From Actinospineispora acaciae DSM 45401 (lineage in GTDB: Bacteria > Actinomycetota > Actinomycetes > Mycobacteriales > Pseudonocardiaceae), in contig NZ_JIAI01000005.1 of the NCBI RefSeq assembly GCF_000620785.1, positions 1 through 64,000 of the forward strand: a stretch of DNA of 64,000 nucleotides, read 5' to 3'. This document shows, piece after piece, positions 1 to 64,000 of the stretch; position 1 is the first letter of the stretch; every line of letters starts with the position of its first letter. The translations under genes and the position numbers were made by a program. A model generated the notes under the pieces. It had not been told where the DNA came from. It searched no databases and saw nothing but the letters and a program-made list of their open reading frames with translations.

Positions 1-327
1 AACGCGTTCGCGCTGAACTTCGTGAACGTCGCCAAGTCCAGCCCATGCAACTTCGCCGAGGTGTTCACCACCGACGCCCGCCTCAAGAGCCTCAACCTCA
101 CCGTCCTCGCCGACGACAAGAACTTCTTCCTCAGCCAACTCGCCGGCCTGGTCATGCGCGACGAGACCTACCAACAACACCCCGACCTCGCCAAGCTCGC
201 CACCATGCTCGGCGCCAAACTCACCGAACCCGCCATGATCGAGCTGAACGGCAAGGTCGACCTGGAAGGCCGCAGCGCCGACCAAACCGCCGCCGACTTC
301 CTCCGCGCCAACGGCTTCATCCGCTGA
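1..327 (+). CDS. Glycine betaine/osmoprotectant ABC transporter substrate-binding protein, C-terminal part
   Basis: This is the 3' end of a gene that starts before the window; the frame is open from base 1, so the GTG at 22 is internal. The visible 108 residues resemble the second lobe of OpuAC/ProX-type binding proteins, which capture glycine betaine or choline outside the membrane for an ABC importer. The stretch NFAEVFTTDARLKSLNL followed by LTVLADDKNFF is characteristic of this family, as is a tail in which residues rich in A and L precede a terminal GFIR. The betaine-homocysteine methyltransferase at 853 fits a betaine-use theme. The transporter subunits are not in the window, and the exact ligand cannot be read from the C-terminus. 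Confidence 0.8.
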   Translation, partial: NAFALNFVNVAKSSPCNFAEVFTTDARLKSLNLTVLADDKNFFLSQLAGLVMRDETYQQHPDLAKLATMLGAKLTEPAMIELNGKVDLEGRSADQTAADFLRANGFIR

Positions 328-330
328 CGC

Positions 331-400
331 CCCTGGTCACCGGCCGTGAGTGGTTAGCGGTGTCATAGCACCGCTTACCACTCACGGGTTCTGACCAGGG
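331..400. terminator. Long two-tier hairpin between convergent genes
   Basis: An outer stem pairs CCCTGGTCA (331-339) with TGACCAGGG (392-400), a perfect 9 bp match. An inner stem pairs 345-362 with 369-386, 18 bp with one mismatch, around a 6-base loop. It starts three bases after the betaine-binding protein stop and ends eleven bases before the stop of the opposing gene. It is therefore well placed as a bidirectional terminator. There is no T-run on either side. Confidence 0.7.
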
Positions 401-411
401 CCGATGCGAGG

Positions 412-672
412 TCATAGCCAGTCCTCGTAGCAGGCGTCCGCGTCCGGATCGGTGGCCAGCCAGCCGTTCGGGTCGTCGTGAAGGTCGATCGTCGTGTCGG
501 AGCCGTCGGCCCCGATACGGACGAGCAGGTCGGCGAGGTTGTCCCGGTCTAGGTCGACGACCAGCGCCAGCTCGTCGCGGACCGGCAACACCATGGTGTC
601 GGGGTGGCCGTCGTGGTCGGTGTCCACGCCGTTGCGGATCTCGATTCGGCCGTTGCCGTCCGGACGGATCAT
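412..672 (-). CDS. Small acidic protein of unknown function with a calcium-loop-like repeat
   Basis: This encodes 86 residues. I chose the ATG at 672 because GGAG lies six bases upstream; the longer version starting at 711 has no ribosome site. The protein is rich in Asp and has no signal peptide or membrane segment. The motif DTDHDGHPDTMVLP, followed by a second VVDLDRDNLADLLV unit, looks like the Asp-rich loops of calcium-binding or FG-GAP-type repeats, and a third copy is suggested by TTIDLHDDPNGW. I do not recognise the family. It is convergent with the betaine-binding protein and shares its hairpin terminator. Confidence 0.55.
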   Translation of the reverse strand: MIRPDGNGRIEIRNGVDTDHDGHPDTMVLPVRDELALVVDLDRDNLADLLVRIGADGSDTTIDLHDDPNGWLATDPDADACYEDWL

Positions 673-852
673 CGGTGCTCCATGGCGGCATGGTGGCTGG
701 CGCCGCCGCATCCGAGGGGCCGTTCGACATACATCGTTTGCTGTCGCGAATTCGTTGTCGCGGACCCGCCCGGCGTGTTAGTTTCGCGGTGCAATTCGGA
801 TACTCCATTGCCGTCTGGGCAATTCTTGACTCCCAAAGCGAGAGGGCGGTTT

Positions 853-1920
853 ATGTCCGAGACGTCCACCCTGACCGCCGGGCTGCTGGAGCGGCTCGCC
901 ACCGGGCCCGTGATCTGCGGCGAGGGCTACCTGTTCGAGCTGGAACGCCGCGGTTACCTGCAGGCGGGCGGGTTCGTCCCGGAGGTGGTGCTGGAGCATC
1001 CCGAGGAGGTCAGCACGCTGCACCGGGAGTTCGTGCACGCCGGCTCGGACGTGGTCGAGGCGTTCACGTACTACGCGCACCGGGAGAAGCTGCGGGTGAT
1101 CGGCCAGCTGGACCTGCTGGAGCCGATGAACCGGCAGGCGCTGCGGCTGGCCGCGCAGGTGGCCAGGGAGACCGGCACGCTGCTGGCCGGCAACGTCTGC
1201 AACAGCACGATGTTCGACCCCGCCGACCCGGCAACCGCCGCCCAGGTGCGGGAGATGTTCGACGAGCAGATCGGGTGGGCCGTCGAGGCCGGGGTGGACT
1301 TCGTGGTCGGCGAGACCTTCAGCTACCTGGAGGAGGCATCGCTGGCGCTGGCGTCGATCAGGGCCACCGGGCTGCCCTCGGTGGTCACGCTGGCGGTGCA
1401 CCAGGAGCCGCGCACCCGGGACGGCTTCTCGCTGATCGACGCCTGCCGCCGGCTGGAGGACGAGGGCGCCGACGTGGTCGGGGTGAACTGCGCGCGCGGG
1501 CCCGCCACCATGCTGCCGCTGCTGGGTTCGCTGGTCGCGGCGGTGTCCGTGCCGGTGGCCGCGCTGCCGGTGCCGTACCGGACCACGAACGAGCAGCCCA
1601 CCATGCAGTCGCTGCGCGACCCGGCGAGCGGCTCCGAGCGGGCCTTCCCGACCGCGCTGGACCCGTTCACCTGCAACCGGTACGAGATCGCCGAGTTCAC
1701 CGAGGCCGCCGCCGAGCTCGGGGTGCGCTACCTGGGCCTGTGCTGCGGCGCGGCACCGCACCACCTGCGCGCGATGGCCGAGGCGCTGGGTCGGCGGCCG
1801 GGCGCGAGCCGGTACTCCGAGGACATGTCCCGGCACGTCTACTTCGGCACCTCGACCGAGCTGCGCCGGCACAACCTGGAGTACGGACGGCGGTTCTCGA
1901 CACAAGCGAGTGATCACTAG
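853..1920 (+). CDS. Betaine-homocysteine S-methyltransferase family protein
   Basis: 355 residues. Proteins of this family make methionine by moving a methyl group to homocysteine from betaine or S-methylmethionine, using a catalytic zinc. The three expected zinc cysteines are visible: C213 in GVNC, and C297-C298 in GLCCG near the C-terminus, at almost the same spacing as in mammalian BHMT. The N-terminal part is a TIM barrel of normal length. The ATG at 853 was chosen because AGAGGG precedes it; an upstream extension to 604 would add low-complexity sequence. The betaine-type binding protein at the left edge suggests betaine as methyl donor, but the donor cannot be proven from sequence. Confidence 0.85.
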   Translation: MSETSTLTAGLLERLATGPVICGEGYLFELERRGYLQAGGFVPEVVLEHPEEVSTLHREFVHAGSDVVEAFTYYAHREKLRVIGQLDLLEPMNRQALRLAAQVARETGTLLAGNVCNSTMFDPADPATAAQVREMFDEQIGWAVEAGVDFVVGETFSYLEEASLALASIRATGLPSVVTLAVHQEPRTRDGFSLIDACRRLEDEGADVVGVNCARGPATMLPLLGSLVAAVSVPVAALPVPYRTTNEQPTMQSLRDPASGSERAFPTALDPFTCNRYEIAEFTEAAAELGVRYLGLCCGAAPHHLRAMAEALGRRPGASRYSEDMSRHVYFGTSTELRRHNLEYGRRFSTQASDH

Positions 1921-1966
1921 ATGTACTGAACGCCGTTCTGTCGGGGGGAGTCTCTACTCTGCTCGT

Positions 1967-3616
1967 ATGGCGGTGATTGCGGGACGGGTGGCGCTGGACG
2001 CGTCGTCGGTGGTCCGCTGCCGCCGCCGGGTGCACCTCGACCACGACCCGTCCGCCGCGCACGGCCCGCGCGCCGAGCCCGACCCTGCCCTCGAACAGCG
2101 CAGGGCCGACGCGACCGCGCACCGCGCCGAGATCGGCGCCCGGCTGGCCGCGCTGGCCGGTGCTGACTGGGTGGCCACCCCGGACGGTTCGGTGCACGAG
2201 CGCGAGCGGGCCACCTCGGCTGCGCTGGCGTCCGGCGCGCGCTACGTCTGGAACGCCGTGCTCCCGGTCGACGGCGCCCGCACCGGCGAGGCCGACCTCC
2301 TGGTCCGCGCCGAGGACGGCGGATACCGCCCGGTGATCGTGGTCCGGCACCGGGTGACCGACCCCGGCGCCGGCGCGCTGACCGGCCCGTTCGGCCTGCC
2401 GAAGGTGGAGCTGGCCGCCCCCGACCCGGCCAGGCGTCCCCGCTCGCAGTCCCGTGACCAGCTACGGCTCGCGCACCTGACCAGGATGTTGGAGTCCATC
2501 GGCCACGCCACCGCCGGTCCCGCGCTGGGCGGCGTGATCGGCCTGGACGCCGACGTGGTGCTCTGGCACGACCTGTCCGCGCCGACCTGGCCCGGCGGCC
2601 ACGACACCCTCCAGGAGTACGACGCGCGCTTTGCCGACCGGGTCGCGGTGGCCACCGCCGCGGCGGCCGGCGAGCCCGCGCTTGCCGAGCCGTCCCGGAT
2701 CACCGAGTGCCGCCGCTGCCCCTGGTGGCCGACCTGCGAGGCGGTGCTGGCCGACCGCCGCGACGTCAGCCTGGTGCTGCGCGGCGAGGACGCGATGGCC
2801 CTGCGCGCGGCCGGCGTCGGCACCGTGGCCCAACTCGCCGCGCTCGATCCGGCCGGGGAACCGCCGGTACCGCTAGGCGGCATGCCGTTCGCCGACGCGG
2901 TGGTCCTGGCCAGGGCGTTCCAGCGCGGGCTTCCGCTGGTCCGGCGCGTCGCGGAGGTCAAGGTGCCGCGCGCGGACGTCGAGCTTGACGTGGACATGGA
3001 GAGCTTCAGCGAGTCCGGCGCCTACATGTGGGGCTGCCTCCTTTCCACGCCGTCCGGGGTCGACCTCGGTGTCCCCGTCGGCTACCGCGCGTTCGCCACC
3101 TGGGAGCCACTGCCCACCGCCGACGAGGCGCGCTCGTTCGCCGAGTTCTGGGGCTGGCTGCGCGAGCTGCGGGCGCGCTGCGCCGAGCTCGGCCTGAGCT
3201 TCGCCGCGTACTGCTACAACGAGCAGGCGGAGAACCGCTGGCTGCTCGCCTCGGCCGACAGGTTCGCCGGCCACCCGGGCATCCCGAGCCGCGCCGAGGT
3301 CATCGAGTTCATCACCTCCGACGCCTGGATCGACCTGTTCGCCGTGGTCAGCGAGTGGTTCCTGTGCGCGCACGGCAAGGGGCTCAAACGCATCGCGCCG
3401 GCCGCCGGGTTCACCTGGCACGACCCGGACGCCAGCGGCGAGAACTCGATGCGCTGGTACCGCGCGGCCGTCGGGATGGACGGCGAGCCCCCCGACCCCG
3501 GCCAGCGCGACCGGCTGCTGCGCTACAACTCCGACGACGTGCACGCCACGCTCACCCTGCGCGAGTGGATGTGCTCGCCCGGCCTTGCCGATATCCCCCT
3601 CGCCGCCGAGCTGTGA
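1967..3616 (+). CDS. TM0106-type RecB-like putative nuclease with a likely Fe-S cluster
   Basis: 549 residues. An N-terminal RecB/Cas4-like nuclease part is followed by a C-terminal RNase H-like part. Four cysteines have the spacing of AddB/Cas4 iron-sulfur nucleases: C18 in VVRCRRRVHLDHD, then C248, C251 and C257 in ECRRCPWWPTCE. Family members usually act on DNA ends, but the role of this actinobacterial branch is unknown. The C-terminal part has VELDVDMESF and YNSDDVHATLTL, which look like acidic catalytic motifs of an RNase H fold. The ATG at 1967 follows a TACTCT hexamer closely, so the message may be leaderless. The upstream gene ends 46 bases before it. Confidence 0.8.
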   Translation: MAVIAGRVALDASSVVRCRRRVHLDHDPSAAHGPRAEPDPALEQRRADATAHRAEIGARLAALAGADWVATPDGSVHERERATSAALASGARYVWNAVLPVDGARTGEADLLVRAEDGGYRPVIVVRHRVTDPGAGALTGPFGLPKVELAAPDPARRPRSQSRDQLRLAHLTRMLESIGHATAGPALGGVIGLDADVVLWHDLSAPTWPGGHDTLQEYDARFADRVAVATAAAAGEPALAEPSRITECRRCPWWPTCEAVLADRRDVSLVLRGEDAMALRAAGVGTVAQLAALDPAGEPPVPLGGMPFADAVVLARAFQRGLPLVRRVAEVKVPRADVELDVDMESFSESGAYMWGCLLSTPSGVDLGVPVGYRAFATWEPLPTADEARSFAEFWGWLRELRARCAELGLSFAAYCYNEQAENRWLLASADRFAGHPGIPSRAEVIEFITSDAWIDLFAVVSEWFLCAHGKGLKRIAPAAGFTWHDPDASGENSMRWYRAAVGMDGEPPDPGQRDRLLRYNSDDVHATLTLREWMCSPGLADIPLAAEL

Positions 3617-3645
3617 CCGCCCCCGAATGGGCGTAACCTCGCGGT

Positions 3646-4311
3646 ATGGCGTGGTTTGGGCGTGACAAGACGAGGCCGGTCGACGCCGAGCAGGCGCTGC
3701 CGGGCAGGCCGGACCCGCTGGCGGTGCCGGAGCGGCACTACGTCAACGACCACCGGATCCAGCCGCCGTTCCCCGACGGCCTGGCCACCCTGGTGGTCGG
3801 GATGGGCTGCTTCTGGGGCGCCGAGCGCGGATTCTGGCAGGCCGAGGGCGTGTACTCCACCGCCGTCGGCTACGCCGGCGGGCACACCCCGAACCCCACC
3901 TACGAGGAGGTCTGCTCGGGCCTGACCGGCCACACCGAGGCCGTCCTCGTGGTCTTCGACCCGGCCCGGATCCCCCTGGACACCGTGCTCAAACTGTTCT
4001 GGGAAGGCCACGACCCGACCCAGGGCATGCGCCAGGGCAACGACATCGGCACCCAGTACCGCTCGGCCATCTACTACGCCGACGACACCCAGCGCGCCGC
4101 CGCCGAGTCCACCCGCGACGCCTACCAGCGCGCCCTCACCGCCGCCGGCCGCGGCAAAATCACCACCGAGATCGCCCCGCTGCGCGAGTTCTACTACGCC
4201 GAGGACTACCACCAGCAGTACCTCGCCAAGGTCCCCAACGGCTACTGCGGCCTAGGCGGCACCGGCGTAACCTGCCCCATCGGCACGGGGATTGAGGCGG
4301 CCGGAGGCTAG
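3646..4311 (+). CDS. msrA: Peptide-methionine (S)-S-oxide reductase MsrA
   Basis: 221 residues. MsrA repairs oxidised methionine (the S-sulfoxide form) in proteins with thioredoxin as electron source. The catalytic motif [11 protein letters not shown] starts near residue 54. Family hallmarks [18 protein letters not shown] and YRSAIYY follow, and the C-terminal [11 protein letters not shown] supplies candidate resolving cysteines. The length is normal for the long MsrA type with an N-terminal extension. A TAACCT hexamer ends about seven bases before the ATG, so this gene is probably transcribed without a leader. The composition drops in GC soon after its stop. Confidence 0.95.
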
Positions 4312-4373
4312 AACCGTCATCAAAGTTCGCAAGTTGACCCGCCGCACGGGCGAACTCCATATGATCGAGCGCC

Positions 4374-4917
4374 GTGAACGTGGGGGGACGACAGTCGAAG
4401 AAGGGTCGTCGTGAGCTAGGACCCCTATGGACAACGGCCATCAGCGGACTGATCGTTGCTCTCACGGGCGCGGGCTTCTTCGCCGGGCGAGCTAGCACGC
4501 CCGAACCCACGCCGAGCGCTTCCTCTCCAACAATCAAGGTGACCGTCCGCCCTCCGGCTGCGACCTCGCAGACTTCGCCGCACGTGGTTCCTAGCCATCG
4601 CGGGCCCAGCCCGCGGCTGAGCCTTCGGTGTATTTTGTGGGTCAGATCGATTGGGGCTCATACAACCTCGACTTCCGAACTCTTCGCTATCTGGAAGGCA
4701 AGAATCTCAGTAGTCATTTCCGGGTTTTCTCAGCACCGAGGCAGGCGCAAACCTCGCCGAATGGCAGATCAACAGCGCGCCCAACAAGGACGAGTGCGCC
4801 GACGCCGTCACCCAGTCGATCACAGACGATAGTGTGGGAAAGGTAGAAATTGCGACAGTAGACACCAATCGGCAGCAGCCCTGGAAAGCAGGAGCAATAT
4901 GCGACTGGTCAACATGA
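4374..4917 (+). pseudogene. Membrane-anchored protein gene broken by two frameshifts
   Basis: Three frames have to be joined to read one protein. From the GTG at 4374 comes a short basic start and one membrane helix (SGLIVALTGAGFFAG), then a Pro/Ser-rich linker. Near 4597 the sense moves to a second frame (AEPSVYFVGQIDWGSYNLDF), and near 4735 to a third (NLAEWQINSAPNKDECAD), which stops at 4917. Each step equals loss of one base. The last frame overlaps the start of the next gene by 19 bases, as in an intact operon. GC content is clearly lower than in flanking genes, which suggests transferred DNA. Sequencing error is the alternative explanation. Confidence 0.6.
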
Positions 4918-5756
4918 TCTACTTCTCTCGACCGCGATTGAATGCTTTCTTTCCTGAACACCCGCCAAGGCTCCTGCCGACCGTGAAGGTTGGGGTTAAT
5001 CTTGAAGTGGCGTCAGTGGAAATGGGCTCTCCCGCAGCGCGAAGCCCGACCGATGCGGAGCTACACAGGCTGCGCCAAGTACGCCAACAGATCAAACGCC
5101 ATGCATCGTATTTCTACGCTCCCGACCTTCGAACGGGAGACTGGATCTATTTCGATCTCAGGATGGGATGGAGCACCTCTCACGAGGATGGAGATCTTCC
5201 TGACCTCGACGATGTATTGTTGTTCTTTGGCTCCATGCCGAGCGAGCACACCCACAGTAGAGCTCCCGTGGATCTCATGTTGTGTGGATCTACAGAGCAT
5301 CTACTTAAGAAGACCGCAACTGCCGGAAGGATGGGCTCAGGGACAGGTTGGCTCCACAGCCTAATCCTGAAGATCAACCATTCGGACAAAGGCGGCGAGA
5401 CTGGGATCCCGCCAGACCTGGACCAACACGCCCTCACCGTGTGCAGCGCAAACCGCCGGGAGGTGGTGGCACGATGGGTGTTCGACGTCATCGCCAGGCA
5501 CCATGCACCTATTCATCGAGCACGCGTTCAAGGGTTGGCGCGCGTAGATCTCAGCTTCGATGATAGGACGACTTTTCCCCGCCTAGTGGTAGCCACTCCC
5601 TTGTATGTCCAGGACGCATCGAGGAAGTCGACAAGCTGGATTACAAGACTGCGGCTTCATCGCGATCTCTGCCGCCGCTACGGCCAATCCATATGGAAGT
5701 GGAGCCCTGACCTCGCTCCGCATGACCGCAACAGGTACTACGTTCCGCCGGAGTAA
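4899..5756 (+). CDS. Protein of unknown function in a low-GC islet (possibly SAVMC3_10250 family)
   Basis: 285 residues, soluble, with no signal peptide. The start MRLVNMIYFSRPRL, the segment YAPDLRTGDWIYFDLRMGW and the closing RNRYYVPPE suggest one intact domain that I only tentatively link to the SAVMC3_10250 family of actinobacterial proteins. The ATG at 4899 lies inside the end of the frameshifted gene upstream, so the two probably formed a pair. Codon use is far less GC-biased than in the surroundings. The remnant of a decarboxylase gene begins directly after its stop, so this islet may have been inserted into that gene. No catalytic motif is evident. Confidence 0.6.
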   Translation: MRLVNMIYFSRPRLNAFFPEHPPRLLPTVKVGVNLEVASVEMGSPAARSPTDAELHRLRQVRQQIKRHASYFYAPDLRTGDWIYFDLRMGWSTSHEDGDLPDLDDVLLFFGSMPSEHTHSRAPVDLMLCGSTEHLLKKTATAGRMGSGTGWLHSLILKINHSDKGGETGIPPDLDQHALTVCSANRREVVARWVFDVIARHHAPIHRARVQGLARVDLSFDDRTTFPRLVVATPLYVQDASRKSTSWITRLRLHRDLCRRYGQSIWKWSPDLAPHDRNRYYVPPE

Positions 5757-6194
5757 CCCTCGCGTTCAGCCGCCTCGACACGGGCATCGACAGCGACACC
5801 GTCAAGCGCGACCACCTGATGGACCGTTACGGGGTGCAGGTCAACAAGACCTCCCGCAACACGGTGCTGTTCATGACCCCCATCGGCACCGCCCGCAGCT
5901 CGGTGGCCCACCTCATCGAGGTCCTGGTGGAGATCGTGCGCGAGCTCGACCAGCGGGTGATCGGCTACAGCCCGCGCGAGCCACGACGTGGTGTCCGCGA
6001 CCTTCGTGACGCCGTACCCTCCGGGCTTCCCGGTGCTGGTGCCCGGGCAGTGCTTCAGCACCGAGATCCTGGACTACATGTCCAGCCTGGACACCCCCGA
6101 GGTGCACGGCTACCGGGCCGACCTCGGCTACCGCGTCCTCACCGAGCGGGCGCTCGCCGGTCAAGGGTCTGGTGGCCGGACTGTAACTGTGTAA
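5757..6194 (+). pseudogene. C-terminal remnant of an Orn/Lys/Arg decarboxylase
   Basis: Two frames together encode about 140 residues typical of the C-terminal domain of PLP-dependent ornithine/lysine/arginine decarboxylases. The first covers 5757 to about 5985 (GIDSDTVKRDHLMDRYG, then VNKTSRNTVLFMTPIGTARS). The second covers about 5985 to 6194 (VSATFVTPYPPGFPVLVPGQ, then IHGY-like VHGYRADLGYR). The PLP-binding and catalytic parts are missing upstream, where the low-GC islet begins instead. The fragment is therefore truncated at the 5' end and frameshifted inside. GC content is again typical of the host, which suggests a resident gene disrupted by the islet. Confidence 0.75.
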
Positions 6195-6205
6195 TTATCT
6201 CCGCC

Positions 6206-7096
6206 GTGAGCGAGCCGGAGTTGCCGCAAGAGCTGGGCCGGCACGATCCGCCCCCGTTGGAGCCGGTGCCGAGCACGGTGGTCACTACCTGGCCGGTCGG
6301 GACGTTCGTGGAGAACCTCGCCGCGCTGAGCACCGGCGAGCTGCTGGTGTCCGTGCTGACCGCCGGCGAGCTGCAGGTCGTCTCGCCCGAGGGTGCCCGG
6401 CGGGTGCTGGCCGCGACGCCGGCGCCACCGGCCGGGGTCGTGGTGCGCGGTGAGGACTACTTCGTGCTCGCCGGCGTCCCTGAGACCGGGCCGTACCAGG
6501 TCGTCAGGGTCGGGCCGGACGGGCGGGCGGCCGAGTGGGTGGCGGTGCCGGACGCGAAGTTCCTGAACGGGTTCGCCGTGGTCGGCGGCGGTACGGCGTA
6601 TGCGGTGGACTCCGTGCTCGGTCGCATCGTCGAGATCGACCTGGACCAGCCGGGGTTTCGGGTGGTGCTGGAGCACGAACTGCTGGCCAAGCGCACCGAG
6701 ATGCCGGGCATGCCCGCCGTGAACGGCATCGCCGTGCGCGAGGACGAGCTCGTGCTCACCAACACCGAGAGCGCGCGGGTCCTGCGGGCACCGCTCGGTG
6801 CGCACGGGCCGACCGGCGTGGTCGAGGTGATCGCCGAGAACCTGCGCGGCGACGACCTGGCGGTGGCCGGGAACGGCGACCTTTACATCACCACCCACAT
6901 CCACAACACGGTGATCAGGCTCGGCGCGAACGGGGAGCGGGTGGCGGTCGCCGGTCGGGACCAGGGCATGGCAGGGTCCACGGCCTGCGCGTTCGGGACC
7001 GACGGCGGGCTCTACGTGACCACCACGGGCGGGGTCGTCATGCCGCTGGACGGCTTGACCCAGCCGGCGAAACTGGTGCGCCTCGACCTGGGGTAG
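6206..7096 (+). CDS. SMP-30/gluconolactonase-like beta-propeller protein
   Basis: 296 residues from the GTG at 6206. The chain is made of repeated short beta units (for example FVENLAALSTGELLVSV, then GLYVTTTGGVV near the end) and has the NGIAV motif around residue 173 that is typical of SMP-30/LRE or strictosidine-synthase-like propellers. These are often lactonases or sugar-acid hydrolases using a single metal ion. There is no signal peptide, so it is probably cytoplasmic. The substrate is unknown. It sits 11 bases after the decarboxylase remnant with only an AT-rich hexamer in front, and its stop faces the DUF4232 gene. Confidence 0.7.
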   Translation: MSEPELPQELGRHDPPPLEPVPSTVVTTWPVGTFVENLAALSTGELLVSVLTAGELQVVSPEGARRVLAATPAPPAGVVVRGEDYFVLAGVPETGPYQVVRVGPDGRAAEWVAVPDAKFLNGFAVVGGGTAYAVDSVLGRIVEIDLDQPGFRVVLEHELLAKRTEMPGMPAVNGIAVREDELVLTNTESARVLRAPLGAHGPTGVVEVIAENLRGDDLAVAGNGDLYITTHIHNTVIRLGANGERVAVAGRDQGMAGSTACAFGTDGGLYVTTTGGVVMPLDGLTQPAKLVRLDLG

Positions 7097-7102
7097 CTCC
7101 CG

Positions 7103-7609
7103 TCACGCCGCCTTGATCGTGGCGATGCGCAGCTGCTGGCTGGGTAGGTTGCCGGCGCACACGGTGGCGTCGTACGGCACGAAGACGGAAACCCGCTGGC
7201 CCGGCGGGTACACCCGCAGGCCCCGCACCGGCGTCGGCCGGCACACCACCGGGTCGTAGTTCTCCACCCGCACCATGGCCAGCGCCGCCGAGGCCACCGC
7301 GCCGGGAGCGAGGGTGACGGTCCCGCCGGGGGCGCCCTCCCGCAGCGCGGCCCGACCGATCTGGGCGCCGCCGTCCTCGGTCAGGTAGGAGACGCCGGGG
7401 AAGCCCTGGGTCACGCAGGCCCGCGCGCCGGTGTTAGTGAACCGCAGCGGCGCGTACGTGGTGCCGGCGGCGCCCTCGCCCGGCCCCAAGGTGACCGACA
7501 GGGTCGACGCCGTGCACGTCACCGGGGGCTGCTCGGCGGGCGCCCAGCCGAGCAACCCGAGGCCGAGCGCCAGCGCGACCAGCCCGCGTCCGAACCGGCA
7601 CCAACGCAT
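7103..7609 (-). CDS. Secreted DUF4232 domain protein
   Basis: 168 residues. I chose the ATG at 7609 because GGGGAGG lies seven bases upstream; the longer reading to 7672 has no such site. A signal peptide (RFGRGLVALALGLGLLGWAP) is followed by one DUF4232 domain of beta-strands with the expected CTAS start and paired cysteines. In actinobacteria these domains occur in exported proteins of unknown function. It is convergent with the propeller protein; six bases separate the stops. Its own promoter region is shared divergently with the small gene at 7735. Confidence 0.75.
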   Translation of the reverse strand: MRWCRFGRGLVALALGLGLLGWAPAEQPPVTCTASTLSVTLGPGEGAAGTTYAPLRFTNTGARACVTQGFPGVSYLTEDGGAQIGRAALREGAPGGTVTLAPGAVASAALAMVRVENYDPVVCRPTPVRGLRVYPPGQRVSVFVPYDATVCAGNLPSQQLRIATIKAA

Positions 7610-7734
7610 CGGGTGCCTCCCCGCGCCGTGGCCGCGCCCTCCGGGCGACCCCTCCGCGATCGTACCGGTCACCTTTCCGGTCCGTCATCCGTCGGAAAGG
7701 GCGAGAACGTTCGACAAGAAAAGGGAGTAACGCC

Positions 7735-8040
7735 ATGAGCGTCCTTGTTCTCCGTTTCACCGCCAACCAGGACGACGTCACGGACGTCGAGACGCGGATC
7801 GACGAGATGATGGCCGCGATCCACGATGCCCAGCCGGCCGGAATTCGTTACACATTGGGAAAGCTGCCCGACGGCGTGACCTTCGTGGGCGTGCTGGAGC
7901 TCGAAGACGGGGTGGACAACCCGCTGCCCGCCATCGCGGAGGCACGACGGTTCCAGCAGGGCCTCGAGGGCTGGTCGGTCGACGGGAAACCGGCTGCTCA
8001 GCGGCTGGACGTCCTCGGCGCGTACGGGATCTCGGGGTAG
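7735..8040 (+). CDS. Small protein of unknown function, possibly dimeric alpha-beta barrel
   Basis: 101 residues with GGGAG nine bases before the ATG. The alternation of strands and helices (VLVLRFTANQDDVTDVETR, then GVTFVGVLELEDG) resembles small ferredoxin-like domains such as antibiotic-biosynthesis monooxygenases, but no catalytic residue is clear, so this is only a fold-level guess. It is followed after five bases by a DoxX-like membrane protein, and the two are probably cotranscribed. Confidence 0.6.
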   Translation: MSVLVLRFTANQDDVTDVETRIDEMMAAIHDAQPAGIRYTLGKLPDGVTFVGVLELEDGVDNPLPAIAEARRFQQGLEGWSVDGKPAAQRLDVLGAYGISG

Positions 8041-8045
8041 CACGG

Positions 8046-8396
8046 GTGTTTGTCGCGTACGTCATCGTGACCGTCGCCGCCGCCGCGATCAACGCCGTCG
8101 CGGCGGCCGTCGACTTCGCTCGCTCCGAGTGGGTGCTCGCGAACATGACCAGGTACGGAGTGCCGCATTCCTGGATTCTTCCGTTGGGGGTGGTAAAGGC
8201 GGCCGGGGCGCTCGGGTTGTTGGCCGGAATCTGGGTGCCGTTCCTCGGACTCGCGGCCTCGGCCGGGCTCGTGGCGTACTTCGTCGGCGCCGTGCTGACG
8301 GTGGTGCGAGCCCGGTGGTACTCGCACGTCCGGTTCCCGGCGCCGTTCCTCCTGTTGGCGGCGGGCTCGCTGGCGCTGCGGCTGGTCGTGGCCTGA
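8046..8396 (+). CDS. DoxX family membrane protein
   Basis: 116 residues from the GTG at 8046. Four predicted membrane helices cover almost the whole chain. The segment WILPLGVVKAAGALGLLAG is typical of DoxX-like proteins, small four-helix membrane proteins linked in some bacteria to quinone or thiosulfate chemistry but mostly uncharacterised. It forms a short operon with the small gene five bases upstream. Confidence 0.75.
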   Translation: MFVAYVIVTVAAAAINAVAAAVDFARSEWVLANMTRYGVPHSWILPLGVVKAAGALGLLAGIWVPFLGLAASAGLVAYFVGAVLTVVRARWYSHVRFPAPFLLLAAGSLALRLVVA

Positions 8397-8469
8397 GGGC
8401 GGCGGCCCCAGGCGCACGCCCTGCGCCATCAACGATCGCTTGTTAGGGTCGCGCCGCGTCATGGCCGAT

Positions 8470-8541
8470 GCCGGCCGGACGCATTGGGGCTACGCGACTC
8501 GCTTGTATCGAGCAGATCAGGGGTTCGATTCTTCAGCTCCA
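8470..8541 (+). pseudogene. Degenerate tRNA-Thr(UGU)-like sequence
   Basis: These 72 bases read as a decayed tRNA. A D-arm-like CGC/GCG pair is followed by an anticodon stem CTCG/CGAG (8498-8501 and 8509-8512) with a seven-base loop CTTGTAT. This gives T33, anticodon TGT and A37. The T-loop TTCGATT is at 8524-8530, and the end reads AGCTCCA with an encoded CCA. The 3' side of the T stem has lost about three bases and the acceptor stem does not pair well. It is thus not expected to work, and may be an attachment-site remnant or a decayed tRNA copy. Similarity to tRNA-Thr is by eye. Confidence 0.35.
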
Positions 8542-8580
8542 AGCAGGGGTCGGGGGGCCGTCTACTCCAGGAGAAGGACC

Positions 8581-9027
8581 ATGGCAAGCACGAAGCTGCT
8601 CGCACGCCGTTCGGTTGCGGCCGCGCTGGGCCTGGGCGTCGCGCTCGGCGCGAGCGTTGCGCTGAGCGTGTCCGTGCCGGCAGGCCAGGCCGAAGCCGCC
8701 CAGCCGGCGGCGCTGGCTCCGGTCGGCGCCGGACAGCTCGCCCTCGGGCACCTCGGCAGCATCGTGGTCGGCAACTATGGCGCCGTTGTCGGTGCCCTCG
8801 ACCCGAACCTGCGGCGACAGCTCAACACCGATGTCCTGGCGAGGACGTGGGCGGACTTCCAGCGAGCGCACGGGAGCTATCGGTCACACGGCGAGCCCGT
8901 GGTTGCTCCGCGAGGCGAGATGTCCGTGGTCAACGTGCCGCTGAACATGTCGAGCCAGCGCGGACAGTTCCAGATCACCTTCCACCCCGACGGCCGCATC
9001 GCCGGGATCTATCTCCTGAACGCCTGA
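8581..9027 (+). CDS. Secreted DUF3887-like protein
   Basis: 148 residues; the ATG at 8581 has AGGAGAAGG in front, while the frame upstream to 8440 lacks a start signal. A clear Sec signal peptide with an AQAEAA-like cleavage region covers the first 40 residues. The rest, with DPNLRRQLNTDVLARTWADF and a final FHPDGRIAGIYLLN, matches DUF3887-type domains related to the NTF2-like fold. These are found beside hydrolases or alone in exported proteins. No catalytic residues are evident. It stands alone between the tRNA-like remnant and ogt. Confidence 0.7.
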   Translation: MASTKLLARRSVAAALGLGVALGASVALSVSVPAGQAEAAQPAALAPVGAGQLALGHLGSIVVGNYGAVVGALDPNLRRQLNTDVLARTWADFQRAHGSYRSHGEPVVAPRGEMSVVNVPLNMSSQRGQFQITFHPDGRIAGIYLLNA

Positions 9028-9066
9028 GGCTGGTCGTGGCCTGAGGGCGACGGTCACAATGGTGGC

Positions 9067-9633
9067 ATGCGGTTCGGGTGGACCACCGTCGCTGCGCCCT
9101 CGTCGGCTCCGCGACCGGTCGACGTGCTCACCGTCGGGGTGACCGAGGCGGGCGTCGCGCTGGTGTGCTTCGGCGCGGGCGACGGCGCCCGCCGGAAGGT
9201 CGCCGACGCGGCTCGCTGGCTGGAGGTCGACGCGGAGCGCGACGACGTCTTTGCCGCCGCCGCGGCCGAGGAGCTGTCCGAGTACCTGGCCGGGCGGCGG
9301 CGCGCCTTCGAGCTGCCGATCGACTGGCGGCTCACCTCCGGCGACCAGCACGCCGTGCTCACCACGCTCTACCGCGAGGTCGGCTACGGCGAGACGATCA
9401 CCTACGGCAAGCTGGCCACCCGCAGTGGCGCGTACCACACGGACCACCTGGGGCACGCCGCCCGCCGGGTCGGCTCGATCATGGGCTCGAACCCCGTTCC
9501 GGTGATCGTGCCGTGCCACCGGGTGCTCGCCTCGGACGGGCTGGGCGGCTTCGGCGGCGGGCTGGCTGCCAAGCGCTGGCTGCTCGAGCTGGAGGGCGCG
9601 CTGCCGCCCGCGCTGGACCTGGCCTGGAGTTGA
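9067..9633 (+). CDS. ogt: Methylated-DNA--protein-cysteine S-methyltransferase
   Basis: 188 residues. The enzyme moves an alkyl group from O6-alkylguanine in DNA to its own cysteine in a suicide reaction. The acceptor motif VPCHRV is present (Cys about residue 150), with GYGETITYGKLA before it and the usual helix-turn-helix region (AARRVGSIMGSNPVPVIVP). The length matches Ogt/AGT without an Ada domain. An unusual insertion (SGAYHTDHLGH) lengthens the stretch between GKLA and the recognition helix. The ATG lies close to a CACAAT hexamer, which could mean a leaderless message. Confidence 0.9.
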   Translation: MRFGWTTVAAPSSAPRPVDVLTVGVTEAGVALVCFGAGDGARRKVADAARWLEVDAERDDVFAAAAAEELSEYLAGRRRAFELPIDWRLTSGDQHAVLTTLYREVGYGETITYGKLATRSGAYHTDHLGHAARRVGSIMGSNPVPVIVPCHRVLASDGLGGFGGGLAAKRWLLELEGALPPALDLAWS

Positions 9634-9702
9634 CGGAGAGCGGACGTGAGCGCGGACGCATAGTCATTGTCCAGCCCCGTCGACCCTTCTAGACTCTCGA
9701 AC

Positions 9703-9721
9703 TTAGGCGAGCCTTAGTAGC
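9703..9721. promoter_or_regulatory. Possible iron-repressor (DtxR/IdeR)-type box upstream of the desaturase
   Basis: TTAGGCGAGCCTTAGTAGC shares the TTAGG half and the central AGCCT with the 19-base actinobacterial iron box, about 11 of 19 positions, and contains the dyad AGGC-GA-GCCT. It lies 80 bases before an iron-dependent desaturase. The match is partial and only suggestive. Confidence 0.25.
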
Positions 9722-9800
9722 GTGGAGTCGCGGAACTCCCTGGGCACCCTGTTCGTCCTTACAACGCCCGGTCCTCGATCCCCCTGAGCAGAGGAATCCC

Positions 9801-10742
9801 ATGACCACAGCCCCATCCAGTCCGGCGAAGACGGCGCAACCGGAGATCGAGCCCGAACCGAAGAGCGCGCTGGAACGCGTCCTGCTGGTGGTGTTCGTGG
9901 TCGTCCCGTTCCTCGCCGTGCTCGCCGCGGTGCCGCTGGCCTGGGCCGCCGGCTGGCTCGGCTGGGTCGACGTCGCGATCTTCGCGGTGTTCTACATCGT
10001 GTCCGGGCTGGGCGTCACCGTCGGCTTCCACCGCTACTTCACGCACGGCTCGTTCAAGGCGAAGCGGCCGCTGCGGATCGCGCTCGGGCTCGCCGGCAGC
10101 CTGTCCCTGGAGATGACCATCATCGACTGGGTGGCCACCCACCGCCGCCACCACAAGTACTCCGACGCGGCCGGCGACCCGCACTCGCCGTGGCGCTTCG
10201 GCAACGACTGGAAGGCGCTGACCAAGGGCCTGTTCTTCGCCCACGTCGGCTGGCTGTTCAGCAACGAGCGCACCAACCGCAAGCGCTACGCCCCCGACCT
10301 GGTCGCGGACCGCGACATCGAGCCGATGCACCGCCACTTCACCTGGCTGGTGGCCGCGTCGATGCTGCTCCCGCCGCTGATCGGCGGCCTGGTGACCTGG
10401 TCCTGGTTCGGCGCGCTGACCGCGTTCTTCTGGGCCAGCCTGGTGCGGGTCTCGCTGCTGCACCACGTCACCTGGTCGATCAACTCGGTGTGCCACGTGT
10501 TCGGCGAGAAGCAGTTCACCGTGCGCGACAAGTCCCGCAACGTGTGGTGGCTGGCCATCCCGTCGTTCGGCGAGTCCTGGCACAACCTGCACCACGCCGA
10601 CCCGACCTGCGCCCGGCACGGCGCCCTGCGCGGGCAGCTGGACCCGAGCGCCCGGGTGATCCGCTGGTTCGAGAAGCTGGGCTGGGCCTACGACGTGCGC
10701 TGGCCGTCCGAGCAGCGGCTGGCGTCGAAGCGGGTCAGCTAG
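9801..10742 (+). CDS. Acyl-CoA (delta-9 type) fatty acid desaturase
   Basis: 313 residues. The protein puts a double bond into saturated acyl chains using a di-iron centre, molecular oxygen and an electron donor. All three histidine boxes are visible: HRYFTH at 77-82, HRRHH at 114-118 and HNLHH near 260. Membrane helices lie around residues 27-70 and in the middle, as in the stearoyl-CoA desaturase family. A GAGCAGAGG stretch precedes the ATG. It stands alone in its direction, and its stop overlaps the convergent MFS gene by eight bases. Confidence 0.9.
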   Translation: MTTAPSSPAKTAQPEIEPEPKSALERVLLVVFVVVPFLAVLAAVPLAWAAGWLGWVDVAIFAVFYIVSGLGVTVGFHRYFTHGSFKAKRPLRIALGLAGSLSLEMTIIDWVATHRRHHKYSDAAGDPHSPWRFGNDWKALTKGLFFAHVGWLFSNERTNRKRYAPDLVADRDIEPMHRHFTWLVAASMLLPPLIGGLVTWSWFGALTAFFWASLVRVSLLHHVTWSINSVCHVFGEKQFTVRDKSRNVWWLAIPSFGESWHNLHHADPTCARHGALRGQLDPSARVIRWFEKLGWAYDVRWPSEQRLASKRVS

Positions 10743-11937
10743 CCGGGCGTGGCCGGCGCAGCGACACGGCGGTGACCACCGAGGCCACCAGCCCCGCCGC
10801 GCCGGCCACCAGGAACGTCGTCCGGGGCGAGGTGGCGTCCAGCAGCAGCGCGCCGCCCAGGTAGGACAGCCCGGCGGCCAGCCCGATGCAGCCGTAGAAC
10901 GCCCCGAACACCCGCCCCTGCAGCTGCGCGGGCACGTGGCGCTGCAGCAGGGTGGTGGCGCCCACGTCCATGGCCGCGATGCCCACGCCCCGTATCGCCT
11001 GCAGCCCGAACGCCACGGCGACCGCCCAGCTCAGCCCGGTCAGCAGGTTGCCGGCGCTGCTCACCGCGAAACCGCCGACCATCAACACCGCCATGGACAC
11101 CCCGGCCCGCGCGCCGGTGAGCCGCCCGAGCAGCCAGTAGCCCGCCAGCAGCCCCAGTCCGACCGCGCTGAGCAGCACCGCCACCGCCGCGTCCCCTCCG
11201 CCCAGGTCGCGCTGGGTGAGGAAGACCAGGGCCACGTCGTCGATGCCGTTGCACGCGATCACCACGAACGTGCCGAGCACCGCCGCCCGCGCGATCCGGG
11301 CCCGCCGCAGGTACGCCAGCCCCGCCCAGACGCTGTCCTTCGATCCGTCCGCCCCGGCGCCGGTGTCGGCGTGGCGCAGCGCGGGCAACCGGCACAACAG
11401 CACGGCCGACACCAGGAACGTGGCGGCGTCGACCACCAGCACGCCCCGGATCCCCAGCCACGGCAGCAGCGCCGCGGCGACCAGCGGCCCGAGCGCCTCG
11501 GCACCGTTCGTACCCAAACCGACCGCCGCGTTCGCCACCGGCAGCCTCGGCCCCTCCACCAGCGCGCCCACCGCCGTGCGGGACGCGGGCGCGAACGCCT
11601 GCGCGGCCAGCGCCCGGGCCGCGACCAGCGCGAGCAACACCGGCAGCCCGGGCAGCCACAGCGCGATGAGCACCGTCAGCGCGGCCTGAACCAGCTCGCA
11701 GCCGATCATGATCCGGCGCGGGTCGAACCGGTCGCTCAGTGCGCCGGCGGCCGGGGCGAGCAGCGCCGGCAGCACCTCGCCGAACACCAGCAGCGCGGCC
11801 ACCGCGACGGCCTGGCCGGTCCGGTCGGCGACGTGGAGGAGCAGGGCGACCAGGCTCAGCGAGTCACCGAGGAAGGACGCCGTGCGAGCCGTCCACAGCA
11901 CGCGGAAGTCCCCGTGGGTCCGGATCAACGTGAGCAC
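10735..11937 (-). CDS. MFS transporter
   Basis: 400 residues with about twelve membrane helices. The N-terminal FRVLWTARTASFLGDSLSLVAL and the loop GALSDRFDPRR (motif A-like) place it in the family of single-component exporters similar to enterobactin or macrolide efflux proteins (MFS_3). The substrate is unknown. There is no neighbouring MFS regulator; the orphan response regulator downstream at 12041-12724 runs in the same direction with about 100 bases between. Confidence 0.8.
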   Translation of the reverse strand: MLTLIRTHGDFRVLWTARTASFLGDSLSLVALLLHVADRTGQAVAVAALLVFGEVLPALLAPAAGALSDRFDPRRIMIGCELVQAALTVLIALWLPGLPVLLALVAARALAAQAFAPASRTAVGALVEGPRLPVANAAVGLGTNGAEALGPLVAAALLPWLGIRGVLVVDAATFLVSAVLLCRLPALRHADTGAGADGSKDSVWAGLAYLRRARIARAAVLGTFVVIACNGIDDVALVFLTQRDLGGGDAAVAVLLSAVGLGLLAGYWLLGRLTGARAGVSMAVLMVGGFAVSSAGNLLTGLSWAVAVAFGLQAIRGVGIAAMDVGATTLLQRHVPAQLQGRVFGAFYGCIGLAAGLSYLGGALLLDATSPRTTFLVAGAAGLVASVVTAVSLRRPRPAS

Positions 11938-12040
11938 GGCTCACAGCATGACCGCTGCCGAGCCGACACACCCCTGGGTTTCGCGCTCACGAGTGTGCTG
12001 AAACGCGCGACTCAGTGTGCCAAGAGCCCCGACTCGCGGG

Positions 12041-12724
12041 TCATTCTTCGAGCACGTACCCGACGCCTCGGACGGTGCGGATGCGGTCGGAGCCCAGCTT
12101 GCGGCGTAGGTAGCCGATGTAGACCTCGACGACGTTGGAGGACGGCGGGTCGCGCCAGAGCATGGTCGTGAGCTTCTCCCGGGACATGGCCTGGTCGGGG
12201 TGGCTGATCAGGATGGTGAGCAGGGCGAACTCGGTCGGGGTCAGGGTCACGAGCTGGCCGTCCACGCTGACCAGGCCGAGCGCGGTGTCCACGGTGATGT
12301 CGCCGCGGCGGGCGACCGCGCGCTCGGCCGGCTGCTCCTCGCGCATCCGCAGCCGCAGCCGGGCGATCAGCTCGTCCACGCTGAACGGGGTGAGCAGGTA
12401 GTCGTCCTGGCCGCCGCGCAGCCCGGCCAGCACCTGGTCGCGCTGCTCGCGGGGGGTCAGCGCGATCACCGGCGTGTCCGAGGCCAGCCGGGCCAGGCCG
12501 GCGAGCACGGCGGCGGTGTCCAGCCCCGGCAGCCCGACCTCGAGCACCACGGCGGCGAACCGGCCGGACTGTACGGTGTCCAGCACCCGGGTGCCGTCGT
12601 GCATCACCGTGGCGTCGTATCCGTGCGAGCGCAGGGTGCGCAGCAGCGGCCCGGTGGACCGGTCCGCAGGCACCGCCAGCAGGACGCGATAACGCCGGAA
12701 CGTGAGGGCTCGTGGTTGCTGCAC
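12041..12724 (-). CDS. Orphan OmpR/PhoB-type response regulator with a degenerate receiver
   Basis: 227 residues from the GTG at 12724; a TTG at 12760 would add twelve residues. The N-terminal receiver has lost key phosphorylation residues. The phospho-accepting Asp is Glu62 (VVLEVGLPGLD), the conserved Lys before PF is Thr112 (DDYLLTPF), and the acidic pair after the first strand is reduced (LLAVPADRS). The C-terminal winged helix is normal (LTPTEFALL, VVEVYIGYLRRKL, RTVRGVGYVL). The Glu may mimic the active state, so DNA binding could be constant or controlled by another signal. No histidine kinase is adjacent. Confidence 0.85.
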   Translation of the reverse strand: MQQPRALTFRRYRVLLAVPADRSTGPLLRTLRSHGYDATVMHDGTRVLDTVQSGRFAAVVLEVGLPGLDTAAVLAGLARLASDTPVIALTPREQRDQVLAGLRGGQDDYLLTPFSVDELIARLRLRMREEQPAERAVARRGDITVDTALGLVSVDGQLVTLTPTEFALLTILISHPDQAMSREKLTTMLWRDPPSSNVVEVYIGYLRRKLGSDRIRTVRGVGYVLEE

Positions 12725-13017
12725 TTGGCCCAGAGTTCCGCGCCGTGCGCGGCCTGACAATCGACGAGCGGGCGGAATACCCGGCCGGACCAGCGTTTAC
12801 CGGGGCTTTCTGAGTCGGCTATCGGGCAGCCGGAGCAATGCCGCCATGCGACCGGACTAGTAGGCCGCGGTTGGGCGCGGCACGCCGACCATCGGGTTTG
12901 TCTCGCTCTCATCTTGCGCAACCTGGGCGCCCGAAGCTCCTTACCGTGCGTGCGCTCCCTCGCTCCCCAGCGATCCACCGATCCAGCGACGCGTATCGCA
13001 GAAAGGCCCCTTCCCCC

Positions 13018-13602
13018 GTGCTCCCCGACACACCCCCGTTACCGCGCGTGACCATGTTGCTCGCGGTGCTCACCGGGCTCGTCGTGGCCGTGCCGACCTG
13101 GATGTCGGGCCCGTCCACCCCGGGCCAACCGACGGCCGGCGCCGACGGTACTCCGCCGCGCGCCGACCGTCCGGTCGCCGAGACCGACCGGGCGCTGCTG
13201 GTGACCCTGCGGCAGTTCGGCCTGTTCGCGGTCCCGGTCGGCCAGCAGGTACGGCAGATGGCCGCCGACCCCGGCGTGCGCGAAATGGGCGGCTCCCTGG
13301 CCACCGACCTGGACTCGCTGTCCGACCAGGTCCGCGCGGTGGCCGACCGGCTGGGCGTGGCCCTGCCCAGCCAACCGACCGGACAGCAGCAGGCCTGGTC
13401 CGCCCGGATCTCGGGCAGCTCGGGCGCCGGCTACGACCGGGTCGCGGTGAGCCGGCTCCGGTCGGGCTGCACCACGACCCGCGCGGTGATCGACCGCGCC
13501 AGGACGGAGTCCACCGACGAGCAGGTCCGCCGGCTCGCCGACCAGGCCGCCGCGATGCTCGACAGGCACCTGTGGCAGCTCGACCGGGCCCCCGCCGGCT
13601 GA
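13018..13602 (+). CDS. Exported DUF4142 domain protein
   Basis: 194 residues from the GTG at 13018, with GAAAGG upstream. An uncleaved or cleaved signal segment (MLLAVLTGLVVAVPTW) is followed by a helical domain with LRQFGLFAVPVGQQVRQMAADPGVREMG, matching DUF4142, a ferritin-like bundle fold found in envelope proteins. No metal ligands stand out. The next gene, a DUF1996 protein, follows after 49 bases in the same direction, so the two probably form an export-related pair. Confidence 0.75.
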   Translation: MLPDTPPLPRVTMLLAVLTGLVVAVPTWMSGPSTPGQPTAGADGTPPRADRPVAETDRALLVTLRQFGLFAVPVGQQVRQMAADPGVREMGGSLATDLDSLSDQVRAVADRLGVALPSQPTGQQQAWSARISGSSGAGYDRVAVSRLRSGCTTTRAVIDRARTESTDEQVRRLADQAAAMLDRHLWQLDRAPAG

Positions 13603-13651
13603 GCCGCCGGACCCCGTCCGCAACCGCTCCCCCACAGAGAGAAGGCACGTA

Positions 13652-14770
13652 ATGGCACCACCCGGACGACATCGACTCCCCCGACCAACCCGGCTGCTCG
13701 CGCTGATCGTGGTCGCGCTCGTCGGCGCGGGCCTGGTGCTGACCACCGGATCCGCACTCGCCCACGACAGCGACGGCAAGTCGTCAAGCAAGGCCGACCG
13801 GGGCAGCAGCGATGACGACGATCGCAACGACGACGACCGGCGCAAGCGTGACAAGAAGAAGGACGACGACGACGAGTTCCCCGGCCGGGACAAGGCGGAG
13901 CCGCCGGATGACGACGACTTCGTGGACATCCGCAACGTGAGGCCGGACGACGACCGGCCGCGCAACGAGCGCGACGCCTCCACCGGCAGCTTCGTGGCGC
14001 ACTGCGGCACCAACGGCAACGGCCACCGCAACTCGGACAACTTCATGGTCACGCCGGGCAAGCGCAACGGCGCCCAGCACGTGCACGACTACGTGGGCAA
14101 CCTGTCCACCGACGCGTTCTCCGACGACGACAGCCTGCACGAGGCCGGCACCACCTGTGACCGGAACAACAAGTCGACGTTCTTCTGGCCGGTGCTGCGC
14201 GACACCCGAGGCAGCGGCGGCGACGAGAACAAGGACGGCGGCGGCCGGGACGGAAACTTCGGGCGGATCCTGCGCCCGGTGACCGCCGACATGCGGTTCG
14301 TCGGCAACCCGACCCGCAAGGTGAACCCCATGCCGGACGACCTGTCGATCATCACCGGTGACGCCCAGGTCAAGAAGAACGGCGAGAAGAACGCCAACGC
14401 GCAATGGACCTGCACCGGGTTCGAGAACCGAATTACCGACAAGTACCCGCTGTGCCCGTCCGGCAGCAAGATCGTCCGAATCCTGGAGTTCCCCAGCTGT
14501 TGGGACGGCAAGAACCTCGACTCGAAGGATCACCGGGCGCACATGGCGTTCCCGGACGACGACGGCGACTGCAAGCGCGGCTTCAAGACCATCCCGAAGC
14601 TGCGCATGACCTTGGCCTACGACGCGCCGCCCGGGCGCAACTTCGCGCTGGACTCATTCCCTGATCAACAGCACGACCCCCGGACCGACCACGCCGACTT
14701 CATGAACATCGCCTCGAAGGAGGTGCTCGACCTGGCCGCCGACTGCATCAACTCCGGTCGCAACTGTTAA
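13652..14770 (+). CDS. Secreted DUF1996 protein with an Asp-rich linker
   Basis: 372 residues; GAGAAGG precedes the ATG. A signal peptide (LLALIVVALVGAGLVLTTGSALA) leads into an extreme Asp/Lys/Arg linker of about 55 residues (residues 45-100). Then comes a DUF1996 domain with the hallmark QHVHDYVGN and four to six cysteines (HCGTNGNGHRNSDNF, TTCDRNN, FPSCWDGKNLDS). DUF1996 is common in fungi and actinobacteria and is thought to act on cell walls, but its reaction is not established. The linker could bind cations or anchor the protein on the wall. A perfect hairpin terminator follows the stop. Confidence 0.8.
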   Translation: MAPPGRHRLPRPTRLLALIVVALVGAGLVLTTGSALAHDSDGKSSSKADRGSSDDDDRNDDDRRKRDKKKDDDDEFPGRDKAEPPDDDDFVDIRNVRPDDDRPRNERDASTGSFVAHCGTNGNGHRNSDNFMVTPGKRNGAQHVHDYVGNLSTDAFSDDDSLHEAGTTCDRNNKSTFFWPVLRDTRGSGGDENKDGGGRDGNFGRILRPVTADMRFVGNPTRKVNPMPDDLSIITGDAQVKKNGEKNANAQWTCTGFENRITDKYPLCPSGSKIVRILEFPSCWDGKNLDSKDHRAHMAFPDDDGDCKRGFKTIPKLRMTLAYDAPPGRNFALDSFPDQQHDPRTDHADFMNIASKEVLDLAADCINSGRNC

Positions 14771-14782
14771 CCCCAATTGGCC

Positions 14783-14820
14783 GAGCGCGGTCCATCGAGC
14801 AACATCGGTGGACCGCGCTC
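14783..14820 (+). terminator. Perfect 12 bp hairpin after the DUF1996 gene
   Basis: GAGCGCGGTCCA (14783-14794) pairs without mismatch with TGGACCGCGCTC (14809-14820) around a 14-base loop, twelve bases after the stop codon. There is no T-run, as is usual in high-GC actinobacteria. Confidence 0.7.
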
Positions 14821-14874
14821 CGGCGCGTTCGCTCCAAATCGACGGGCTCAATTTTCTGTGTTACGCTCAATGAT

Positions 14875-15675
14875 ATGGGCCAGAAAGATCGATCGACGAC
14901 ATTATCGGGGATGCGACCGAATTCGATTTCTACTGACCTAAGACACCACCGCATCGCATTGCCCGAACCATCTCAGTCGTACGACCAGGACGCGGAATGG
15001 TTCGTCATCGAACTGGATCGAAAATGGCACGAGATCCGGTTTCACAACTACGCCGAGATATACTCCATACCCGGCCTCTACGAGCAGCTTTTCTACAACG
15101 TACTGCAATGCGATTCACCACGGTTCATGTGCGATTTCCTGCACGCCGAGCTGGACCGCGCCGGGGTGGAGCCCGGCGAGCTGCGGGCGCTCGACCTCGG
15201 GGCCGGCAACGGCATCATGGGCGAGCAGCTGCGCAAGCTGGGCGTGGCGTTCGTGGTCGGGGCGGACATCCTGCCCGAAGCGGCACGGGCCGCCGGCCGG
15301 GACCGCCCCGGCACCTACCGCGACTACCACGTGCTGGACATGACGGCGCTGACCGCCGACCAGCGGGCGATGCTCGGCGAGTACCGGTTCAACGCGCTGA
15401 GCTGCATCGCCGCCCTGGGGTTCGGCGACATCCCGCCTGCCTGCTTCCGCACGGCGTTCAACCTGGTCGCCGACGGCGGCTGGGTGGCGCTGACCATCAA
15501 GGAGGGCTTCCTGACCGACTCGGACACCTCGGGGTTCGCCGGGCTGCTCCGGGACGCGATCAAGGACGGTTCCTTCGAGGTGGCCGGGTCACGCGTGTAC
15601 CGGCACCGGCTGGCAACCAGCGGCGGTCCGCTGCACTACACGGGCATGATCGGCCGCAAGCGCGCGGACTTGTAG
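14875..15675 (+). CDS. Class I SAM-dependent methyltransferase
   Basis: 266 residues. The SAM-binding motif ALDLGAGNGIMGEQL lies around residue 105, followed by VVGADILPEA and the beta4 region FNALSCIAAL. The N-terminal 85 residues, including EIRFHNYAEIYSIPGLYEQL, are conserved-looking but written in much lower-GC codons than the rest. The first ATG (14875) lacks a clear ribosome site; an internal ATG at 14911 is possible. Substrate unknown. It is convergent with the metalloprotease gene, with six bases between the stops. Confidence 0.75.
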   Translation: MGQKDRSTTLSGMRPNSISTDLRHHRIALPEPSQSYDQDAEWFVIELDRKWHEIRFHNYAEIYSIPGLYEQLFYNVLQCDSPRFMCDFLHAELDRAGVEPGELRALDLGAGNGIMGEQLRKLGVAFVVGADILPEAARAAGRDRPGTYRDYHVLDMTALTADQRAMLGEYRFNALSCIAALGFGDIPPACFRTAFNLVADGGWVALTIKEGFLTDSDTSGFAGLLRDAIKDGSFEVAGSRVYRHRLATSGGPLHYTGMIGRKRADL

Positions 15676-15681
15676 CCCACC

Positions 15682-16995
15682 TCAGCCGGGGCTGGGGCGC
15701 ACGCCGCCGTCGATCCCGACGGTGGTGCGGTTGCGGGTGTCCTCGAGCCCGGTGAATCCCTCGTCAGGGGCGAACGCGTCCCTGTCGAACCTCGTCCTGA
15801 TGTCGTCCGCCGTGCCACCGACCTGGTCGGGCCCGTACCCAAAGGCACCGACCAGGTCGCCGGGCGCCATCAGGTCGTGCAACCCGGAGTTCGGGTCGGT
15901 GTGCCAGCTGCCCAGGAAGTGGCCGGCCTCGTGCGAGGCGATGTTGCCGATCGCGCGCCCGACGAAGGTGAGCCGGTCGCCGCCGGTGGCCAGGTAGTGG
16001 TTGAGCGAGTCCGGCCAGTCGGCCGGGCCGCTGAGCCTGTCCAGCAGCACCAGCGCGGTCTCCTCGCGGGCCAGGTTGCCGGGGTCCACCGACTCGGAGA
16101 TGCCCACCGTGTCCACCCCGGCCTCCGCCGCGGTGCCACCGATCACGACCCGGCTCACGTTGGCGGTCCCGAACCCGTCGGTGCCGACCTCGATGCCCAG
16201 GTTCTCGGTGACGGTGTCGGCGATCAGCTTGGTCAGCGCCGGCTCGTCGGAGTCGCGCAGGCCCCAGCGGGGCAGGAACTTCCGCAGCGAGGACAGCCGC
16301 CTCGGCTGCGTGACGGCGGTGTCGGTGCCGAAGGTGGTCGTGTCCAGCGTCGCGCCGGCGAACTCCAGCACGATCCGCTGCGGGCCGGTCTCCGGGGGCC
16401 GCGCGATGAGCAGCCGGGCCTGGTAGGTGCCGGCGCCCTTGCGCACCGCGACCCGGTGCGTGCCGGTCACCTCGGCCACATGGTCGATTGTCGCGTTGCC
16501 GCCGGCCGGCAGCGGGGAGCCCGCCGGGTAGCTGGACGAGCGGTCGGTCTCCGAGCCCTGCACGAGCTGGCCGCGCGGGTCGTAGACCTCCAACCGCTCG
16601 GCGCCGCCCTGCACCGTGGCGCCGAGCACCTCACCGGCGCGCATCGGCACCTGGTAGGTGTCCACCTGGTCGGCGCCGGTCAGCTCGCCGGTCAGCTCGG
16701 CGGCCGGGTTCTGCCCGGGGCCGGTGCCCAGCCCGTCGATCCGCCTGCCCAGCTCCGGCTGGCCGGTCACGCCCTGCCCGGCCACGCCGAGGCGCAGCGG
16801 CGGCGGGGCGTCGGCGCGGGCGTGGACGCGTTGCTCACGCGGCCGGTGCGGCAGCGAGCAGTGCCAGCGGGCGGCTGCGGTGGCGGCCGCCAGCGCGACC
16901 GGGTCGACAGATCCGGGCGCGTCCAACCGACCGATCAGCACGGCGCTGAGCAGGACGGATGCCGTCACCGGCAGCGCTGTCCATGCTCGTCCCAT
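15682..16995 (-). CDS. Secreted metzincin-type zinc metalloprotease
   Basis: 437 residues. An N-terminal hydrophobic export segment is followed by a region resembling a pre-peptidase/PPC beta domain (ADQVDTYQVPMRAGEVLGATV and LEVYDPRGQLV). The C-terminal third has HEAGHFLGSWH with H355, H359 and H365 as zinc ligands and E356 as catalytic base, the extended HExxHxxGxxH of metzincins. A Met-turn (LHDLMAPGD) follows 17 residues later. It probably cuts proteins outside the cell. The family closest to it is not one I can name. A G-rich stretch precedes the ATG. No secretion partner or inhibitor is adjacent. Confidence 0.8.
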   Translation of the reverse strand: MGRAWTALPVTASVLLSAVLIGRLDAPGSVDPVALAAATAAARWHCSLPHRPREQRVHARADAPPPLRLGVAGQGVTGQPELGRRIDGLGTGPGQNPAAELTGELTGADQVDTYQVPMRAGEVLGATVQGGAERLEVYDPRGQLVQGSETDRSSSYPAGSPLPAGGNATIDHVAEVTGTHRVAVRKGAGTYQARLLIARPPETGPQRIVLEFAGATLDTTTFGTDTAVTQPRRLSSLRKFLPRWGLRDSDEPALTKLIADTVTENLGIEVGTDGFGTANVSRVVIGGTAAEAGVDTVGISESVDPGNLAREETALVLLDRLSGPADWPDSLNHYLATGGDRLTFVGRAIGNIASHEAGHFLGSWHTDPNSGLHDLMAPGDLVGAFGYGPDQVGGTADDIRTRFDRDAFAPDEGFTGLEDTRNRTTVGIDGGVRPSPG

Positions 16996-17190
16996 GATCC
17001 GTGCCGGCCCCCCGTCTTGATCGAATCACGACGGTAACCGAGTGTTAGCGTGACCAACCAGGACAGACACTCCTTCGAGTGTTAGTGACCCGCTGGTATC
17101 TCGCTTACTGTGGCCGCGTTCACCCGTGTCGCCTCGGCGGTGAGTCCGTCCGGATGTCGGGCAAATATGGGAAGCTAGAGACGACGAGCT

Positions 17191-17661
17191 ATGACGGCGG
17201 GGACGACGGCAGACATGGTTACCAAGTCGAAAACGGTCACCGGATCCGACGGCCGGACCTGGACGGTACGTCGACGGATGGAATGGTCGATGCCCGCCAC
17301 CGGTGAGGACTTCGAGCACGACGTGGACGGTGGCCGGGCCGGCGTGGCGATGATCCTGTCCACCCTGGGCCTGTTCTACGTCGCGCTGTTCAGCTGGAAG
17401 CCGGCCGACGTACACATACCCTGGTGGGTGATGCTGGCCGGGCTGATCGTCGTCGGGTTCTTCCCGGTGCGCTGGGTGCTGCGCCGGCCGTGGACGATCG
17501 TGGCCCAGACCCCGGGCGGCTACGACCTCGACCCCGAGCACTGGGTCGGCGTGGTGCGCGGGCTGAGCAAGGCCAGGGAGGAGACCAAGATGGTCATCCG
17601 CAGCATCCGGATGCGGGCCACCCCCGCGTACGCCGACGGCCCGCTGCAGCCGGTCAGCTGA
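17191..17661 (+). CDS. Conserved actinobacterial two-helix membrane protein
   Basis: 156 residues. A basic start (TWTVRRRMEW) and an acidic DFEHDVDGGRAG patch precede two membrane helices (VAMILSTLGLFYVALFSW and WWVMLAGLIVVGFF), then FPVRWVLRRPWTIVAQTP and a cytoplasmic tail ending in YADGPLQPVS. I recognise the layout from other actinobacteria, sometimes filed under DUF983, but have no function for it. The ATG at 17215 is an alternative start. It lies 18 bases before the Fpg/Nei gene in the same direction. Confidence 0.7.
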   Translation: MTAGTTADMVTKSKTVTGSDGRTWTVRRRMEWSMPATGEDFEHDVDGGRAGVAMILSTLGLFYVALFSWKPADVHIPWWVMLAGLIVVGFFPVRWVLRRPWTIVAQTPGGYDLDPEHWVGVVRGLSKAREETKMVIRSIRMRATPAYADGPLQPVS

Positions 17662-17679
17662 CGAGCACCTCCCGAGACC

Positions 17680-18543
17680 ATGCCCGAGCTACCCGAGGTT
17701 GAAGCGCTGGCCCACCACCTACGCGAACACGCGGTGGGCCACCAGGTCGCGAGGGTCGACCAGGCCAGCATGAGCGCGCTGAAGACGTTCGACCCGCCGC
17801 TGTCCGCGCTCGCCGGCCGCCCGGTCACCGGCGCCGCCCGGTACGGCAAGTTCCTGGCCATGGAGTGCGACGGGCCGCACCTGATCACCCACCTGTCCCG
17901 GGCCGGCTGGCTGCGCTGGCACGACACGGCCAGCACCGTGCCGCCCAAGCCCACCGGCAAGGGCCCGATCGCGCTGCGGGTGCACCTGGACGAGCCGGGC
18001 GGCCCCGGGTTCGACCTGACCGAGGCCGGCACCCAGAAGCGGCTGGCGGTGTACGTGGTGAACGACCCCGCCGAGGTGCCCGGCATCGCCAGGCTCGGCC
18101 CCGACGCGCTCACGCTGTCCCGCGCGGACCTGGAGAAGATCCTGGCCAAGCGCACCGAGCGGATCAAGAACCTGATCACCGAGCAGGGCGTCATCGCGGG
18201 CATCGGCAACGCCTACAGCGACGAGATCCTGCACGTGGCCAAGCTGTCCCCGTACGCGGTGGCCGGCCGCCTCGACGAGGCCAAGCTGGACGCCCTGTAC
18301 GAGGCGATGCACCAGGTGCTCTCCGACGCGGTGAAGCGCTCGGTGGGCCAGGACGCGGCTCGGCTCAAGGGCGAGAAGCGCTCCGGCATGCGGGTGCACG
18401 CGCGCACCGGGCTGCCCTGCCCGGTGTGCGGAGACACCATTCGGGAGGTGTCCTTCGCCGACCGTTCGTTCCAGTACTGCCCGACGTGCCAGACCGGTGG
18501 GAAGCCCCTGGCGGACCGCCGCCTCTCCCGCCTGGTGAGATAG
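17680..18543 (+). CDS. Fpg/Nei family DNA glycosylase
   Basis: 287 residues. These enzymes remove oxidised bases and nick the strand in base excision repair. The N-terminal MPELPEV gives the catalytic Pro1 and Glu2 after Met removal. RYGKFLAME carries the conserved Lys, and IGNAYSDEILH is the helix-two-turn-helix. The C-terminal zinc finger has four cysteines (CPVCGDTIREVSF and YCPTCQ). An insertion of about fifteen residues around 85-100 (STVPPKPTGKGPI) is unusual compared with classical MutM, so substrate choice between Fpg and Nei types is open. Confidence 0.9.
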   Translation: MPELPEVEALAHHLREHAVGHQVARVDQASMSALKTFDPPLSALAGRPVTGAARYGKFLAMECDGPHLITHLSRAGWLRWHDTASTVPPKPTGKGPIALRVHLDEPGGPGFDLTEAGTQKRLAVYVVNDPAEVPGIARLGPDALTLSRADLEKILAKRTERIKNLITEQGVIAGIGNAYSDEILHVAKLSPYAVAGRLDEAKLDALYEAMHQVLSDAVKRSVGQDAARLKGEKRSGMRVHARTGLPCPVCGDTIREVSFADRSFQYCPTCQTGGKPLADRRLSRLVR

Positions 18544-18548
18544 CAGCC

Positions 18549-19754
18549 GTGCCCGAGATCCTGAACTCGCCCAGCGCCCTGCTGGTGCTGCTGATCACGG
18601 TGCTCTGCGTGGCCATCGTCGCGCTGGTCCTGCTGTACAAGGCCAAGCGCCGCGCGTTCGCCTCGCCGCTGGAGCGGGCCACCTTCTCCACCCTGCACAC
18701 CGTCTCGCTGGCCGCGCCCGCGCTGCGCGAGGGCCTGTCCCGCCAGTCGGCCTCGTTCGCGCTGCCCTACCTGCGCACCCTGCTGGAGACCTGCGCGCTG
18801 ACCATGACCGACGACCAGGCCCAGTCGCTGGGCTGGGACGGCGAGGGCGACCACCACACCATGGACGTGGTGGAGCTGGCCCGCCAGGTGATCAGCACCG
18901 GCCGCCAGCAGGTCTCCTCGCACACCGCCATCGACTGCGGCCGCGACGACTGCGTGATCAAGGGCATCGTGGTGGTCCCGCTGGAGACCGAGGGCAACAT
19001 CGTGGGCACCCTGGGCGCGCTCACCGAGTCCACCACCGGCCCGGTGCTGCTGCGCGCCACCGCCGAGGTCGCCCGCTACGTCTCCAGCCAGCTCGAGCTC
19101 GCCGAGCTGGACGAGTCGCGCGCCAGGCTCAACCGCGCCGAGGTCCGCGCGCTGCGCGCCCAGATCTCGCCGCACTTCGTCTACAACGCGCTGACCACGA
19201 TCTCCTCGCTGATCCGCACCGACCCGACGCGCGCCCGCGAGCTGCTCAACGAGTTCGCCGACTTCACCAGGTACTCGTTCCGGACCGCCGGCGAGTACAC
19301 CACCCTGCAGGACGAGCTGACCAACATCGAGCGCTACCTGATGATCGAGCGCGCCCGGTTCGAGGACCGGCTGCACGTGCGGCTGCAGATCGCGCCCGAG
19401 GTGCTGTCCGTGGTGCTGCCGTTCCTGGCGCTGCAGCCGCTGGTGGAGAACGCGGTGCGGCACGGGCTGGCCGGCGTGCCCAGCGGCGGCTCGATCACCA
19501 TCACGGCGGAGAACTCCGGCGCCGAATGCGTGATCAGCGTGGAGGACGACGGCGTCGGCATGGACCCCAAGCGGCTCAAGGAGGAGATGACCGACGCGCA
19601 CCTCTCCGGCGCGCACGTCGGCCTCGGCAACGTGGACGACCGGATGCGCTCGGCGTTCGGCGACGACTTCGGCCTGGTCGTGGACACCGCGATCGGCGCC
19701 GGCACGAAGATCACCTTGCGGGTCCCGAAGTTCCGGGCCGGCATCCGCGCGTAG
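18549..19754 (+). CDS. LytS-type sensor histidine kinase
   Basis: 401 residues from the GTG at 18549, five bases after the glycosylase stop. One N-terminal membrane helix (residues 9-31) leads to a GAF-like domain (about 40-190) containing DCGRDDCVIKGIVVVPL. The kinase core follows: His209 in QISPHFVYNAL, the N box LQPLVENAVRHG and the G box VEDDGVGMD with GLGNVDDRM. The N-terminus lacks the six-helix 5TM sensor of true LytS, so the signal is probably intracellular and read by the GAF part. Partner: the LytTR regulator at 20847. The symporters downstream point to a carboxylate signal, by inference. Confidence 0.85.
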   Translation: MPEILNSPSALLVLLITVLCVAIVALVLLYKAKRRAFASPLERATFSTLHTVSLAAPALREGLSRQSASFALPYLRTLLETCALTMTDDQAQSLGWDGEGDHHTMDVVELARQVISTGRQQVSSHTAIDCGRDDCVIKGIVVVPLETEGNIVGTLGALTESTTGPVLLRATAEVARYVSSQLELAELDESRARLNRAEVRALRAQISPHFVYNALTTISSLIRTDPTRARELLNEFADFTRYSFRTAGEYTTLQDELTNIERYLMIERARFEDRLHVRLQIAPEVLSVVLPFLALQPLVENAVRHGLAGVPSGGSITITAENSGAECVISVEDDGVGMDPKRLKEEMTDAHLSGAHVGLGNVDDRMRSAFGDDFGLVVDTAIGAGTKITLRVPKFRAGIRA

Positions 19755-19764
19755 CGTGCATGGT

Positions 19765-20658
19765 ATGACGACGTTGCTCGACAGGCTTCCGAACACGGTG
19801 ACCGGGCGGCTGCCGGGGCGGCTCGGGGAACGCGCCGACCGGTCGGTGGTGAGCGTGGTGCGGCTGCACGGGGTGATCACGCCCGCGCTCGGGCCGATGG
19901 CCAGGTCCGTGCTCAACCTGAGCGTGCTGGAGCCCGTGCTCAAGCGCGCGTTCGCCCCCGAACGGCTGGCCGCCGTCGCCCTGATGATCAACTCCCCGGG
20001 CGGGTCGGCCACCCAGTCCGCGCTCATCGCCGACCGAATCCGGGGGCTCGCCGAGGAGCGCGGCGAGCGAAAGGCCCCGGTGCTCGCGTTCTGCGAGGAC
20101 GTGGCGGCCTCCGGCGGCTACTGGCTGGCCTGCGCCGCGGACGAGATCTACGCCCACGCCACCTCGCTGGTCGGTTCGATCGGGGTGGTCAGCCACGGGT
20201 TCGGGCTGGCCGGGCTGCTGGAGCGGCTCGGCGTGGAGCGGCGGCTGTACACCGCGGGCAGCAACAAGGCGCGGCTGGACCCGTTCCTCCCGGAGAAGGA
20301 GGAGGACGTCGCCTGGCTGTCCGCGCTGCAGGGCCAGCTGCACGAGCAGTTCCAGGGCTGGGTCAAGGAGCGCAGGGGCGACAAGCTGGCCACCGGCGAC
20401 GGCGACCTGTTCAACGGCGAGGTCTGGACCGGGGCCAACGCCGAACGGCTCGGCCTCGTCGACGGGCTCGGCACCGCACGCGAGATCATCGCCAACCGCT
20501 TCCCGGACGCCGAGCCGGTGCTGGTGGAGGGCCGCAAGCCGCTGCTCGCCCGGCTCGGGGTGGGCGCACCGGCGGCGGGGTTCGGCGCGGCGTCGCTGGC
20601 CGAGGGCCTGCTGCAGGCCGCCGAGCTGCGCGCCGCGTGGGCCCGGTTCGGACTGTGA
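19765..20658 (+). CDS. S49 family (SppA/SohB-like) serine peptidase
   Basis: 297 residues from the ATG at 19765; a GTG at 19756 is possible. The S49 fold is shown by MINSPGGSATQSALIADRI, the catalytic Ser in EDVAASGGYWLACAADEIYAH, and a later Lys candidate in AGSNKARLDPF. The length is that of short bacterial SppA or SohB, but no clear N-terminal membrane helix is visible, so it may be peripheral or cytoplasmic. Family members cut peptides in or near the membrane. It lies between the kinase and its presumed regulator, ten bases after the kinase stop, which suggests a link to that pathway. Confidence 0.8.
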   Translation: MTTLLDRLPNTVTGRLPGRLGERADRSVVSVVRLHGVITPALGPMARSVLNLSVLEPVLKRAFAPERLAAVALMINSPGGSATQSALIADRIRGLAEERGERKAPVLAFCEDVAASGGYWLACAADEIYAHATSLVGSIGVVSHGFGLAGLLERLGVERRLYTAGSNKARLDPFLPEKEEDVAWLSALQGQLHEQFQGWVKERRGDKLATGDGDLFNGEVWTGANAERLGLVDGLGTAREIIANRFPDAEPVLVEGRKPLLARLGVGAPAAGFGAASLAEGLLQAAELRAAWARFGL

Positions 20659-20846
20659 GGGGCGCCCAGAACGTGGGATGCTGACCGAGGCCCCCATTGG
20701 GGTGAGTGGCGAAATCCGCCCCAGCCCTGGCACTCGGCGACAATCACCGCCACCATGATGAATCGGGCAGACACGGTGCGATGAGCAAGACTCCGATGCG
20801 ATGATATATATCTCACACCGGGGGGATAGAGCAGGATGAGGAGATC

Positions 20847-21728
20847 GTGAACAGTTCAGAAGGCTCCGGTGGGCTGGTCGTTCTCGCGGTAGACGACGAG
20901 AAGCCCGCTCTCGACGAGCTCGAGTACCTGCTCGGCCAGGACCAGCGGATCGGCACCGTGCTCACCGCGTCCAACGCCAACGACGCGCTCCGCATGCTCA
21001 GCGGCAGGGAGCGGCATCGGGACAATACGCCGGGAGCCCCGCAGGGCCAGGTCCCGGTGCACCCGATCACCGGTGCGCCGATCGCCAGGAGCACGGACGT
21101 GGACGTCGTGTTCCTGGACATCCGGATGCCCGGGCTGGACGGCCTGGAGCTGGCCAGGGTGTTCTCGACCATGGTGGTCCCGCCGGCGGTGGTGTTCGTG
21201 ACCGCGCACGACGACCGCGCGGTCGACGCCTACGAGGTCGGCGCCGTGGACTACCTGCTCAAACCGCTGCGCTCGGAGCGGTTGCGCAACTCGCTGGACC
21301 GCATCCTGTCCAGCCGGGTGGTGGCCAGCAACGAGTCCGGCTCCGGCGACGGCGGCCCCAGCGACGACGAGGTCATCCCCGTCGAGCTGGCCGGCACCAC
21401 CAAGCTGGTGCCCCGCTCGGCGGTCCGCTACGTCGAGGCGCAGGGCGACTACGCACGGTTGCACACCAACGACAACAAGAGCCACCTGGTCCGCATTCCG
21501 CTGTCGGTGCTGGAGGACCGCTGGCGGGATGCCGGCTTTGTGCGCATCCACCGCTCGTACCTGGTGTCGCTGCCGCTGGTCACCGAGCTGCGGCTGTCCG
21601 GGTCCGGCTATGTGGTGCGGATCGGCTCCGGCCCGGAGACCGCCGAGCTGCCGGTCAGCCGCCGGCACACCCGTGAGCTCAAGGACCGCCTGGTGCGTGC
21701 GACGAAACAGGCGTGGAGCCAACGGTGA
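20847..21728 (+). CDS. LytTR-type response regulator
   Basis: 293 residues from the GTG at 20847 with GATGAGGAG in front. The receiver has VLAVDDEKPAL, phospho-acceptor Asp91 (VVFLDIRMPG) and Lys in LLKPL. About 25 extra residues rich in Gly and Pro sit between the second helix and the Asp strand (NTPGAPQGQVPVHPITG). The C-terminal LytTR domain has FVRIHRSYLVSL and SRRHTRELKDRL. LytTR proteins bind direct repeats and often control carboxylate carriers. It overlaps the next gene by four bases. An AT-rich GATATATAT lies upstream as a probable -10 region. Confidence 0.9.
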   Translation: MNSSEGSGGLVVLAVDDEKPALDELEYLLGQDQRIGTVLTASNANDALRMLSGRERHRDNTPGAPQGQVPVHPITGAPIARSTDVDVVFLDIRMPGLDGLELARVFSTMVVPPAVVFVTAHDDRAVDAYEVGAVDYLLKPLRSERLRNSLDRILSSRVVASNESGSGDGGPSDDEVIPVELAGTTKLVPRSAVRYVEAQGDYARLHTNDNKSHLVRIPLSVLEDRWRDAGFVRIHRSYLVSLPLVTELRLSGSGYVVRIGSGPETAELPVSRRHTRELKDRLVRATKQAWSQR

Positions 21729-22588
21729 GCTCCGACGGCCACGTGCCGTCGGTGGCGTCGGACCCCGATCCCGAACCACGGGAGCCCGACGCCGATCTCG
21801 AGCCGGACCGCTCCCCGGTCCAGCTCCGCCGCGAGCTGCGGCTGCGCGTGCAGGGCCTGCTCAGCGCGGACGAGCCCGCCCCCGACCCCGACCGTCCGGG
21901 CGCGAGCCAGCGCCCGCCGGACGACGACCACACCGACCCGAACGGCTCGACGCACCCGATGCTCAGCGCCGGCCGCCACGCCCGCCGCGACGGCCAGAGC
22001 CGCCCACCCCGGCTGGACTACGTGCCCCGCCACGCCGTCCGTACCCCCGGCCCCGGCTCGGTGTCCCCGAACGACAAGACCGAGGTGTTCTCCCGGGTCC
22101 GCAGGGACCCCACCGAACGCCCGCTGCCGGCGCGCCCGGAGTCCGAGCCGCTGCACGCCCGGCCTTCCGCCGACCCGGTGCCCGAGCAGAAGACCGCCGA
22201 ACCACCGCCCGCACCCGCCGAACCGATCACCAAGGGCAAGCGCGAGCGGGTGGTGCTGGCCCAGCGCAAGGGCCAGGCCCGGCCGGTGCGCACGGTGGTG
22301 GAGGTCCAGGACCTGACCCAGGTCGGCGAGGTGCTCAGCTCCAGCCTGATCGGCTCGCAGCTGGGCCTTTCGGTGCGTTTCGGCGCCGTGGCGGTGCTCG
22401 CGCTGGGCTCGCTGCCGGCGCTGTTCGCGATGTTCCCGGTGCTGGGCAGGTTCGAGCTGTTCGGGTTGCGGGTGCCGTGGCTGCTGCTCGGCGTGCTGGC
22501 CTACCCGTTCTTCGTGTTGCTCGGCTGGCTGTACACCCGCTCGGCGGACAAGATCGAGCAGGTCTTCGCCGACCACATCCAGAGCTAG
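21725..22588 (+). CDS. Pro-rich cytoplasmic protein with two C-terminal membrane helices
   Basis: 287 residues from the GTG at 21725, sharing GTGA with the LytTR stop. The first 170 residues are charged, Pro-rich and probably disordered. A conserved-looking TVVEVQDLTQVGEVLSSSLIGSQLG precedes two membrane helices (VAVLALGSLPALFAMFP and VPWLLLGVLAYPFFVLLGWL) and an amphipathic tail. The place in the operon, between regulator and symporter, suggests an accessory subunit, similar to how DUF485 proteins accompany ActP. No known domain was recognised. Confidence 0.7.
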   Translation: MSSDGHVPSVASDPDPEPREPDADLEPDRSPVQLRRELRLRVQGLLSADEPAPDPDRPGASQRPPDDDHTDPNGSTHPMLSAGRHARRDGQSRPPRLDYVPRHAVRTPGPGSVSPNDKTEVFSRVRRDPTERPLPARPESEPLHARPSADPVPEQKTAEPPPAPAEPITKGKRERVVLAQRKGQARPVRTVVEVQDLTQVGEVLSSSLIGSQLGLSVRFGAVAVLALGSLPALFAMFPVLGRFELFGLRVPWLLLGVLAYPFFVLLGWLYTRSADKIEQVFADHIQS

Positions 22589-22602
22589 CCCGTAACACGG
22601 GC

Positions 22603-22618
22603 ACCGGGCGCACCCGGT
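22603..22618 (+). terminator. Short hairpin between the two-helix protein and the symporter
   Basis: ACCGGG (22603-22608) pairs with CCCGGT (22613-22618) around CGCA; the flanking CCCGTAACACGGG could form a second small stem. A TAAACT hexamer follows at 22631, seven bases before the next ATG, so a new transcript may begin there. Confidence 0.4.
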
Positions 22619-22643
22619 CGGGCGCCGCCTAAACTCTGGCTCC

Positions 22644-24416
22644 ATGACGCCGGCTGCCGTGGTGGCGCTGACTTCGATCGCGCTCGTCGCGGTGGCGTCC
22701 ACCGTGATCGGTTCGTTCGGCGTGCGGTTCGCGCGCAACACCTCCGACTTCCTGGTCGCCTCCCGCACGGTCGGGCCGACCGCGAACGCGGGCGCGATCT
22801 CCGGGGAGTACCTGTCCGCCGCGTCCTTCCTCTCGGTGGCCGGGATGATCATGAAGGACGGCCCGGACGCGCTGTGGTACCCGGTCGGATACACCGGCGG
22901 CTACCTGGCGCTGCTGCTGTTCGTGTCCGCGCCGCTGCGCCGCTCCGGGGCGTACACGGTGCCGGACTTCGCCGAGTTCCGGCTGCGCAGCCCGCTGGTG
23001 CAGCGGGTGAGCACCATCTTCGTGATCGTCATCGGCTGGATGTACCTGCTGCCGCAGCTGCAGGGCGCCGGGCTCACCGTGGCCACCGCCGTGCCGACGC
23101 TGCCGCCCTGGACCGGGGCCGTCGCGGCCGGCCTTGTGGTCATCGCGACGGTGGTGTTCGGCGGCATGCGCTCGATCACGTTCGTGCAGGCGTTCCAGTT
23201 CTGGCTCAAGCTCACCGCGCTGGCGCTGCCCGCGCTGATCCTGGTGATCTACCTGGGCAGCGACCACCGCCCGTTCAACCGGCCGGCCCCGCCGCAGTTC
23301 CCCACCGACACCACCGTGCAGATCAAGACCGACGTGGTGCTGCAGGTCAGCCAGCCGGTGACGTTCGAGGCCACCGGCGTGCTGGACGGCCAGCCGGTCC
23401 GTGGCCTGGTCCGGTGGAACACCGGCGAGCACACCGTGCTGAAGAACTCCCGGCTCACCTTCGACGCCGGCTCCTCGGTGCCGGTGCCGGCCGGCTCGCC
23501 GGCGCGCGACTCCAGCTGGCTGACCCCGCTGTCCGGCAACGAGGAGCACCCGCTGGTCGGCATCTACTCGCTGATCATGGCCTGTTTCCTGGGCACCATG
23601 GGGCTGCCGCACGTGCTGGTGCGCTTCTACACCAACCCGGACGGGCGGGCCACCCGCCGCACGGCGGTGGCGGTGCTGGCCATGCTCGGCGGGTTCTACC
23701 TGTTTCCCACGCTGCTGGGCGCGATGTCGCGGCTGTACGTGCCGCAGCTGCTGGTCAGCGGGGACACCGACGCGGCGGTGCTGCTGCTGCCGTCGGCCGC
23801 GCTCGGCGGCGGGCCGCTGCCCACGCTGATCGGCGGGCTGGTCGCGGCCGGTGCCTGGGCGGCGTTCCTGTCCACCGCGTCCGGCCTGGTGGTCGGCGTG
23901 GCCGGGGTGCTCTCGACCAGCCCGACGCTGTTCCGCCGGGGCGGAGTGCGTGACTTCCGGCTGGCCGCCGTGCTCGCCGGCGTGGTACCGCTGGGGCTGG
24001 CGCTGTTCGCCACCCGGATGGACTTCGCGCAGACGGTGGCGCTGGCGTTCGCGGTGGCCGCGTCCACGTTCTGCCCGCTGCTGGTGCTGGGCATCTGGTG
24101 GAGCGGGCTGACCGACCGGGGCGCCGTGGCCGGGCTGCTGGTCGGCGGGGTGACCTCGGCCGGCGCGGTGATGGTGAGCCTGATCGGCTTCAACTTCGCC
24201 GGCTGGCTCGGCACCCTGCTCGGCCGTCCCGCCATCATCACGGTGCCGCTGGCGTTCCTGGTCATGATCGTGGTCAGCAAGGCCACCTCGGGCCGGCTGC
24301 TGCCCGACGTGTCCCGGTTGATGCTGCGCCTGCACGCGCCGGAGCGGTTGGGCCTGAGCCAGGACCGGGCTCGCGACCTCGACGAGGCGACACCCGATCT
24401 GCGCAAAGCGGAGTGA
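22644..24416 (+). CDS. Sodium:solute symporter (SSS family), monocarboxylate type, with an extra hydrophilic domain
   Basis: 590 residues, about thirteen membrane helices. Early motifs DFLVASRTVGPTANAGAISG and GEYLSAASFLSVAGMI match ActP/MctC-like carriers, which bring acetate, propionate or pyruvate in with a cation. Compared with the paralogue at 24998, about 65 polar residues (roughly 225-290: PTDTTVQIKTDVVLQV, PARDSSWLTPLSGNEEH) are added between two helices and look beta-rich. The ATG is seven bases after a TAAACT hexamer, so it is probably leaderless. Upstream lies the LytTR operon. Substrate is an inference from family and context. Confidence 0.85.
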   Translation: MTPAAVVALTSIALVAVASTVIGSFGVRFARNTSDFLVASRTVGPTANAGAISGEYLSAASFLSVAGMIMKDGPDALWYPVGYTGGYLALLLFVSAPLRRSGAYTVPDFAEFRLRSPLVQRVSTIFVIVIGWMYLLPQLQGAGLTVATAVPTLPPWTGAVAAGLVVIATVVFGGMRSITFVQAFQFWLKLTALALPALILVIYLGSDHRPFNRPAPPQFPTDTTVQIKTDVVLQVSQPVTFEATGVLDGQPVRGLVRWNTGEHTVLKNSRLTFDAGSSVPVPAGSPARDSSWLTPLSGNEEHPLVGIYSLIMACFLGTMGLPHVLVRFYTNPDGRATRRTAVAVLAMLGGFYLFPTLLGAMSRLYVPQLLVSGDTDAAVLLLPSAALGGGPLPTLIGGLVAAGAWAAFLSTASGLVVGVAGVLSTSPTLFRRGGVRDFRLAAVLAGVVPLGLALFATRMDFAQTVALAFAVAASTFCPLLVLGIWWSGLTDRGAVAGLLVGGVTSAGAVMVSLIGFNFAGWLGTLLGRPAIITVPLAFLVMIVVSKATSGRLLPDVSRLMLRLHAPERLGLSQDRARDLDEATPDLRKAE

Positions 24417-24659
24417 CCGCTACGCCATCCGGCTACACTCATTCGGATGCGTCATTTGAGTACAGCTGAAATGAGTTCCCGGATGGCCTCGCCCGAAAGG
24501 GTGATTTCGGCCCGGCTTTCCCCTGGTCTCTCTTCGGCGCCATCGGCGTGGGTATGGGACGTGTTCTAGTGTGATGGATCCCACGAAACCCACGCTGCGT
24601 ATCTGATCAACCACCAAGCGGCCCGGCGTACCGCATGCACGTCGGAGAAGGAGAGCCTC

Positions 24660-25001
24660 GTGAGTACAACCGGTGAACGCCCACCGGGCAGCACCCGGTA
24701 CGAGCAGATCCAGGCAAGCCCGGAGTTCGTCAAGCTCCGCAAGCGGCTGCGCCGGTTCGTGTTTCCGATGAGCGTCGCGTTCCTGGCCTGGTACCTGTTC
24801 TACGTCGTGCTCGCGGCGTACGCGCCGGAGTTCATGTCGATCAAGTTAGCGGGCAACCTGAACGTCGGCCTGCTGATCGGCGTGCTGCAGTTCGTCAGCA
24901 CCTTCGTGATCACCACGATCTACGTGCAGTACGCCAACAAGCACCTCGACCCGTCCGCCGAGCGGATCCGCGCGCAGCTCGAAGGGAGCGACGAGGAGTG
25001 A
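24660..25001 (+). CDS. DUF485 membrane protein
   Basis: 113 residues with AAGGAGAG in front of the GTG. Two membrane helices (VAFLAWYLFYVVLAAYAPEFM and LIGVLQFVSTFVITTIYVQYA) and the motif FVFPMSVAFLAWYL are typical of DUF485 (YjcH-type) proteins, which are almost always encoded beside ActP-like symporters and are thought to assist them. Its stop overlaps the symporter start by four bases (GTGA). Confidence 0.9.
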   Translation: MSTTGERPPGSTRYEQIQASPEFVKLRKRLRRFVFPMSVAFLAWYLFYVVLAAYAPEFMSIKLAGNLNVGLLIGVLQFVSTFVITTIYVQYANKHLDPSAERIRAQLEGSDEE

Positions 25002-26644
25002 ACGCGCTCTACCTCGCCGAGACGACCGTCGGCAAGCCGGCGCTGAACATCGGCATCTTCCTGGTCTTCGTGCTGATCACGTTGGTGATCGTGTTCCGGG
25101 TCAGCCGGACCAACCGGACGGCCTCGGACTACTACGCCGCCGGGCGGGCGTTCACCGGCACCCAGAACGGTGTCGCCATCTCCGGTGACTACCTGTCGGC
25201 GGCGTCATTCCTCGGCATCGCCGGCGCGATCTCCACCGTGGGCTACGACGGCTTCCTCTACTCGATCGGCTTCCTGGTGGCCTGGCTGGTGGCCCTGCTG
25301 CTGGTCGCCGAGCTGCTGCGCAACACCGGCAAGTTCACCATGGGCGACGTGCTCAGCTTCCGGATGCGGCAGCGTCCGGTGCGGGCCGCCGCCGCGGTGT
25401 CCACCCTGGTGGTCTCGTTCTTCTACCTGCTCGCCCAGATGGCCGGCGCCGGCGGGCTGATCTCGCTGCTGCTCGGCGTGGAGAACGACAAGACCACGTT
25501 CTTCAACGGCCAGTCCCTGGTGATCGCCATCGTCGGCATCCTCATGATCGTCTACGTGCTGGTGGGCGGCATGAAGGGCACCACCTGGGTGCAGATCATC
25601 AAGGCCACGCTGCTGCTGGTCGGCGCCGCCGTGATGACCGTGTGGGTGCTCGGCAAGTTCGGCTTCAACCTCTCCGCCGTGCTCGGCCAGGCCGTGGAGC
25701 ACAGCCCGAAGAACGGCGAGAAGATCCTCGGCCCCGGCCTGCAGTACGGCAAGACGGCCACCTCGAAGATCGACTTCGTGTCGCTGGGGCTGGCCCTGGT
25801 GCTCGGCACCGCCGGCCTGCCGCACATCCTGATGCGGTTCTACACGGTGCCCAGCGCCAAGGAGGCCCGTCGCTCGGTGGTCTGGGCGATCTGGCTGATC
25901 GGCATCTTCTACCTGTTCACCCTGGTGCTCGGCTACGGCGCGGGCGCGCTGGTCGGGCCGGACACGATCAGCAAGGCGCCCGGCGGGGCGAACTCGGCGG
26001 CGCCGCTGCTGGCCTTCGAGCTGGGCGGCGAGATCCTGCTCGGGCTGATCTCGGCGGTCGCGTTCGCCACCATCCTTGCGGTGGTGGCCGGCCTGACCAT
26101 CACCGCGTCCGCCTCGTTCGCGCACGACGTGTACGCCAACGTGCTCAAGAAGCACATCGGCACCGAGCCGGACGCCGAGGTGAAGGTGGCCCGGCGCACC
26201 GCGCTGGTGATCGGCGTGGTGGCCATCGTGGGCGGAATCCTGGCCAACGGGCAGAACATCGCGTTCCTGGTGGCGCTGGCCTTCGCGGTGGCCGCCTCGG
26301 CGAACCTGCCGACGATCCTGTACTCGCTGTTCTGGAAGCGGTTCAACACCACCGGCGCGCTGTACAGCATCTACGGCGGGCTCATCTCGTCGGTGGTTCT
26401 GATCATCTTCTCGCCGGCGGTGTCCGGGTCGTCCAGCGCGATGCTCAGCAAGGTGGACTTCCACTTCTTCCCGCTGCAGAACCCGGGCCTGGTGTCCATC
26501 CCGCTGTCGTTCATCCTCGGCATCGTCGGCACCTACGTCGGCACCAAGGACCCGGACGGGTCGTCGCGGTACGCCGAGATGGAGGTCCGCTCGCTGACCG
26601 GGGCCGGCTCCGAGCGCTCGGACCGGCCCGCCGTCCAGCACTAA
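24998..26644 (+). CDS. actP: Cation:acetate symporter
   Basis: 548 residues, thirteen predicted membrane helices, SSS family. ASDYYAAGRAFTGTQNGVAISGDYLSAASFLGIAGAI is cut short here but matches ActP closely, with further family motifs LGTAGLPHILMRFYTVPSAKEARRS in two parts. ActP carries acetate and other short monocarboxylates with sodium or protons. It is translated together with DUF485. The upstream kinase-regulator pair is the likely controller. A strong hairpin follows the stop. MctC-like substrates such as pyruvate or propionate are alternatives. Confidence 0.9.
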   Translation: MNALYLAETTVGKPALNIGIFLVFVLITLVIVFRVSRTNRTASDYYAAGRAFTGTQNGVAISGDYLSAASFLGIAGAISTVGYDGFLYSIGFLVAWLVALLLVAELLRNTGKFTMGDVLSFRMRQRPVRAAAAVSTLVVSFFYLLAQMAGAGGLISLLLGVENDKTTFFNGQSLVIAIVGILMIVYVLVGGMKGTTWVQIIKATLLLVGAAVMTVWVLGKFGFNLSAVLGQAVEHSPKNGEKILGPGLQYGKTATSKIDFVSLGLALVLGTAGLPHILMRFYTVPSAKEARRSVVWAIWLIGIFYLFTLVLGYGAGALVGPDTISKAPGGANSAAPLLAFELGGEILLGLISAVAFATILAVVAGLTITASASFAHDVYANVLKKHIGTEPDAEVKVARRTALVIGVVAIVGGILANGQNIAFLVALAFAVAASANLPTILYSLFWKRFNTTGALYSIYGGLISSVVLIIFSPAVSGSSSAMLSKVDFHFFPLQNPGLVSIPLSFILGIVGTYVGTKDPDGSSRYAEMEVRSLTGAGSERSDRPAVQH

Positions 26645-26660
26645 ACCCTTAGTACCACCC

Positions 26661-26703
26661 GCCACCCGGGCGCCTTTACCACTGGTTGACGCGCCCGGGT
26701 GGC
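26661..26703 (+). terminator. Perfect 13 bp hairpin after actP
   Basis: GCCACCCGGGCGC (26661-26673) pairs exactly with GCGCCCGGGTGGC (26691-26703) around a 17-base loop, seventeen bases after the actP stop. It marks the end of the symporter operon and stops just before the rhodanese gene start. Confidence 0.75.
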
Positions 26704-26714
26704 ACCATGTTGGG

Positions 26715-27050
26715 GTGAGTTCCTCCCAGCTGCCGGCGGTGCCGGTCGACGCGCTGCCGGCCGATGCCCGCCCGCTCGACGTGCGCGAGGCCGACGAGTG
26801 GGCCGCCGGCCGGGCCCCCACCGCCGTGCACATCCCGATGTCCGAGCTGACCGGCCGGTTGCACGAGCTGCCCGACGACCAGGACCCGCTGTACGTGATC
26901 TGCCGCTCCGGCGGGCGCTCCGCCCGGGTGGTGGCCTACCTGGTCTCCCAGGGCTACCCGGCGGTGAACGTGGACGGCGGCATGCAGGCCTGGGCCGGCG
27001 CCGGCAAGCCGCTGGTGGCCGACGGCCCGGGCCAGCCGGAGATCGTCTGA
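26715..27050 (+). CDS. Rhodanese-like domain protein
   Basis: 111 residues, a single rhodanese domain. The active-site loop CRSGGRSARVVAYL carries the persulfide-forming cysteine near residue 64; LDVREADEWAAGRAPTAVHI is the standard first half. Such proteins pass sulfur to acceptors or protect against cyanide and reactive sulfur. The partner is unknown. The start codon is the GTG at 26715, only twelve bases after the terminator hairpin, so it is likely leaderless or nearly so. The following gene begins sixteen bases after its stop. Confidence 0.85.
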   Translation: MSSSQLPAVPVDALPADARPLDVREADEWAAGRAPTAVHIPMSELTGRLHELPDDQDPLYVICRSGGRSARVVAYLVSQGYPAVNVDGGMQAWAGAGKPLVADGPGQPEIV

Positions 27051-27066
27051 TGCACGGGCGCCGGGC

Positions 27067-27984
27067 GTGATCTGCCCACGCTGCGGCCAGGCGCAGCCGC
27101 CGGAGGCGCGCTCCGGCGTGTTCTGCGTGCACTGCGGCCAGTTCCTGGTGGCCACCAGGTGGGTCGCGACGCCGCCACCGCCGGCGCGGCCGTCCTCGGC
27201 TCCCGCGCGGTGGCGCGGCCGGTACACCGGTCCGCCGAGCTATCGGGTCACGCCGAACTGGGGGTTCCCCCCGCTGCCCTGGCAACGCGAGCGGCCGGCA
27301 CCCGAGCCCTCGGCAGCGGCGGCCGCCGCCCGCCACGCCGGCCTGCTCATCCCGCTGCTGCGCGGGGTGGCCGTGCTGGCCGGGCTGGCCGCGGCCGCCG
27401 AGATCTGGCGGTACGTGCTGTTGCTACGCAGCCGGGACTCCGCGCTGAACGCCGGCGAGGTGGCCGCCTCGGACGCGCTGGAGCAGGCGGCGTCCTGGGT
27501 GTGCACCCTGATGGCCGTGGGCGCGGGCTGCTACCTGCTGGTGTGGCTGCGGCAGGTGATCGCGGCGGCGGCCACGAACTCGAACGTACGGCCGTCCAGG
27601 AGCGGGCTCGCCACGCTGGTCGGCTGGTTGGTGCCCGGCCCGAACCTGACGGTGCCCGGCTCGATGCTGGCCGAGGTGGAGCACACCGCGCTGGGTCGGC
27701 CTCCCGGCGGGCGGCCACGGCCGTCCCGCCTGTTGCTGGTGTGGTGGGGGCTGTGGGCAGCGAACGTGGTGCTCGGCGTGGTCGCGGTGGTCTGGATGTT
27801 CCGCGCCGGGGTGCAGGCCAAGGCCGACGGCGTGGTCCTGCACGCGCTGGTCGACCTGGCGGCGGCGGCGACCGCGACCGTCACCGCGCGGGTGGTCGCC
27901 TGGCTGACCGCGCTGGTCAACCCGCCCAGGACGATCCGGCTGCCGACGGTGGTCAGCGTCCGCACCCCGGCCGCTACGGCCTGA
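27067..27984 (+). CDS. Zinc-ribbon DUF4328 membrane protein
   Basis: 305 residues from the GTG at 27067. The N-terminus is a zinc ribbon with two CxxC knuckles (CPRCGQ and CVHCGQ). A Pro-rich linker leads to four membrane helices in a DUF4328 domain: residues 94-112, 140-160, the WLVPGPNLTVPGSMLAEV segment typical of this domain, and two C-terminal helices. Function unknown; in actinobacteria such proteins are scattered and often next to small regulatory or sulfur-handling genes. It is probably cotranscribed with the rhodanese gene. Confidence 0.75.
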   Translation: MICPRCGQAQPPEARSGVFCVHCGQFLVATRWVATPPPPARPSSAPARWRGRYTGPPSYRVTPNWGFPPLPWQRERPAPEPSAAAAAARHAGLLIPLLRGVAVLAGLAAAAEIWRYVLLLRSRDSALNAGEVAASDALEQAASWVCTLMAVGAGCYLLVWLRQVIAAAATNSNVRPSRSGLATLVGWLVPGPNLTVPGSMLAEVEHTALGRPPGGRPRPSRLLLVWWGLWAANVVLGVVAVVWMFRAGVQAKADGVVLHALVDLAAAATATVTARVVAWLTALVNPPRTIRLPTVVSVRTPAATA

Positions 27985-28033
27985 CCGGCCTCGCCGCACC
28001 GGCGCCTCGGCGGGGCGACTACCGTGTGGCGCG

Positions 28034-29011
28034 ATGAGCAAGAAGACGAAGGGCCGGGCCGGGGCGCGCGCCGCGACCGCACAGGCCGGCGGCCCGAACC
28101 CCAAGCAGCCCTGTCCCTGCGGCTCGGGCAAGCGGTACAAGGCCTGCCACGGCGCCGGCGACGAGGTGATCGTGCTGCGCCCGTTCGATGGCCTGGCCGC
28201 CGAGCCGGACCTGATCGCGCTGCGCGAGTTCGTCCCGTCCGGCCTGGCGCCGCTGCCGCTGTCCGAGGCCGGCGCGAAGCTGGCCGGGGAGCGCACCGCG
28301 ACCCTGGCCACCGTGCTCCCCGGCGCGTCCGCCGGGATGGTCCGCGCGGACGGCACCGCGCTGGTCGGGCTGCAGACCCAGACCAGGGGCGGGGACATCT
28401 CCGCCGACCTGGGCCGCGCGCTGCGCTGGGCGCTGACCGCCGAGCCGGGCGAGGTGCTGCCGGTGTCCGGGTCGTCGCTGGGTGACGGGCCGGTGCGGCT
28501 GCAGGACCTGGTCGACCCGGACGCCTCGCTGGACATCACCGTGCACAAGGACTTCGGCTGGTGGCTGCCCGAGGACTCGTCCGAGGAGCCCAGCGCGGAC
28601 GTGACGGCGGCGCTGGAGCACGCCAACAGCGTGATCAGGCCGACCGAGCCGGTCCGGGGCGAGGGCGTGCGGGCGGCGTACTGGGTGGACGCGGGCGAGA
28701 AGGCCCACCTGCGCTGGGTGCGCCCGGAGCCGGAGGACCGGCTGCTGGCCGCGCTGGCCCGGCTGTTGGCGAACGACGAGCTGGACCTCGGCGAGGGGTC
28801 GCGCTACGCCGGTTCGTTCCGGGCGCACGGGCTGCTGGTGCCGGTCTGGGACCTGGACCTGGAGATGCACGCCAAGGAGTGGTCCGCACCGGCGCAGGCG
28901 TTCGCCGGGCGGCTGGAGCGGGCGCTGGGCTCGCTGGACGACGAACCGGCCAGCGAGCGCGAGCGTCGGGCTCGGGACTCACTGGCCGGTCGGCAGATCA
29001 CTCTGCGCTGA
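28034..29011 (+). CDS. SEC-C motif protein, DUF5926 family
   Basis: 325 residues. A basic N-terminus precedes a SEC-C zinc motif (PCPCGSGKRYKACHG, residues about 26-41), known from the end of SecA where it binds zinc and SecB. The remaining 280 residues match the actinobacterial DUF5926 family, with FGWWLPEDS and LRWVRPEPEDRLLAALARL. There is no membrane segment. The role is unknown; a tie to translation or secretion is only suggested by the zinc motif. The stop overlaps the opposing membrane protein gene by fourteen bases. Confidence 0.8.
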   Translation: MSKKTKGRAGARAATAQAGGPNPKQPCPCGSGKRYKACHGAGDEVIVLRPFDGLAAEPDLIALREFVPSGLAPLPLSEAGAKLAGERTATLATVLPGASAGMVRADGTALVGLQTQTRGGDISADLGRALRWALTAEPGEVLPVSGSSLGDGPVRLQDLVDPDASLDITVHKDFGWWLPEDSSEEPSADVTAALEHANSVIRPTEPVRGEGVRAAYWVDAGEKAHLRWVRPEPEDRLLAALARLLANDELDLGEGSRYAGSFRAHGLLVPVWDLDLEMHAKEWSAPAQAFAGRLERALGSLDDEPASERERRARDSLAGRQITLR

Positions 29012-29672
29012 CCCGTGACCGTCGGAGAGTAAGTACGGCGGCCACTATGAACACGAACCCGAGGAACCGTCCGGCCGGGATGAACGCGGCGACGGCGATG
29101 GACGGCAACGCGGGCACGGCGAGGTTCAGCGTCGACACCAGGCCGAGCGCGGCCACCACGAACCCGAAGGTGGACAGCCACACCGGCAACCGTCCGGAGA
29201 AGCGGCCCGCCACGGCGGTGGTCAGCACCAGCAGGGACAGCGCGAGCACATGCGCCGGCCCGCCGATCAGGAACACCAGGTAGGCCAGCGCGGAGGTGAG
29301 CGCCGGCTGGCCGGTGAGCGCCGGGTGGGTGAGCGTGCTGGTCAGGGCGCCGCTCAGCAGCAGGGTGCCGGCGGCAAGCGCCCCGGCGGCGATCAGCTGC
29401 GGCGCCGGGCGGTCGCCAAGGGTGCGGGCCAGGCCGGCGGAGAACACGACGAGGGGCACGGCGGCCAGCCCCTGGGTGAACCCGATGATCGCGATCGCCT
29501 CCCGGTTCGAGGTGAAGAACCCGAGCACCTCGTCCGGGGATGCGGTCGGCACCGGCCAGCCGCCCTTGGTGGTGGCGAGGCCGGCGACCAGGCCGGCCAG
29601 GAAGATCACGACGAACCCGATGCCGGCCCAGAGCCGGGGGTCGGTCCGCCGCTCGGTGGCAATGTCAGTCAT
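28998..29672 (-). CDS. Six-helix membrane protein of unknown function
   Basis: 224 residues from the ATG at 29672. Six hydrophobic helices fill nearly the whole chain (for example WAGIGFVVIFLAGLVAGLA and GRFLGFVFIVAAVLTL). The overall pattern resembles DUF4386-like integral membrane proteins, but no diagnostic motif was seen. A frame continuing upstream to 30857 is the shadow of arcA. It is convergent with the SEC-C gene and about 100 bases downstream of arcA on the same strand. Confidence 0.65.
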   Translation of the reverse strand: MTDIATERRTDPRLWAGIGFVVIFLAGLVAGLATTKGGWPVPTASPDEVLGFFTSNREAIAIIGFTQGLAAVPLVVFSAGLARTLGDRPAPQLIAAGALAAGTLLLSGALTSTLTHPALTGQPALTSALAYLVFLIGGPAHVLALSLLVLTTAVAGRFSGRLPVWLSTFGFVVAALGLVSTLNLAVPALPSIAVAAFIPAGRFLGFVFIVAAVLTLRRSRVSAE

Positions 29673-29779
29673 ACCGAGCAGTGTTCTCGTTGACCGCCGC
29701 CGCGACGTCCTACCGACGGAGTGTCCCTGACCAGCCCGGATACCGCGCCGGGCGTAGCCGCGGTTCCACGTGAAACCGT

Positions 29780-30985
29780 CTACCCGTACGGGTCGCGGGC
29801 GAGCGGGCAGGACATGCAGCGGGGGCCGCCCCGGCCGGAGCCCAGCTCGGAGCCGGCGATCCTGATCACCTCGATGCCGGCGTCCTCCAGCCTCGCGTTG
29901 GTCTCGGTGTTGCGCTCGTAGGCGACGACGACGCCCGGGGCCACCGCGAGCGTGTTGTTGCCGTCGTCCCACTGCTCGCGCTCGGCGGTCACCGGGTCGA
30001 GGCCGGTGGCGATCACCCGCAGCTCGGCCACGCCCATCGCGTCGGCGGCCGCTTTCCGGAACGGGGTGGGGCCGTCCACCTTGATCCCGTCGACCGTCGA
30101 CCGCACCGTGTAGGCGCACAGCGTGTCGCGCAGCGGCTCGTACATCACGACCGCGTCGGTGTCGACCATGGTGCACACCGTGTCCAGGTGCATGGTGGCC
30201 CTGGCCTGCGCGATCGGCACCACCAGCACGGTCTCGGCCAGGCCGTCGGCCAGCGCGGAGCGGGCCAGCGACTCGGCCCCGGCCGGCGTGGTGCGCTCGC
30301 CGACCCCGATGGCCAGCACGCCGGGGGCGAGCAGCAGCACGTCGCCGCCCTCCACCGGCGCGTTGTGCGCCTCGTAGGCCCGGCCGACGCCGGTGAACCG
30401 TGGGTGGTGGGCGTAGATCAGGTCGGTCAGCGCGGTCTCCCGGCGCCGCGCCGGCAGCGCCAGCGAGGTGATCGCCACCCGGTCGGCCAGCCACACCGAG
30501 GAGTCCCTGGTGAACATCAGGTTGGGCAGCGGGTCGATGACGAAGTCGCTGGCCGGATGCATGGTGCGTACAAGCGACGCGGCTGGGGTCCCGTCCGGCA
30601 GCTCGGCGAAGGTGAGGCCGGCGGTGAGCGTCTCGGCCAGCTCGGCGGGCGGCAGCTCGGCGAGGTGGTCGCCCAGCTCGGCGGCCAGCGGTGGGCCCAG
30701 CCGGCGTTCGTCCAGCACGCTCCCGACGCCCCGCTCGCGCGCCGCCGGGTCGGCCAGGGTCTCGGTGAGCAGCTCGTCCAGCAGCAGCACCTCCACCCCG
30801 CGCTCGGCCAGCGCGGTGGCGAACCCGTCGTGCTCGCGCTGCGCGCGGGCCACCCACGGGATGCCGTCGAAGAGCAGCTGGTCGTTGTTGCGCGGGGTCA
30901 GCCTGGTCAGCTCGGCGCCGGGGCGGTGCAACAGGACGGCCCGCAGCCGGCCCACCTCGCTGTCCACCCGGTACGGCGCCGTCAT
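29780..30985 (-). CDS. arcA: Arginine deiminase
   Basis: 401 residues from the ATG at 30985; two earlier ATG codons (30997, 30994) overlap the ABC gene stop as TGATG. The enzyme turns arginine into citrulline and ammonia. Family motifs are present: [17 protein letters not shown] at the start, [23 protein letters not shown], and the catalytic cysteine in [11 protein letters not shown] ten residues before the end. Ornithine carbamoyltransferase and carbamate kinase are not nearby, so a full ADI pathway is not encoded here. It directly follows the ABC exporter pair and may share its transcript. Confidence 0.92.
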
Positions 30986-30996
30986 GATCCCCATCA

Positions 30997-32781
30997 TCAA
31001 CGCAGCGTAACGGTGTCCGTGCCCGCGTCCCAGGTGTTGTACAGCTCGGCGTACGGGCCGCCGGCGGCCATCAGCTCGTCGTGTGGCCCCTGCTCCACGA
31101 TCCGGCCCTCGTCCATCACGATGACCCGGTCCGCGTCGCGCGCGGCGTGCAGCTGGTGGGCGATGGCGACCACCGTGCGCCCGTCCAGCACGGCGGCCAG
31201 CGACCGTTCCAGGCCCCTGGACACAGTGGGGTCGACCATCGACGTGGCCTCGTCCAGGACCAGGGTGTGCGGGTCGGCCAGCACCAGGCGGGCCAGCGCG
31301 AGCTGCTGCACGATGGCCGGCGGCACCGGCACCCCCTCGGAGCCGAGCCGGGTGTCCAGGCCGTCGGGCAGGCGCAGCGCCCAGTCCGAGGCGCCGGCGG
31401 CGCGCAGCGCGTCGTGCAGCTCCTCGTCGGACGCCGAGCGGGGCAGCGTCAGGTTATCCCGCAGCGTCCCGGTGAACACGTGCTGCTCCTGGGTGACCAG
31501 CACGACCTCGCGCCGGCGCCGCTCCAGCGGCAGCGCGCTGATCGGCACCCCGCCCACCAGGACCTCGCCCCGGTCCGGCGGGTTGATGCCGGCGAGCAGC
31601 CGCCCGAGGGTGGACTTCCCGGCGCCGGACGGCCCGACCACCGCGATCCGCTCCCCGAACTCGATGGCCAGGTCGATGCCGTGCAGCACGTCCCGACCGG
31701 CCCGGTAGCCGAACCGCACGCCGCGCAGCTCGATGCGCCGGCCGGCGGGCACCACGCTCGGGTCCCCGGTGTCCGGCGGCACCTTGCCCACTCCCAGCAC
31801 CCGGCGCAGCGCGGCGTGACCGATCTGCAGCTCGTCCATCCACCCGAGCACCTCGTTGATCGGCTCGGTCAGCGCGCCGGCGTAGAGCACCATGGCCGTC
31901 ACCTCGCCGATGCCGACCAGCCCCGCCTGGTACGCCCACGCGCCGAACAGCAACAACACCGCGATGGGCAGCAGCGCGGCGGCGTCGAGGCCGGCCAGGA
32001 ACACCCCCCACAGCTGCCCGCTGCGGCGCTCTCCGGCGACCGCGGTGCGCATCGCGGCGTCGTGGTGCGTGCGCCGCCTGCCGCCCAGCCCGAGCGCCTC
32101 CACGGTGCGCCCGCCGACCACCGTCTCGTGCGCGCTGGCGTGCACCTTCGCCCAGCTCGCCAGGGTCCGTTCGTAGACCGGCACCGCGCGCGGCCGGTAC
32201 CACCGGGTGAGCACCACCAGCAGCGGCACCGAGACCAGCGCGCCCAGCGCCAGCAGCGGCGACGTGATCACCATCGCGACCGCCGTGAGCAGCACCATCA
32301 CCGAGGCGATGACGATCTCCGGCGCGGCCTGGCGCAGGCCCTCGTCCAGCTTGTCCACGTCCGAGGTGGCCCGCCCGAGCAGCTCGCCGGTGCCGGCCGT
32401 CTCCACGGTGTCCAGCGGCAGCTCCACCGCGTGGTGCACCAGGTCCTCCCTGGCCTTGGCCAGCAGCCGCTCGCCGAATACCGCCGCCACGAACCGGGCC
32501 CAGGCGCGCAGCGCGGCCTGCACCAGCAGCACGCCGACGAACAGCAGCGCGAGCAGGTCGACCGCCGTGGTCGCCGCGCCCCGCCGCACCGACTCCACCA
32601 GTTCGCCGAGCACCCACGGCCCGACCAGGCCGGCCCCCGTGGCCAGCCCGAACAGGGTGAGCATCGCGGCGAACGCGGCCCGGTTCGTGGTGGCCACCGT
32701 CCATAGCCATGCGCGCACCTCGCGGGGCCCGGCCAGCGGGTACGCCGACGCCTCCGCCGACCCCTCCGCCGAGTCCGTCAC
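30997..32781 (-). CDS. ABC exporter half-transporter with Walker A but no LSGGQ signature
   Basis: 594 residues: a six-helix ABC membrane domain (about 30-310) and a nucleotide-binding domain (about 350-594). Walker A is canonical (GPSGAGKST) and Walker B is intact (TLVLDEATS). The signature position reads [17 protein letters not shown] instead of LSGGQ. It overlaps the upstream gene by four bases (ATGA) and pairs with it as a heterodimer. Together they form one complete ATP site and one dead one. Transported substance unknown; this class exports drugs, peptides or lipids. Confidence 0.88.
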
Positions 32782-34376
32782 GATGTCTCCTTACGGTCCG
32801 CCACGGCCGCCCACAGCGGGCTCCGGCTGATCACCACGGTGGTCCGGCCCCGGCGCAGCCGGGCCACCCGGCGGGCGATGCGCGCCTCGGTGTGTGCGTC
32901 CACCGCCGACGTCGGCTCGTCCAGTACCAGCACGTCCGGGTCGGCGGACAGCGCTCGGGCCAGCATCAAGCGCTGCCGCTGCCCGCCGGAGAGCCGGCGT
33001 CCGCGCTCGGTGAGCCGCTCGCGCACGCCGTCCGGGAGCCCGGCCACGATGTCCGAGGCGTCGGCGGCCCAGAGCACCTTGTCCAGCCCGACCGTCGCCT
33101 GGTCGAGCTGGACCTCCTCGGCGAGGCCCCCGGAGAACAGCAGGTCCTGGTTGTGCGCGACCAGGATCCGCCCGCGCACCTCGTCCAGCTCGGCGTCCCG
33201 CAGCGGCGTCCGCGCGTTTGTGCCGACGGCGACCACGGCGGAGTCCGCGTACCGCCCGAGCCGGTCGGCCACCTCCTCGGACGGCCCGGACGGGCGGATC
33301 ACCGTCAGCTCGCCCGGCGGGCAGTGCAGGCCCGTCTCCGGGTCGGACAGCCCGAGCGCGCCGGCCGGCAGCGGGGTGGGCTCGGCGGGGCTTTCCAGCT
33401 CGGGCCGCAGCCGCAGCACGGTGACGATCCGGCCGGCGGCGACCAGCGCCTCGCTCACGCTGTGCACCGCCCCGGTGGCCAGGCTCACCGGGATCACCAG
33501 GAACGCCGACAGCCCGTAGAACGCGACCAGCTCGCCGACGGTGATCGTCCCGTCCAGCGCCAGCCGGGCCCCCAGCCAGGTCACCGCCACCGTGACCAGG
33601 CCGGGCAGCAGCACCGCGATCCCGTCCAGCAGCGCGTCGATCCGCCCGGCGCTCACCCCGGCGCGGCGGACCCGCTGGCTGGTCTCGGCGAACCTGTCGG
33701 CGAACCGCCGCTCGCCCCCGATGCCGCGCAGCACCCGCAGCCCGGACACGATGTCGGCGGCCAGCGTGGTCGCCGCGCCGACCTGCTCGCGGTGCTTCTC
33801 GGTGCGCCGGCGCAGCGGTCCGAGCAGCGGCGCGATGCCCACGGTGGCCAGCGGCACGCCGATCAGCACCACCGCGCCCAGCAGCGGGCTGCGCTCCAGC
33901 ACCACGACCGCTACCAGCGCGAACGCCACCAGGCCTCCGGTGGTGCGGCCGATCACCTCCAGCGCGGCGCCGATGTGGTGGACGTCCGACGAACCGATCG
34001 CCACCACCTCGCCCGCGCGGATCTTGCGGGGCAGCGCCGCGCCGACCGTGGTCGCGTGCCGCAGCACCGCGCGCTGCACGATGGTGGCCGCCCGTACCCA
34101 CAGCTTGACCGAGTAGTACTCCAGCAACCCGACGCTGATCACCTGCACCACGCCCAGCGCGAGCAACACGCCGACCCAGGTCCACAGCGAGCCGCCGAGC
34201 CCCCAGTCACCGCCGAGCGCGTCCTCGCCGCCCTCCGCGGCCGGGTCGGGGGCGCCGCGCCGCAGTGCCGCGTCGATCGCCCGGCCGATGGCCAGCGGCA
34301 TCAGCGCCACCGGGACCGTCCACAGCACGCCCAAGGTCATGGCGCACGCCAGGGTGCCCGGCACGGCCCGGAGCAC
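32778..34376 (-). CDS. ABC exporter half-transporter with LSGGQ but no Walker A
   Basis: 532 residues from the GTG at 34376; an in-frame stop lies 42 bases further up and no other start is visible, so the N-terminus may be short. The membrane domain covers about 1-290. The nucleotide-binding domain has [16 protein letters not shown] and Walker [13 protein letters not shown]. The Walker A position reads [20 protein letters not shown], with no Gly-Lys-Ser/Thr, and the Q-loop reads [11 protein letters not shown]. It is the natural partner of the following gene, whose defects are the exact complement. Confidence 0.85.
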
Positions 34377-34547
34377 CGACCACAGCAGCCGGGGCGCCGA
34401 GCGGGCGTCGAGCCTGTGTCAATAGAACATGACCGCAGGCTAACCACGGCCGACGAAAGCCGGCCACCGAGTTTCGCCCGCCCGTGCCGGCACCGCCCCC
34501 GACCTATGGAGGATCATGGACATCGGCGGCTTCCAACCGGAGGGACC

Positions 34548-35495
34548 ATGCGGGAGATCACCCTGTTCAGCGGCTCGGCGCACCCGGAGCTGGCGGCCGC
34601 GATCGCCCATCACCTGGAGGTGCCGCTGGCCCCGACCCGGGTGACCCGGTTCACCAACGACTGCATCGAGGTGCAGCTGCAGGCCAACTGCCGGGAACGC
34701 GACGTGTTCATCGTCCAGCCGCTGGTGCCGCCGGTGCAGGAGAACCTGGTCGAGCTGCTGCTCATGCTGGATGCCGCGCGCGGCGCGTCCGCCGCCCGGA
34801 TCACCGTCGTGATGCCGCACTTCGCCTACGCCCGCTCGGACAAGAAGGACGCCCCCCGCATCTCCATCGGCGCCCGGCTGATCGCCGACCTGCTGGTCAC
34901 CGCCGGCGCGGGCCGGGTGCTGGCGATGACGCTGCACTCCCCGCAGGTGCACGGCTTCTTCAGCGTCCCGGTGGACCACCTGCACGCCCTGCACGAGCTG
35001 GCCGCGCACTTCCGGGGCGGCGTCGACCTGTCCAACTCCGTGGTGGTCTCGCCCGACCTCGGCAACGCCAAGGAGGCCTCGAAGTTCGCCCGGTCGCTGG
35101 GGCTGCCGGTCGCGGCGGCGGCCAAGCAGCGCTTCTCGGACGACAAGGTGGTGATCAGCTCGGTCATCGGTGACGTGCGCGGGCGGGACGTGATCGTGCT
35201 CGACGACGAGATCGCCCGGGGCAGCACCATCCTCGAGCTGCTGGACAAGCTGTCCGAGCTGGACGTCGCCTCGGTCCGGGTGGCCTGCACGCACGGCCTG
35301 TTCACCGACGGCGCGCTGGCCAGGATCAGCGCGCGCGACGAGGTGTCCGAGATCGTCTGCACCAACACGGTGCCGATCCCCGAGCAGAGCCGCTCATCGA
35401 AGCTGACGGTCCTCTCCGTGGCCGCCCCCCTGGCCGAAGCCGTCCGCCGCATCCACAACGGCGAGTCCGTCAGCGTCCTGTTCGAAGACCACTGA
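34548..35495 (+). CDS. Ribose-phosphate pyrophosphokinase (PRPP synthetase), second copy type
   Basis: 315 residues, GGAGGG six bases before the ATG. The enzyme makes PRPP from ribose 5-phosphate and ATP. The fold markers are present: LFSGSAHPELAAAIA, FIVQPLVPPVQENLVELLLMLDA, PHFAYARSDKKDAPRISIGA and SPDLGNAKEA. The PRPP loop reads VLDDEIARGSTI instead of the usual DDMIDTGGT form, and the gene lies outside the usual glmU neighbourhood. It may therefore be a specialised isoform with altered regulation. The upstream ABC gene is divergent, so it has its own promoter in the 170 bases between. Confidence 0.85.
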   Translation: MREITLFSGSAHPELAAAIAHHLEVPLAPTRVTRFTNDCIEVQLQANCRERDVFIVQPLVPPVQENLVELLLMLDAARGASAARITVVMPHFAYARSDKKDAPRISIGARLIADLLVTAGAGRVLAMTLHSPQVHGFFSVPVDHLHALHELAAHFRGGVDLSNSVVVSPDLGNAKEASKFARSLGLPVAAAAKQRFSDDKVVISSVIGDVRGRDVIVLDDEIARGSTILELLDKLSELDVASVRVACTHGLFTDGALARISARDEVSEIVCTNTVPIPEQSRSSKLTVLSVAAPLAEAVRRIHNGESVSVLFEDH

Positions 35496-35661
35496 CCGCC
35501 CAGGTCAACGCGTCGCCCTGTCGGTCTTGCGGTGTGCCCGGCGCAGTGCACGGTGGCCACGCCAAACGCGCTCGCCGATACTCCCAGTCCGCCGTTCCGG
35601 CCAGCACCAACACGGCCGAGACCGACGCACCCACGAACCCGCCTATCCACAGGTCCGACAT
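35470..35661 (-). CDS. Small single-helix membrane protein
   Basis: 63 residues. The ATG at 35661 has GGAGG at an ideal eight-base distance. One membrane helix (WIGGFVGASVSAVLVLAG) near the N-terminus is followed by WEYRRAR and a polar tail. The gene is divergent from the GntR regulator and shares its operator region, so it is a likely target. The 3' end overlaps the end of the PRPP synthetase gene by 26 bases on the other strand. The family is not recognised and the gene could be chance, but signal and context favour it. Confidence 0.5.
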   Translation of the reverse strand: MSDLWIGGFVGASVSAVLVLAGTADWEYRRARLAWPPCTAPGTPQDRQGDALTWAVSGLRTGR

Positions 35662-35685
35662 CTCGGAGACCTCCAAGCTTGCTTA

Positions 35686-35746
35686 GTTATCTAGATAACC
35701 TTATCCAGATAGCATCGCGTGACGCCAGCCCCGACCGTCTAGATAG
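35686..35746. promoter_or_regulatory. Three-copy GntR-type operator in the divergent promoter
   Basis: A perfect 14 bp palindrome GTTATCTAGATAAC (35686-35699) is followed by TTATCCAGATAG (35701-35712) and GTCTAGATAG (35737-35746). The last includes TAGATA at 35740-35745, ten bases before the GntR start, where a -10 element is expected. The shared TCTAGA core is typical of GntR/HutC operators, so the regulator probably controls itself and the divergent small gene. Confidence 0.65.
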
Positions 35747-35755
35747 CCTCGCCGA

Positions 35756-36505
35756 ATGCCGCGAACCAGGCCTTGGGTCCGGATCGCCGAGGACCTACGC
35801 ACAGCAGTCACGTCCGGCCGCCTCCGTCCGGGCGACCCGCTGCCCACCGCCCGCGAGCTGATGGATCGCTGGGGCGTCGCCCGGCAGACCGTGCAGAACG
35901 CCATCGACCAACTACGGACCGAGGGACTCGTGGGCAGCCGCCCTGGTCGCGGTTGGTACGTCGCCGAGCGGCCCGCGATCCGCAGGTTGGCCCGGAACCG
36001 GCTGAGCAAGGCCGAACGAGACGCCGGGCGTGGCGCGTTCCTGTCGGACGCCGCGCAGGGCGGATGGCGGCCGGACGTCTCGGTCGAGGTCCGCAGGCAG
36101 CCGGCCGACGACCGCATTGCCGGCATCCTCGACCTCGCCGGCGATGTGGCCGAGGTCGTGGTGCGCGCCCGCGAGATGCGGGCGGACGGTCGGGTGGTCC
36201 AGCTGGCCACGTCGTACTTCCCGGCCGGCATCGCGGCCGGGACCGCGATCGAGCAGCCCGACACCGGGGACGGCGGGGTGTACGAGCGGCTGGAGGAGCT
36301 CGGGTTTCGGCTCACCCACTTCGAGGAGGCTGTCAACGCTCGACCGGCGCGACCGGAGGAGGCGAGCGGCCTCGGCATTCCCGCCGGCTACCCGGTGCTC
36401 GCGGTGACCCGGGTGGCGTGGGCGGGCGACCGCGCCGTCGAGGTCAACGACATGGTGCTCGCCGGTGATCGGTACGAGCTGGTCTACACGTTGCCGGCCG
36501 ACTGA
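35756..36505 (+). CDS. GntR family regulator, HutC/UTRA type
   Basis: 249 residues. The winged helix-turn-helix covers residues 5-65 (IAEDLRTAVTSGRLRPGDPL, ELMDRWGVARQTVQNAIDQL, GLVGSRPGRGWYV). A UTRA effector domain follows (about 95-245), ending with AGDRYELVYTLP. Such repressors release DNA when a small ligand binds. The start codon is close behind a -10-like hexamer inside the third operator copy, which implies a leaderless and self-controlled message. The ligand cannot be guessed; the neighbour is only a small membrane protein. Confidence 0.88.
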   Translation: MPRTRPWVRIAEDLRTAVTSGRLRPGDPLPTARELMDRWGVARQTVQNAIDQLRTEGLVGSRPGRGWYVAERPAIRRLARNRLSKAERDAGRGAFLSDAAQGGWRPDVSVEVRRQPADDRIAGILDLAGDVAEVVVRAREMRADGRVVQLATSYFPAGIAAGTAIEQPDTGDGGVYERLEELGFRLTHFEEAVNARPARPEEASGLGIPAGYPVLAVTRVAWAGDRAVEVNDMVLAGDRYELVYTLPAD

Positions 36506-36507
36506 CC

Positions 36508-36564
36508 CGCTAGCGTTCACGCCGGCCTCGGCGCGAGCTGACGCCGGGGTCGTGAGCGTCAGCG
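36508..36564. terminator. Bidirectional hairpin between GntR and Lrp genes
   Basis: CGCTAGCGTTCACG (36508-36521) pairs with CGTGAGCGTCAGCG (36551-36564) with three mismatches, and an inner GCCGGC-like part extends it. It lies between two convergent stops and includes the Lrp stop codon. Confidence 0.5.
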
Positions 36565-37056
36565 GCGGCCGACGCGGCTGGGCGGTGGGGCGAGCGGTTG
36601 GTCGGGGAGCGCGGTGATCACCTGGTTCGCGGTGTGCTGGAAGATCACCGAGGAGCGGAAGCCGGCGATCTCGCGGCGCTGGCTGAACCTGTCGAGCAGG
36701 AACGCCTGCAGGTGCTCGATGTCGCGCACGGCGACGTGGACCAGGAAGTCATCGCCGCCGGCCAGCACGAACACCGCGAGCACCTCGGGCAGCGCGATCA
36801 CCGAGTCGTGGAAGTTGTCGATCACCATCCGGTTCAGCGGGCGGACCTGCACGGTGATCAACGCCTGGACCTGGCGGCCGAGCGAGGGCAGGTCGACCCG
36901 CGCGGTGTAGCCCCGGAGCACGCCGCGCTCGCGGAGCAGCCTGACCCGCTCCAGGCAGGTCGACGGCGCCACCCCCACCGCGCGGGCCAGGTCGCGGTTG
37001 GTCTGCCGAGCGTCGCGTTGCAGTTCGGCCACCAGCGCCGAATCTATGTCGTCCAT
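36559..37056 (-). CDS. Lrp/AsnC family regulator next to an amino acid dehydrogenase
   Basis: 165 residues from the ATG at 37056. The helix-turn-helix (residues 4-50: LVAELQRDARQTNRDLARAVGVAPSTCLERVRLL in parts) is followed by a RAM ligand domain with VQALITVQVRPL and VFVLAGGDDFLVHVAVRD. It is divergent from the leucine/valine dehydrogenase gene with 109 bases between, the usual arrangement for local control by branched-chain amino acids. No clear palindrome was found in the gap. Confidence 0.9.
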   Translation of the reverse strand: MDDIDSALVAELQRDARQTNRDLARAVGVAPSTCLERVRLLRERGVLRGYTARVDLPSLGRQVQALITVQVRPLNRMVIDNFHDSVIALPEVLAVFVLAGGDDFLVHVAVRDIEHLQAFLLDRFSQRREIAGFRSSVIFQHTANQVITALPDQPLAPPPSRVGRR

Positions 37057-37165
37057 GAACACCATTCTGGCGCCGGTGCCGAATTTTGTTCGCCACATCG
37101 CCGTAGGCGTCGGTTCTCTGGCTAGCTTCGAGCCGTTCGGTCGGTCAGAACGAGGCAGGAGCGCG

Positions 37166-38287
37166 ATGCACGAGTACCAGCACGAGCAGGTTCGGATCGA
37201 GCGCGGTGCGCGCTCCGGCGTGACGATCATCGTGGCCATCCACTCCACGGCGCTCGGGCCGGCGATCGGCGGCTGCCGGCTGTGGCGCTACCCGGGCTGG
37301 CGCGACGCACTGACCGACGCGCTGCGCCTGTCGGCGGGCATGACCGTGAAGAACGCGACCGCGGGGCTGGACCTGGGCGGCGGCAAGGCGGTGATCGCGC
37401 TCCCGGAGGGCGCCACACTGGACGGTCGGGAGCGCCGGGACGTGCTGCACGACGTCGGCGAGCTGGTCGAGTCGTTCGGCGGCCGCTACGCCACCGGGCC
37501 CGATGTGGGCACCGGCCCCGACGACATGGCGGTCATCGGCGAGCGCACCGGCCACCTGTTCTGCCGGCCGGAGTCGCTGGGCGGCAGCGGCGACTCGTCG
37601 TCACACACCGCCGACGGGGTGCTCGCGGCGCTGGCGGCGACGACGGTCCACCTCGACGGCGGTGACCCGGCGCGGCACGCCGACCTGGACGGGCGGCGGA
37701 TCACCGTGGTCGGGCTCGGGCACGTGGGCGAGCGACTGGCCAGGACGCTCGCGGCTGCCGGCGCCCGGCTCGCCGTGACCGACATCGACCCGGCACGGCG
37801 CGCGCTCGCGGCGGAGCTCGGCGCGCGGTGGCTGGAGCCGGGGCGGGCCTGGACGGAGGAGACCGACGTGCTGGTGCCGGCCGCGCTCGGCGGGGCGCTG
37901 ACCCACGCGCTGGTGCCGGAGCTGCGCTGCCGGGCGATCGTCGGCCCGGCGAACAACCAGCTCGCGGACGAGGAGGTCGCCGACCGGCTGCACCGGCGCG
38001 GCGTCCACTGGGTGCCGGACTACCTGGCCGGCGCGGGCGGCGTGATCTACGCGGTGGCGCGCGAGCTGCGCGGAACCGGGCACGAGGAGGCGGCCGCCCG
38101 GGTACGCGGCATCGGAGACACCACCGCCGCGCTCCTGCACGCGGCGGCGCGCGACGGCATCAGCCCGCACCTGTCCGCTCTCCGCCGCGTCCGTGACCGC
38201 CTCGCCGCCGCGCGCCGGGCGGCGGCCCCCGGTACGACGCCGCCCCGGACTCAGACGACCTCGGCATCGACCCTGGTCAAGCCGTAG
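37166..38287 (+). CDS. Leucine/valine (Glu/Leu/Phe/Val) dehydrogenase
   Basis: 373 residues with CAGGAG before the ATG. It removes the amino group of branched-chain amino acids with NAD and yields the keto acid, often as first step toward branched fatty acid starters. The substrate domain has GPAIGGCRLWRYPGW, MTVKNATAGLDLGGGKAVI (catalytic lysines near 62 and 74) and GPDVGTGPDDM. The NAD fold starts with ITVVGLGHVGERLA. Length fits leucine/valine dehydrogenases rather than glutamate dehydrogenase. The last 37 bases overlap the opposing Panacea gene. Confidence 0.9.
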   Translation: MHEYQHEQVRIERGARSGVTIIVAIHSTALGPAIGGCRLWRYPGWRDALTDALRLSAGMTVKNATAGLDLGGGKAVIALPEGATLDGRERRDVLHDVGELVESFGGRYATGPDVGTGPDDMAVIGERTGHLFCRPESLGGSGDSSSHTADGVLAALAATTVHLDGGDPARHADLDGRRITVVGLGHVGERLARTLAAAGARLAVTDIDPARRALAAELGARWLEPGRAWTEETDVLVPAALGGALTHALVPELRCRAIVGPANNQLADEEVADRLHRRGVHWVPDYLAGAGGVIYAVARELRGTGHEEAAARVRGIGDTTAALLHAAARDGISPHLSALRRVRDRLAAARRAAAPGTTPPRTQTTSASTLVKP

Positions 38288-38727
38288 TAGGTGAACATGG
38301 CGTCGGTCGTGATGACCGCATCGCCCCGCTCGCGCTCGCTCAGCCCGGCGCGCTCCCGCGCCTGTCGCCATGGGTCCTCCCGGTGTGTCAGCTCGCTGAG
38401 CCGGTGCGCGGACTCGTCGCCGTAGGCACCCAGCACGGCGTCGATCGTGGACGTCTCGGCATCGGTGAGGCCCGCCGGCGGTCCGCCGACATCGGCCGGA
38501 CCGGCGAGTGTGAACCGACCCCGGTGCATGCGGTAAAGCGCGCGCACGACCGGCCCGTTCGCCCACGCCTCGATCCGGTCGGCGAACAGCGCCCGCTGCT
38601 CCCACACCAGGTGCCAGGCCTGGCTGTAGTAGACGAGCTTCTGGAGCTTCATCGCCGTCATCGGACCCTGTCGCCCCAGGATGTACGCCGCTACGTCCCG
38701 TGCGCTGGTCACCGCGACCTCGGTCAT
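38251..38727 (-). CDS. Panacea (SocA-like, DUF4065) domain protein
   Basis: 158 residues from the ATG at 38727. The domain is recognised from DVAAYILGRQGPMTAMKLQKLVYYSQAWHLVW, here given in parts, plus EAWANGPVVRALYRMHRG. Panacea domains act as antitoxin or chaperone modules in toxin-antitoxin pairs (SocA with SocB; PanA with PanT). No toxin gene adjoins: the left neighbour is the convergent dehydrogenase and the right one a DHFR-like gene on the same strand. A TATACT hexamer six bases before the ATG suggests a leaderless message, and it overlaps a near-perfect SOS box. Confidence 0.8.
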   Translation of the reverse strand: MTEVAVTSARDVAAYILGRQGPMTAMKLQKLVYYSQAWHLVWEQRALFADRIEAWANGPVVRALYRMHRGRFTLAGPADVGGPPAGLTDAETSTIDAVLGAYGDESAHRLSELTHREDPWRQARERAGLSERERGDAVITTDAMFTYYGLTRVDAEVV

Positions 38728-38733
38728 GCACCC

Positions 38734-38753
38734 AGTATAGAACATATGTTCGA
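38734..38753 (-). promoter_or_regulatory. LexA-type SOS box overlapping the -10 element of the Panacea gene
   Basis: On the plus strand TAGAAC-ATAT-GTTCGA (38738-38753) matches the actinobacterial SOS consensus TCGAAC-N4-GTTCGA at all but one of the twelve defined positions. On the minus strand TATACT (38739-38734) forms a -10 element just before the start codon, and shares two bases with the box. A repressor bound here would block the promoter. Confidence 0.7.
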
Positions 38754-38806
38754 TAGATGCCTCCAACTTCCTGCCGTGAACCCCGCGCCGATCCGACGTC
38801 GGACCC

Positions 38807-39370
38807 TCAGTGCCTGGTCTCGTACCTGGTCAGGACCACGCCCTCGGGAAACGTCCGGGTCTCCACCAGGGTCAGGTTCACCCAGTTGTCCAGGGCCGTG
38901 AAGAACGGCGTGCCGCTGCCCACCAAGACCGGCGCGGTGGCCAGCACGTACTCGTCGATCAGCCCGGCCCGCATCGCCGCCGAGGCGAGCGTGGCGCCGC
39001 CGATGTCCATAGGGCCGCCATCCTCGGCCTTGAGCCGGGTGATCTCGGTGACCGCGTCACCGGTGGCCAGGCGGGTGTTCCAGTCGACCGTACTGATCGT
39101 GGAGGAGAACACCACTTTCGGCATCTTCTGCCAGCGGCGGGCGAACTCGATCTCCGCCGGTGTTGCGCCGGGCTGCCGGTCGGCGGTCGGCCAGTAGGAA
39201 CTCATCGTCTCCCACAGTTTGCGCCCATACAGCGCCAGGTCGGTCGCCCCCACCCGGTCCGACCACCACTGGAACAGCTCGTCGCTCGGCGCGCTCCAGC
39301 CGATGTCGTCCCCGGGCGCGGCGATGTAGCCGTCCAGGCTCAGGTTCATGCCAAAGGTCAGTTTCCGCAT
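38807..39370 (-). CDS. Dihydrofolate reductase/RibD C-terminal-like protein
   Basis: 187 residues from the ATG at 39370 with GGGAG upstream. The fold is shown by KLTFGMNLSLDGYIAAPGDD, ALYGRKLWETMSSYWPTAD and MDIGGATLASAAMRAGLIDEYVLATAPVLVG, here in parts. These small reductases use NADPH; most actinobacterial members of this group are not real folate enzymes and their substrate is unknown. It stands upstream of the Panacea gene on the same strand, with an independent promoter. Confidence 0.85.
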   Translation of the reverse strand: MRKLTFGMNLSLDGYIAAPGDDIGWSAPSDELFQWWSDRVGATDLALYGRKLWETMSSYWPTADRQPGATPAEIEFARRWQKMPKVVFSSTISTVDWNTRLATGDAVTEITRLKAEDGGPMDIGGATLASAAMRAGLIDEYVLATAPVLVGSGTPFFTALDNWVNLTLVETRTFPEGVVLTRYETRH

Positions 39371-39626
39371 GGCGTCAGCTCCCGTGAGTCGGTACGTGAC
39401 GTATAGACGGGCACGGCGCGGACAAATCATCGGTCAGGCCACACCGAGGGCCGGTTGACCAACCACGCCAGCGATTGCGCTTCCGGCGAGCCGTAGTCGG
39501 CGCTGTGCTCCCCGTCCGCCGGCTCGTGATCGACCCGCGCGAAGTCGCGCCCACCAACCCGATGAGTTTCCCCGCGAACTCGGGTCGTCATCGTGACGGC
39601 AGGCGACACCTACCGGAGGATGTGAC

Positions 39627-40748
39627 GTGGTGGACGGTGAACCGGACCTCCAGCCAGACGCGCTACACCCGGCCGGGCCCGTGACGCCCTCACCGCGACA
39701 CAAGATCCAAGCTGTCCTCGATGAACTCGTCGACACGGGAGCCGAAACGGGCCTGCAGGTTGCCGTCTACCACCGCGGTGCCCTTGTCGTCGACGCCGTC
39801 GCCGGCCTCTCCGACCGCCGGACCGACCGCGAGGTCACCCCGGAGACCCCGTTCTTCAGCTTCTCCGCCGGCAAGGTCATGACGTCGCTGATCGCTCACC
39901 TGCTCGTCAAGACCGGCGCCGTCGGATACGACACGCCGGTGGCCGACCTGTGGCCGGAGTTCGGCACCCACGGCAAGGCGACCGTGACCCTTCGACACGT
40001 GCTCACCCACTCGGTCGGCCTGCCGGCGATGCCTCGTGACATCGGCCCCGCCGACCTGGCCGACTGGGCACGGGTGTGCGCCGCGATCGCCGACGCCGAA
40101 CCGAGGTGGCGACCCGGGACCGCGACGGGGTACCACTCGTTCACCTTCGGATTCCTCGTCGGCGAGGTCGCACGCCGTGCCACCGGCAAACCGATCCGGC
40201 AGCTCCTGCGCGAGTGGGTCACCGTGCCCCTGGGCATCGACGGTGACCTGTACTTCGGCGTTCCGCCAACCGACCTGGCCCGGCTGGCACGGCTCGAGGA
40301 CGCCGCCCCGCCCGACGCCGATGCGCCCTGGGAACTGCAACCGACCGCGGCCATGGGCAACGACCACGAGATCCTGCGGGCGGACATCCCGTCGGTCGGC
40401 ACCTTCACCGCGCGGGGAGTCGCCGCCATGAACGCCGCGGTCCTCGACGGTCGGCTCATCGACCCACGCCAGCTCGAGGAGCTGACGGCGGTGGCCTTCG
40501 AGGGCATCGACCAGGTCTTCGGCAACCATGCACGGCTGGCGCTCGGCTATCCGCTCGGCCGCATCGGCACCCGGCCCGACCAGACGCCCACCACGTTCGG
40601 CTGGGTCGGCGGGGGCGGCAGCTGCGTCTATGCCGACACCGCGACCGGCATCTCCTTCGCCCTGACCAAGACCCGCCTCACCCCCCACTTCAACACCGCG
40701 CAACGACTCGCCGACCTGATCGCGGCCGAGCTCCACCCACCCGCCTGA
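39627..40748 (+). CDS. Serine hydrolase of the class C beta-lactamase/EstB family
   Basis: 373 residues from the GTG at 39627 with GGAGG seven bases before. The catalytic motif is SAGK (Ser80, Lys83 in FSFSAGKVMTSLIAHLL) with Tyr169 in GYHSFTFGFLVGE, giving the YxS form found in EstB-like carboxylesterases rather than the YxN of true AmpC. There is no signal peptide, so it is probably an intracellular esterase or amidase. Further family marks: LRHVLTHSVGLP and the late GWVGGGGS. The neighbour on the right is a convergent MarR gene. Confidence 0.85.
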   Translation: MVDGEPDLQPDALHPAGPVTPSPRHKIQAVLDELVDTGAETGLQVAVYHRGALVVDAVAGLSDRRTDREVTPETPFFSFSAGKVMTSLIAHLLVKTGAVGYDTPVADLWPEFGTHGKATVTLRHVLTHSVGLPAMPRDIGPADLADWARVCAAIADAEPRWRPGTATGYHSFTFGFLVGEVARRATGKPIRQLLREWVTVPLGIDGDLYFGVPPTDLARLARLEDAAPPDADAPWELQPTAAMGNDHEILRADIPSVGTFTARGVAAMNAAVLDGRLIDPRQLEELTAVAFEGIDQVFGNHARLALGYPLGRIGTRPDQTPTTFGWVGGGGSCVYADTATGISFALTKTRLTPHFNTAQRLADLIAAELHPPA

Positions 40749-40760
40749 CAGACGCTCGTC

Positions 40761-41198
40761 CTATCCCCGGGCTCGCGCGACGAGCTGGGTCTCGATGCGC
40801 CGAAGGGCCGAGGTGACGGCCTCGATCTCGTCGGGATCGGGCACGATGCCGTCGAGCAGGCGGCTCCAGACGTCACGCAGGTGTTGCAGGTTCTCGTGCG
40901 CCCGCGCGGTCGGATACAGGCGCACCCGCCGGCCGTCATGTTGGTCGACCTCCCGGCGCACCAGCCCCTTCTTCTCCAGGCCCCGTACCGCCCTGCTGAA
41001 GTTGCTGGAGACCATCTGGGTCGCCTCCGCCGCCGCGCTGGCCGACGTGCCGGGGTTCCGGTCGATGAAGCGCATCACCGCGCTCTCCAGCGGCGTCCAC
41101 GAGTCGGCCCCGAAGTCCTTGGACGCATGGATCAGCCGACCGACCGCGAGGATCAGGTCGGCGAGCTCGAACAGCCTCGACGTGCGCTCCTCGTCCAC
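40761..41198 (-). CDS. MarR family regulator
   Basis: 145 residues, a winged helix-turn-helix of MarR type with WTPLESAVMRFIDRNPGTSASAAAEATQMVSSNFSRAV in parts, and the wing VRREVDQHDGRRVRLYPT. It is divergent from an amidohydrolase gene, and a dyad with the core GATAGCTATC lies between them. It therefore most likely represses that gene and itself until an aromatic or related ligand binds. Confidence 0.88.
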   Translation of the reverse strand: MDEERTSRLFELADLILAVGRLIHASKDFGADSWTPLESAVMRFIDRNPGTSASAAAEATQMVSSNFSRAVRGLEKKGLVRREVDQHDGRRVRLYPTARAHENLQHLRDVWSRLLDGIVPDPDEIEAVTSALRRIETQLVARARG

Positions 41199-41217
41199 GC
41201 CGCGATGCTATCTTTGT

Positions 41218-41243
41218 TGTCAGATGATAGCTATCGTTCGACA
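41218..41243. promoter_or_regulatory. MarR-type operator dyad
   Basis: TGTC (41218-41221), GATAGCTATC (41226-41235) and GACA (41240-41243) are symmetric about 41230/41231. The dyad lies 20 bases after the MarR start and 22 bases before the amidohydrolase start, in the middle of the shared promoter. Confidence 0.6.
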
Positions 41244-41265
41244 GGAGAATTCGACAGGAGAAGCC

Positions 41266-42240
41266 GTGGCTCTCATCGCCATCGAAGAACACTGGATCAT
41301 GCCGGACCTGACGTCCGCGCTGAGCGCCATGCCGGCCGAGGTTCGCGACGAGAGCCTCGCCTTCAACGAGATGGGCGACCACCGGCAGCGCCTGGAGGAC
41401 CTGGGCGCTGGCCGGCTCGCGGCCATGGACGCCCAGGGCATCGACGTGTCGATCCTCGCCCTGACGCCGCCGGGGACCCAGCCGCTGCCGCCCGAGGACG
41501 CGGTGCGCCGCAGCCGCGCCGCGAACGACGTCGCCTCGGCGGCGGTCGGCGCCAATCCGTCCCGGTTCCGGTCGCTGTCCACCCTGCCGATGTCGTCACC
41601 ACCGGACGTTGCCGGCGAGCTCGAACGGGCCGCGGGCATGGGGCACGTGGGCACCATGGTCTACGGCCGGTCGGGCGACGTCTTCCTGGACGACCCCGCC
41701 TACGACGAGTTCTTCGCCGCGGCGGCGGAGCTCGGCCAGCCGGTGTTCATCCATCCCCAGCTGCCGTCGCCCGCCGTGCGCGACGCGTCGTACCGGGGCT
41801 TCGACCCGATGACCGATCTCGCCCTCGCAACGTTCGGCTGGGGGTGGCACCTGGACACCGCGACGACGGCGCTGCGGCTGATACTCCGGGGCACCTTCGA
41901 CAGGCATCCGAACCTGCGGGTCGTGCTCGGCCACTGGGGCGAGATGCTGCTGTTCTGGCTGGACCGGGCGGACAGCCTCGCCCGCGTCGCCGGCCTGCGA
42001 CAATCCGTGTCGGACTACCTGCGGTCGAACTTCTTCATCACCACCTCGGGCATGCTCAACCCCGCGCTGCTGCACCACGCCCTGTCCGTGACCTCCGTCG
42101 ACCGGTTGATCTTCTCGACCGACTACCCGTTCCAACGGCCGACCCGGGAGGAGATCAACTCTTTCCTGGGGCACCTCTCCTCGGACGAGGAACGGGAGAA
42201 GTTCTGCTCGGCGAACGCGGCGGCGCTGTACGGCCTCTGA
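41266..42240 (+). CDS. Amidohydrolase of the decarboxylase (gamma-resorcylate decarboxylase-like) branch
   Basis: 324 residues from the GTG at 41266 with GGAGA upstream. The start IAIEEHW supplies the Glu-x-His metal pair (Glu7, His9) typical of gamma-resorcylate decarboxylase and related enzymes of the amidohydrolase-2 family. Further ligands are expected from GQPVFIHPQLP, RVVLGHWGE and FSTDYPFQ. These enzymes remove CO2 from hydroxybenzoates or hydrolyse related compounds. The divergent MarR gene supports an aromatic substrate, but that is inference. Its last 86 bases overlap the opposing membrane protein gene. Confidence 0.82.
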   Translation: MALIAIEEHWIMPDLTSALSAMPAEVRDESLAFNEMGDHRQRLEDLGAGRLAAMDAQGIDVSILALTPPGTQPLPPEDAVRRSRAANDVASAAVGANPSRFRSLSTLPMSSPPDVAGELERAAGMGHVGTMVYGRSGDVFLDDPAYDEFFAAAAELGQPVFIHPQLPSPAVRDASYRGFDPMTDLALATFGWGWHLDTATTALRLILRGTFDRHPNLRVVLGHWGEMLLFWLDRADSLARVAGLRQSVSDYLRSNFFITTSGMLNPALLHHALSVTSVDRLIFSTDYPFQRPTREEINSFLGHLSSDEEREKFCSANAAALYGL

Positions 42241-42616
42241 CCGTGAGCGCCAGCAGTGCGGTCGGTAGGGCGATCGCGAGCCCTAGCGCGGTCATCAGCA
42301 GCGCGCCCGTCGACGGCGAGAGGTGGTCGAGCATCGTCAGGTGGATCACGAAGTGCGGGACCGCCCAGGTCAGGTACATCGTCAGGGCGACGGGCGACGA
42401 TCCGGTGTGGACGGTTGCGGCGCCGAGTACCACCGCGCTGGCCAGGGTCATGGCGCCGTAGTCGCGCATCAGGTGCTCGTTGTAGGCCATTCCCATGCCG
42501 ACAACCTCGAGGGAGAAGAAGCTCGCCGGCAGGAACAGCGCCCAGGCGCCGACGACGACCTGCACCGCGGCGAGGAGGCCGACACCGGCCCGCAGCCACC
42601 CGGTCACCGGAGTCAC
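42155..42616 (-). CDS. Four-helix membrane protein of unknown function
   Basis: 153 residues from the GTG at 42616, which shares GTGA with the stop of the NmrA-like gene upstream. Four hydrophobic segments are visible: VGLLAAVQVVVGAWALFLPA, YGAMTLASAVVLGAATV, VALTMYLTWAVPHFVIHL and LLMTALGLAIALPTALLAL. The tail is basic and Pro-rich and overlaps the amidohydrolase gene, so the true end may be variable. Together with the upstream oxidoreductase it forms a two-gene operon opposite the MarR-MFS unit. Confidence 0.65.
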   Translation of the reverse strand: MTPVTGWLRAGVGLLAAVQVVVGAWALFLPASFFSLEVVGMGMAYNEHLMRDYGAMTLASAVVLGAATVHTGSSPVALTMYLTWAVPHFVIHLTMLDHLSPSTGALLMTALGLAIALPTALLALTVRGRTAPPRSPSRTSPVPRPRRGAPGKS

Positions 42617-43386
42617 CGGCCGCTCCGCTCGCGCGCGACCCCGGCGACGAACTCCTCGAACGTGATCCGTCCGACCGCGCGCTCCCGGGCGAGGTGGTTG
42701 CCCGCGCGGTAGTCCCGCATCGCCCGGCCCGGGATCGGAACCGACCACACCGCGCGGCGGCGCCCGATCGCGCGCAGGTACACCCGCGCCAGCTCGGCCG
42801 CGTCACGCACGCTCGGTCCGCCGAGGTCGGGCACCCGCGCGGAGGGGCCGGCCTCGACGATCGCGACCAGGCGGTCCGCGACCTCGGTGACGTCGATCGG
42901 CTGAAAGCTCACCCCCGACGGCACCAGCGTCACCGGCAGCCGGCGCTGGGCGTCGCAGGCCGCGGTGATCAGGTCGTGGAACTGCGTGGTGCGCAGGATC
43001 GTCCACGGCAGCCCGGACGCCTCGACCAGTCGCTCGCAGGCCAGCTTCACGCGGTAGTAGCCGAGCGCGACGTTCTCGATGCCGACGATCGAGACGTAGA
43101 CCAGGTGCGGTCCGCCCTCGGCCCTCGCCGCGTCGACCAGGGTGCGGGTCGCGGCCACGTCACCGCGCCCGTTGGTGGTGGCCAGGTGGATGACCGCCTG
43201 GGTGCCGGCGACCGCCTCGGTGACTCCGCGCCCGGTGCGCAGGTCACCGACCGCCCACTCCCACTCGGCGGGCCGGCGTTCGGAGCGGGTGAGTACCCGC
43301 ACCCGGTGGCCGGAGCCGGCCAGCCGGGGCACGAGCGCGCGCCCGAGCCGTCCGGTACCGCCGGTGACCAGAACCGTTGTCGTCAT
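42613..43386 (-). CDS. NAD(P)-binding NmrA/atypical SDR protein
   Basis: 257 residues. The start VLVTGGTGRLGRALVPRLAG is the Rossmann glycine motif of atypical short-chain dehydrogenases; a Tyr-x3-Lys is seen in LGYYRVKLACERLVE. FQPIDVTEVADRL is typical of NmrA-like members, which can act as redox sensors or reductases. The ATG at 43386 is divergent from the MarR gene at 43495, and their 108-base gap contains the MarR operator, so this operon may be a second target. Confidence 0.82.
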   Translation of the reverse strand: MTTTVLVTGGTGRLGRALVPRLAGSGHRVRVLTRSERRPAEWEWAVGDLRTGRGVTEAVAGTQAVIHLATTNGRGDVAATRTLVDAARAEGGPHLVYVSIVGIENVALGYYRVKLACERLVEASGLPWTILRTTQFHDLITAACDAQRRLPVTLVPSGVSFQPIDVTEVADRLVAIVEAGPSARVPDLGGPSVRDAAELARVYLRAIGRRRAVWSVPIPGRAMRDYRAGNHLARERAVGRITFEEFVAGVARERSGR

Positions 43387-43459
43387 TCACTGCTCCGTGG
43401 TGGCTCGAGGATTGCCTCTACACCACCAGAGACCGGATACCCCCGACGACCGTGACACA

Positions 43460-43489
43460 TTGCAAGGCTGAACTGAACAGTCTAGCCTT
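43460..43489 (+). promoter_or_regulatory. MarR promoter with an embedded operator dyad
   Basis: A -35 element TTGCAA (43460-43465) and a -10 element TAGCCT (43483-43488) are separated by 17 bases. The ATG follows six bases later, so the message is leaderless. A dyad covers both elements: AAGGCT (43464-43469) with AGCCTT (43484-43489), and ACTG (43472-43475) with CAGT (43478-43481), 20 of 26 positions symmetric. Binding of MarR here would stop its own operon. Confidence 0.7.
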
Positions 43490-43494
43490 CCAAT

Positions 43495-43935
43495 ATGGTC
43501 GACGATCACGACGCCGAACAGGTCGCCGCCGCGCTGCGGCTGAGCATCGGGCTGTTCCTGCGCCGGTTGCGGCAGGCCAAGGCCGGGGACGGCGACCTGA
43601 CGTTGCCGGAGAGCGCCGCGCTGTCCCGCCTGCACCGCGAGGGCCCGGCCACGACCGCCGCGCTGGCCAGGGCCGAGCAGATCAGCCCGCAGTCGATGGG
43701 CGCGACGCTGGGCGCGCTGGAGGAACGTGGCCTGGTCGAGCGGCGGCCGGACCCCGGCGACGGGCGGCGCGTCGTGATCTCGGTGTCGGACGAGGGCGTG
43801 CGGGTGCTGAAAGACCGGCGGTCGGCCCGCACCGGGCAGATCGCGAGGGCGCTCGCCGCCGAGTTCACCGCCGAGGAGCTCGCCCAGCTGGCGGCGGCCG
43901 CCCCACTGATCGAGCGCCTGGCGCACCGCGTCTGA
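43495..43935 (+). CDS. MarR family regulator of a drug-export operon
   Basis: 146 residues. SAALSRLHREGPATTAALARAEQISPQSMGATLGAL in parts, and ERRPDPGDGRRVVISV, are the MarR helix-turn-helix and wing. The stop TGA shares its A with the ATG of the MFS gene (TGATG), so both are translated together. It is the likely sensor for the substrate of that pump. Confidence 0.9.
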   Translation: MVDDHDAEQVAAALRLSIGLFLRRLRQAKAGDGDLTLPESAALSRLHREGPATTAALARAEQISPQSMGATLGALEERGLVERRPDPGDGRRVVISVSDEGVRVLKDRRSARTGQIARALAAEFTAEELAQLAAAAPLIERLAHRV

Positions 43936-45611
43936 TGGCCGGCCGCCCCGGCAAGCTTGCGGACCGCTACCGGTGGGTGGCGCTGTCGAACACCACGATG
44001 GCGGTGTTCATGTCCGCGCTGGACGGCTCGATCGTCATCATCTCGCTGCCCGCGATCTTCCGAGGCATCCACCTCGACCCGCTCGCGGAGGGCAACATCG
44101 GCTACCTGCTGTGGATGATCATGGGATATCGGCTGGTGCAGGCCGTATTCGTGGTCACCCTGGGCCGGCTGGGCGACATCTACGGCCGGGTGAAGATCTA
44201 CAACGCCGGGTTCGCGGTGTTCGGCGCGGCCTCGGTGCTGTTGTCGTTCGACCCGTTCGCCGGCGGCGGCGGCGCGCTGTGGCTGATCGGCTGGCGGGTG
44301 CTGCAGGCGATCGGCGGGTCGATGCTCACCGCCAACTCCGCCGCGATCCTCACCGACGCGTTCCCGGCCGACCGGCGCGGGTTCGCGCTGGGCACCAACC
44401 AGATAGCCGCCATCGCCGGGCAGTTCATCGGCCTGGTGGTGGGCGGAGCGCTCGCCGAGCTGGACTGGCGCGCGGTGTTCTGGGTCAACGTTCCGGTCGG
44501 CGTGCTCGGAACCGTGTGGGCGTACCGGAGCCTGCGCGAGACCGGCGAGCGGCATCCCGACCGCATCGACTGGTGGGGCAACATCACGTTCGCGGTCGGC
44601 CTGAGCGCTGTGCTCATCGCCGTCACCGACGGCATGCAGCCCTACGGCGGCCAGAGCATGGGGTGGACGAACCCGGTGGTCTACGGCTCGCTGGTCGGCG
44701 GGGTGGCGCTGCTGGTGGTGTTCGTGGTGATCGAGCGCCGGGTCGCGGCGCCGATGTTCCAGCTCGGGCTGTTCCGGATCAGGGTGTTCAGCGCCGCCAA
44801 CGCGGCCGGGTTGCTCGGCTCGGTGGCGCGCGGCGGCCTGCAGTTCGTGCTGATCATCTGGTTGCAGGGCATCTGGCTGCCGCTGCACGGCTTCGACTAC
44901 GCCGACACGCCGCTGTGGGCCGGCATCTTCCTGCTGCCGATGACCGCCGCGTTCCTGGTCTCGGGCCCGGTCTCGGGAGCGCTGTCGGACAGGTTGGGCG
45001 CCCGCGCCTTCGCCACCGGCGGCATGCTCGTGTTCGGCGCCAGCTTCGTAGGGCTGATGCTGCTTCCGGTGGACTTCCCGTACTGGGCGTTCGCGCTGCT
45101 CACGCTGGTGAACGGGCTCGGCGTGGGCATGTTCGCCTCGCCGAACTCGTCGTCGATCATGGGCAGCGTGCCGGCGCGGAGGCGCGGGGCCGCGTCGGGC
45201 ATGCGTGCGACGTTCCAGAACGGCGGCACCGCCGTCTCCATCGGTGTCTTCTTCTCGCTCATGATCGCCGGGCTGGCGAGCACGCTGCCGACGACGCTGG
45301 CCGACGGGCTGCACCGGCTCGGGGTGCCCGAGGAGACCGCACGGCAGGTGGGCGCCCTGCCGCCGGTGTCGTCGCTGTTCGCCGCCATGCTCGGGGAGAA
45401 CCCGGTCGAGCACCTGCTCGGGGGCACCGGGGCGCTCGCGGCGCTTCCGCCGGCCAGCCAACAGGTCCTGACCGGCACGCGGTTCTTCCCCCAGTTGATC
45501 TCCGAGCCGTTCCATCACGGCCTGGTCATCGTGTTCACCGTCGCCGCCGGCCTCTCGCTGGTGGCCGCGGCGGCGTCGCTGCTGCGCGGTGGTGGTTCGC
45601 CGAGGTCATGA
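43935..45611 (+). CDS. MFS drug-efflux transporter (DHA2, 14-helix type)
   Basis: 558 residues with about fourteen membrane helices. ALDGSIVIISLPAIF is the DHA2 version of the first-helix motif, and GRLGDIYGRVKIYNAGF is motif A. Substrates of this group are diverse drugs and metabolites and are moved out by proton exchange. A long periplasmic loop with LPTTLADGLHRLGVPEET lies near the C-terminus, as in related actinobacterial pumps. Cotranscribed with the MarR gene; its end overlaps the convergent Lrp gene by six bases. Confidence 0.9.
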   Translation: MAGRPGKLADRYRWVALSNTTMAVFMSALDGSIVIISLPAIFRGIHLDPLAEGNIGYLLWMIMGYRLVQAVFVVTLGRLGDIYGRVKIYNAGFAVFGAASVLLSFDPFAGGGGALWLIGWRVLQAIGGSMLTANSAAILTDAFPADRRGFALGTNQIAAIAGQFIGLVVGGALAELDWRAVFWVNVPVGVLGTVWAYRSLRETGERHPDRIDWWGNITFAVGLSAVLIAVTDGMQPYGGQSMGWTNPVVYGSLVGGVALLVVFVVIERRVAAPMFQLGLFRIRVFSAANAAGLLGSVARGGLQFVLIIWLQGIWLPLHGFDYADTPLWAGIFLLPMTAAFLVSGPVSGALSDRLGARAFATGGMLVFGASFVGLMLLPVDFPYWAFALLTLVNGLGVGMFASPNSSSIMGSVPARRRGAASGMRATFQNGGTAVSIGVFFSLMIAGLASTLPTTLADGLHRLGVPEETARQVGALPPVSSLFAAMLGENPVEHLLGGTGALAALPPASQQVLTGTRFFPQLISEPFHHGLVIVFTVAAGLSLVAAAASLLRGGGSPRS

Positions 45612-46061
45612 CGTGGGCAGCGGGCGGTCGTCCACTATCCGCTTCATCACCAGCGTGGAGTTGAGCCGCTGCACGCCGGGGAGCGCGGCGAGCACGTCGT
45701 CCTCGAGGCGCTGGTACGCGGCGAGGTCGGCGGTGAGCACGCGGAGCAGGTAGTCGGGGTCACCGAACAGGCGCTGGGCGAGCAGCACGTTGGGGACCCT
45801 GGCGACGGCGTCCTCGAAGCCGAGCAGGGTCTCGCGGTCCTCCTGGCGCATCGTGACGAACACCAGGGCCTCGAAGGTGAGCCCGAGGGCCACCGGGTCG
45901 ACCACTGCCCGGTAGCCCCGGATCGTGCCGTCGCGCTCCAGCGCGCGCAGCCGCCGGTGGCACGGCGAGATGCTCAGCCGCACCCGGTCCGCCAGTTCGG
46001 TCAGCGTGAGGCGTCCCTCTGTCTGGAGGATGGTGAGAATCTTCCTGTCGACCGTGTCCAC
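45606..46061 (-). CDS. Lrp/AsnC family regulator next to a LysE exporter
   Basis: 151 residues. KILTILQTEGRLTLTELADRVRLSISPCHRRLRAL in parts is the DNA-binding region, and EALVFVTMRQEDRETL with DPDYLLRVLTADLAAY the ligand domain. It is divergent from a LysE family exporter gene, a common pair in which the regulator turns on export when an amino acid accumulates. A 7 bp inverted repeat lies between the two. Confidence 0.9.
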   Translation of the reverse strand: MDTVDRKILTILQTEGRLTLTELADRVRLSISPCHRRLRALERDGTIRGYRAVVDPVALGLTFEALVFVTMRQEDRETLLGFEDAVARVPNVLLAQRLFGDPDYLLRVLTADLAAYQRLEDDVLAALPGVQRLNSTLVMKRIVDDRPLPTS

Positions 46062-46099
46062 TGGGAAGATTTTTCCATGCGACGGGCCTTGTGCGGGTA

Positions 46100-46117
46100 G
46101 AAGTTGGAATCAACTTC
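46100..46117. promoter_or_regulatory. Inverted repeat in the Lrp-LysE promoter
   Basis: GAAGTTG (46100-46106) and CAACTTC (46111-46117) are perfect arms around GAAT. The repeat lies 38 bases from the Lrp start and 64 from the LysE start, a suitable place for an Lrp-type activator site. TTGACG at 46122 may be a -35 element for lysE. Confidence 0.55.
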
Positions 46118-46181
46118 GGGCTTGACGGGCATAGCCTTTTCGGCACTCGTTCCACCGCCGGCTCGGCGAAAGAGGTCGCCA

Positions 46182-46796
46182 GTGCCCGCCAGCTCCGTTC
46201 TCGCCTTCTGGGTGGTCGCCGCCCTGCTGATCGCGGTGCCGGGCCCGGACTGGGCGTTCGCGATCAGTGCGGGGCTGCGCGGGCACGTCGTCGCGGCGGC
46301 GGGTGGCATCGTGCTCGGCTACCTGGCGATGACGATCGTGGTCGCCACCGGGCTCGGCATCCTCATCGCCCGGGCGCCGGCCGCGTTGACCGTGCTCACC
46401 GTCGCGGGCGGCTGCTACCTGGTGTGGCTGGGCGTGAAGATCTGGCGGCATCCGTCGACGCCGGGGACCGAGAACGACGCGGTGGGCGGTGGGCGCTTGG
46501 GCACGGTGTTGCGGGGCACGGCGGTCAGCGGCCTCAACCCCAAGGGGCTGTTGATCTTCGTTGCGATGCTTCCGCAGTTCACCGACCGCACGGCGAGCTG
46601 GCCGTTGCCTGTTCAGCTGGCCATTCTGGGGCTTGCTTTCACGGTGACGTGTGCGGTGGTCTACCTGGCGGTCGGGACGTGCGCACGGCGGTTGTTGCGC
46701 GCTCGTCCGTCCTTCTCGCGGCTGGTCTCCCGGGTGTCCGGTGGGGCCATGATCGCGGTCGGGATCGCGCTGCTGGTCGAGCGGGTCAGCGGGTGA
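46182..46796 (+). CDS. LysE family amino acid exporter
   Basis: 204 residues from the GTG at 46182, with AGAGG seven bases before; a longer reading from 46104 would run through the operator. Six membrane helices and the family motif AVPGPDWAFAISAGLRGH and SGLNPKGLLIFVAMLPQF identify the LysE/RhtB group, which exports amino acids or derivatives by proton exchange. The stop overlaps the opposing mannosidase gene by eleven bases. Confidence 0.88.
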   Translation: MPASSVLAFWVVAALLIAVPGPDWAFAISAGLRGHVVAAAGGIVLGYLAMTIVVATGLGILIARAPAALTVLTVAGGCYLVWLGVKIWRHPSTPGTENDAVGGGRLGTVLRGTAVSGLNPKGLLIFVAMLPQFTDRTASWPLPVQLAILGLAFTVTCAVVYLAVGTCARRLLRARPSFSRLVSRVSGGAMIAVGIALLVERVSG

Positions 46797-49770
46797 GGCG
46801 CAGGGTGAGGATCTCGAACGGGCGCAGGTGGACGGTCACTTGGTCGGCCGCCGGGTGGTCCTCGGTGCGGTGCCAGCGGCGTTCGAGCAGGTCGGTGGTC
46901 CAGGCGGCGGTCGCGTCGAAGCGGGCGGTGATGCGGGCGGTGCTCCGGGCGCCGGTAGCCTGGTAGATGCGGACGATCACGTCGCCGGAGCCGTCGTCGG
47001 CCAGCTTGGTCGCCTCGACGCAGACGTCCGGGTTGTCGACGGAGATCAGCGGGTCTACCGGGTTGGCGCCGTGCACCGTGCGCGCCGGCAAGTTCAGGAA
47101 GTAGCCCTCGCGCACCGCGTCGCCGACGCCGGCGCCGACCACCAGCGCGTGCCGGAAGCGGTGCACGCCGTGGTCGGTCTCCGGGTCCGGGAAGCGGGGC
47201 GCGCGCAGCAGGGACGCCCGCACGGTGGTGGTGATGCCGCCGCCGTCGCGGGCGGAGCGGGTCACGTCGTGGCCGTAGGTCGAGTCGTTGGCCAGCGCGA
47301 CGCCGTAGCCGGGCTCGGCCAGGTGTATCCAGCGGTGCGCGCAGATCTCGAACTTCGCCGCGTCCCAGCTGGTGTTGCGGTGGGTGGGGCGGTGGACGTG
47401 GCCGAACTGGGTCTCCGAGGCGGACCGGTCGGCGTGCACGTCCAGCGGGAACGCGAGCTTGAGGAACTTCTCGGTCTCGTGCCAGTCCACCTCGGTCTCG
47501 ATGTCCAGCCGGCGCGCGCCAGCGCCCAGCGTGAGGCGCTGGGTGACCGTCGATTGATAGAACGTTCTAATAATGCGGACGCCGGCCGCCTCGGCGGAGA
47601 CCTCGGCGGCCTCGGTCAGGTCGGTGACGGTGTTGCGGTAGAACTCGTCGACGTCCCAGGCGTCCCACCTGTTCGGCAGGTCCGGGTGCAGTTGGAGCAG
47701 GTTGGCGGCCGCGCCCGGGGCGATCACCTCGCGGTCCGCGTCCAGGTCCACCAGCGAGACGACCAGCCCGCGTCCGTCCACCGTCACCCGGATCAGGCCG
47801 TTGTCCAGCACGAACCCGTCGTCGACGGCCGTGACCGCCGCCGGCGGAGTTTCAGACTGAAACGCCGCCCCACCGGCCGGCACCCCGTCCCGCTGGTGCG
47901 GCGCGGCGTTGAACACGACCGGACGCTCGCCCTCCCCGGCCAGCGCCCGCTGCGCCGCGCCGATGATCTCCTCCAGCTCGCCGGCCAGCGCCGCGTACGT
48001 CCGCTCCGCCTCGCGGTGCACCCAGGCGATCGACGAACCGGGCAGGATGTCGTGGAACTGGTTGAGCAGCACGGACTTCCAGATCCGGTCCAGCCGCTCG
48101 TACGGATACGGCCGCCCGACACGCACCGCCGCCGTCGCCGCCCACAGCTCGGCCTCGCGCAACAAATGCTCGCTGCGCCGGTTGCCCTGCTTGGTTCGAG
48201 CCTGGCTGGTGTAGGTGCCCCGGTGGAACTCCAGGTACAGCTCGCCGACCCAGACCGGCGCATCCGGGTACTCCTCACAGGCCTTCCGGAAGAACTCCGA
48301 GGGCGCCTCGACCGCCACCCGGGGCGAACCCTCCAGGTCCTCCAGCCGGGCGGCGCGCGCCAGCATCTCCCTGGTCGGCCCGCCCCCGCCGTCGCCGAAA
48401 CCGAACGGCACCAGCGAGCGCCGTGCCCTGCCCTTCTCCGCGAAGCGCGCCGACGCGTGCGCCAGCTCCGCCCCGGACAGCTCGGAGTTGTAGGTGTCCA
48501 CCGGCGGGAAGTGGGTGAACACCCGGGTGCCGTCGATGCCCTCCCACCAGAACGTGTGGTGCGGAAACGTGTTCGTCTGGCTCCAGGAGATCTTCTGGGT
48601 GAGGAACCACCGCGACCCGGACAGGTCCACGAGCTGCGGCAGCGCCGCGCTGTAGCCGAACGAGTCGGGCAGCCACACCTCCTCGGTCTCGACGCCGAAC
48701 TCCTCTGCGAAGAACCGCTTGCCGTGCGTGAACTGCCGGGCCATCGCCTCGCCGCCCGGCATGTTCGTGTCCGACTCCACCCACATGCCACCGACCGGCA
48801 CGAACCGCCCGGGGTGCTCCTTGACCCGGGCGTACACCGCCGGGTGGTGGTCGCGGATCCAGGCGAACTGCTGCGCGGACGACATGGCGTACACCAGCTC
48901 GGGGTGCTCGTCCATCAACGCCGTGACGTTCGCCGCCGTCCGCGCCACCTTCCGCACGGTCTCGCGCAGCGGCCACAGCCAGGCGGAGTCGATGTGCGCG
49001 TGCCCGACGGCGGACACCAGGTGCGCGCTGGCGTGCGCGGGTGCCGCGAGCACGGTGGCCAACTCGTGACGGGCCGCCTTCGCGGTGCCGGGCACGTCGG
49101 CCAGGTCCAGCGCGTCCACCGCCCGGTCGCAGGCGCGCAGGATCTCCCAGCGGCGCCCGGACTCCACCGGCAGCGCGAGCATGAGCTGGTCGAGCACCTC
49201 CAGGTCGGCGACGAGCCCCCAGACCTCCTCGTCGAACACGGCGAGCTGGGCCATCGCGAGCCGGTACAGCGGCTCGCGGCCCGCGGTCCGAAGGTCACCG
49301 AGCGGGGTCGGCCGGAACGGATGGCGCGGGTCCAGGATCACCGGGTTGGCCGCCGCCTCGACGTACAGCACGACGTCGTCCGAGCCGGTCACCGGCACCC
49401 AGGCGTTGAACGGGTTGAGCCCCTTCACCGGCGTGCCGTCCGCCCGGTACACCAGCCCTTCGGCCTGGAACCCGGGGTTGACCTGGTCGAACCCGAGGTC
49501 GAGCACCAGCTCCACGGCGCGCTCCGCCCACTCCGGGGGCACCGCGCCGGTGAACCGGAACCAGGTGGTGCCCCACGGCGGACCCCACTGCTCGCCGACC
49601 CGGAACGGCTCGAACGAAGCCGCCAGCGCCTCCGAAACCGGCACCGGCTCGCCCGGCACGTCCCAGGCCGCCACCTCGACCGGGGCGAACGCCGAGTACA
49701 CGGCCGGCCGGACCCGCTCGTCGAGGACCCGTGAGATCCGCTGCTCGATCAGCTTCCGGTCGTCGTGCAT
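46786..49770 (-). CDS. GH38 family alpha-mannosidase
   Basis: 994 residues, full length for bacterial GH38. The zinc-binding motif GHAHIDSAWLWPLRET lies around residue 255, and WLPDSFGYSAALPQ around 362 holds the catalytic nucleophile Asp. The C-terminal half is the beta-sandwich of retaining mannosidases. There is no signal peptide, so it should act in the cytoplasm on manno-oligosaccharides brought in by the ABC importer encoded just upstream (gap of seven bases). Two AT-rich palindromes with rare codons lie inside the C-terminal half. Confidence 0.93.
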   Translation of the reverse strand: MHDDRKLIEQRISRVLDERVRPAVYSAFAPVEVAAWDVPGEPVPVSEALAASFEPFRVGEQWGPPWGTTWFRFTGAVPPEWAERAVELVLDLGFDQVNPGFQAEGLVYRADGTPVKGLNPFNAWVPVTGSDDVVLYVEAAANPVILDPRHPFRPTPLGDLRTAGREPLYRLAMAQLAVFDEEVWGLVADLEVLDQLMLALPVESGRRWEILRACDRAVDALDLADVPGTAKAARHELATVLAAPAHASAHLVSAVGHAHIDSAWLWPLRETVRKVARTAANVTALMDEHPELVYAMSSAQQFAWIRDHHPAVYARVKEHPGRFVPVGGMWVESDTNMPGGEAMARQFTHGKRFFAEEFGVETEEVWLPDSFGYSAALPQLVDLSGSRWFLTQKISWSQTNTFPHHTFWWEGIDGTRVFTHFPPVDTYNSELSGAELAHASARFAEKGRARRSLVPFGFGDGGGGPTREMLARAARLEDLEGSPRVAVEAPSEFFRKACEEYPDAPVWVGELYLEFHRGTYTSQARTKQGNRRSEHLLREAELWAATAAVRVGRPYPYERLDRIWKSVLLNQFHDILPGSSIAWVHREAERTYAALAGELEEIIGAAQRALAGEGERPVVFNAAPHQRDGVPAGGAAFQSETPPAAVTAVDDGFVLDNGLIRVTVDGRGLVVSLVDLDADREVIAPGAAANLLQLHPDLPNRWDAWDVDEFYRNTVTDLTEAAEVSAEAAGVRIIRTFYQSTVTQRLTLGAGARRLDIETEVDWHETEKFLKLAFPLDVHADRSASETQFGHVHRPTHRNTSWDAAKFEICAHRWIHLAEPGYGVALANDSTYGHDVTRSARDGGGITTTVRASLLRAPRFPDPETDHGVHRFRHALVVGAGVGDAVREGYFLNLPARTVHGANPVDPLISVDNPDVCVEATKLADDGSGDVIVRIYQATGARSTARITARFDATAAWTTDLLERRWHRTEDHPAADQVTVHLRPFEILTLRLTR
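47558..47569. repeat. Perfect AT-rich palindrome inside the mannosidase gene
   Basis: TAGAACGTTCTA is a perfect 12 bp palindrome in a stretch of codons (ATT, ATT, AGA, TAT, CAA) that are otherwise rare in this GC-rich gene. It resembles a repressor site. It is not an SOS box, because the GAAC and GTTC halves touch without the four-base spacer. Confidence 0.5.
47843..47869. repeat. 27-base near-perfect palindrome inside the mannosidase gene
   Basis: Arms of 13 bases (47843-47855 and 47857-47869) around a central A match at twelve positions; the core is GTTTCAG-A-CTGAAAC. It is encoded by TTT, TCT and ACT codons that are rare in the gene and lies 274 bases from the other palindrome. Function unknown. 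Confidence 0.5.
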
Positions 49771-49777
49771 ACAGCCG

Positions 49778-50608
49778 TTACCCCTTCACGCTGCCAGCGG
49801 TGAGCGCCCCGACGATATAGCGCTGCAGCACGATGAACACCACGATCACCGGGAGCACCGCCAGCATGCTCCCGGCCGCCAGGTACTGCGCGGTGATCTC
49901 GTGCCCGGTCTGCTGCAGGCTCACCACGCCGACCGACACCGGCAGCAGGTTCGCGTCGTCGACCAGCACGAACGGCACCACGAACTGCGACCAGCTGAGC
50001 ACCGCCACCACGATGGCCGCCGACGCGATCCCCGGCGCCGCGGCGGGCAGCACCACCGAGACCAGCGCGCGGCGCCGGGTGCAGCCGTCCACCATGGCCG
50101 CCTCGTCCAGCTCGGCCGGGATGGTGTCCAGGTAGTCGCGCAGGAACCAGGTCAGGAACGGCGACGTGACCGCGACGTAGACCACGATCAGCCCGAAGTA
50201 GTTGTTCACCAGCCCGACCGCCACGAACGCCCGGTACACCGGCACCACCAGCACCACCGGCGAGATCAGCTGGCAGGCCAGCACGAACCGGGAGAACGTC
50301 CGCCCGCCCCGGAACCGCAGCCGAGACATCCCGTACGCGGCGGGCACGCACACCGCCAGGCACAGCGCCACCGAGCCGGACACCACGACCAGCGAGTTGA
50401 GCAGGTAGCGGCCGATGTCGGTGGTCTCCAGCACGTGCCCGTAGTTGTCCCACCTCATCTGAGACGGCACCAGCGGCGGCGGGGCCGCGACCACCTCCTC
50501 CGCGCTGCGCAGGGACAGCGACAACACCCAGAGCAGCGGAAACGCGAACGCCACCACGGTGACCACCATGGCCAACGACAACAACCCGTTCTGCCACCGC
50601 CGCTTCAC
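49778..50608 (-). CDS. Sugar ABC transporter permease (MalG type)
   Basis: 276 residues from the GTG at 50608, sharing GTGA with the stop of the other permease. Six membrane helices; the EAA loop that touches the ATPase is DTIPAELDEAAMVDGCTRRRALVSVVLP in parts. It forms the channel together with the MalF-type subunit. No ATPase gene is in the operon, so a shared MsiK-like ATPase elsewhere is expected, as is known for many actinobacterial sugar importers. Confidence 0.9.
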   Translation of the reverse strand: MKRRWQNGLLSLAMVVTVVAFAFPLLWVLSLSLRSAEEVVAAPPPLVPSQMRWDNYGHVLETTDIGRYLLNSLVVVSGSVALCLAVCVPAAYGMSRLRFRGGRTFSRFVLACQLISPVVLVVPVYRAFVAVGLVNNYFGLIVVYVAVTSPFLTWFLRDYLDTIPAELDEAAMVDGCTRRRALVSVVLPAAAPGIASAAIVVAVLSWSQFVVPFVLVDDANLLPVSVGVVSLQQTGHEITAQYLAAGSMLAVLPVIVVFIVLQRYIVGALTAGSVKG

Positions 50609-51489
50609 GTGATCGCCTCCCGCCGCGCCGTATACCGGAAGTACACCCCGACCATCACCAGGTTGATCAACAACAGCACCACCGACATGGCCGCGCCCCG
50701 CCCGAACGCGAGCTGGTTGAACATCTGGTCGTACACGCCCAGCGCGAGCACCTGCGTCGCCGTCCCAGGCCCGCCCTCGGTCAGCGCGATCACCATGTCG
50801 AACGTGTTGAAGGTCTCCACCGTGATCGTCACCAGGTCGATCGCGATCAACGGCAACAGCACCGGAAAGGTGACCGCCCGGAACGACTGCAGCACCCCGG
50901 CCCCGTCGATCCGCGCCGCCTCCAGCAGGTCGCGCGGCACCGTCTGCAGCCCGGCGTACATCAAGATCATGGACAGCGCGGTGCCCCGCCAGACGTTCGC
51001 CACCGTCACCGAGACCAGCGCGGCGTCCGGGTCGGACAGGAACTCCTGCCCGGGCAGCCCGACCAGCCCGAGCAGGTAGTTCAGGATGCCGGACGGGCCC
51101 TCCTGGTAGAGCATCCGCCAGATCACCCCGATCACCACGCCGGGAATGGCCCACGCGGTGAGCACCACCGTCCTGGTGACCATCGCCCCGCGCAGCCCCC
51201 GCCGGCGCGCGGTGTCCACCAGCAGCGCGATCGCCAACCCCAACAACAGCTGGAACACCACGCTGAACAGCACGAACAGGAACGTGATCCGCAGGATGTC
51301 GGCGAAGTCCTGACCGGCGGCCACGCTGCGGTACGCCGACACCGTGTACGAGTACGGCTCGCCGGCCACCAGCGACGCGTCGGTGAAGCTCACCCGCACG
51401 ATCTCGATCAGCGGGTAGACGAAGACCAGCAGCAGCACGGCGCCGAGCGGAAGCATCCACAGCCAGGGCCGCACGCGGTGGCCGCCCAT
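50605..51489 (-). CDS. Sugar ABC transporter permease (MalF type)
   Basis: 294 residues from the ATG at 51489, which shares one base with the stop of the binding-protein gene (TGATG). Six helices with PWLWMLPLGAVLLLVFVYPL at the start and VPRDLLEAARIDGAGVLQSF as the EAA loop. Translationally coupled on both sides. The mannosidase at the operon end suggests mannosides as cargo. Confidence 0.9.
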   Translation of the reverse strand: MGGHRVRPWLWMLPLGAVLLLVFVYPLIEIVRVSFTDASLVAGEPYSYTVSAYRSVAAGQDFADILRITFLFVLFSVVFQLLLGLAIALLVDTARRRGLRGAMVTRTVVLTAWAIPGVVIGVIWRMLYQEGPSGILNYLLGLVGLPGQEFLSDPDAALVSVTVANVWRGTALSMILMYAGLQTVPRDLLEAARIDGAGVLQSFRAVTFPVLLPLIAIDLVTITVETFNTFDMVIALTEGGPGTATQVLALGVYDQMFNQLAFGRGAAMSVVLLLINLVMVGVYFRYTARREAIT

Positions 51490-52796
51490 CAGACGATCTG
51501 CGCCAACGCGGCGTCCACCGCCGCCTCGGGTTCCTTGCTCAGCGAGGTCACCGACGACAGCGCGATCTGCATGGCGTTGGAGACCTGCTGGTACTCCCGC
51601 CGCAGCGGCCGCACCCTGGCGTAGCGCCGCAGGTGCTCGCGGAACACCGGGGTGAAGGCGTCGCCGTGGTACTCGGGGTGGTCGTACACCGACTCCCTGG
51701 TCGGCAGGTACCCGCCGAGCGTGCACCACCGGGCCATGCCGCTGTCGCCGCAGTAGCCGTCGATCACCAGCTTCATGCTCTGCACCGCGACCTCCGGATC
51801 CTTCGCGAACGACGCCCAGGTCCAGCCGCCCGCGACGCACCTGTGGTTGTCGCCGGAGCGGCTCGGCACCGGCGCCGCGCCCCACTCCCGGCCGAAGTCC
51901 GCGCCCTTGACCAGTTTCTGCAGGTCAGCACCCTGCCAACTGCCGCCCATGAACATCGCCACGTTCCCGGCGAGCACGTCCGGGTTGACGTCGTCGTCGC
52001 CGCGCAGGGTGGAGATGCGCTGCGGCGTGACGCCCTCGGTGACCAGCCGCCGCAGGAAACCCAGGCTGTCGATCATCGCCCGCCGCGCCGGCCCGGAGGC
52101 GAACCCGGGCGAGCCGTCCGGGTTGAGGATCTCGCCGCCCTGCGCCCAGTACTGCGGCCACAGCGCGGTGTTCACGCTGTCCTCGGACCGGCTGCCGCAG
52201 AACATGAAGTACTTCCCGTGCGCCGCCAGCCGCCGTCCCAGGGAGAACACCTCGTCCCAGGACGCCGGCGGGTTCGGCACCAGGTCGCGGCGGTAGTACA
52301 GCACCCGGACGTCGGTGTTGAACTGCAGCGCCCTCGGCTGGCCGGTCTCGGTGGTCATCAGCTCCCGGAACTGCGGGAACCAGTCGTCGAGGCGCAGCCC
52401 GGCCCGGCGCAGCGGCTCGGACAGGTCGTTGGCGTAGCGGGCGAACCGGCCGAACACGTAGGAGTCCACCTGCGCGACCTCCGGCGCCCTGCCCTGGGAG
52501 GCCTGCAACAACAGCTTCGCCATCGAGGCGTTGATGTCGTTGCTGGTGACCTCCGGCAGTGGCAGCCAGCCGGTTTCCCGCTCATAGTCCGCGAGCCGGG
52601 CCCGGACGTACTCGACGCGTTCGGGCAGCGGCGCGACCAGCGAGTAGGTGGGGATGGCCTGCCAGCGGAAGCTCTTCGGCGGTTGGCTGGTGCCGCAGCC
52701 GGCGAGTCCGGCCGCCGCGAGGCCCCCGGCGGCCAGCCCGAACAGCCGGCGCCTGCTCAGCGCACGGCGGGTCGTCTGAGCGATGAGTTCGGCCAC
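51489..52796 (-). CDS. Sugar-binding lipoprotein of an ABC importer
   Basis: 435 residues from the GTG at 52796 with GGGGGG upstream. The N-terminus has a twin-Arg signal (SRRRLFGLAAGGLAAAG) and a lipobox LAGC, so the protein is lipid-anchored outside the membrane, perhaps after Tat export. The mature part is an extracellular solute-binding protein of family 1 (RALQFNTDVRVLYYRRDLV; VAMFMGGSWQGADLQ). It is the first gene of the importer/mannosidase operon, and a LacI-type palindrome lies 20 bases upstream. Confidence 0.9.
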   Translation of the reverse strand: MAELIAQTTRRALSRRRLFGLAAGGLAAAGLAGCGTSQPPKSFRWQAIPTYSLVAPLPERVEYVRARLADYERETGWLPLPEVTSNDINASMAKLLLQASQGRAPEVAQVDSYVFGRFARYANDLSEPLRRAGLRLDDWFPQFRELMTTETGQPRALQFNTDVRVLYYRRDLVPNPPASWDEVFSLGRRLAAHGKYFMFCGSRSEDSVNTALWPQYWAQGGEILNPDGSPGFASGPARRAMIDSLGFLRRLVTEGVTPQRISTLRGDDDVNPDVLAGNVAMFMGGSWQGADLQKLVKGADFGREWGAAPVPSRSGDNHRCVAGGWTWASFAKDPEVAVQSMKLVIDGYCGDSGMARWCTLGGYLPTRESVYDHPEYHGDAFTPVFREHLRRYARVRPLRREYQQVSNAMQIALSSVTSLSKEPEAAVDAALAQIV

Positions 52797-52816
52797 GGTG
52801 CCCCCCAGGCCAGTCT

Positions 52817-52828
52817 GACAACGTTGTC
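52817..52828 (-). promoter_or_regulatory. LacI-type operator before the mannoside operon
   Basis: GACAACGTTGTC is a perfect 12 bp palindrome with the CG centre and TGACAAC half-site common to LacI-family repressors of actinobacterial sugar operons. It ends 20 bases before the binding-protein start and 18 bases after the TetR stop. No LacI gene is in the window. Confidence 0.65.
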
Positions 52829-52846
52829 GACCACTCGCGCGTGAGC

Positions 52847-53506
52847 CTACCCAGATTCGGGCTCGAGCAACTGCTCGATGAGCGTTCTGGCCAACCACAG
52901 CTCGTACCGCTCCGGCGACCAGCCCTGGCGGACCACCAGCATGTGGTACAGCGTCGGGTGGTTGAGCGTGTAGAGCACGTCGGCGGCCTCGTCCTCGGTC
53001 AGCTCGGTGCGCAGCCGGCCCTTCGAGCGCAGCGCCCGGATCGTGTGGCGCTGGTTGTCGAGGAACTCGGCCTGCATCCGCTCCCAGAGCGCGGCGATCT
53101 CGGCGTCGGCCGGCGCGGCGGCCCGGATCGCCTCGATCATCGGCGCGATGCGGCCCTTGACCCGGCGGGATCCGGCGACCTGCAGGCGCAGGTGCTCCCT
53201 CGGGTCGGGCGCGGCGAGCATCTCCCGGAACCAGTCCTGCTCGGCCACCGGGCGCTGGTCGGGGCCGTCCTTGACCGCGTGGTCCCAGGCGGCGGCCAGC
53301 ACCGCCGGCTTGGTCCCGAAGGCGAGCTTGACGGTCGGTAGCGCCACGCCGGCCTCGGCCGCGATGTCGGCCAGCGTGGTGCGGACGTAGCCGTGCTCGA
53401 CGAACAGCCGGCGCGCGGCGGCCGCTATCTCGGCCCTGGTGGCGGCGGCCTGGGCGTCGCGCTTCGGGGAGCGGTAGCGGCGAGAACCCTTGACAACCCC
53501 GTCCAT
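52847..53506 (-). CDS. TetR family regulator
   Basis: 219 residues from the ATG at 53506; a GTG at 53515 would add three. AAARRLFVEHGYVRTTLADIAAEAGVALPTVKLAFGTK in parts is the TetR DNA-binding domain; the C-terminal ligand domain is not of a known subfamily. It is divergent from the flavin monooxygenase-like gene at 53575, and an inverted repeat lies between them. The sugar operon 50 bases downstream on the same strand is probably independent. Confidence 0.88.
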   Translation of the reverse strand: MDGVVKGSRRYRSPKRDAQAAATRAEIAAAARRLFVEHGYVRTTLADIAAEAGVALPTVKLAFGTKPAVLAAAWDHAVKDGPDQRPVAEQDWFREMLAAPDPREHLRLQVAGSRRVKGRIAPMIEAIRAAAPADAEIAALWERMQAEFLDNQRHTIRALRSKGRLRTELTEDEAADVLYTLNHPTLYHMLVVRQGWSPERYELWLARTLIEQLLEPESG

Positions 53507-53536
53507 CGCGCTCACTCTACCCGTGCGAGCTATTAA

Positions 53537-53553
53537 CTAGCCTTATGGGCTAG
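53537..53553. promoter_or_regulatory. Inverted repeat between TetR and its divergent neighbour
   Basis: CTAGCC (53537-53542) and GGCTAG (53548-53553) are perfect arms around TTATG. The repeat lies 31 bases from the TetR start and 21 bases before the next ATG, and is the best operator candidate here. Confidence 0.6.
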
Positions 53554-53574
53554 CGAAATCGAAGGAGAACGACC

Positions 53575-54723
53575 ATGAGCGTCACCACCAACATGTCGGC
53601 CGACCTGCGCGAGAGGGCCGACCAGGTCGCCGAGCTGGCCGGCCGGTACGCCGCCGACCTGGCGGTTTCCGACCAGCTACCGGCCGAGATCGTGCGCGCC
53701 TGCCTGGACGCCGGGCTGTACCGGCTGTGCCTGCCCGGCGAGCTGGGCGGGGCGCGGGTGCCGCTGCCGGACTCGGTCGAGGCGATCGAGCGGCTGAGCT
53801 ACGCGGACGGGTCGGTCGGCTGGTGCGCGGTGGTGGCCAACGTCGGCGCCTCCCTGCTGGCCGGCATCGACCGGAGGCAGGCCGCCGTGATCGCGGCGGT
53901 TCCGGAGCGGCTGTGCATCGCCGGCGGGTTCCCGGCCACCGGGCGGGGCGTGCGCGCCGACGGCGGCTACCTGCTGACCGGCCGCTGGTCGTTCGCGAGC
54001 GGCGCGCGGGCGGCGACCTGGCTGCTCGGCGGCATGACGGTCCCGCCGGCCGGCGACGGGGACGGGGACGGCGACGGCCCGGCGTGGCTGGTCGGGTTCT
54101 TCCCCGCCGAGCAGGCCCGGATCGTGCCGAACTGGGACGTCATCGGGCTGCGCGCCACCGGCAGCCACGACGTCGTCGCGGACGAGGTGTTGGTGCCCGC
54201 CGGGCGGACCACGCCGCTGGTCGGGCCGCGCTGGTCGAACGACCCGATCGCGGCGGTGCCGTTCTTCGCGCTCGGTCCGCTGCTCGGCGCGGTGCCGCTG
54301 GGGATCGCCAGGCGCGCGCTCGACGAGCTGGTCAAGCTGGCGGGCACCCGGGTCCGGTTCGGGCAGCCGCGCCCGCTGGCGGCCGACCCCGGCTTCCAGG
54401 ACAGGTTCACCTCGGTGCTCGCCCGGCTCGGCGCGGCCCGCAGCTATCTCGCGGACCGGGCCGCCGAGGTGTGGCGCACGGCGGTGGCCGGCGAGGTCAC
54501 CCCGATGGCTCAGGCCGGCGCGGCGCTGGCGGTCGGGGAGGCCGCCGAGGCCGCGCTGGACGCCGTGCAGTTCGCGCACCGGGAGGCCGGTACCGCCGCC
54601 ATCCGGGCGGACGGCGTGCTGACCCGGTGCCTGACCGACACCATGGTGGCCACCCGGCACGTCGCGTTCAGCCAGTTCTTCCGCCGTGACGCCGGCCGCC
54701 GCCACCTCGGCGTACCGGCCTGA
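53575..54723 (+). CDS. Acyl-CoA dehydrogenase-fold flavin monooxygenase-like protein
   Basis: 382 residues with AAGGAG before the ATG. The fold is that of acyl-CoA dehydrogenases (CLPGELGGARVPLPDSVEAIERLSYADGSVGW in parts; GRWSFASGARAATWLLGG), but the sequence is closest by eye to two-component monooxygenases of the HpaB/indole acetate type. Those use reduced FMN or FAD to hydroxylate aromatic substrates. The catalytic Glu of true dehydrogenases is not obvious. A short Gly-Asp repeat (residues 160-170) is in a surface loop. A flavin reductase partner is not encoded nearby. Regulation by the divergent TetR is likely. Confidence 0.78.
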   Translation: MSVTTNMSADLRERADQVAELAGRYAADLAVSDQLPAEIVRACLDAGLYRLCLPGELGGARVPLPDSVEAIERLSYADGSVGWCAVVANVGASLLAGIDRRQAAVIAAVPERLCIAGGFPATGRGVRADGGYLLTGRWSFASGARAATWLLGGMTVPPAGDGDGDGDGPAWLVGFFPAEQARIVPNWDVIGLRATGSHDVVADEVLVPAGRTTPLVGPRWSNDPIAAVPFFALGPLLGAVPLGIARRALDELVKLAGTRVRFGQPRPLAADPGFQDRFTSVLARLGAARSYLADRAAEVWRTAVAGEVTPMAQAGAALAVGEAAEAALDAVQFAHREAGTAAIRADGVLTRCLTDTMVATRHVAFSQFFRRDAGRRHLGVPA

Positions 54724-54724
54724 C

Positions 54725-55171
54725 CTACGCGGGCACCCCGGCCCGCACCGTCCGTGCCCGCGCCGCCGCCACGCCGCGAACCACCAGGAAGACGAGCAGC
54801 CCGAACGGGGACAGGAAGATCGTCAACAGCAGGATCGGGCTGACGATCAACGGATGGATGCCGAGGTCCCGGCCCTGCAGGTACATCCACCGGCCGATGA
54901 ACATGTCGAACGCGATGAGGTGCGCCCAGATCGCGGCCGCGCCGTACGGGGTGGCCAGGAACGCCCGCAACTCCGCCAGGTCGGGCCGGCTGACCACCGC
55001 CCACAGCTCGCCGAAGTGCGGCAGCGCCACGATGAGGTAGACGGCCAGCGGCAGCACAGTGACCCACGGCGAGGACATCACCCGCCGGGTGCCCGACCAG
55101 GCCGGCGCCAGGATGATCAACAACCAGAACGGGGCCGCCAGGTAGAACGTGACGTCGAACAGCTCGGTCAT
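54725..55171 (-). CDS. ABA4-like (DUF4281) membrane protein
   Basis: 148 residues, four membrane helices. The motif AHLIAFDMFIGRWMYLQGRD is a hallmark of the ABA4-like family, whose plant member is needed for neoxanthin formation; bacterial members have no known role. Its ATG overlaps the stop of the upstream membrane protein (four bases), so both are one operon. It is convergent with the monooxygenase-like gene, one base between the stops. Confidence 0.8.
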   Translation of the reverse strand: MTELFDVTFYLAAPFWLLIILAPAWSGTRRVMSSPWVTVLPLAVYLIVALPHFGELWAVVSRPDLAELRAFLATPYGAAAIWAHLIAFDMFIGRWMYLQGRDLGIHPLIVSPILLLTIFLSPFGLLVFLVVRGVAAARARTVRAGVPA

Positions 55172-56136
55172 CGCGCGCTCACCGCCACCCCACCGCCGAC
55201 TCCGGCCGGCCCTCGCAGCACCACCGCCGCCGCCACCGCGACGCCGCCGAGCAGCGCCGCCGCCGCTCCCATCGTCACCGCGTCCGGGTGGATCAGCGCC
55301 TGGCCGCGCAGCGCCTGCCAGGTGACCAGCCCGATCAGCCCCGCATACCCGGCCGCCGCGATCGCCACCAACCGGACCCGCACCCCGTGATCACGCAGCC
55401 TGGGGAACCGCCCGGCCAGCGCCACCAGCAGCATGGCCAGCAGCGGCAGCGCCTGCAGCGCGTGCATCCCGACGAAGTGCGGGATCCGCAGGTCACCGCC
55501 GACGGTGCTCCACCCGGTGACCGGCATGATCGGGCCACCGTCCGCGACCCCGACGCTGTGCGCGCCGATCATGTCGGTGGTCCCGCCGGCGCGCATGGTG
55601 CGCAGCTGGCCGGCGGTCGGACTGGTCATCAAGAACCCCAGCGCCAGCCCGACCAGCGAGAGCACGCCGCCGAGCCGGATCGCCCAGCGGCTGGCCAGGT
55701 CCGCGATCGGGGCGCGGAACAGCAGCCCGGTGAGCACCAGCGTGCCCAGCCACAGCGCCGCGATGCTGACCGACATGGTGGTCCACAGCGCGGCGTCGAG
55801 CGGCGTCGCCACGTTGTAGTGGCTGGCCCGCCCGCGCACCACCTGCCCGACGATGACGGCGTACTCGATGACCAGCACGGCCACCAACCCGTGGGACACC
55901 CGGTCCGCCAGCCGGCGGCGGGTGGTCAGCAGCGAGGTCATCCAGGCCCAGGTCACGCAGTAGATGGCGATGGAGACCGCGAACTTGAAGGGCTTGAGCC
56001 AGGCCGGTGCGCCGATCAGCACGCGGTCGTCGACGGCCAGCCCGACCGCCGAGACGACCGCCATCACCACCATCGCGCCGGCCAGCAGCATCATGGGCCG
56101 ATGCCAGCCACGCACCTGCCGCGTCAGCTCGGTCAT
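55168..56136 (-). CDS. Eight-helix membrane protein of unknown function
   Basis: 322 residues with GAGGAGGTGA before the ATG. About eight membrane helices; conserved-looking parts are APAWLKPFKFAVSIAIYCVTW and RIPHFVGMHALQALPLLAML, with histidines inside or near helices that could bind haem or a lipid. I know similar proteins from actinobacteria only as hypothetical. It forms an operon with the ABA4-like gene, and is divergent from a MerR regulator that probably controls both. Confidence 0.7.
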   Translation of the reverse strand: MTELTRQVRGWHRPMMLLAGAMVVMAVVSAVGLAVDDRVLIGAPAWLKPFKFAVSIAIYCVTWAWMTSLLTTRRRLADRVSHGLVAVLVIEYAVIVGQVVRGRASHYNVATPLDAALWTTMSVSIAALWLGTLVLTGLLFRAPIADLASRWAIRLGGVLSLVGLALGFLMTSPTAGQLRTMRAGGTTDMIGAHSVGVADGGPIMPVTGWSTVGGDLRIPHFVGMHALQALPLLAMLLVALAGRFPRLRDHGVRVRLVAIAAAGYAGLIGLVTWQALRGQALIHPDAVTMGAAAALLGGVAVAAAVVLRGPAGVGGGVAVSAR

Positions 56137-56154
56137 CGCTTCACCTCCTCAGAT

Positions 56155-56171
56155 GGATAGCTTCACTATCC
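56155..56171. promoter_or_regulatory. Inverted repeat in the MerR divergent promoter
   Basis: GGATAG (56155-56160) and CTATCC (56166-56171) are perfect arms around CTTCA; a third half AACTATCC follows at about 56189. The dyad is 19 bases before the start of the membrane protein operon and is the likely regulator site. Confidence 0.55.
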
Positions 56172-56246
56172 ACAATGGGAAGTTAAACTATCCACTCGGC
56201 GAAGTCCATGTCATACCGACCACAGATCACCGGAGGGCCCAGGTTC

Positions 56247-56882
56247 ATGCGAATGGCCGAGCTGAGCGCCGCGTCGGGCGTGCCGATCGCGACGATCAAG
56301 TACTACCTGCGCGAGGGCCTGCTGCCCGCCGGCGAGCGCACCAGCCCGAACCAGGCGAACTACACCGACGCCCACGTCCGGCGGCTCAAGCTGGTGCGCG
56401 CGCTGCTCGACGTCGGCGGGCTCTCGGTGGCCAGCGTGCGCGAGGTGCTCACCGCGATCGACCACCAGATCTCCACGCACAAGGTGCTCGGCATCGCCCA
56501 GCACGGGCTGCCGCTGCCCAAGGCAGGGGTGGACGAGCGGTCCCGGGAGTGGGCGCTGGGGGTGGTGGAGCGGATCGCCGAGGAGCGCGGCTGGAAGCTG
56601 AAGCCGGGGCACGTGGTGGTGGAGGCCCTGGTCGGGACGCTGTGCACGTTCGCCGAGCTGGGCAAGATGGAGCTGGTCGAGCGGATCGACGAGTACGCCG
56701 AGCTGGCCGACCGGCTGGCGGAGCTCGACCTGAGCACGCTCCGCGACCTGACCAGCATCGAGTCGCTGGTGGAGGGCGCCGTGGTGGGCACCGTGCTCGG
56801 CGACGTGCTCATCGCGACCCTGCGCCGGCTGGCCCAGCAGCACGCCTCCGCGCTGACGTACGGGCTCACCGGCGAGGCATGA
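56247..56882 (+). CDS. MerR family regulator
   Basis: 211 residues from the ATG at 56247, which has GGAGGG upstream; 56208 is an alternative. The helix-turn-helix reads MAELSAASGVPIATIKYYLREGLLP and the wing ERTSPNQANYTDAHV. The C-terminal 130 residues are longer than in metal-sensing MerR proteins, lack clustered cysteines and are helical, so a hydrophobic or lipid-like ligand is possible. The divergent membrane protein operon is the probable target. Its end overlaps the convergent MFS gene by 17 bases. Confidence 0.85.
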   Translation: MRMAELSAASGVPIATIKYYLREGLLPAGERTSPNQANYTDAHVRRLKLVRALLDVGGLSVASVREVLTAIDHQISTHKVLGIAQHGLPLPKAGVDERSREWALGVVERIAEERGWKLKPGHVVVEALVGTLCTFAELGKMELVERIDEYAELADRLAELDLSTLRDLTSIESLVEGAVVGTVLGDVLIATLRRLAQQHASALTYGLTGEA

Positions 56883-58218
56883 TCACGGCGGCCACCAGGC
56901 AGGCCACCGCCAGGCACCCCGCCGAGGCGCCGAACGCGGCCGCGTAGCCCGCCGCCTGCGCCGCCACCGCCGTGACCACCGCGCTCAGCGCCGCCAGGCC
57001 CACCGCGCCGCTGGTCTGCCGGACGGTGTTGAGCACGCCGGCGGCCAGCCCGCCGCGCTCCGGCGGCACGCCGCTGGTGGCCGCCACCGTGAGCGGCGTG
57101 AACGCGGCCGCCGTGCCGAAGCCGAACACCACGCCGGCCACCAGCACCGACCAGACGTACGAGGCGCCGGCGGCGATGAACACGCAGGTGCCGGCCAGGC
57201 CCACCGCGCCGATCGCGCAGCACAGCACGGTGGCCAGCCTCGGTCCGAGCGCGACGGTCACCCGCCCCGCCGAGCGCGCGCCGGCGAACATCGCCACCCC
57301 CACCGGCAGGTACCCGACGCCGGCCAGCAGCGGCGGGTAGCCGTGCACGTCCTGCAGGTACAGCGACAGCAGCACCGGGCTGGCGAAGAACCCCGACCCG
57401 AGCAGGAACATCACCACGTTCGCGCTGCTCACCGACCGGAGCCGGAACACGTCCAGCGGCAGCAGCGGCTGCGCCACCCACCGCGCCTGGTGCACCAGGA
57501 ACGCCCCGACCAGGAGCAGCCCGACCAGCGCCGTCCCGACCGAGGAGCGCATGATCGCCAGCACCACCACGGAGATCCCGGCGGTGACCAGCACCGCGCC
57601 CACCAGGTCCAGCCGGGGCCGGGGCCCGTCCGATGCGGGCGGGCGGGGCAGCACGGCGAGCGCACCGAGGATGCCGGCCACGCCCAGCGGCACGACGACG
57701 AAGAACACCCAGCGCCACCCGCCCCACTGGGTGAGCAGTCCGCCGATCACCGGCCCGGCGGCGGCCCCGGCCGCGCCCACCGCACTCCACGTCGCCAGCG
57801 CCCGCGCCCGGCCAACCGGACTCGCGAACGTGCTGGTCAGCGCGGACAGCGTGACGGGCATCAGCAGCGCGCCGCCGACCCCCTGCACCGCCCTGGCCAC
57901 CAGCAGCGGCGCCGGCGACCAGGCGAACCCGGCGGCCACCCTGGCCGCGGTGAACAGCCCCATCCCCAGCACCATGATCCGCCGCCGGCCGAAGATGTCC
58001 GCGCACCGCCCGCCCAGCAGCAGGAAGCCGGCGAACGCCAGCGTGTAGGCGTTGACCACCCACGGCAGCCCGGCCGGGGAGAAGCCCAGGTCGGCGCGCA
58101 CGTCCGGCAGCGCCACCGAGACGATGGTGGCGTCCATGATCACCGCGAACGAACCGATGCAGGCCACGCCGAGCACCAGCCGCTCACGCCGTGAGCGCCC
58201 CTCGACGCTCGTGGTCAT
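56866..58218 (-). CDS. MFS transporter (DHA2-like)
   Basis: 450 residues with about fourteen helices. MDATIVSVALPDVRADLG is the first-helix motif of DHA2 pumps and GGRCADIFGRRRIMVLG motif A. The ATG shares ATGA with the stop of the AtzG-like gene, so the pump is the third gene of the amidase operon. It could export the product or import the substrate; export is more usual for the family. Confidence 0.88.
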   Translation of the reverse strand: MTTSVEGRSRRERLVLGVACIGSFAVIMDATIVSVALPDVRADLGFSPAGLPWVVNAYTLAFAGFLLLGGRCADIFGRRRIMVLGMGLFTAARVAAGFAWSPAPLLVARAVQGVGGALLMPVTLSALTSTFASPVGRARALATWSAVGAAGAAAGPVIGGLLTQWGGWRWVFFVVVPLGVAGILGALAVLPRPPASDGPRPRLDLVGAVLVTAGISVVVLAIMRSSVGTALVGLLLVGAFLVHQARWVAQPLLPLDVFRLRSVSSANVVMFLLGSGFFASPVLLSLYLQDVHGYPPLLAGVGYLPVGVAMFAGARSAGRVTVALGPRLATVLCCAIGAVGLAGTCVFIAAGASYVWSVLVAGVVFGFGTAAAFTPLTVAATSGVPPERGGLAAGVLNTVRQTSGAVGLAALSAVVTAVAAQAAGYAAAFGASAGCLAVACLVAAVIMPRR

Positions 58219-58424
58219 TCACCCCACTCCTCGGACTCGGACCGGGCACAGAACCGCAGCGCGGGGCCGGCGTAGCGCGCCGCGTCCACGGTGAACAGCC
58301 CGTCCACCATCGCCCGCAGCCCGGGGTAGGCCACCGCCAGCCCGTGCACCTCGTCGTCGCTCGCGGGCAGCCCGGCGGCGGCCAGCAGCGCCCGAACCGT
58401 CGCCGTCACGTCCTCGGCGCTCAC
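58215..58424 (-). CDS. AtzG-like small partner of the amidase
   Basis: 69 residues from the GTG at 58424, which shares GTGA with the amidase stop. The helical sequence ALLAAAGLPASDDEVHGLAVAYPGLRAMVDGLF resembles, in parts, AtzG/DUF4089 proteins that form a tight complex with the amidase AtzE and stabilise it. The stop overlaps the MFS start. The assignment rests on size, pattern and position. Confidence 0.65.
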   Translation of the reverse strand: MSAEDVTATVRALLAAAGLPASDDEVHGLAVAYPGLRAMVDGLFTVDAARYAGPALRFCARSESEEWGE

Positions 58425-59845
58425 CGGACCACCTCCGTCCGGAACGCGGGCGGCAGATCTCGGTGCCACCCGGTGCGCAGTTGGTACGCCTCGCCGGCGC
58501 GCAGGATCGTGGCGTCACCGAACGCCGGCCCGGCCAGCTGCATGGACAGCGGCAGCCCGGCCGCGCCGGGCCCGATCGGCACCGCCAGCACCGGGTTGCC
58601 CAGCGCGTTCCAGTACGGGGTGCGGATCATGCCGAACGACCCCTCGTCGTCCTGGTGACCCGCCTCGTTGGCCAGCTGGTCGAGCGCGGGCGCGCCGATC
58701 GCCGCCGTCGGGCAGGCCACCACGTCCACCCGCTCGAACAGCCGGGCGATCGCGACCTGCGCCACCTTGCGCACCCGCTGGGCCTGGACGTAGTCCGCGC
58801 CGGAGATCAACGCGCCCCTGGCCAGCAGCCCGCGCGAGGCCGCGAAGTAGTCGTCCCACCGCTCGGACAGGTCGCCACGGTGGTAGGCCAGCCCCTCGCA
58901 GTAGGCGCTGACCATGGTGACCGTGATCGCCTCCCGCCAGTACGGCAGGGTGACCTCCTCGACGCTCGCGCCCGCCGCCGCCAGCACCCCGACGGCCTGG
59001 TCGAACGCCCCGGCCAGGCCGGGATCGGAGCCCGCCGGGAAATGCTCCGCCCGCACCACACCCACCCGCAGCCCGGTCAGGTCGTCCGTCGCGGGCGGTA
59101 CCGGGTGGAAGCGCGTCCCGGCGCTGTCCGGGTCGGCGGGGTGCTCGCCCGCGATCACCGCCAGCAGGGCCGCGCAGTCACGGGCGGTGCGGGCCATCGG
59201 GCCGACCCGGCCCACGGTGTAGCCCAACGGCACGCACCCGGACCTGGGCACCAGGCCGAACGTCGGCATCAGGCCGGTGATCCCGCAGAACGCGGCGGGC
59301 ATCCGGATGCTGCCGGCAGCGTCCGACCCAAGGCCGGCGGGGAACAGCCCGGCCGCGACCCCGTTCGCGGTCCCGGAGCTGGAGCCGCCCGCCCAGCGGT
59401 TCGGGTCCCACGGGTTGCGCGGCACCGGGAACGGCTTCGCCGCGTCCGGGATGCCGCAGCCGAACTCCATGGTCGTGGTCTTGCCGGTGATCACCGCGCC
59501 GGCGCGCCTGAGCCGGGCCACCACCGGCGCGTCGCGGCCGGCGCCCCAGTCCGGGTCGTGCACCAGGCTCTGCGCGGTGGTCGGGCCGTCGGCGACGGCG
59601 ATGACGTCCTTCACCGCGATCGGGATGCCGTGCAACGGCCCCTTGTCCAGCCCGCGCGCCAGCTCGTCGTCCGCCCGCCGCGCCCACCGGCGGGCCTGGT
59701 CGTCGAACCTGGTCAGGTAGACGCCGAGCGCGGCGTCGTGGCGGTCGGCCATGCTGATCGCGGACTCGACCAGCTCGGCGCTGGTCGTCTCGCCGGCGCG
59801 CAGGGCGCGGGCGGCGTCGGTCACCGAGTACGGCTCGGGATGCAC
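58421..59845 (-). CDS. Amidase signature family enzyme (AtzE/GatA-like)
   Basis: 474 residues. The Ser-cisSer-Lys triad is visible: Lys in IAVKDVIAV (near residue 80), the Ser in GGSSSGTANGVAAG, and the nucleophile Ser in GSDAAGSIRMPAAFCG. It cuts an amide bond in the cytoplasm. With the AtzG-like small gene behind it, a 1-carboxybiuret hydrolase-like or related urea-derivative role is possible, though many amidases are alike. The promoter faces a MerR gene and has the 19-base spacing that MerR regulators act on. Confidence 0.88.
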   Translation of the reverse strand: MHPEPYSVTDAARALRAGETTSAELVESAISMADRHDAALGVYLTRFDDQARRWARRADDELARGLDKGPLHGIPIAVKDVIAVADGPTTAQSLVHDPDWGAGRDAPVVARLRRAGAVITGKTTTMEFGCGIPDAAKPFPVPRNPWDPNRWAGGSSSGTANGVAAGLFPAGLGSDAAGSIRMPAAFCGITGLMPTFGLVPRSGCVPLGYTVGRVGPMARTARDCAALLAVIAGEHPADPDSAGTRFHPVPPATDDLTGLRVGVVRAEHFPAGSDPGLAGAFDQAVGVLAAAGASVEEVTLPYWREAITVTMVSAYCEGLAYHRGDLSERWDDYFAASRGLLARGALISGADYVQAQRVRKVAQVAIARLFERVDVVACPTAAIGAPALDQLANEAGHQDDEGSFGMIRTPYWNALGNPVLAVPIGPGAAGLPLSMQLAGPAFGDATILRAGEAYQLRTGWHRDLPPAFRTEVVR

Positions 59846-59889
59846 TGTAGTTGTCCTCCGGAACGGGTCGAGGTGGTGAACTTAGGGTC

Positions 59890-59920
59890 ACCTTGCCTGT
59901 TCAACCCGAGTTGAGGTCAA
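59890..59920 (-). promoter_or_regulatory. MerR-type promoter of the amidase operon
   Basis: On the minus strand TTGACC (59920-59915) and CAAGGT (59895-59890) are separated by 19 bases, longer than a normal promoter, and the dyad TCAAC-N4-GTTGA (59901-59914) lies in the spacer. This is the layout that MerR proteins untwist to switch on transcription. Confidence 0.6.
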
Positions 59921-59928
59921 CTGGAGAA

Positions 59929-60342
59929 ATGACACCCATCGGCGTCGTCGTCGACCACTTCGGCATCCCGCTGTCCACGCTGCACTACTGGGAACGCCGG
60001 GGCCTGCTCACCGCGCACCGCCGCGCCGGCCGCCGCTGCTACGACCGCGACCAGCTCTACCGGATCTCCCTGATCCAGCACTGGCAGGCGACCGGGCTGA
60101 TGAACCTGGACGAGATCGCCGAGCTGCTCACCGCCCGCGCCGGCGACCCCGAGCCCCAGCCCTGGCACGCCACGGTGACCGCCCGCATCACCGCCATCGA
60201 CGACCGCATCGCCGAGCTCACCACCGCCCGCGGCTACCTGACCCAGCTGATGGGCTGCCGCTGCGGCCACGAGCTGGAGCGCTGCTCCGACTACCGCGCC
60301 GCCGTGACGCTCCCGGCCCCGGACATGGCAGTGCCCCGGTGA
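59929..60342 (+). CDS. MerR family regulator with C-terminal cysteines
   Basis: 137 residues from the ATG at 59929. The DNA-binding part is VVVDHFGIPLSTLHYWERRGLL. The end carries four cysteine or near-cysteine positions in LMGCRCGHELERCSDY, a cluster that could bind a metal or respond to oxidation. The gene is divergent from the amidase operon, whose promoter has MerR spacing. A perfect hairpin overlaps the last codons and the stop. Confidence 0.85.
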   Translation: MTPIGVVVDHFGIPLSTLHYWERRGLLTAHRRAGRRCYDRDQLYRISLIQHWQATGLMNLDEIAELLTARAGDPEPQPWHATVTARITAIDDRIAELTTARGYLTQLMGCRCGHELERCSDYRAAVTLPAPDMAVPR

Positions 60343-60367
60343 TCGCTCCCCCTGATCACCGGGGCAC
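60331..60367. terminator. Perfect 14 bp hairpin at the MerR stop
   Basis: GTGCCCCGGTGATC (60331-60344) pairs exactly with GATCACCGGGGCAC (60354-60367) around nine bases. The left arm includes the last codons and stop of the MerR gene; the right arm ends nineteen bases before the stop of the opposing small gene, so it can serve both. Confidence 0.8.
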
Positions 60368-60386
60368 AAGCATGTGACGGACCGGG

Positions 60387-60635
60387 CTACCCGATCCTGT
60401 TGTCGTTCCCGATGCTCGGGCACAGGCCGGGCTTCTCGATCGAACCGGCGATGCCACCGTTGATGTGCTTCACCACGGTGTTGCCGATGACCTGAGTGCC
60501 CTTGTTGACCTGCTTGGTCTTCTCGTGGCTGGAGCAGTCCGGACTGTTCTCCGCGCCCGTCGCGTGAGCCACACCCACAGCGCCAAGCGTTGCCACGACC
60601 GCTGCCGCGCTCGCAATGACAACCTTCATCAACAT
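60387..60635 (-). CDS. Small exported protein with two cysteines
   Basis: 82 residues; GGGGGA lies nine bases before the ATG at 60635. A signal peptide (MKVVIASAAAVVATLGAVGVAHA) leaves a mature part of about 57 residues with Cys in SPDCSSHEK and KPGLCPSIGND, probably joined in a disulfide. NTVVKHINGGIAGS and the end IGNDNRIG remind me of rodlin or other surface proteins of spore-forming actinobacteria, but the similarity is weak. It is monocistronic, and the 170 bases upstream hold its promoter and nothing else visible. Confidence 0.7.
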   Translation of the reverse strand: MLMKVVIASAAAVVATLGAVGVAHATGAENSPDCSSHEKTKQVNKGTQVIGNTVVKHINGGIAGSIEKPGLCPSIGNDNRIG

Positions 60636-60808
60636 GTGGACGTTCCCCCTTGGATCGACACACTCCACGGGCCGTGGCCCGCTTACGGAGTCCTTCCACC
60701 CACACCAACGGCATCAGTTATATCGGGTCACGACCTCACCCGCCGATTACTCCACACGAGTGACAACAGCCCCATACGCCACGCATTAAGTACGCCGAAC
60801 CCGCGCGC

Positions 60809-61438
60809 TCAGCCAGCGCGGCCCCGCCGGGCAAGTACCCAGGTGAACGGCTGAACCGTGCCAGAAGGCGTGCGGTGCTCCTCCCGGTCGGCCGCGATGA
60901 CGGTGATCCCGGGGCCGAGCCGTTCGCCCAGTCCCTCCGGTCCGTACCGAGCGACCGCGAGCCCCGAGCAGCGCGTCGGCCCGTCGGCGGCGAACGTCCC
61001 GATGACCAGGTGCCCGCCCGGGGCAACCGCCGCGCGGAGGGTGTCCACGTACCGCCGCTGGTCATCGGCGTCGGTGAGGAAGTGAAACACCGCCCGGTCG
61101 TGCCAGAGGTCGTATCGCCGCGGCGGGCGCCAGGTCAGCACGTCGGCGACGACCCACGTGACCCGTCGAGCGGTGTCCCCAAGCCGCCGTTGGGCGTAGC
61201 TCATGCCGACCCGGGAGACGTCCAGGACCGTCAGGTCGGTGAACCCCTGCCCGAGCAGCTCATCGACCAGCGGCGCGGCCCCTCCACCGACGTCGATCAC
61301 GCCGTCACCGGTCCGCACGCCCGCCGACCGCATCATCCGCAGCGACACGGGCGCCCGGTCCTGATGCCAGCTCCGAGTGGTAGCGCCCTGGTCGTAAACC
61401 CGATCCCAGTGCGCCGCGTCAGCCCGCCCGGCCGCCAT
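60809..61438 (-). CDS. Class I SAM-dependent methyltransferase
   Basis: 209 residues from the ATG at 61438; 61453 is an alternative. DGVIDVGGGAAPLVDELLGQG is the SAM-binding motif, followed by LTVLDVSRVGM and WVVADVLTW. WHDRAVFHFLTDADDQRRY fits the thiopurine methyltransferase-like or tellurite-resistance-like branch. The substrate is unknown. It is divergent from a P450 gene, 133 bases apart. Confidence 0.82.
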   Translation of the reverse strand: MAAGRADAAHWDRVYDQGATTRSWHQDRAPVSLRMMRSAGVRTGDGVIDVGGGAAPLVDELLGQGFTDLTVLDVSRVGMSYAQRRLGDTARRVTWVVADVLTWRPPRRYDLWHDRAVFHFLTDADDQRRYVDTLRAAVAPGGHLVIGTFAADGPTRCSGLAVARYGPEGLGERLGPGITVIAADREEHRTPSGTVQPFTWVLARRGRAG

Positions 61439-61509
61439 GAGCCCATCATGCACCCGCGAGGTGACACCACCAAGACGCCAAAAGTGGCCACCATGATGCC
61501 GTATACCTT

Positions 61510-61538
61510 TTGACTTGGCACCACTTTGATGTCAATTT
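61510..61538 (+). promoter_or_regulatory. Probable promoter of the P450 gene
   Basis: TTGACT (61510-61515) and CAATTT (61533-61538) are spaced by 17 bases, in an AT-rich stretch 34 bases before the ATG. An AAAGTGG/CCACTTT inverted pair (61481 and 61521 regions) surrounds the -35 element and may be an operator. Confidence 0.5.
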
Positions 61539-61571
61539 GGCTCACATCGGCCTCGAGACAAAGGAACCGCC

Positions 61572-62780
61572 ATGGGTGAGCCGCTCAACACCGTCACGAC
61601 CTTGCCGACCGCGCGCCAGCCCGGCTGTCCCTTCGACCCGCCGGCCGGGCTGATCGACGCCCACCGACACGGCCCCATCAGCCGCTACCGCTTCCCCGAC
61701 GGCCACCAGGGCTGGCTGGTCACCGGCTACGACCTGGTCAGGTCGGTCCTCACCGACTCGCGCTTCAGCTCGCGCAGGGAGCTCATGCTCCACCACCCGT
61801 TGATCGACTACTCCGGCGTGGAGGTCACCGAGGCGCCGCCCGGCGAGTTCCTGCTCATGGACGAGCCCCGCCACGGCCGCTACCGCAAACCGCTGGTGGG
61901 CAAGTTCACCGCGCGCCGGATGCGCCTGCTCACCGAGCGCGTCGAGCAGGTCACCGCCGACCACCTGGACGCCATGGAGAAGTCAGGCCCGCCCTCGGAC
62001 CTGGTGCCCGCGTTCGCCAGGCCCATCCCCGCCATCATGATCTGCGAGCTGCTGGGCGTGCCCTACCAGGACCGGGGCTCCTTCCAGGAGCAGGTCGAGT
62101 CGTTCATGAGCGGCGAGACCAGCGACGAGGACCTCATGGCCGCCTACACCGCGACCCAGCACTACCTCGCCGACCTGGTGGCCGCCAAACGCGCGAACCC
62201 CACCGACGACGTCCTCAGCGACCTCACCGACACCGACCTGACCGACGAGGAGCTCAAAGGCATCGCCCTGCTCCTGCTGGCCGCCGGCTTCGACACCACC
62301 GCGAACATGCTCGCGCTCGGCACCTTCGCCCTACTGCGCAACCCGACCCAACTGGCCGCCCTGCGCGCCAACCCCGACCTCACGGACGGCGCCGTGGAAG
62401 AACTACTGCGCTACCTGACCGTCGCCAAGACCTTCATGAGAACGGCCCTGGAGGACGTCGAGCTGGCCGGCCAGACCATCAAGGCCGGCACCGCGATCAT
62501 CCTGTCCTACAACACCGCCAATCGAGACCCCGACCGCTTCCCCAACCCCCACGCACTCGACATCCGCAGGCAGGACGGCAGGCACCTGGCCTTCGGCCAC
62601 GGCATCCACCAGTGCCTGGGCCAACAACTGGCCCGCGTGGAGATGCGCGTAGCCTTCCCGGCCCTGCTCACCCGCTTCCCCACCCTCCGCCTGGCCGTAC
62701 CAGCCGACGAAGTAGCCCTACGCCCTGAAACCGCGGACGTCTACGGCGTAAAGAACCTGCCCGTCACCTGGGACAGATGA
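61572..62780 (+). CDS. Cytochrome P450
   Basis: 402 residues with AAAGGA before the ATG. The haem motif FGHGIHQCLGQQLAR has the iron-binding Cys348. The oxygen-activation helix is LLAAGFDTTANM, and the ExxR pair is in VEELLRYL. Size and motifs are those of soluble class I bacterial P450s that need ferredoxin and reductase from elsewhere; none is encoded nearby. The substrate cannot be inferred, and the neighbours do not form a biosynthetic cluster. Confidence 0.92.
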   Translation: MGEPLNTVTTLPTARQPGCPFDPPAGLIDAHRHGPISRYRFPDGHQGWLVTGYDLVRSVLTDSRFSSRRELMLHHPLIDYSGVEVTEAPPGEFLLMDEPRHGRYRKPLVGKFTARRMRLLTERVEQVTADHLDAMEKSGPPSDLVPAFARPIPAIMICELLGVPYQDRGSFQEQVESFMSGETSDEDLMAAYTATQHYLADLVAAKRANPTDDVLSDLTDTDLTDEELKGIALLLLAAGFDTTANMLALGTFALLRNPTQLAALRANPDLTDGAVEELLRYLTVAKTFMRTALEDVELAGQTIKAGTAIILSYNTANRDPDRFPNPHALDIRRQDGRHLAFGHGIHQCLGQQLARVEMRVAFPALLTRFPTLRLAVPADEVALRPETADVYGVKNLPVTWDR

Positions 62781-62849
62781 CAGACCAGGCGCTGGTCAAG
62801 CCCAGACCCAACCACGCTGGGTCGAGAGGAGCTCGCACCGTGGGGGGTC

Positions 62850-62868
62850 TGGGGGGCTCGGCCCCCCA
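62850..62868. terminator. G/C hairpin between the P450 and tRNA-Ala
   Basis: TGGGGGGC (62850-62857) pairs with GCCCCCCA (62861-62868) around TCG. A smaller perfect stem GACCAG-GCG-CTGGTC lies at 62783-62797, just after the P450 stop. Both can end transcription from the left. Confidence 0.6.
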
Positions 62869-62890
62869 ACATAATGACCACACGACAAAG

Positions 62891-62909
62891 GCTCGCGCTC
62901 TCCGCGAGC
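62891..62909 (-). terminator. Terminator of the tRNA transcript
   Basis: On the minus strand GCTCGCG (62909-62903) pairs with CGCGAGC (62897-62891) around five bases, and is followed by CTTTG. It lies 19 bases after the 3' end of tRNA-Ala. Confidence 0.65.
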
Positions 62910-62927
62910 ACGAGCCTCCCAGTCGGG

Positions 62928-63000
62928 TGGAGACGAGGGGAATCGAACCCCTAACCCCTGCCTTGCAAAGGCAGTGCTCTGCCAATTGAGCTACGTCCCC
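62928..63000 (-). tRNA. tRNA-Ala (anticodon UGC)
   Basis: 73 bases fold as a complete cloverleaf. The anticodon loop TTTGCAA gives TGC, and the acceptor stem GGGGACG/CGTCTCC shows the G3-U70 pair that marks alanine tRNAs. The discriminator is A; a full CCA is not encoded. Confidence 0.97.
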
Positions 63001-63049
63001 GGTTTGCGGACGGGTCAGCTGGCCCGTCCGCCGCACGGGTTGTCGCGCG

Positions 63050-63163
63050 TCAGTTGTTCGTGGTCGCGTGCTGCCAGGGGTCCTCGTCGGAGCGCGACCG
63101 GACCTTGCTGAACACGAACGCCGCGACACCGAGAATCGCGGCGAAGACCAGAAACTTCTTCAT
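63050..63163 (-). CDS. DLW-39 family small membrane protein
   Basis: 37 residues. A single membrane segment (KKFLVFAAILGVAAFVFSKV) is followed by the family hallmark DEDPWQHATTNN. Such peptides are found between the tRNA-Ile and tRNA-Ala genes near gyrA in many actinobacteria. AGAGGA lies upstream of the ATG. The function is unknown. The gene is short enough to be missed by usual gene finders. Confidence 0.85.
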   Translation of the reverse strand: MKKFLVFAAILGVAAFVFSKVRSRSDEDPWQHATTNN

Positions 63164-63196
63164 GTGATCACTGTTCCTCTGCGAGTTGCGCGGGAG

Positions 63197-63270
63197 TGGG
63201 CCCAGGTGGACTTGAACCACCGACCTCGTCGTTATCAGCGACGCGCTCTAACCGACTGAGCTATGGGCCC
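63197..63270 (-). tRNA. tRNA-Ile (anticodon GAU)
   Basis: 74 bases form a complete cloverleaf with acceptor stem GGGCCCA/TGGGCCC, anticodon GAT in the loop CTGATAA and T-loop TTCAAGT; the discriminator is A. The next gene upstream on this strand is the DUF3566 protein. Confidence 0.97.
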
Positions 63271-63337
63271 TCGAACCGAGGCACTGACAAGCCTAGCCCA
63301 GGCGCCCGAGGGCGCCCGAACCGGCCACCTCTACGGG

Positions 63338-64000
63338 CTAGTCCCGCTCGGACAGCGTCAGTTCGATACCTCCGACCAGGTCGGCGGACACGTTGTAGAT
63401 GAACGCCCCGACGGACAGCCCGACCGCGACGAGCAGGCTGTTCACCGCCCCGATCAGCGCCGCGACCACGAACACCCGGCCGGCGCTGATCAGGCGGTCA
63501 CCGCCCTGCTCGGCCACCAGGTCGGCGTACTGGCCGTTGAGCCGGTCCCAGACGCCGACGCCGTTCAGGACGCCGTAGAGCAGGCCGACCGCGACCATCC
63601 AGACCAGGTAGAGCACCGCCGCGAGCACCAGTGCGATCTTCAACACAGACCACGGGTCGAGCCGCTTGAGCTGAAGGTTGGCCTGGCGGGGCCGGCGGCT
63701 GCGCGGCCAGCTCATCGGGAACCCGCCGGGCGGCGAGGTCTGCTCGACCCTGCTCTCCGGGGGAGCGGCCTGGCCGGGTGGGCGGCGGAACCCCCGGGTC
63801 GGCGTGTCGAGCTGCGTATGGCCGGGCTCCCCGGCGGACTCGGCGTCCGCGCCTTCGGTGGCGGCGGCGCCCCGGTCGTTGATCCTGAAGCGACCGGTCG
63901 ACGGCGCCGGGATGCGGCTCGCGCTCGGGAGCTTGCTGGAGCGCCGGGGGCCACCCGGGGGCGGCAGGGATCCCCCCGGGCGAGCGCCGGGCGGCCCGGG
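63338..64000 (-). CDS. DUF3566 membrane protein, 5' end outside the window
   Basis: The frame is open from the window edge, 220 residues visible; the internal ATG at 63715 is not the true start. The first 100 visible residues are Pro/Arg/Gly-rich and disordered. The DUF3566 domain follows, with ARQANLQ-type basic entry, KRLDPWSVLKIALVLAAVLYLVW and a second helix LIGAVNSLLVAVGLSVGAFIYN. In mycobacteria and relatives the gene lies directly after gyrA and before tRNA-Ile, so gyrA should lie just beyond base 64000 on this strand. Its function is unknown; a link to cell division or envelope has been suggested by position only. Confidence 0.88.
   Translation of the reverse strand, partial: PGPPGARPGGSLPPPGGPRRSSKLPSASRIPAPSTGRFRINDRGAAATEGADAESAGEPGHTQLDTPTRGFRRPPGQAAPPESRVEQTSPPGGFPMSWPRSRRPRQANLQLKRLDPWSVLKIALVLAAVLYLVWMVAVGLLYGVLNGVGVWDRLNGQYADLVAEQGGDRLISAGRVFVVAALIGAVNSLLVAVGLSVGAFIYNVSADLVGGIELTLSERD

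Follow-up and report, generated by a model that had tools for sequence, protein, structure and literature searches.

The gene that we call panA, on the minus strand of the window (the whole 64-kb stretch of DNA analysed here), is probably, at roughly three chances in four, the antitoxin half of a Panacea toxin-antitoxin (TA) operon whose toxin has been lost but whose LexA-repressed promoter remains. The evidence was obtained by computation and comprises the box upstream of the gene, its geometry, its recurrence before other Panacea genes and the absence of the partner gene.

Box and promoter of panA

The features of the locus are as follows.

38738..38753, minus strand: LexA (SOS) box TCGAACATATGTTCTA, with 1 mismatch to the palindromic actinobacterial consensus TCGAACATATGTTCGA
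38734..38739, minus strand: -10-like hexamer TATACT, overlapping the gene-side end of the box by 2 bases, 6 nt 5' of the ATG
38251..38727, minus strand: panA, intact gene of 158 codons plus stop for a SocA-like (Panacea) antitoxin
38807-39430, minus strand, pointing toward the box: gene for a RibD_C protein, upstream neighbour of panA
38251..38287, no strand: 3'-end overlap of panA and a convergent Glu/Leu/Phe/Val-type dehydrogenase ORF, 37 bp, stops included

The box and the hexamer together make up the interval 38734-38753, for which the initial annotation had claimed a near-perfect LexA box lying over the -10 element of a leaderless Panacea gene. The observation is borne out: the box has a single mismatch, and TCGAACATATGTTCTA is the sole match in a window-wide motif scan at up to 3 mismatches, a threshold at which shuffled windows gave a mean of 0.03 expected matches (3/100 shuffles with a match). 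The consensus used here agrees with that of S. venezuelae LexA (tCGAAC-N4-GNNCGa, in the available portion of PMC9380542), and a consensus box in the promoter, the feature that marks membership of the LexA (SOS) regulon, is present at panA. The ATG of panA lies at 38727 (minus strand; the start codon was picked by homology) and the end of the overlapping TATACT is 6 nt away, and this spacing makes a leaderless transcript plausible; however, a simple sigma-70 scan of 38000-39600 returned no paired -35/-10 promoter. The box serves no divergent gene, since the upstream neighbour lies on the same strand as panA, and the layout of the sequence supports a box placed so that it could block the panA promoter.

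Boxes of this kind are also found elsewhere in the source genome. Across the 9.93 Mb of that genome, with palindromes counted on both strands, there are 34 strand-matches to CGAACNNNNGTTCKA, compared with 3 to the reversed control. One such box precedes recA (TIGR02012), with 129 bp between its centre and the start of the gene, and another lies where imuA' (NF058630) begins. A DprA-like gene (L030; G000:C11, about 157055), whose score is under its equivalog cut-off, also has a LexA-type box before it, centred 37 bp from the gene start.

The Panacea gene and its missing partner

That panA encodes a Panacea-domain protein, as first annotated, is confirmed by its match to PF13274 (E 4.3e-18; 66.7 bits against a gathering cut-off of 25.7). 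The product keeps 54 of the 55 columns conserved in 105 homologues (1 change; the homologue median is 2 changes), and panA is the one Panacea gene in the source genome at E up to 0.001. The orphan gene has no sister copy to serve as a measure of selection. Against the SocA equivalog of type VI (NF047745) the product scores 46.8 bits, under the cut-off of 190; because of this low score, and because the partner in this clade is predicted to be RelE-like, the SocB/DnaN analogy drawn in the initial annotation looks weak.

Homologues of panA were gathered from GTDB contigs (80 of 301 kept), viral contigs (55) and relatives (6/120 genomes, the window's own included). Clustering of the ORFs at these loci revealed one conserved neighbour family, which is present in 99 loci and almost always located on the same strand right after panA. 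An HMM built from 88 proteins of this family had matches in 120/140 homologue loci, and every one of the 120 follows panA directly on the same strand. A lone Panacea gene is therefore not the native arrangement that it had been taken for, and the window panA appears from these comparisons to be an intact, orphaned antitoxin of a Panacea TA operon.

The HMM finds no match in the 64-kb window at E up to 1e-3 and no toxin gene adjoins panA, in agreement with what had been reported. Adjacency in PanAT operons is defined by a toxin gene within 100 nt (PMC8832971), and no adjacent toxin gene is found at the window panA. The suggestion that the partner must be elsewhere or absent likewise holds after a partner profile search of the source genome, in which it was not found among 150 of the 162-168 candidate places that were scored; of the other genomes searched alongside it, 7/8 matched the profile at E 1.6e-4 or better, the eighth (G147, with a Fic-type partner) giving a match of only 0.585. 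A scan of 396 genomes of the phylum with the partner-alignment profile yielded nothing, 9 candidates per genome being scored among the matches listed, and is given no weight. Since the assembly consists of 93 contigs (completeness 98.11%, contamination 7.34%) and 150 of the 162-168 places were scored, a toxin could still reside elsewhere in the genome.

The overlap at 38251..38287 occupies the place where homologues have the partner gene, and is likely to mark the junction of toxin loss, of an insertion or of both. At the syntenic dehydrogenase locus of a genome from the same genus (L263 of G012), DNA similarity stops at window position 38075, and this genome has no match to the window panA; panA therefore seems to have been inserted, or left by a rearrangement, with its partner missing. 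Among the homologues, the partner ORF of L109 has 66 aa compared with 152 aa in L105 of the same species, a possible case of toxin decay with the box kept.

The partner family itself is likely to be a RelE-type toxin, as judged mainly from a structural model. In an alignment of 67 partners, an R, a D and an H close to the C-terminus are invariant. The AlphaFold2 model of one of them (L037; mean pLDDT 86, pTM 0.70) has its best VIA match with the T. thermophilus RelE structure 2khe (Z 8.5 over 86 residues at 2.4 A, where a Z of 7-8 is common without kinship), the remaining VIA matches having Z of 7.0 or less, and nearly all of the best 50 matches listed are RelE, HigB, YoeB, YafQ or ParE. Foldseek gave a weak E of 0.12 at best. 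In sequence searches, protein P0001 had no match among PDB chains, one of four partner proteins matched Pfam (PF17840, below cut-off), NCBIfam MAG6450 matched at 0.0012 and 0.00016 (below cut-off), the PADLOC match to NsnC was weak, and phrog_8366, to which PHROGs assigns no function, matched at 5e-7. Toxin activity would be expected of the family.

LexA-type boxes at other Panacea loci

In the identity-based set of homologues (29 actinobacterial and 51 other loci, with taxa as labelled in the records), we searched from 220 bp upstream to 40 bp past the homology start. Boxes with up to 1 mismatch occur at 8/29 actinobacterial and 0/51 other loci (Fisher p 1.5e-4; L105 and L109 come from a single species, and loci that are related do not count as independent). 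Upstream of homologues GAACn4GTTC was seen 18 times, a count to which the window and three duplicate species (L174=L037, L175=L038, L177=L060) contribute, against an expectation of 0.88 derived from the flanks; a control palindrome was seen once against 0.42 expected. Conservation of the box is nonetheless incomplete: it recurs above chance at homologues and other Panacea genes, and above its frequency at PhdYefM antitoxins (below), but the only close homologue from the same genus (L032, 63%) has no box at up to 2 mismatches.

Other patterns were not enriched upstream of homologues, or not informative. The alpha-type GTTCn7GTTC was found 2 times (1.12 expected), and the gamma-type CTGTn8ACAG once (0.42 expected; its control 3 vs 0.56). 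A cyanobacterial-type pattern was found 6 times (0.88 expected), with 0/6 of the loci labelled cyanobacterial and 2/6 of the sites overlapping the LexA box; one of these loci, L156, is a viral contig with unassigned host. Two phage-like viral contigs (L144 and L145) carry near-boxes with 1 mismatch, 171 bp ahead of the point where homology to panA begins, and mobile elements may therefore use the host LexA too. In a Chloroflexi homologue (L072), the sequence about 92 bp upstream is AGAACGGTTGTTCT, whose inner palindrome is perfect but whose flanks are altered.

A sample drawn by family provides a test independent of similarity to the window panA. Searching 394 genomes of the class with PF13274 gave 39 places in 31 genomes (the window's included), hence 38 besides the window, and the region searched for boxes was the 400 bp upstream of the domain; at least six of these loci (L174, L196, L198, L200, L203 and L210) also belong to the identity-based set. 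The exact CGAACn4GTTCG is present at 9/38 loci (0.14 expected) and GAACn4GTTC at 11/38 (0.71 expected), the latter in 8 genera. With up to 1 mismatch the box is found at 12/36 loci, with 2.42 expected for 37 loci including the window; this count omits L195 and L174, both of which are among the 38 loci of the other counts. Control palindromes with a spacing of 3 or 5, and the inverted palindrome, are found at 0/38 loci. The box is accordingly absent from 29/38 loci (exact) or 24/36 (up to 1 mismatch).

As matched control we used PhdYefM antitoxins (PF02604) from the same 30 genomes, where the exact box occurs at 1/70 and the box with up to 1 mismatch at 3/70 loci (70 of the listed places were used, three of them with under 400 bp upstream). 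The difference between Panacea (9/38) and PhdYefM (1/70) in exact boxes is significant (Fisher p 0.0003). An earlier PhdYefM control had a box at 0/30 loci (30 of 102 places), and was redone in the 30 Panacea-bearing genomes because it came from other genomes of the class. The PhdYefM locus with an exact box, L326, has CCGAACCGCCGTTCGG, and LexA control is therefore not limited to Panacea among TA loci. The best reading of these sequence comparisons is that LexA control recurs among the Panacea promoters of actinomycetes.

The geometry seen at panA also recurs. A TANNNT hexamer starts between -4 and +3 of the box end at 13/26 box-bearing loci (12/25 without the window; four of the loci with the hexamer, L214, L226, L228 and L230, are one Panacea subfamily and not fully independent), compared with 4.3% of positions in the same 400-bp upstream regions. 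This test covered 26 of the 28 distinct box-bearing loci, omitting the viral contigs L144 and L145. The box hence tends to occupy a position from which bound LexA would obstruct RNA polymerase. The distance from box to homology or domain start ranges from 25 to 342 bp across box-bearing loci.

At least four partner families are found at box-bearing Panacea loci. The first is RelE-like (for instance L037, L038, L040, L058, L060, L105 and L205), and the second is Fic/Doc (L202 by Pfam, L179 and L186 by eye). The third consists of proteins of ~80-99 aa with DPYQGVRRE..GF.NLW (L033, L034, L204, L209, L212, L213, L217 and L227), grouped by eye and with some members split or with unsure starts, and the fourth of proteins of ~115 aa (L214, L226 and L230, with a similar one split in frames in L228). 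One member each of the 80-99 aa and 115-aa families was compared with Pfam, PHROGs and PADLOC and gave no match at the thresholds applied. As the box is present with different partner families, LexA control seems to follow the Panacea gene and not one toxin. In the subfamily with the DPYQGVRRE partner, the box was observed 142 bp before the domain start in L204, L209, L213 and L227 and 141 bp before it in L217; such fixed-distance groups are Panacea subfamilies, and their loci are hence not independent.

Readings of the locus and known systems

If the toxin was lost and the promoter kept, LexA bound there would mask the -10 region and hold panA silent. DNA damage would then, through RecA-stimulated cleavage of LexA, release the promoter, and panA would be expressed from a leaderless transcript. 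Where relatives have the box, panA and the partner gene would come under this switch together, as one operon; in the window the antitoxin alone would be inducible. We infer from the box that LexA binds there and that damage induces panA. The likeliest remaining role of PanA, if any, would be the neutralisation of a toxin, RelE-fold or otherwise sensitive to Panacea, that a mobile element brings in or sets free. The orphan may be protective; toxin neutralisation is the most sensible positive role, and a relic is about as likely.

Such a pure relic would have lost its toxin recently, with box and antitoxin not yet decayed and with no present role. The patchy distribution of panA (6/120 genomes, the window's own included) speaks for it, as does the partner gone from the place where homologues have it, and G012, which has no match to the window panA, shows no similarity past the dehydrogenase at L263. 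On the other hand, 54/55 conserved positions are kept, where the homologue median is 2 changes, and we hold this explanation only tentatively.

The same conservation, with the intact ORF, the tight setting of box and -10 and the partner not found in the genome (150 of 162-168 places scored), could also be understood if a lone Panacea protein acted on host proteins after damage, for instance as a SocA-like protease adaptor; SocA is an adaptor of ClpXP in Caulobacter, according to the accessible text of PMC8832971. The same text reports that the PanAs tested neutralise without need of ClpXP or Lon, and the score of panA is far under the SocA equivalog cut-off. Because homologues so regularly have partners (120/140 with an adjoining one), we do not favour such a solo effector and regard it as unlikely.

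TA operons are commonly autoregulated through palindromes, and the box might accordingly be an operator of PanA or of another regulator instead of LexA. This is quite improbable given that recA and imuA' of the source genome have boxes of this type, that the distance to panA varies (25 to 342 bp), that the box occurs with different partners and Panacea subfamilies, and that 0/51 non-actinobacterial homologues have a box at up to 1 mismatch. A chance match of a short motif in a 9.9-Mb genome is the least probable of all, with 0.03 expected per window even at 3 mismatches and 18 GAACn4GTTC boxes upstream of homologues (the window and three duplicate species included) where 0.88 are expected.

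Panacea TA systems and the swapping of their partners are already known (PMC8832971, in the part available). The PanAT loci described there and in PMC10440598 (as far as both texts were available) resemble the box-bearing Panacea loci in their Panacea antitoxin domain, swapping of toxin families, Fic/Doc partners and mobile distribution, but have a toxin, which the window panA lacks. The words 'SOS' and 'LexA' have 0 occurrences in the main text of either paper. SocAB of Caulobacter (type VI) shares with the window panA the Panacea domain and has a reported link to replication stress; however, panA scores under the SocA equivalog cut-off and its clade partner is predicted from the model to be RelE-like.

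LexA-controlled TA loci are known as well, for example higBA of Caulobacter (Kirkpatrick 2016, as cited in the available part of PMC6120978) and symE of E. coli (PMC1891008, from the passage available). Both resemble the panA-partner loci in LexA repression of a TA locus, which is predicted here, and HigB/RelE resembles the modelled fold of the Panacea partner. The window panA differs from them in its Panacea antitoxin, its actinobacterial box and the presence of an antitoxin without toxin. The initial annotation had regarded damage-induced Panacea expression as a new link. This novelty has to be qualified: in chelator-treated Caulobacter cells socB was up 17.2-fold and socA 14.0-fold, according to a study of how iron deficiency activates the SOS response (PMC6120978, available part), and DNA damage can make SocB accumulate according to a review (PMC5812544, in the excerpt available). 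Among the papers listed by a literature search that extended to neither subscription papers nor preprints, none was seen to describe Panacea genes, those of actinomycetes included, as controlled by LexA. What appears new here is the predicted LexA control of actinomycete Panacea operons.

A wider proposal, which we consider doubtful at present, is that Panacea operons form a standing SOS branch in actinomycetes, in which the LexA-panA promoter lasts, toxins are swapped, and an orphan PanA would act as a damage-timed antitoxin shield. If so, the shield would be timed to the damage-triggered activation of prophages and plasmids, and the toxins swapped behind the promoter would be RelE-like, Fic/Doc and two uncharacterised small families. 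What triggers TA systems is a long-running question, and the regulation of the Panacea family is hardly described in the literature searched. A recurrent host-type LexA box before one promiscuous antitoxin domain, followed by various toxins, would offer a testable trigger for a large family, and with the orphan panA one can study the action of a damage-induced antitoxin that is unable to poison the cell.

Elsewhere in the window, tRNA-Ala(TGC) and tRNA-Ile(GAT) are found close together at 62926-63270 on the minus strand, as in the spacer of an rRNA operon.
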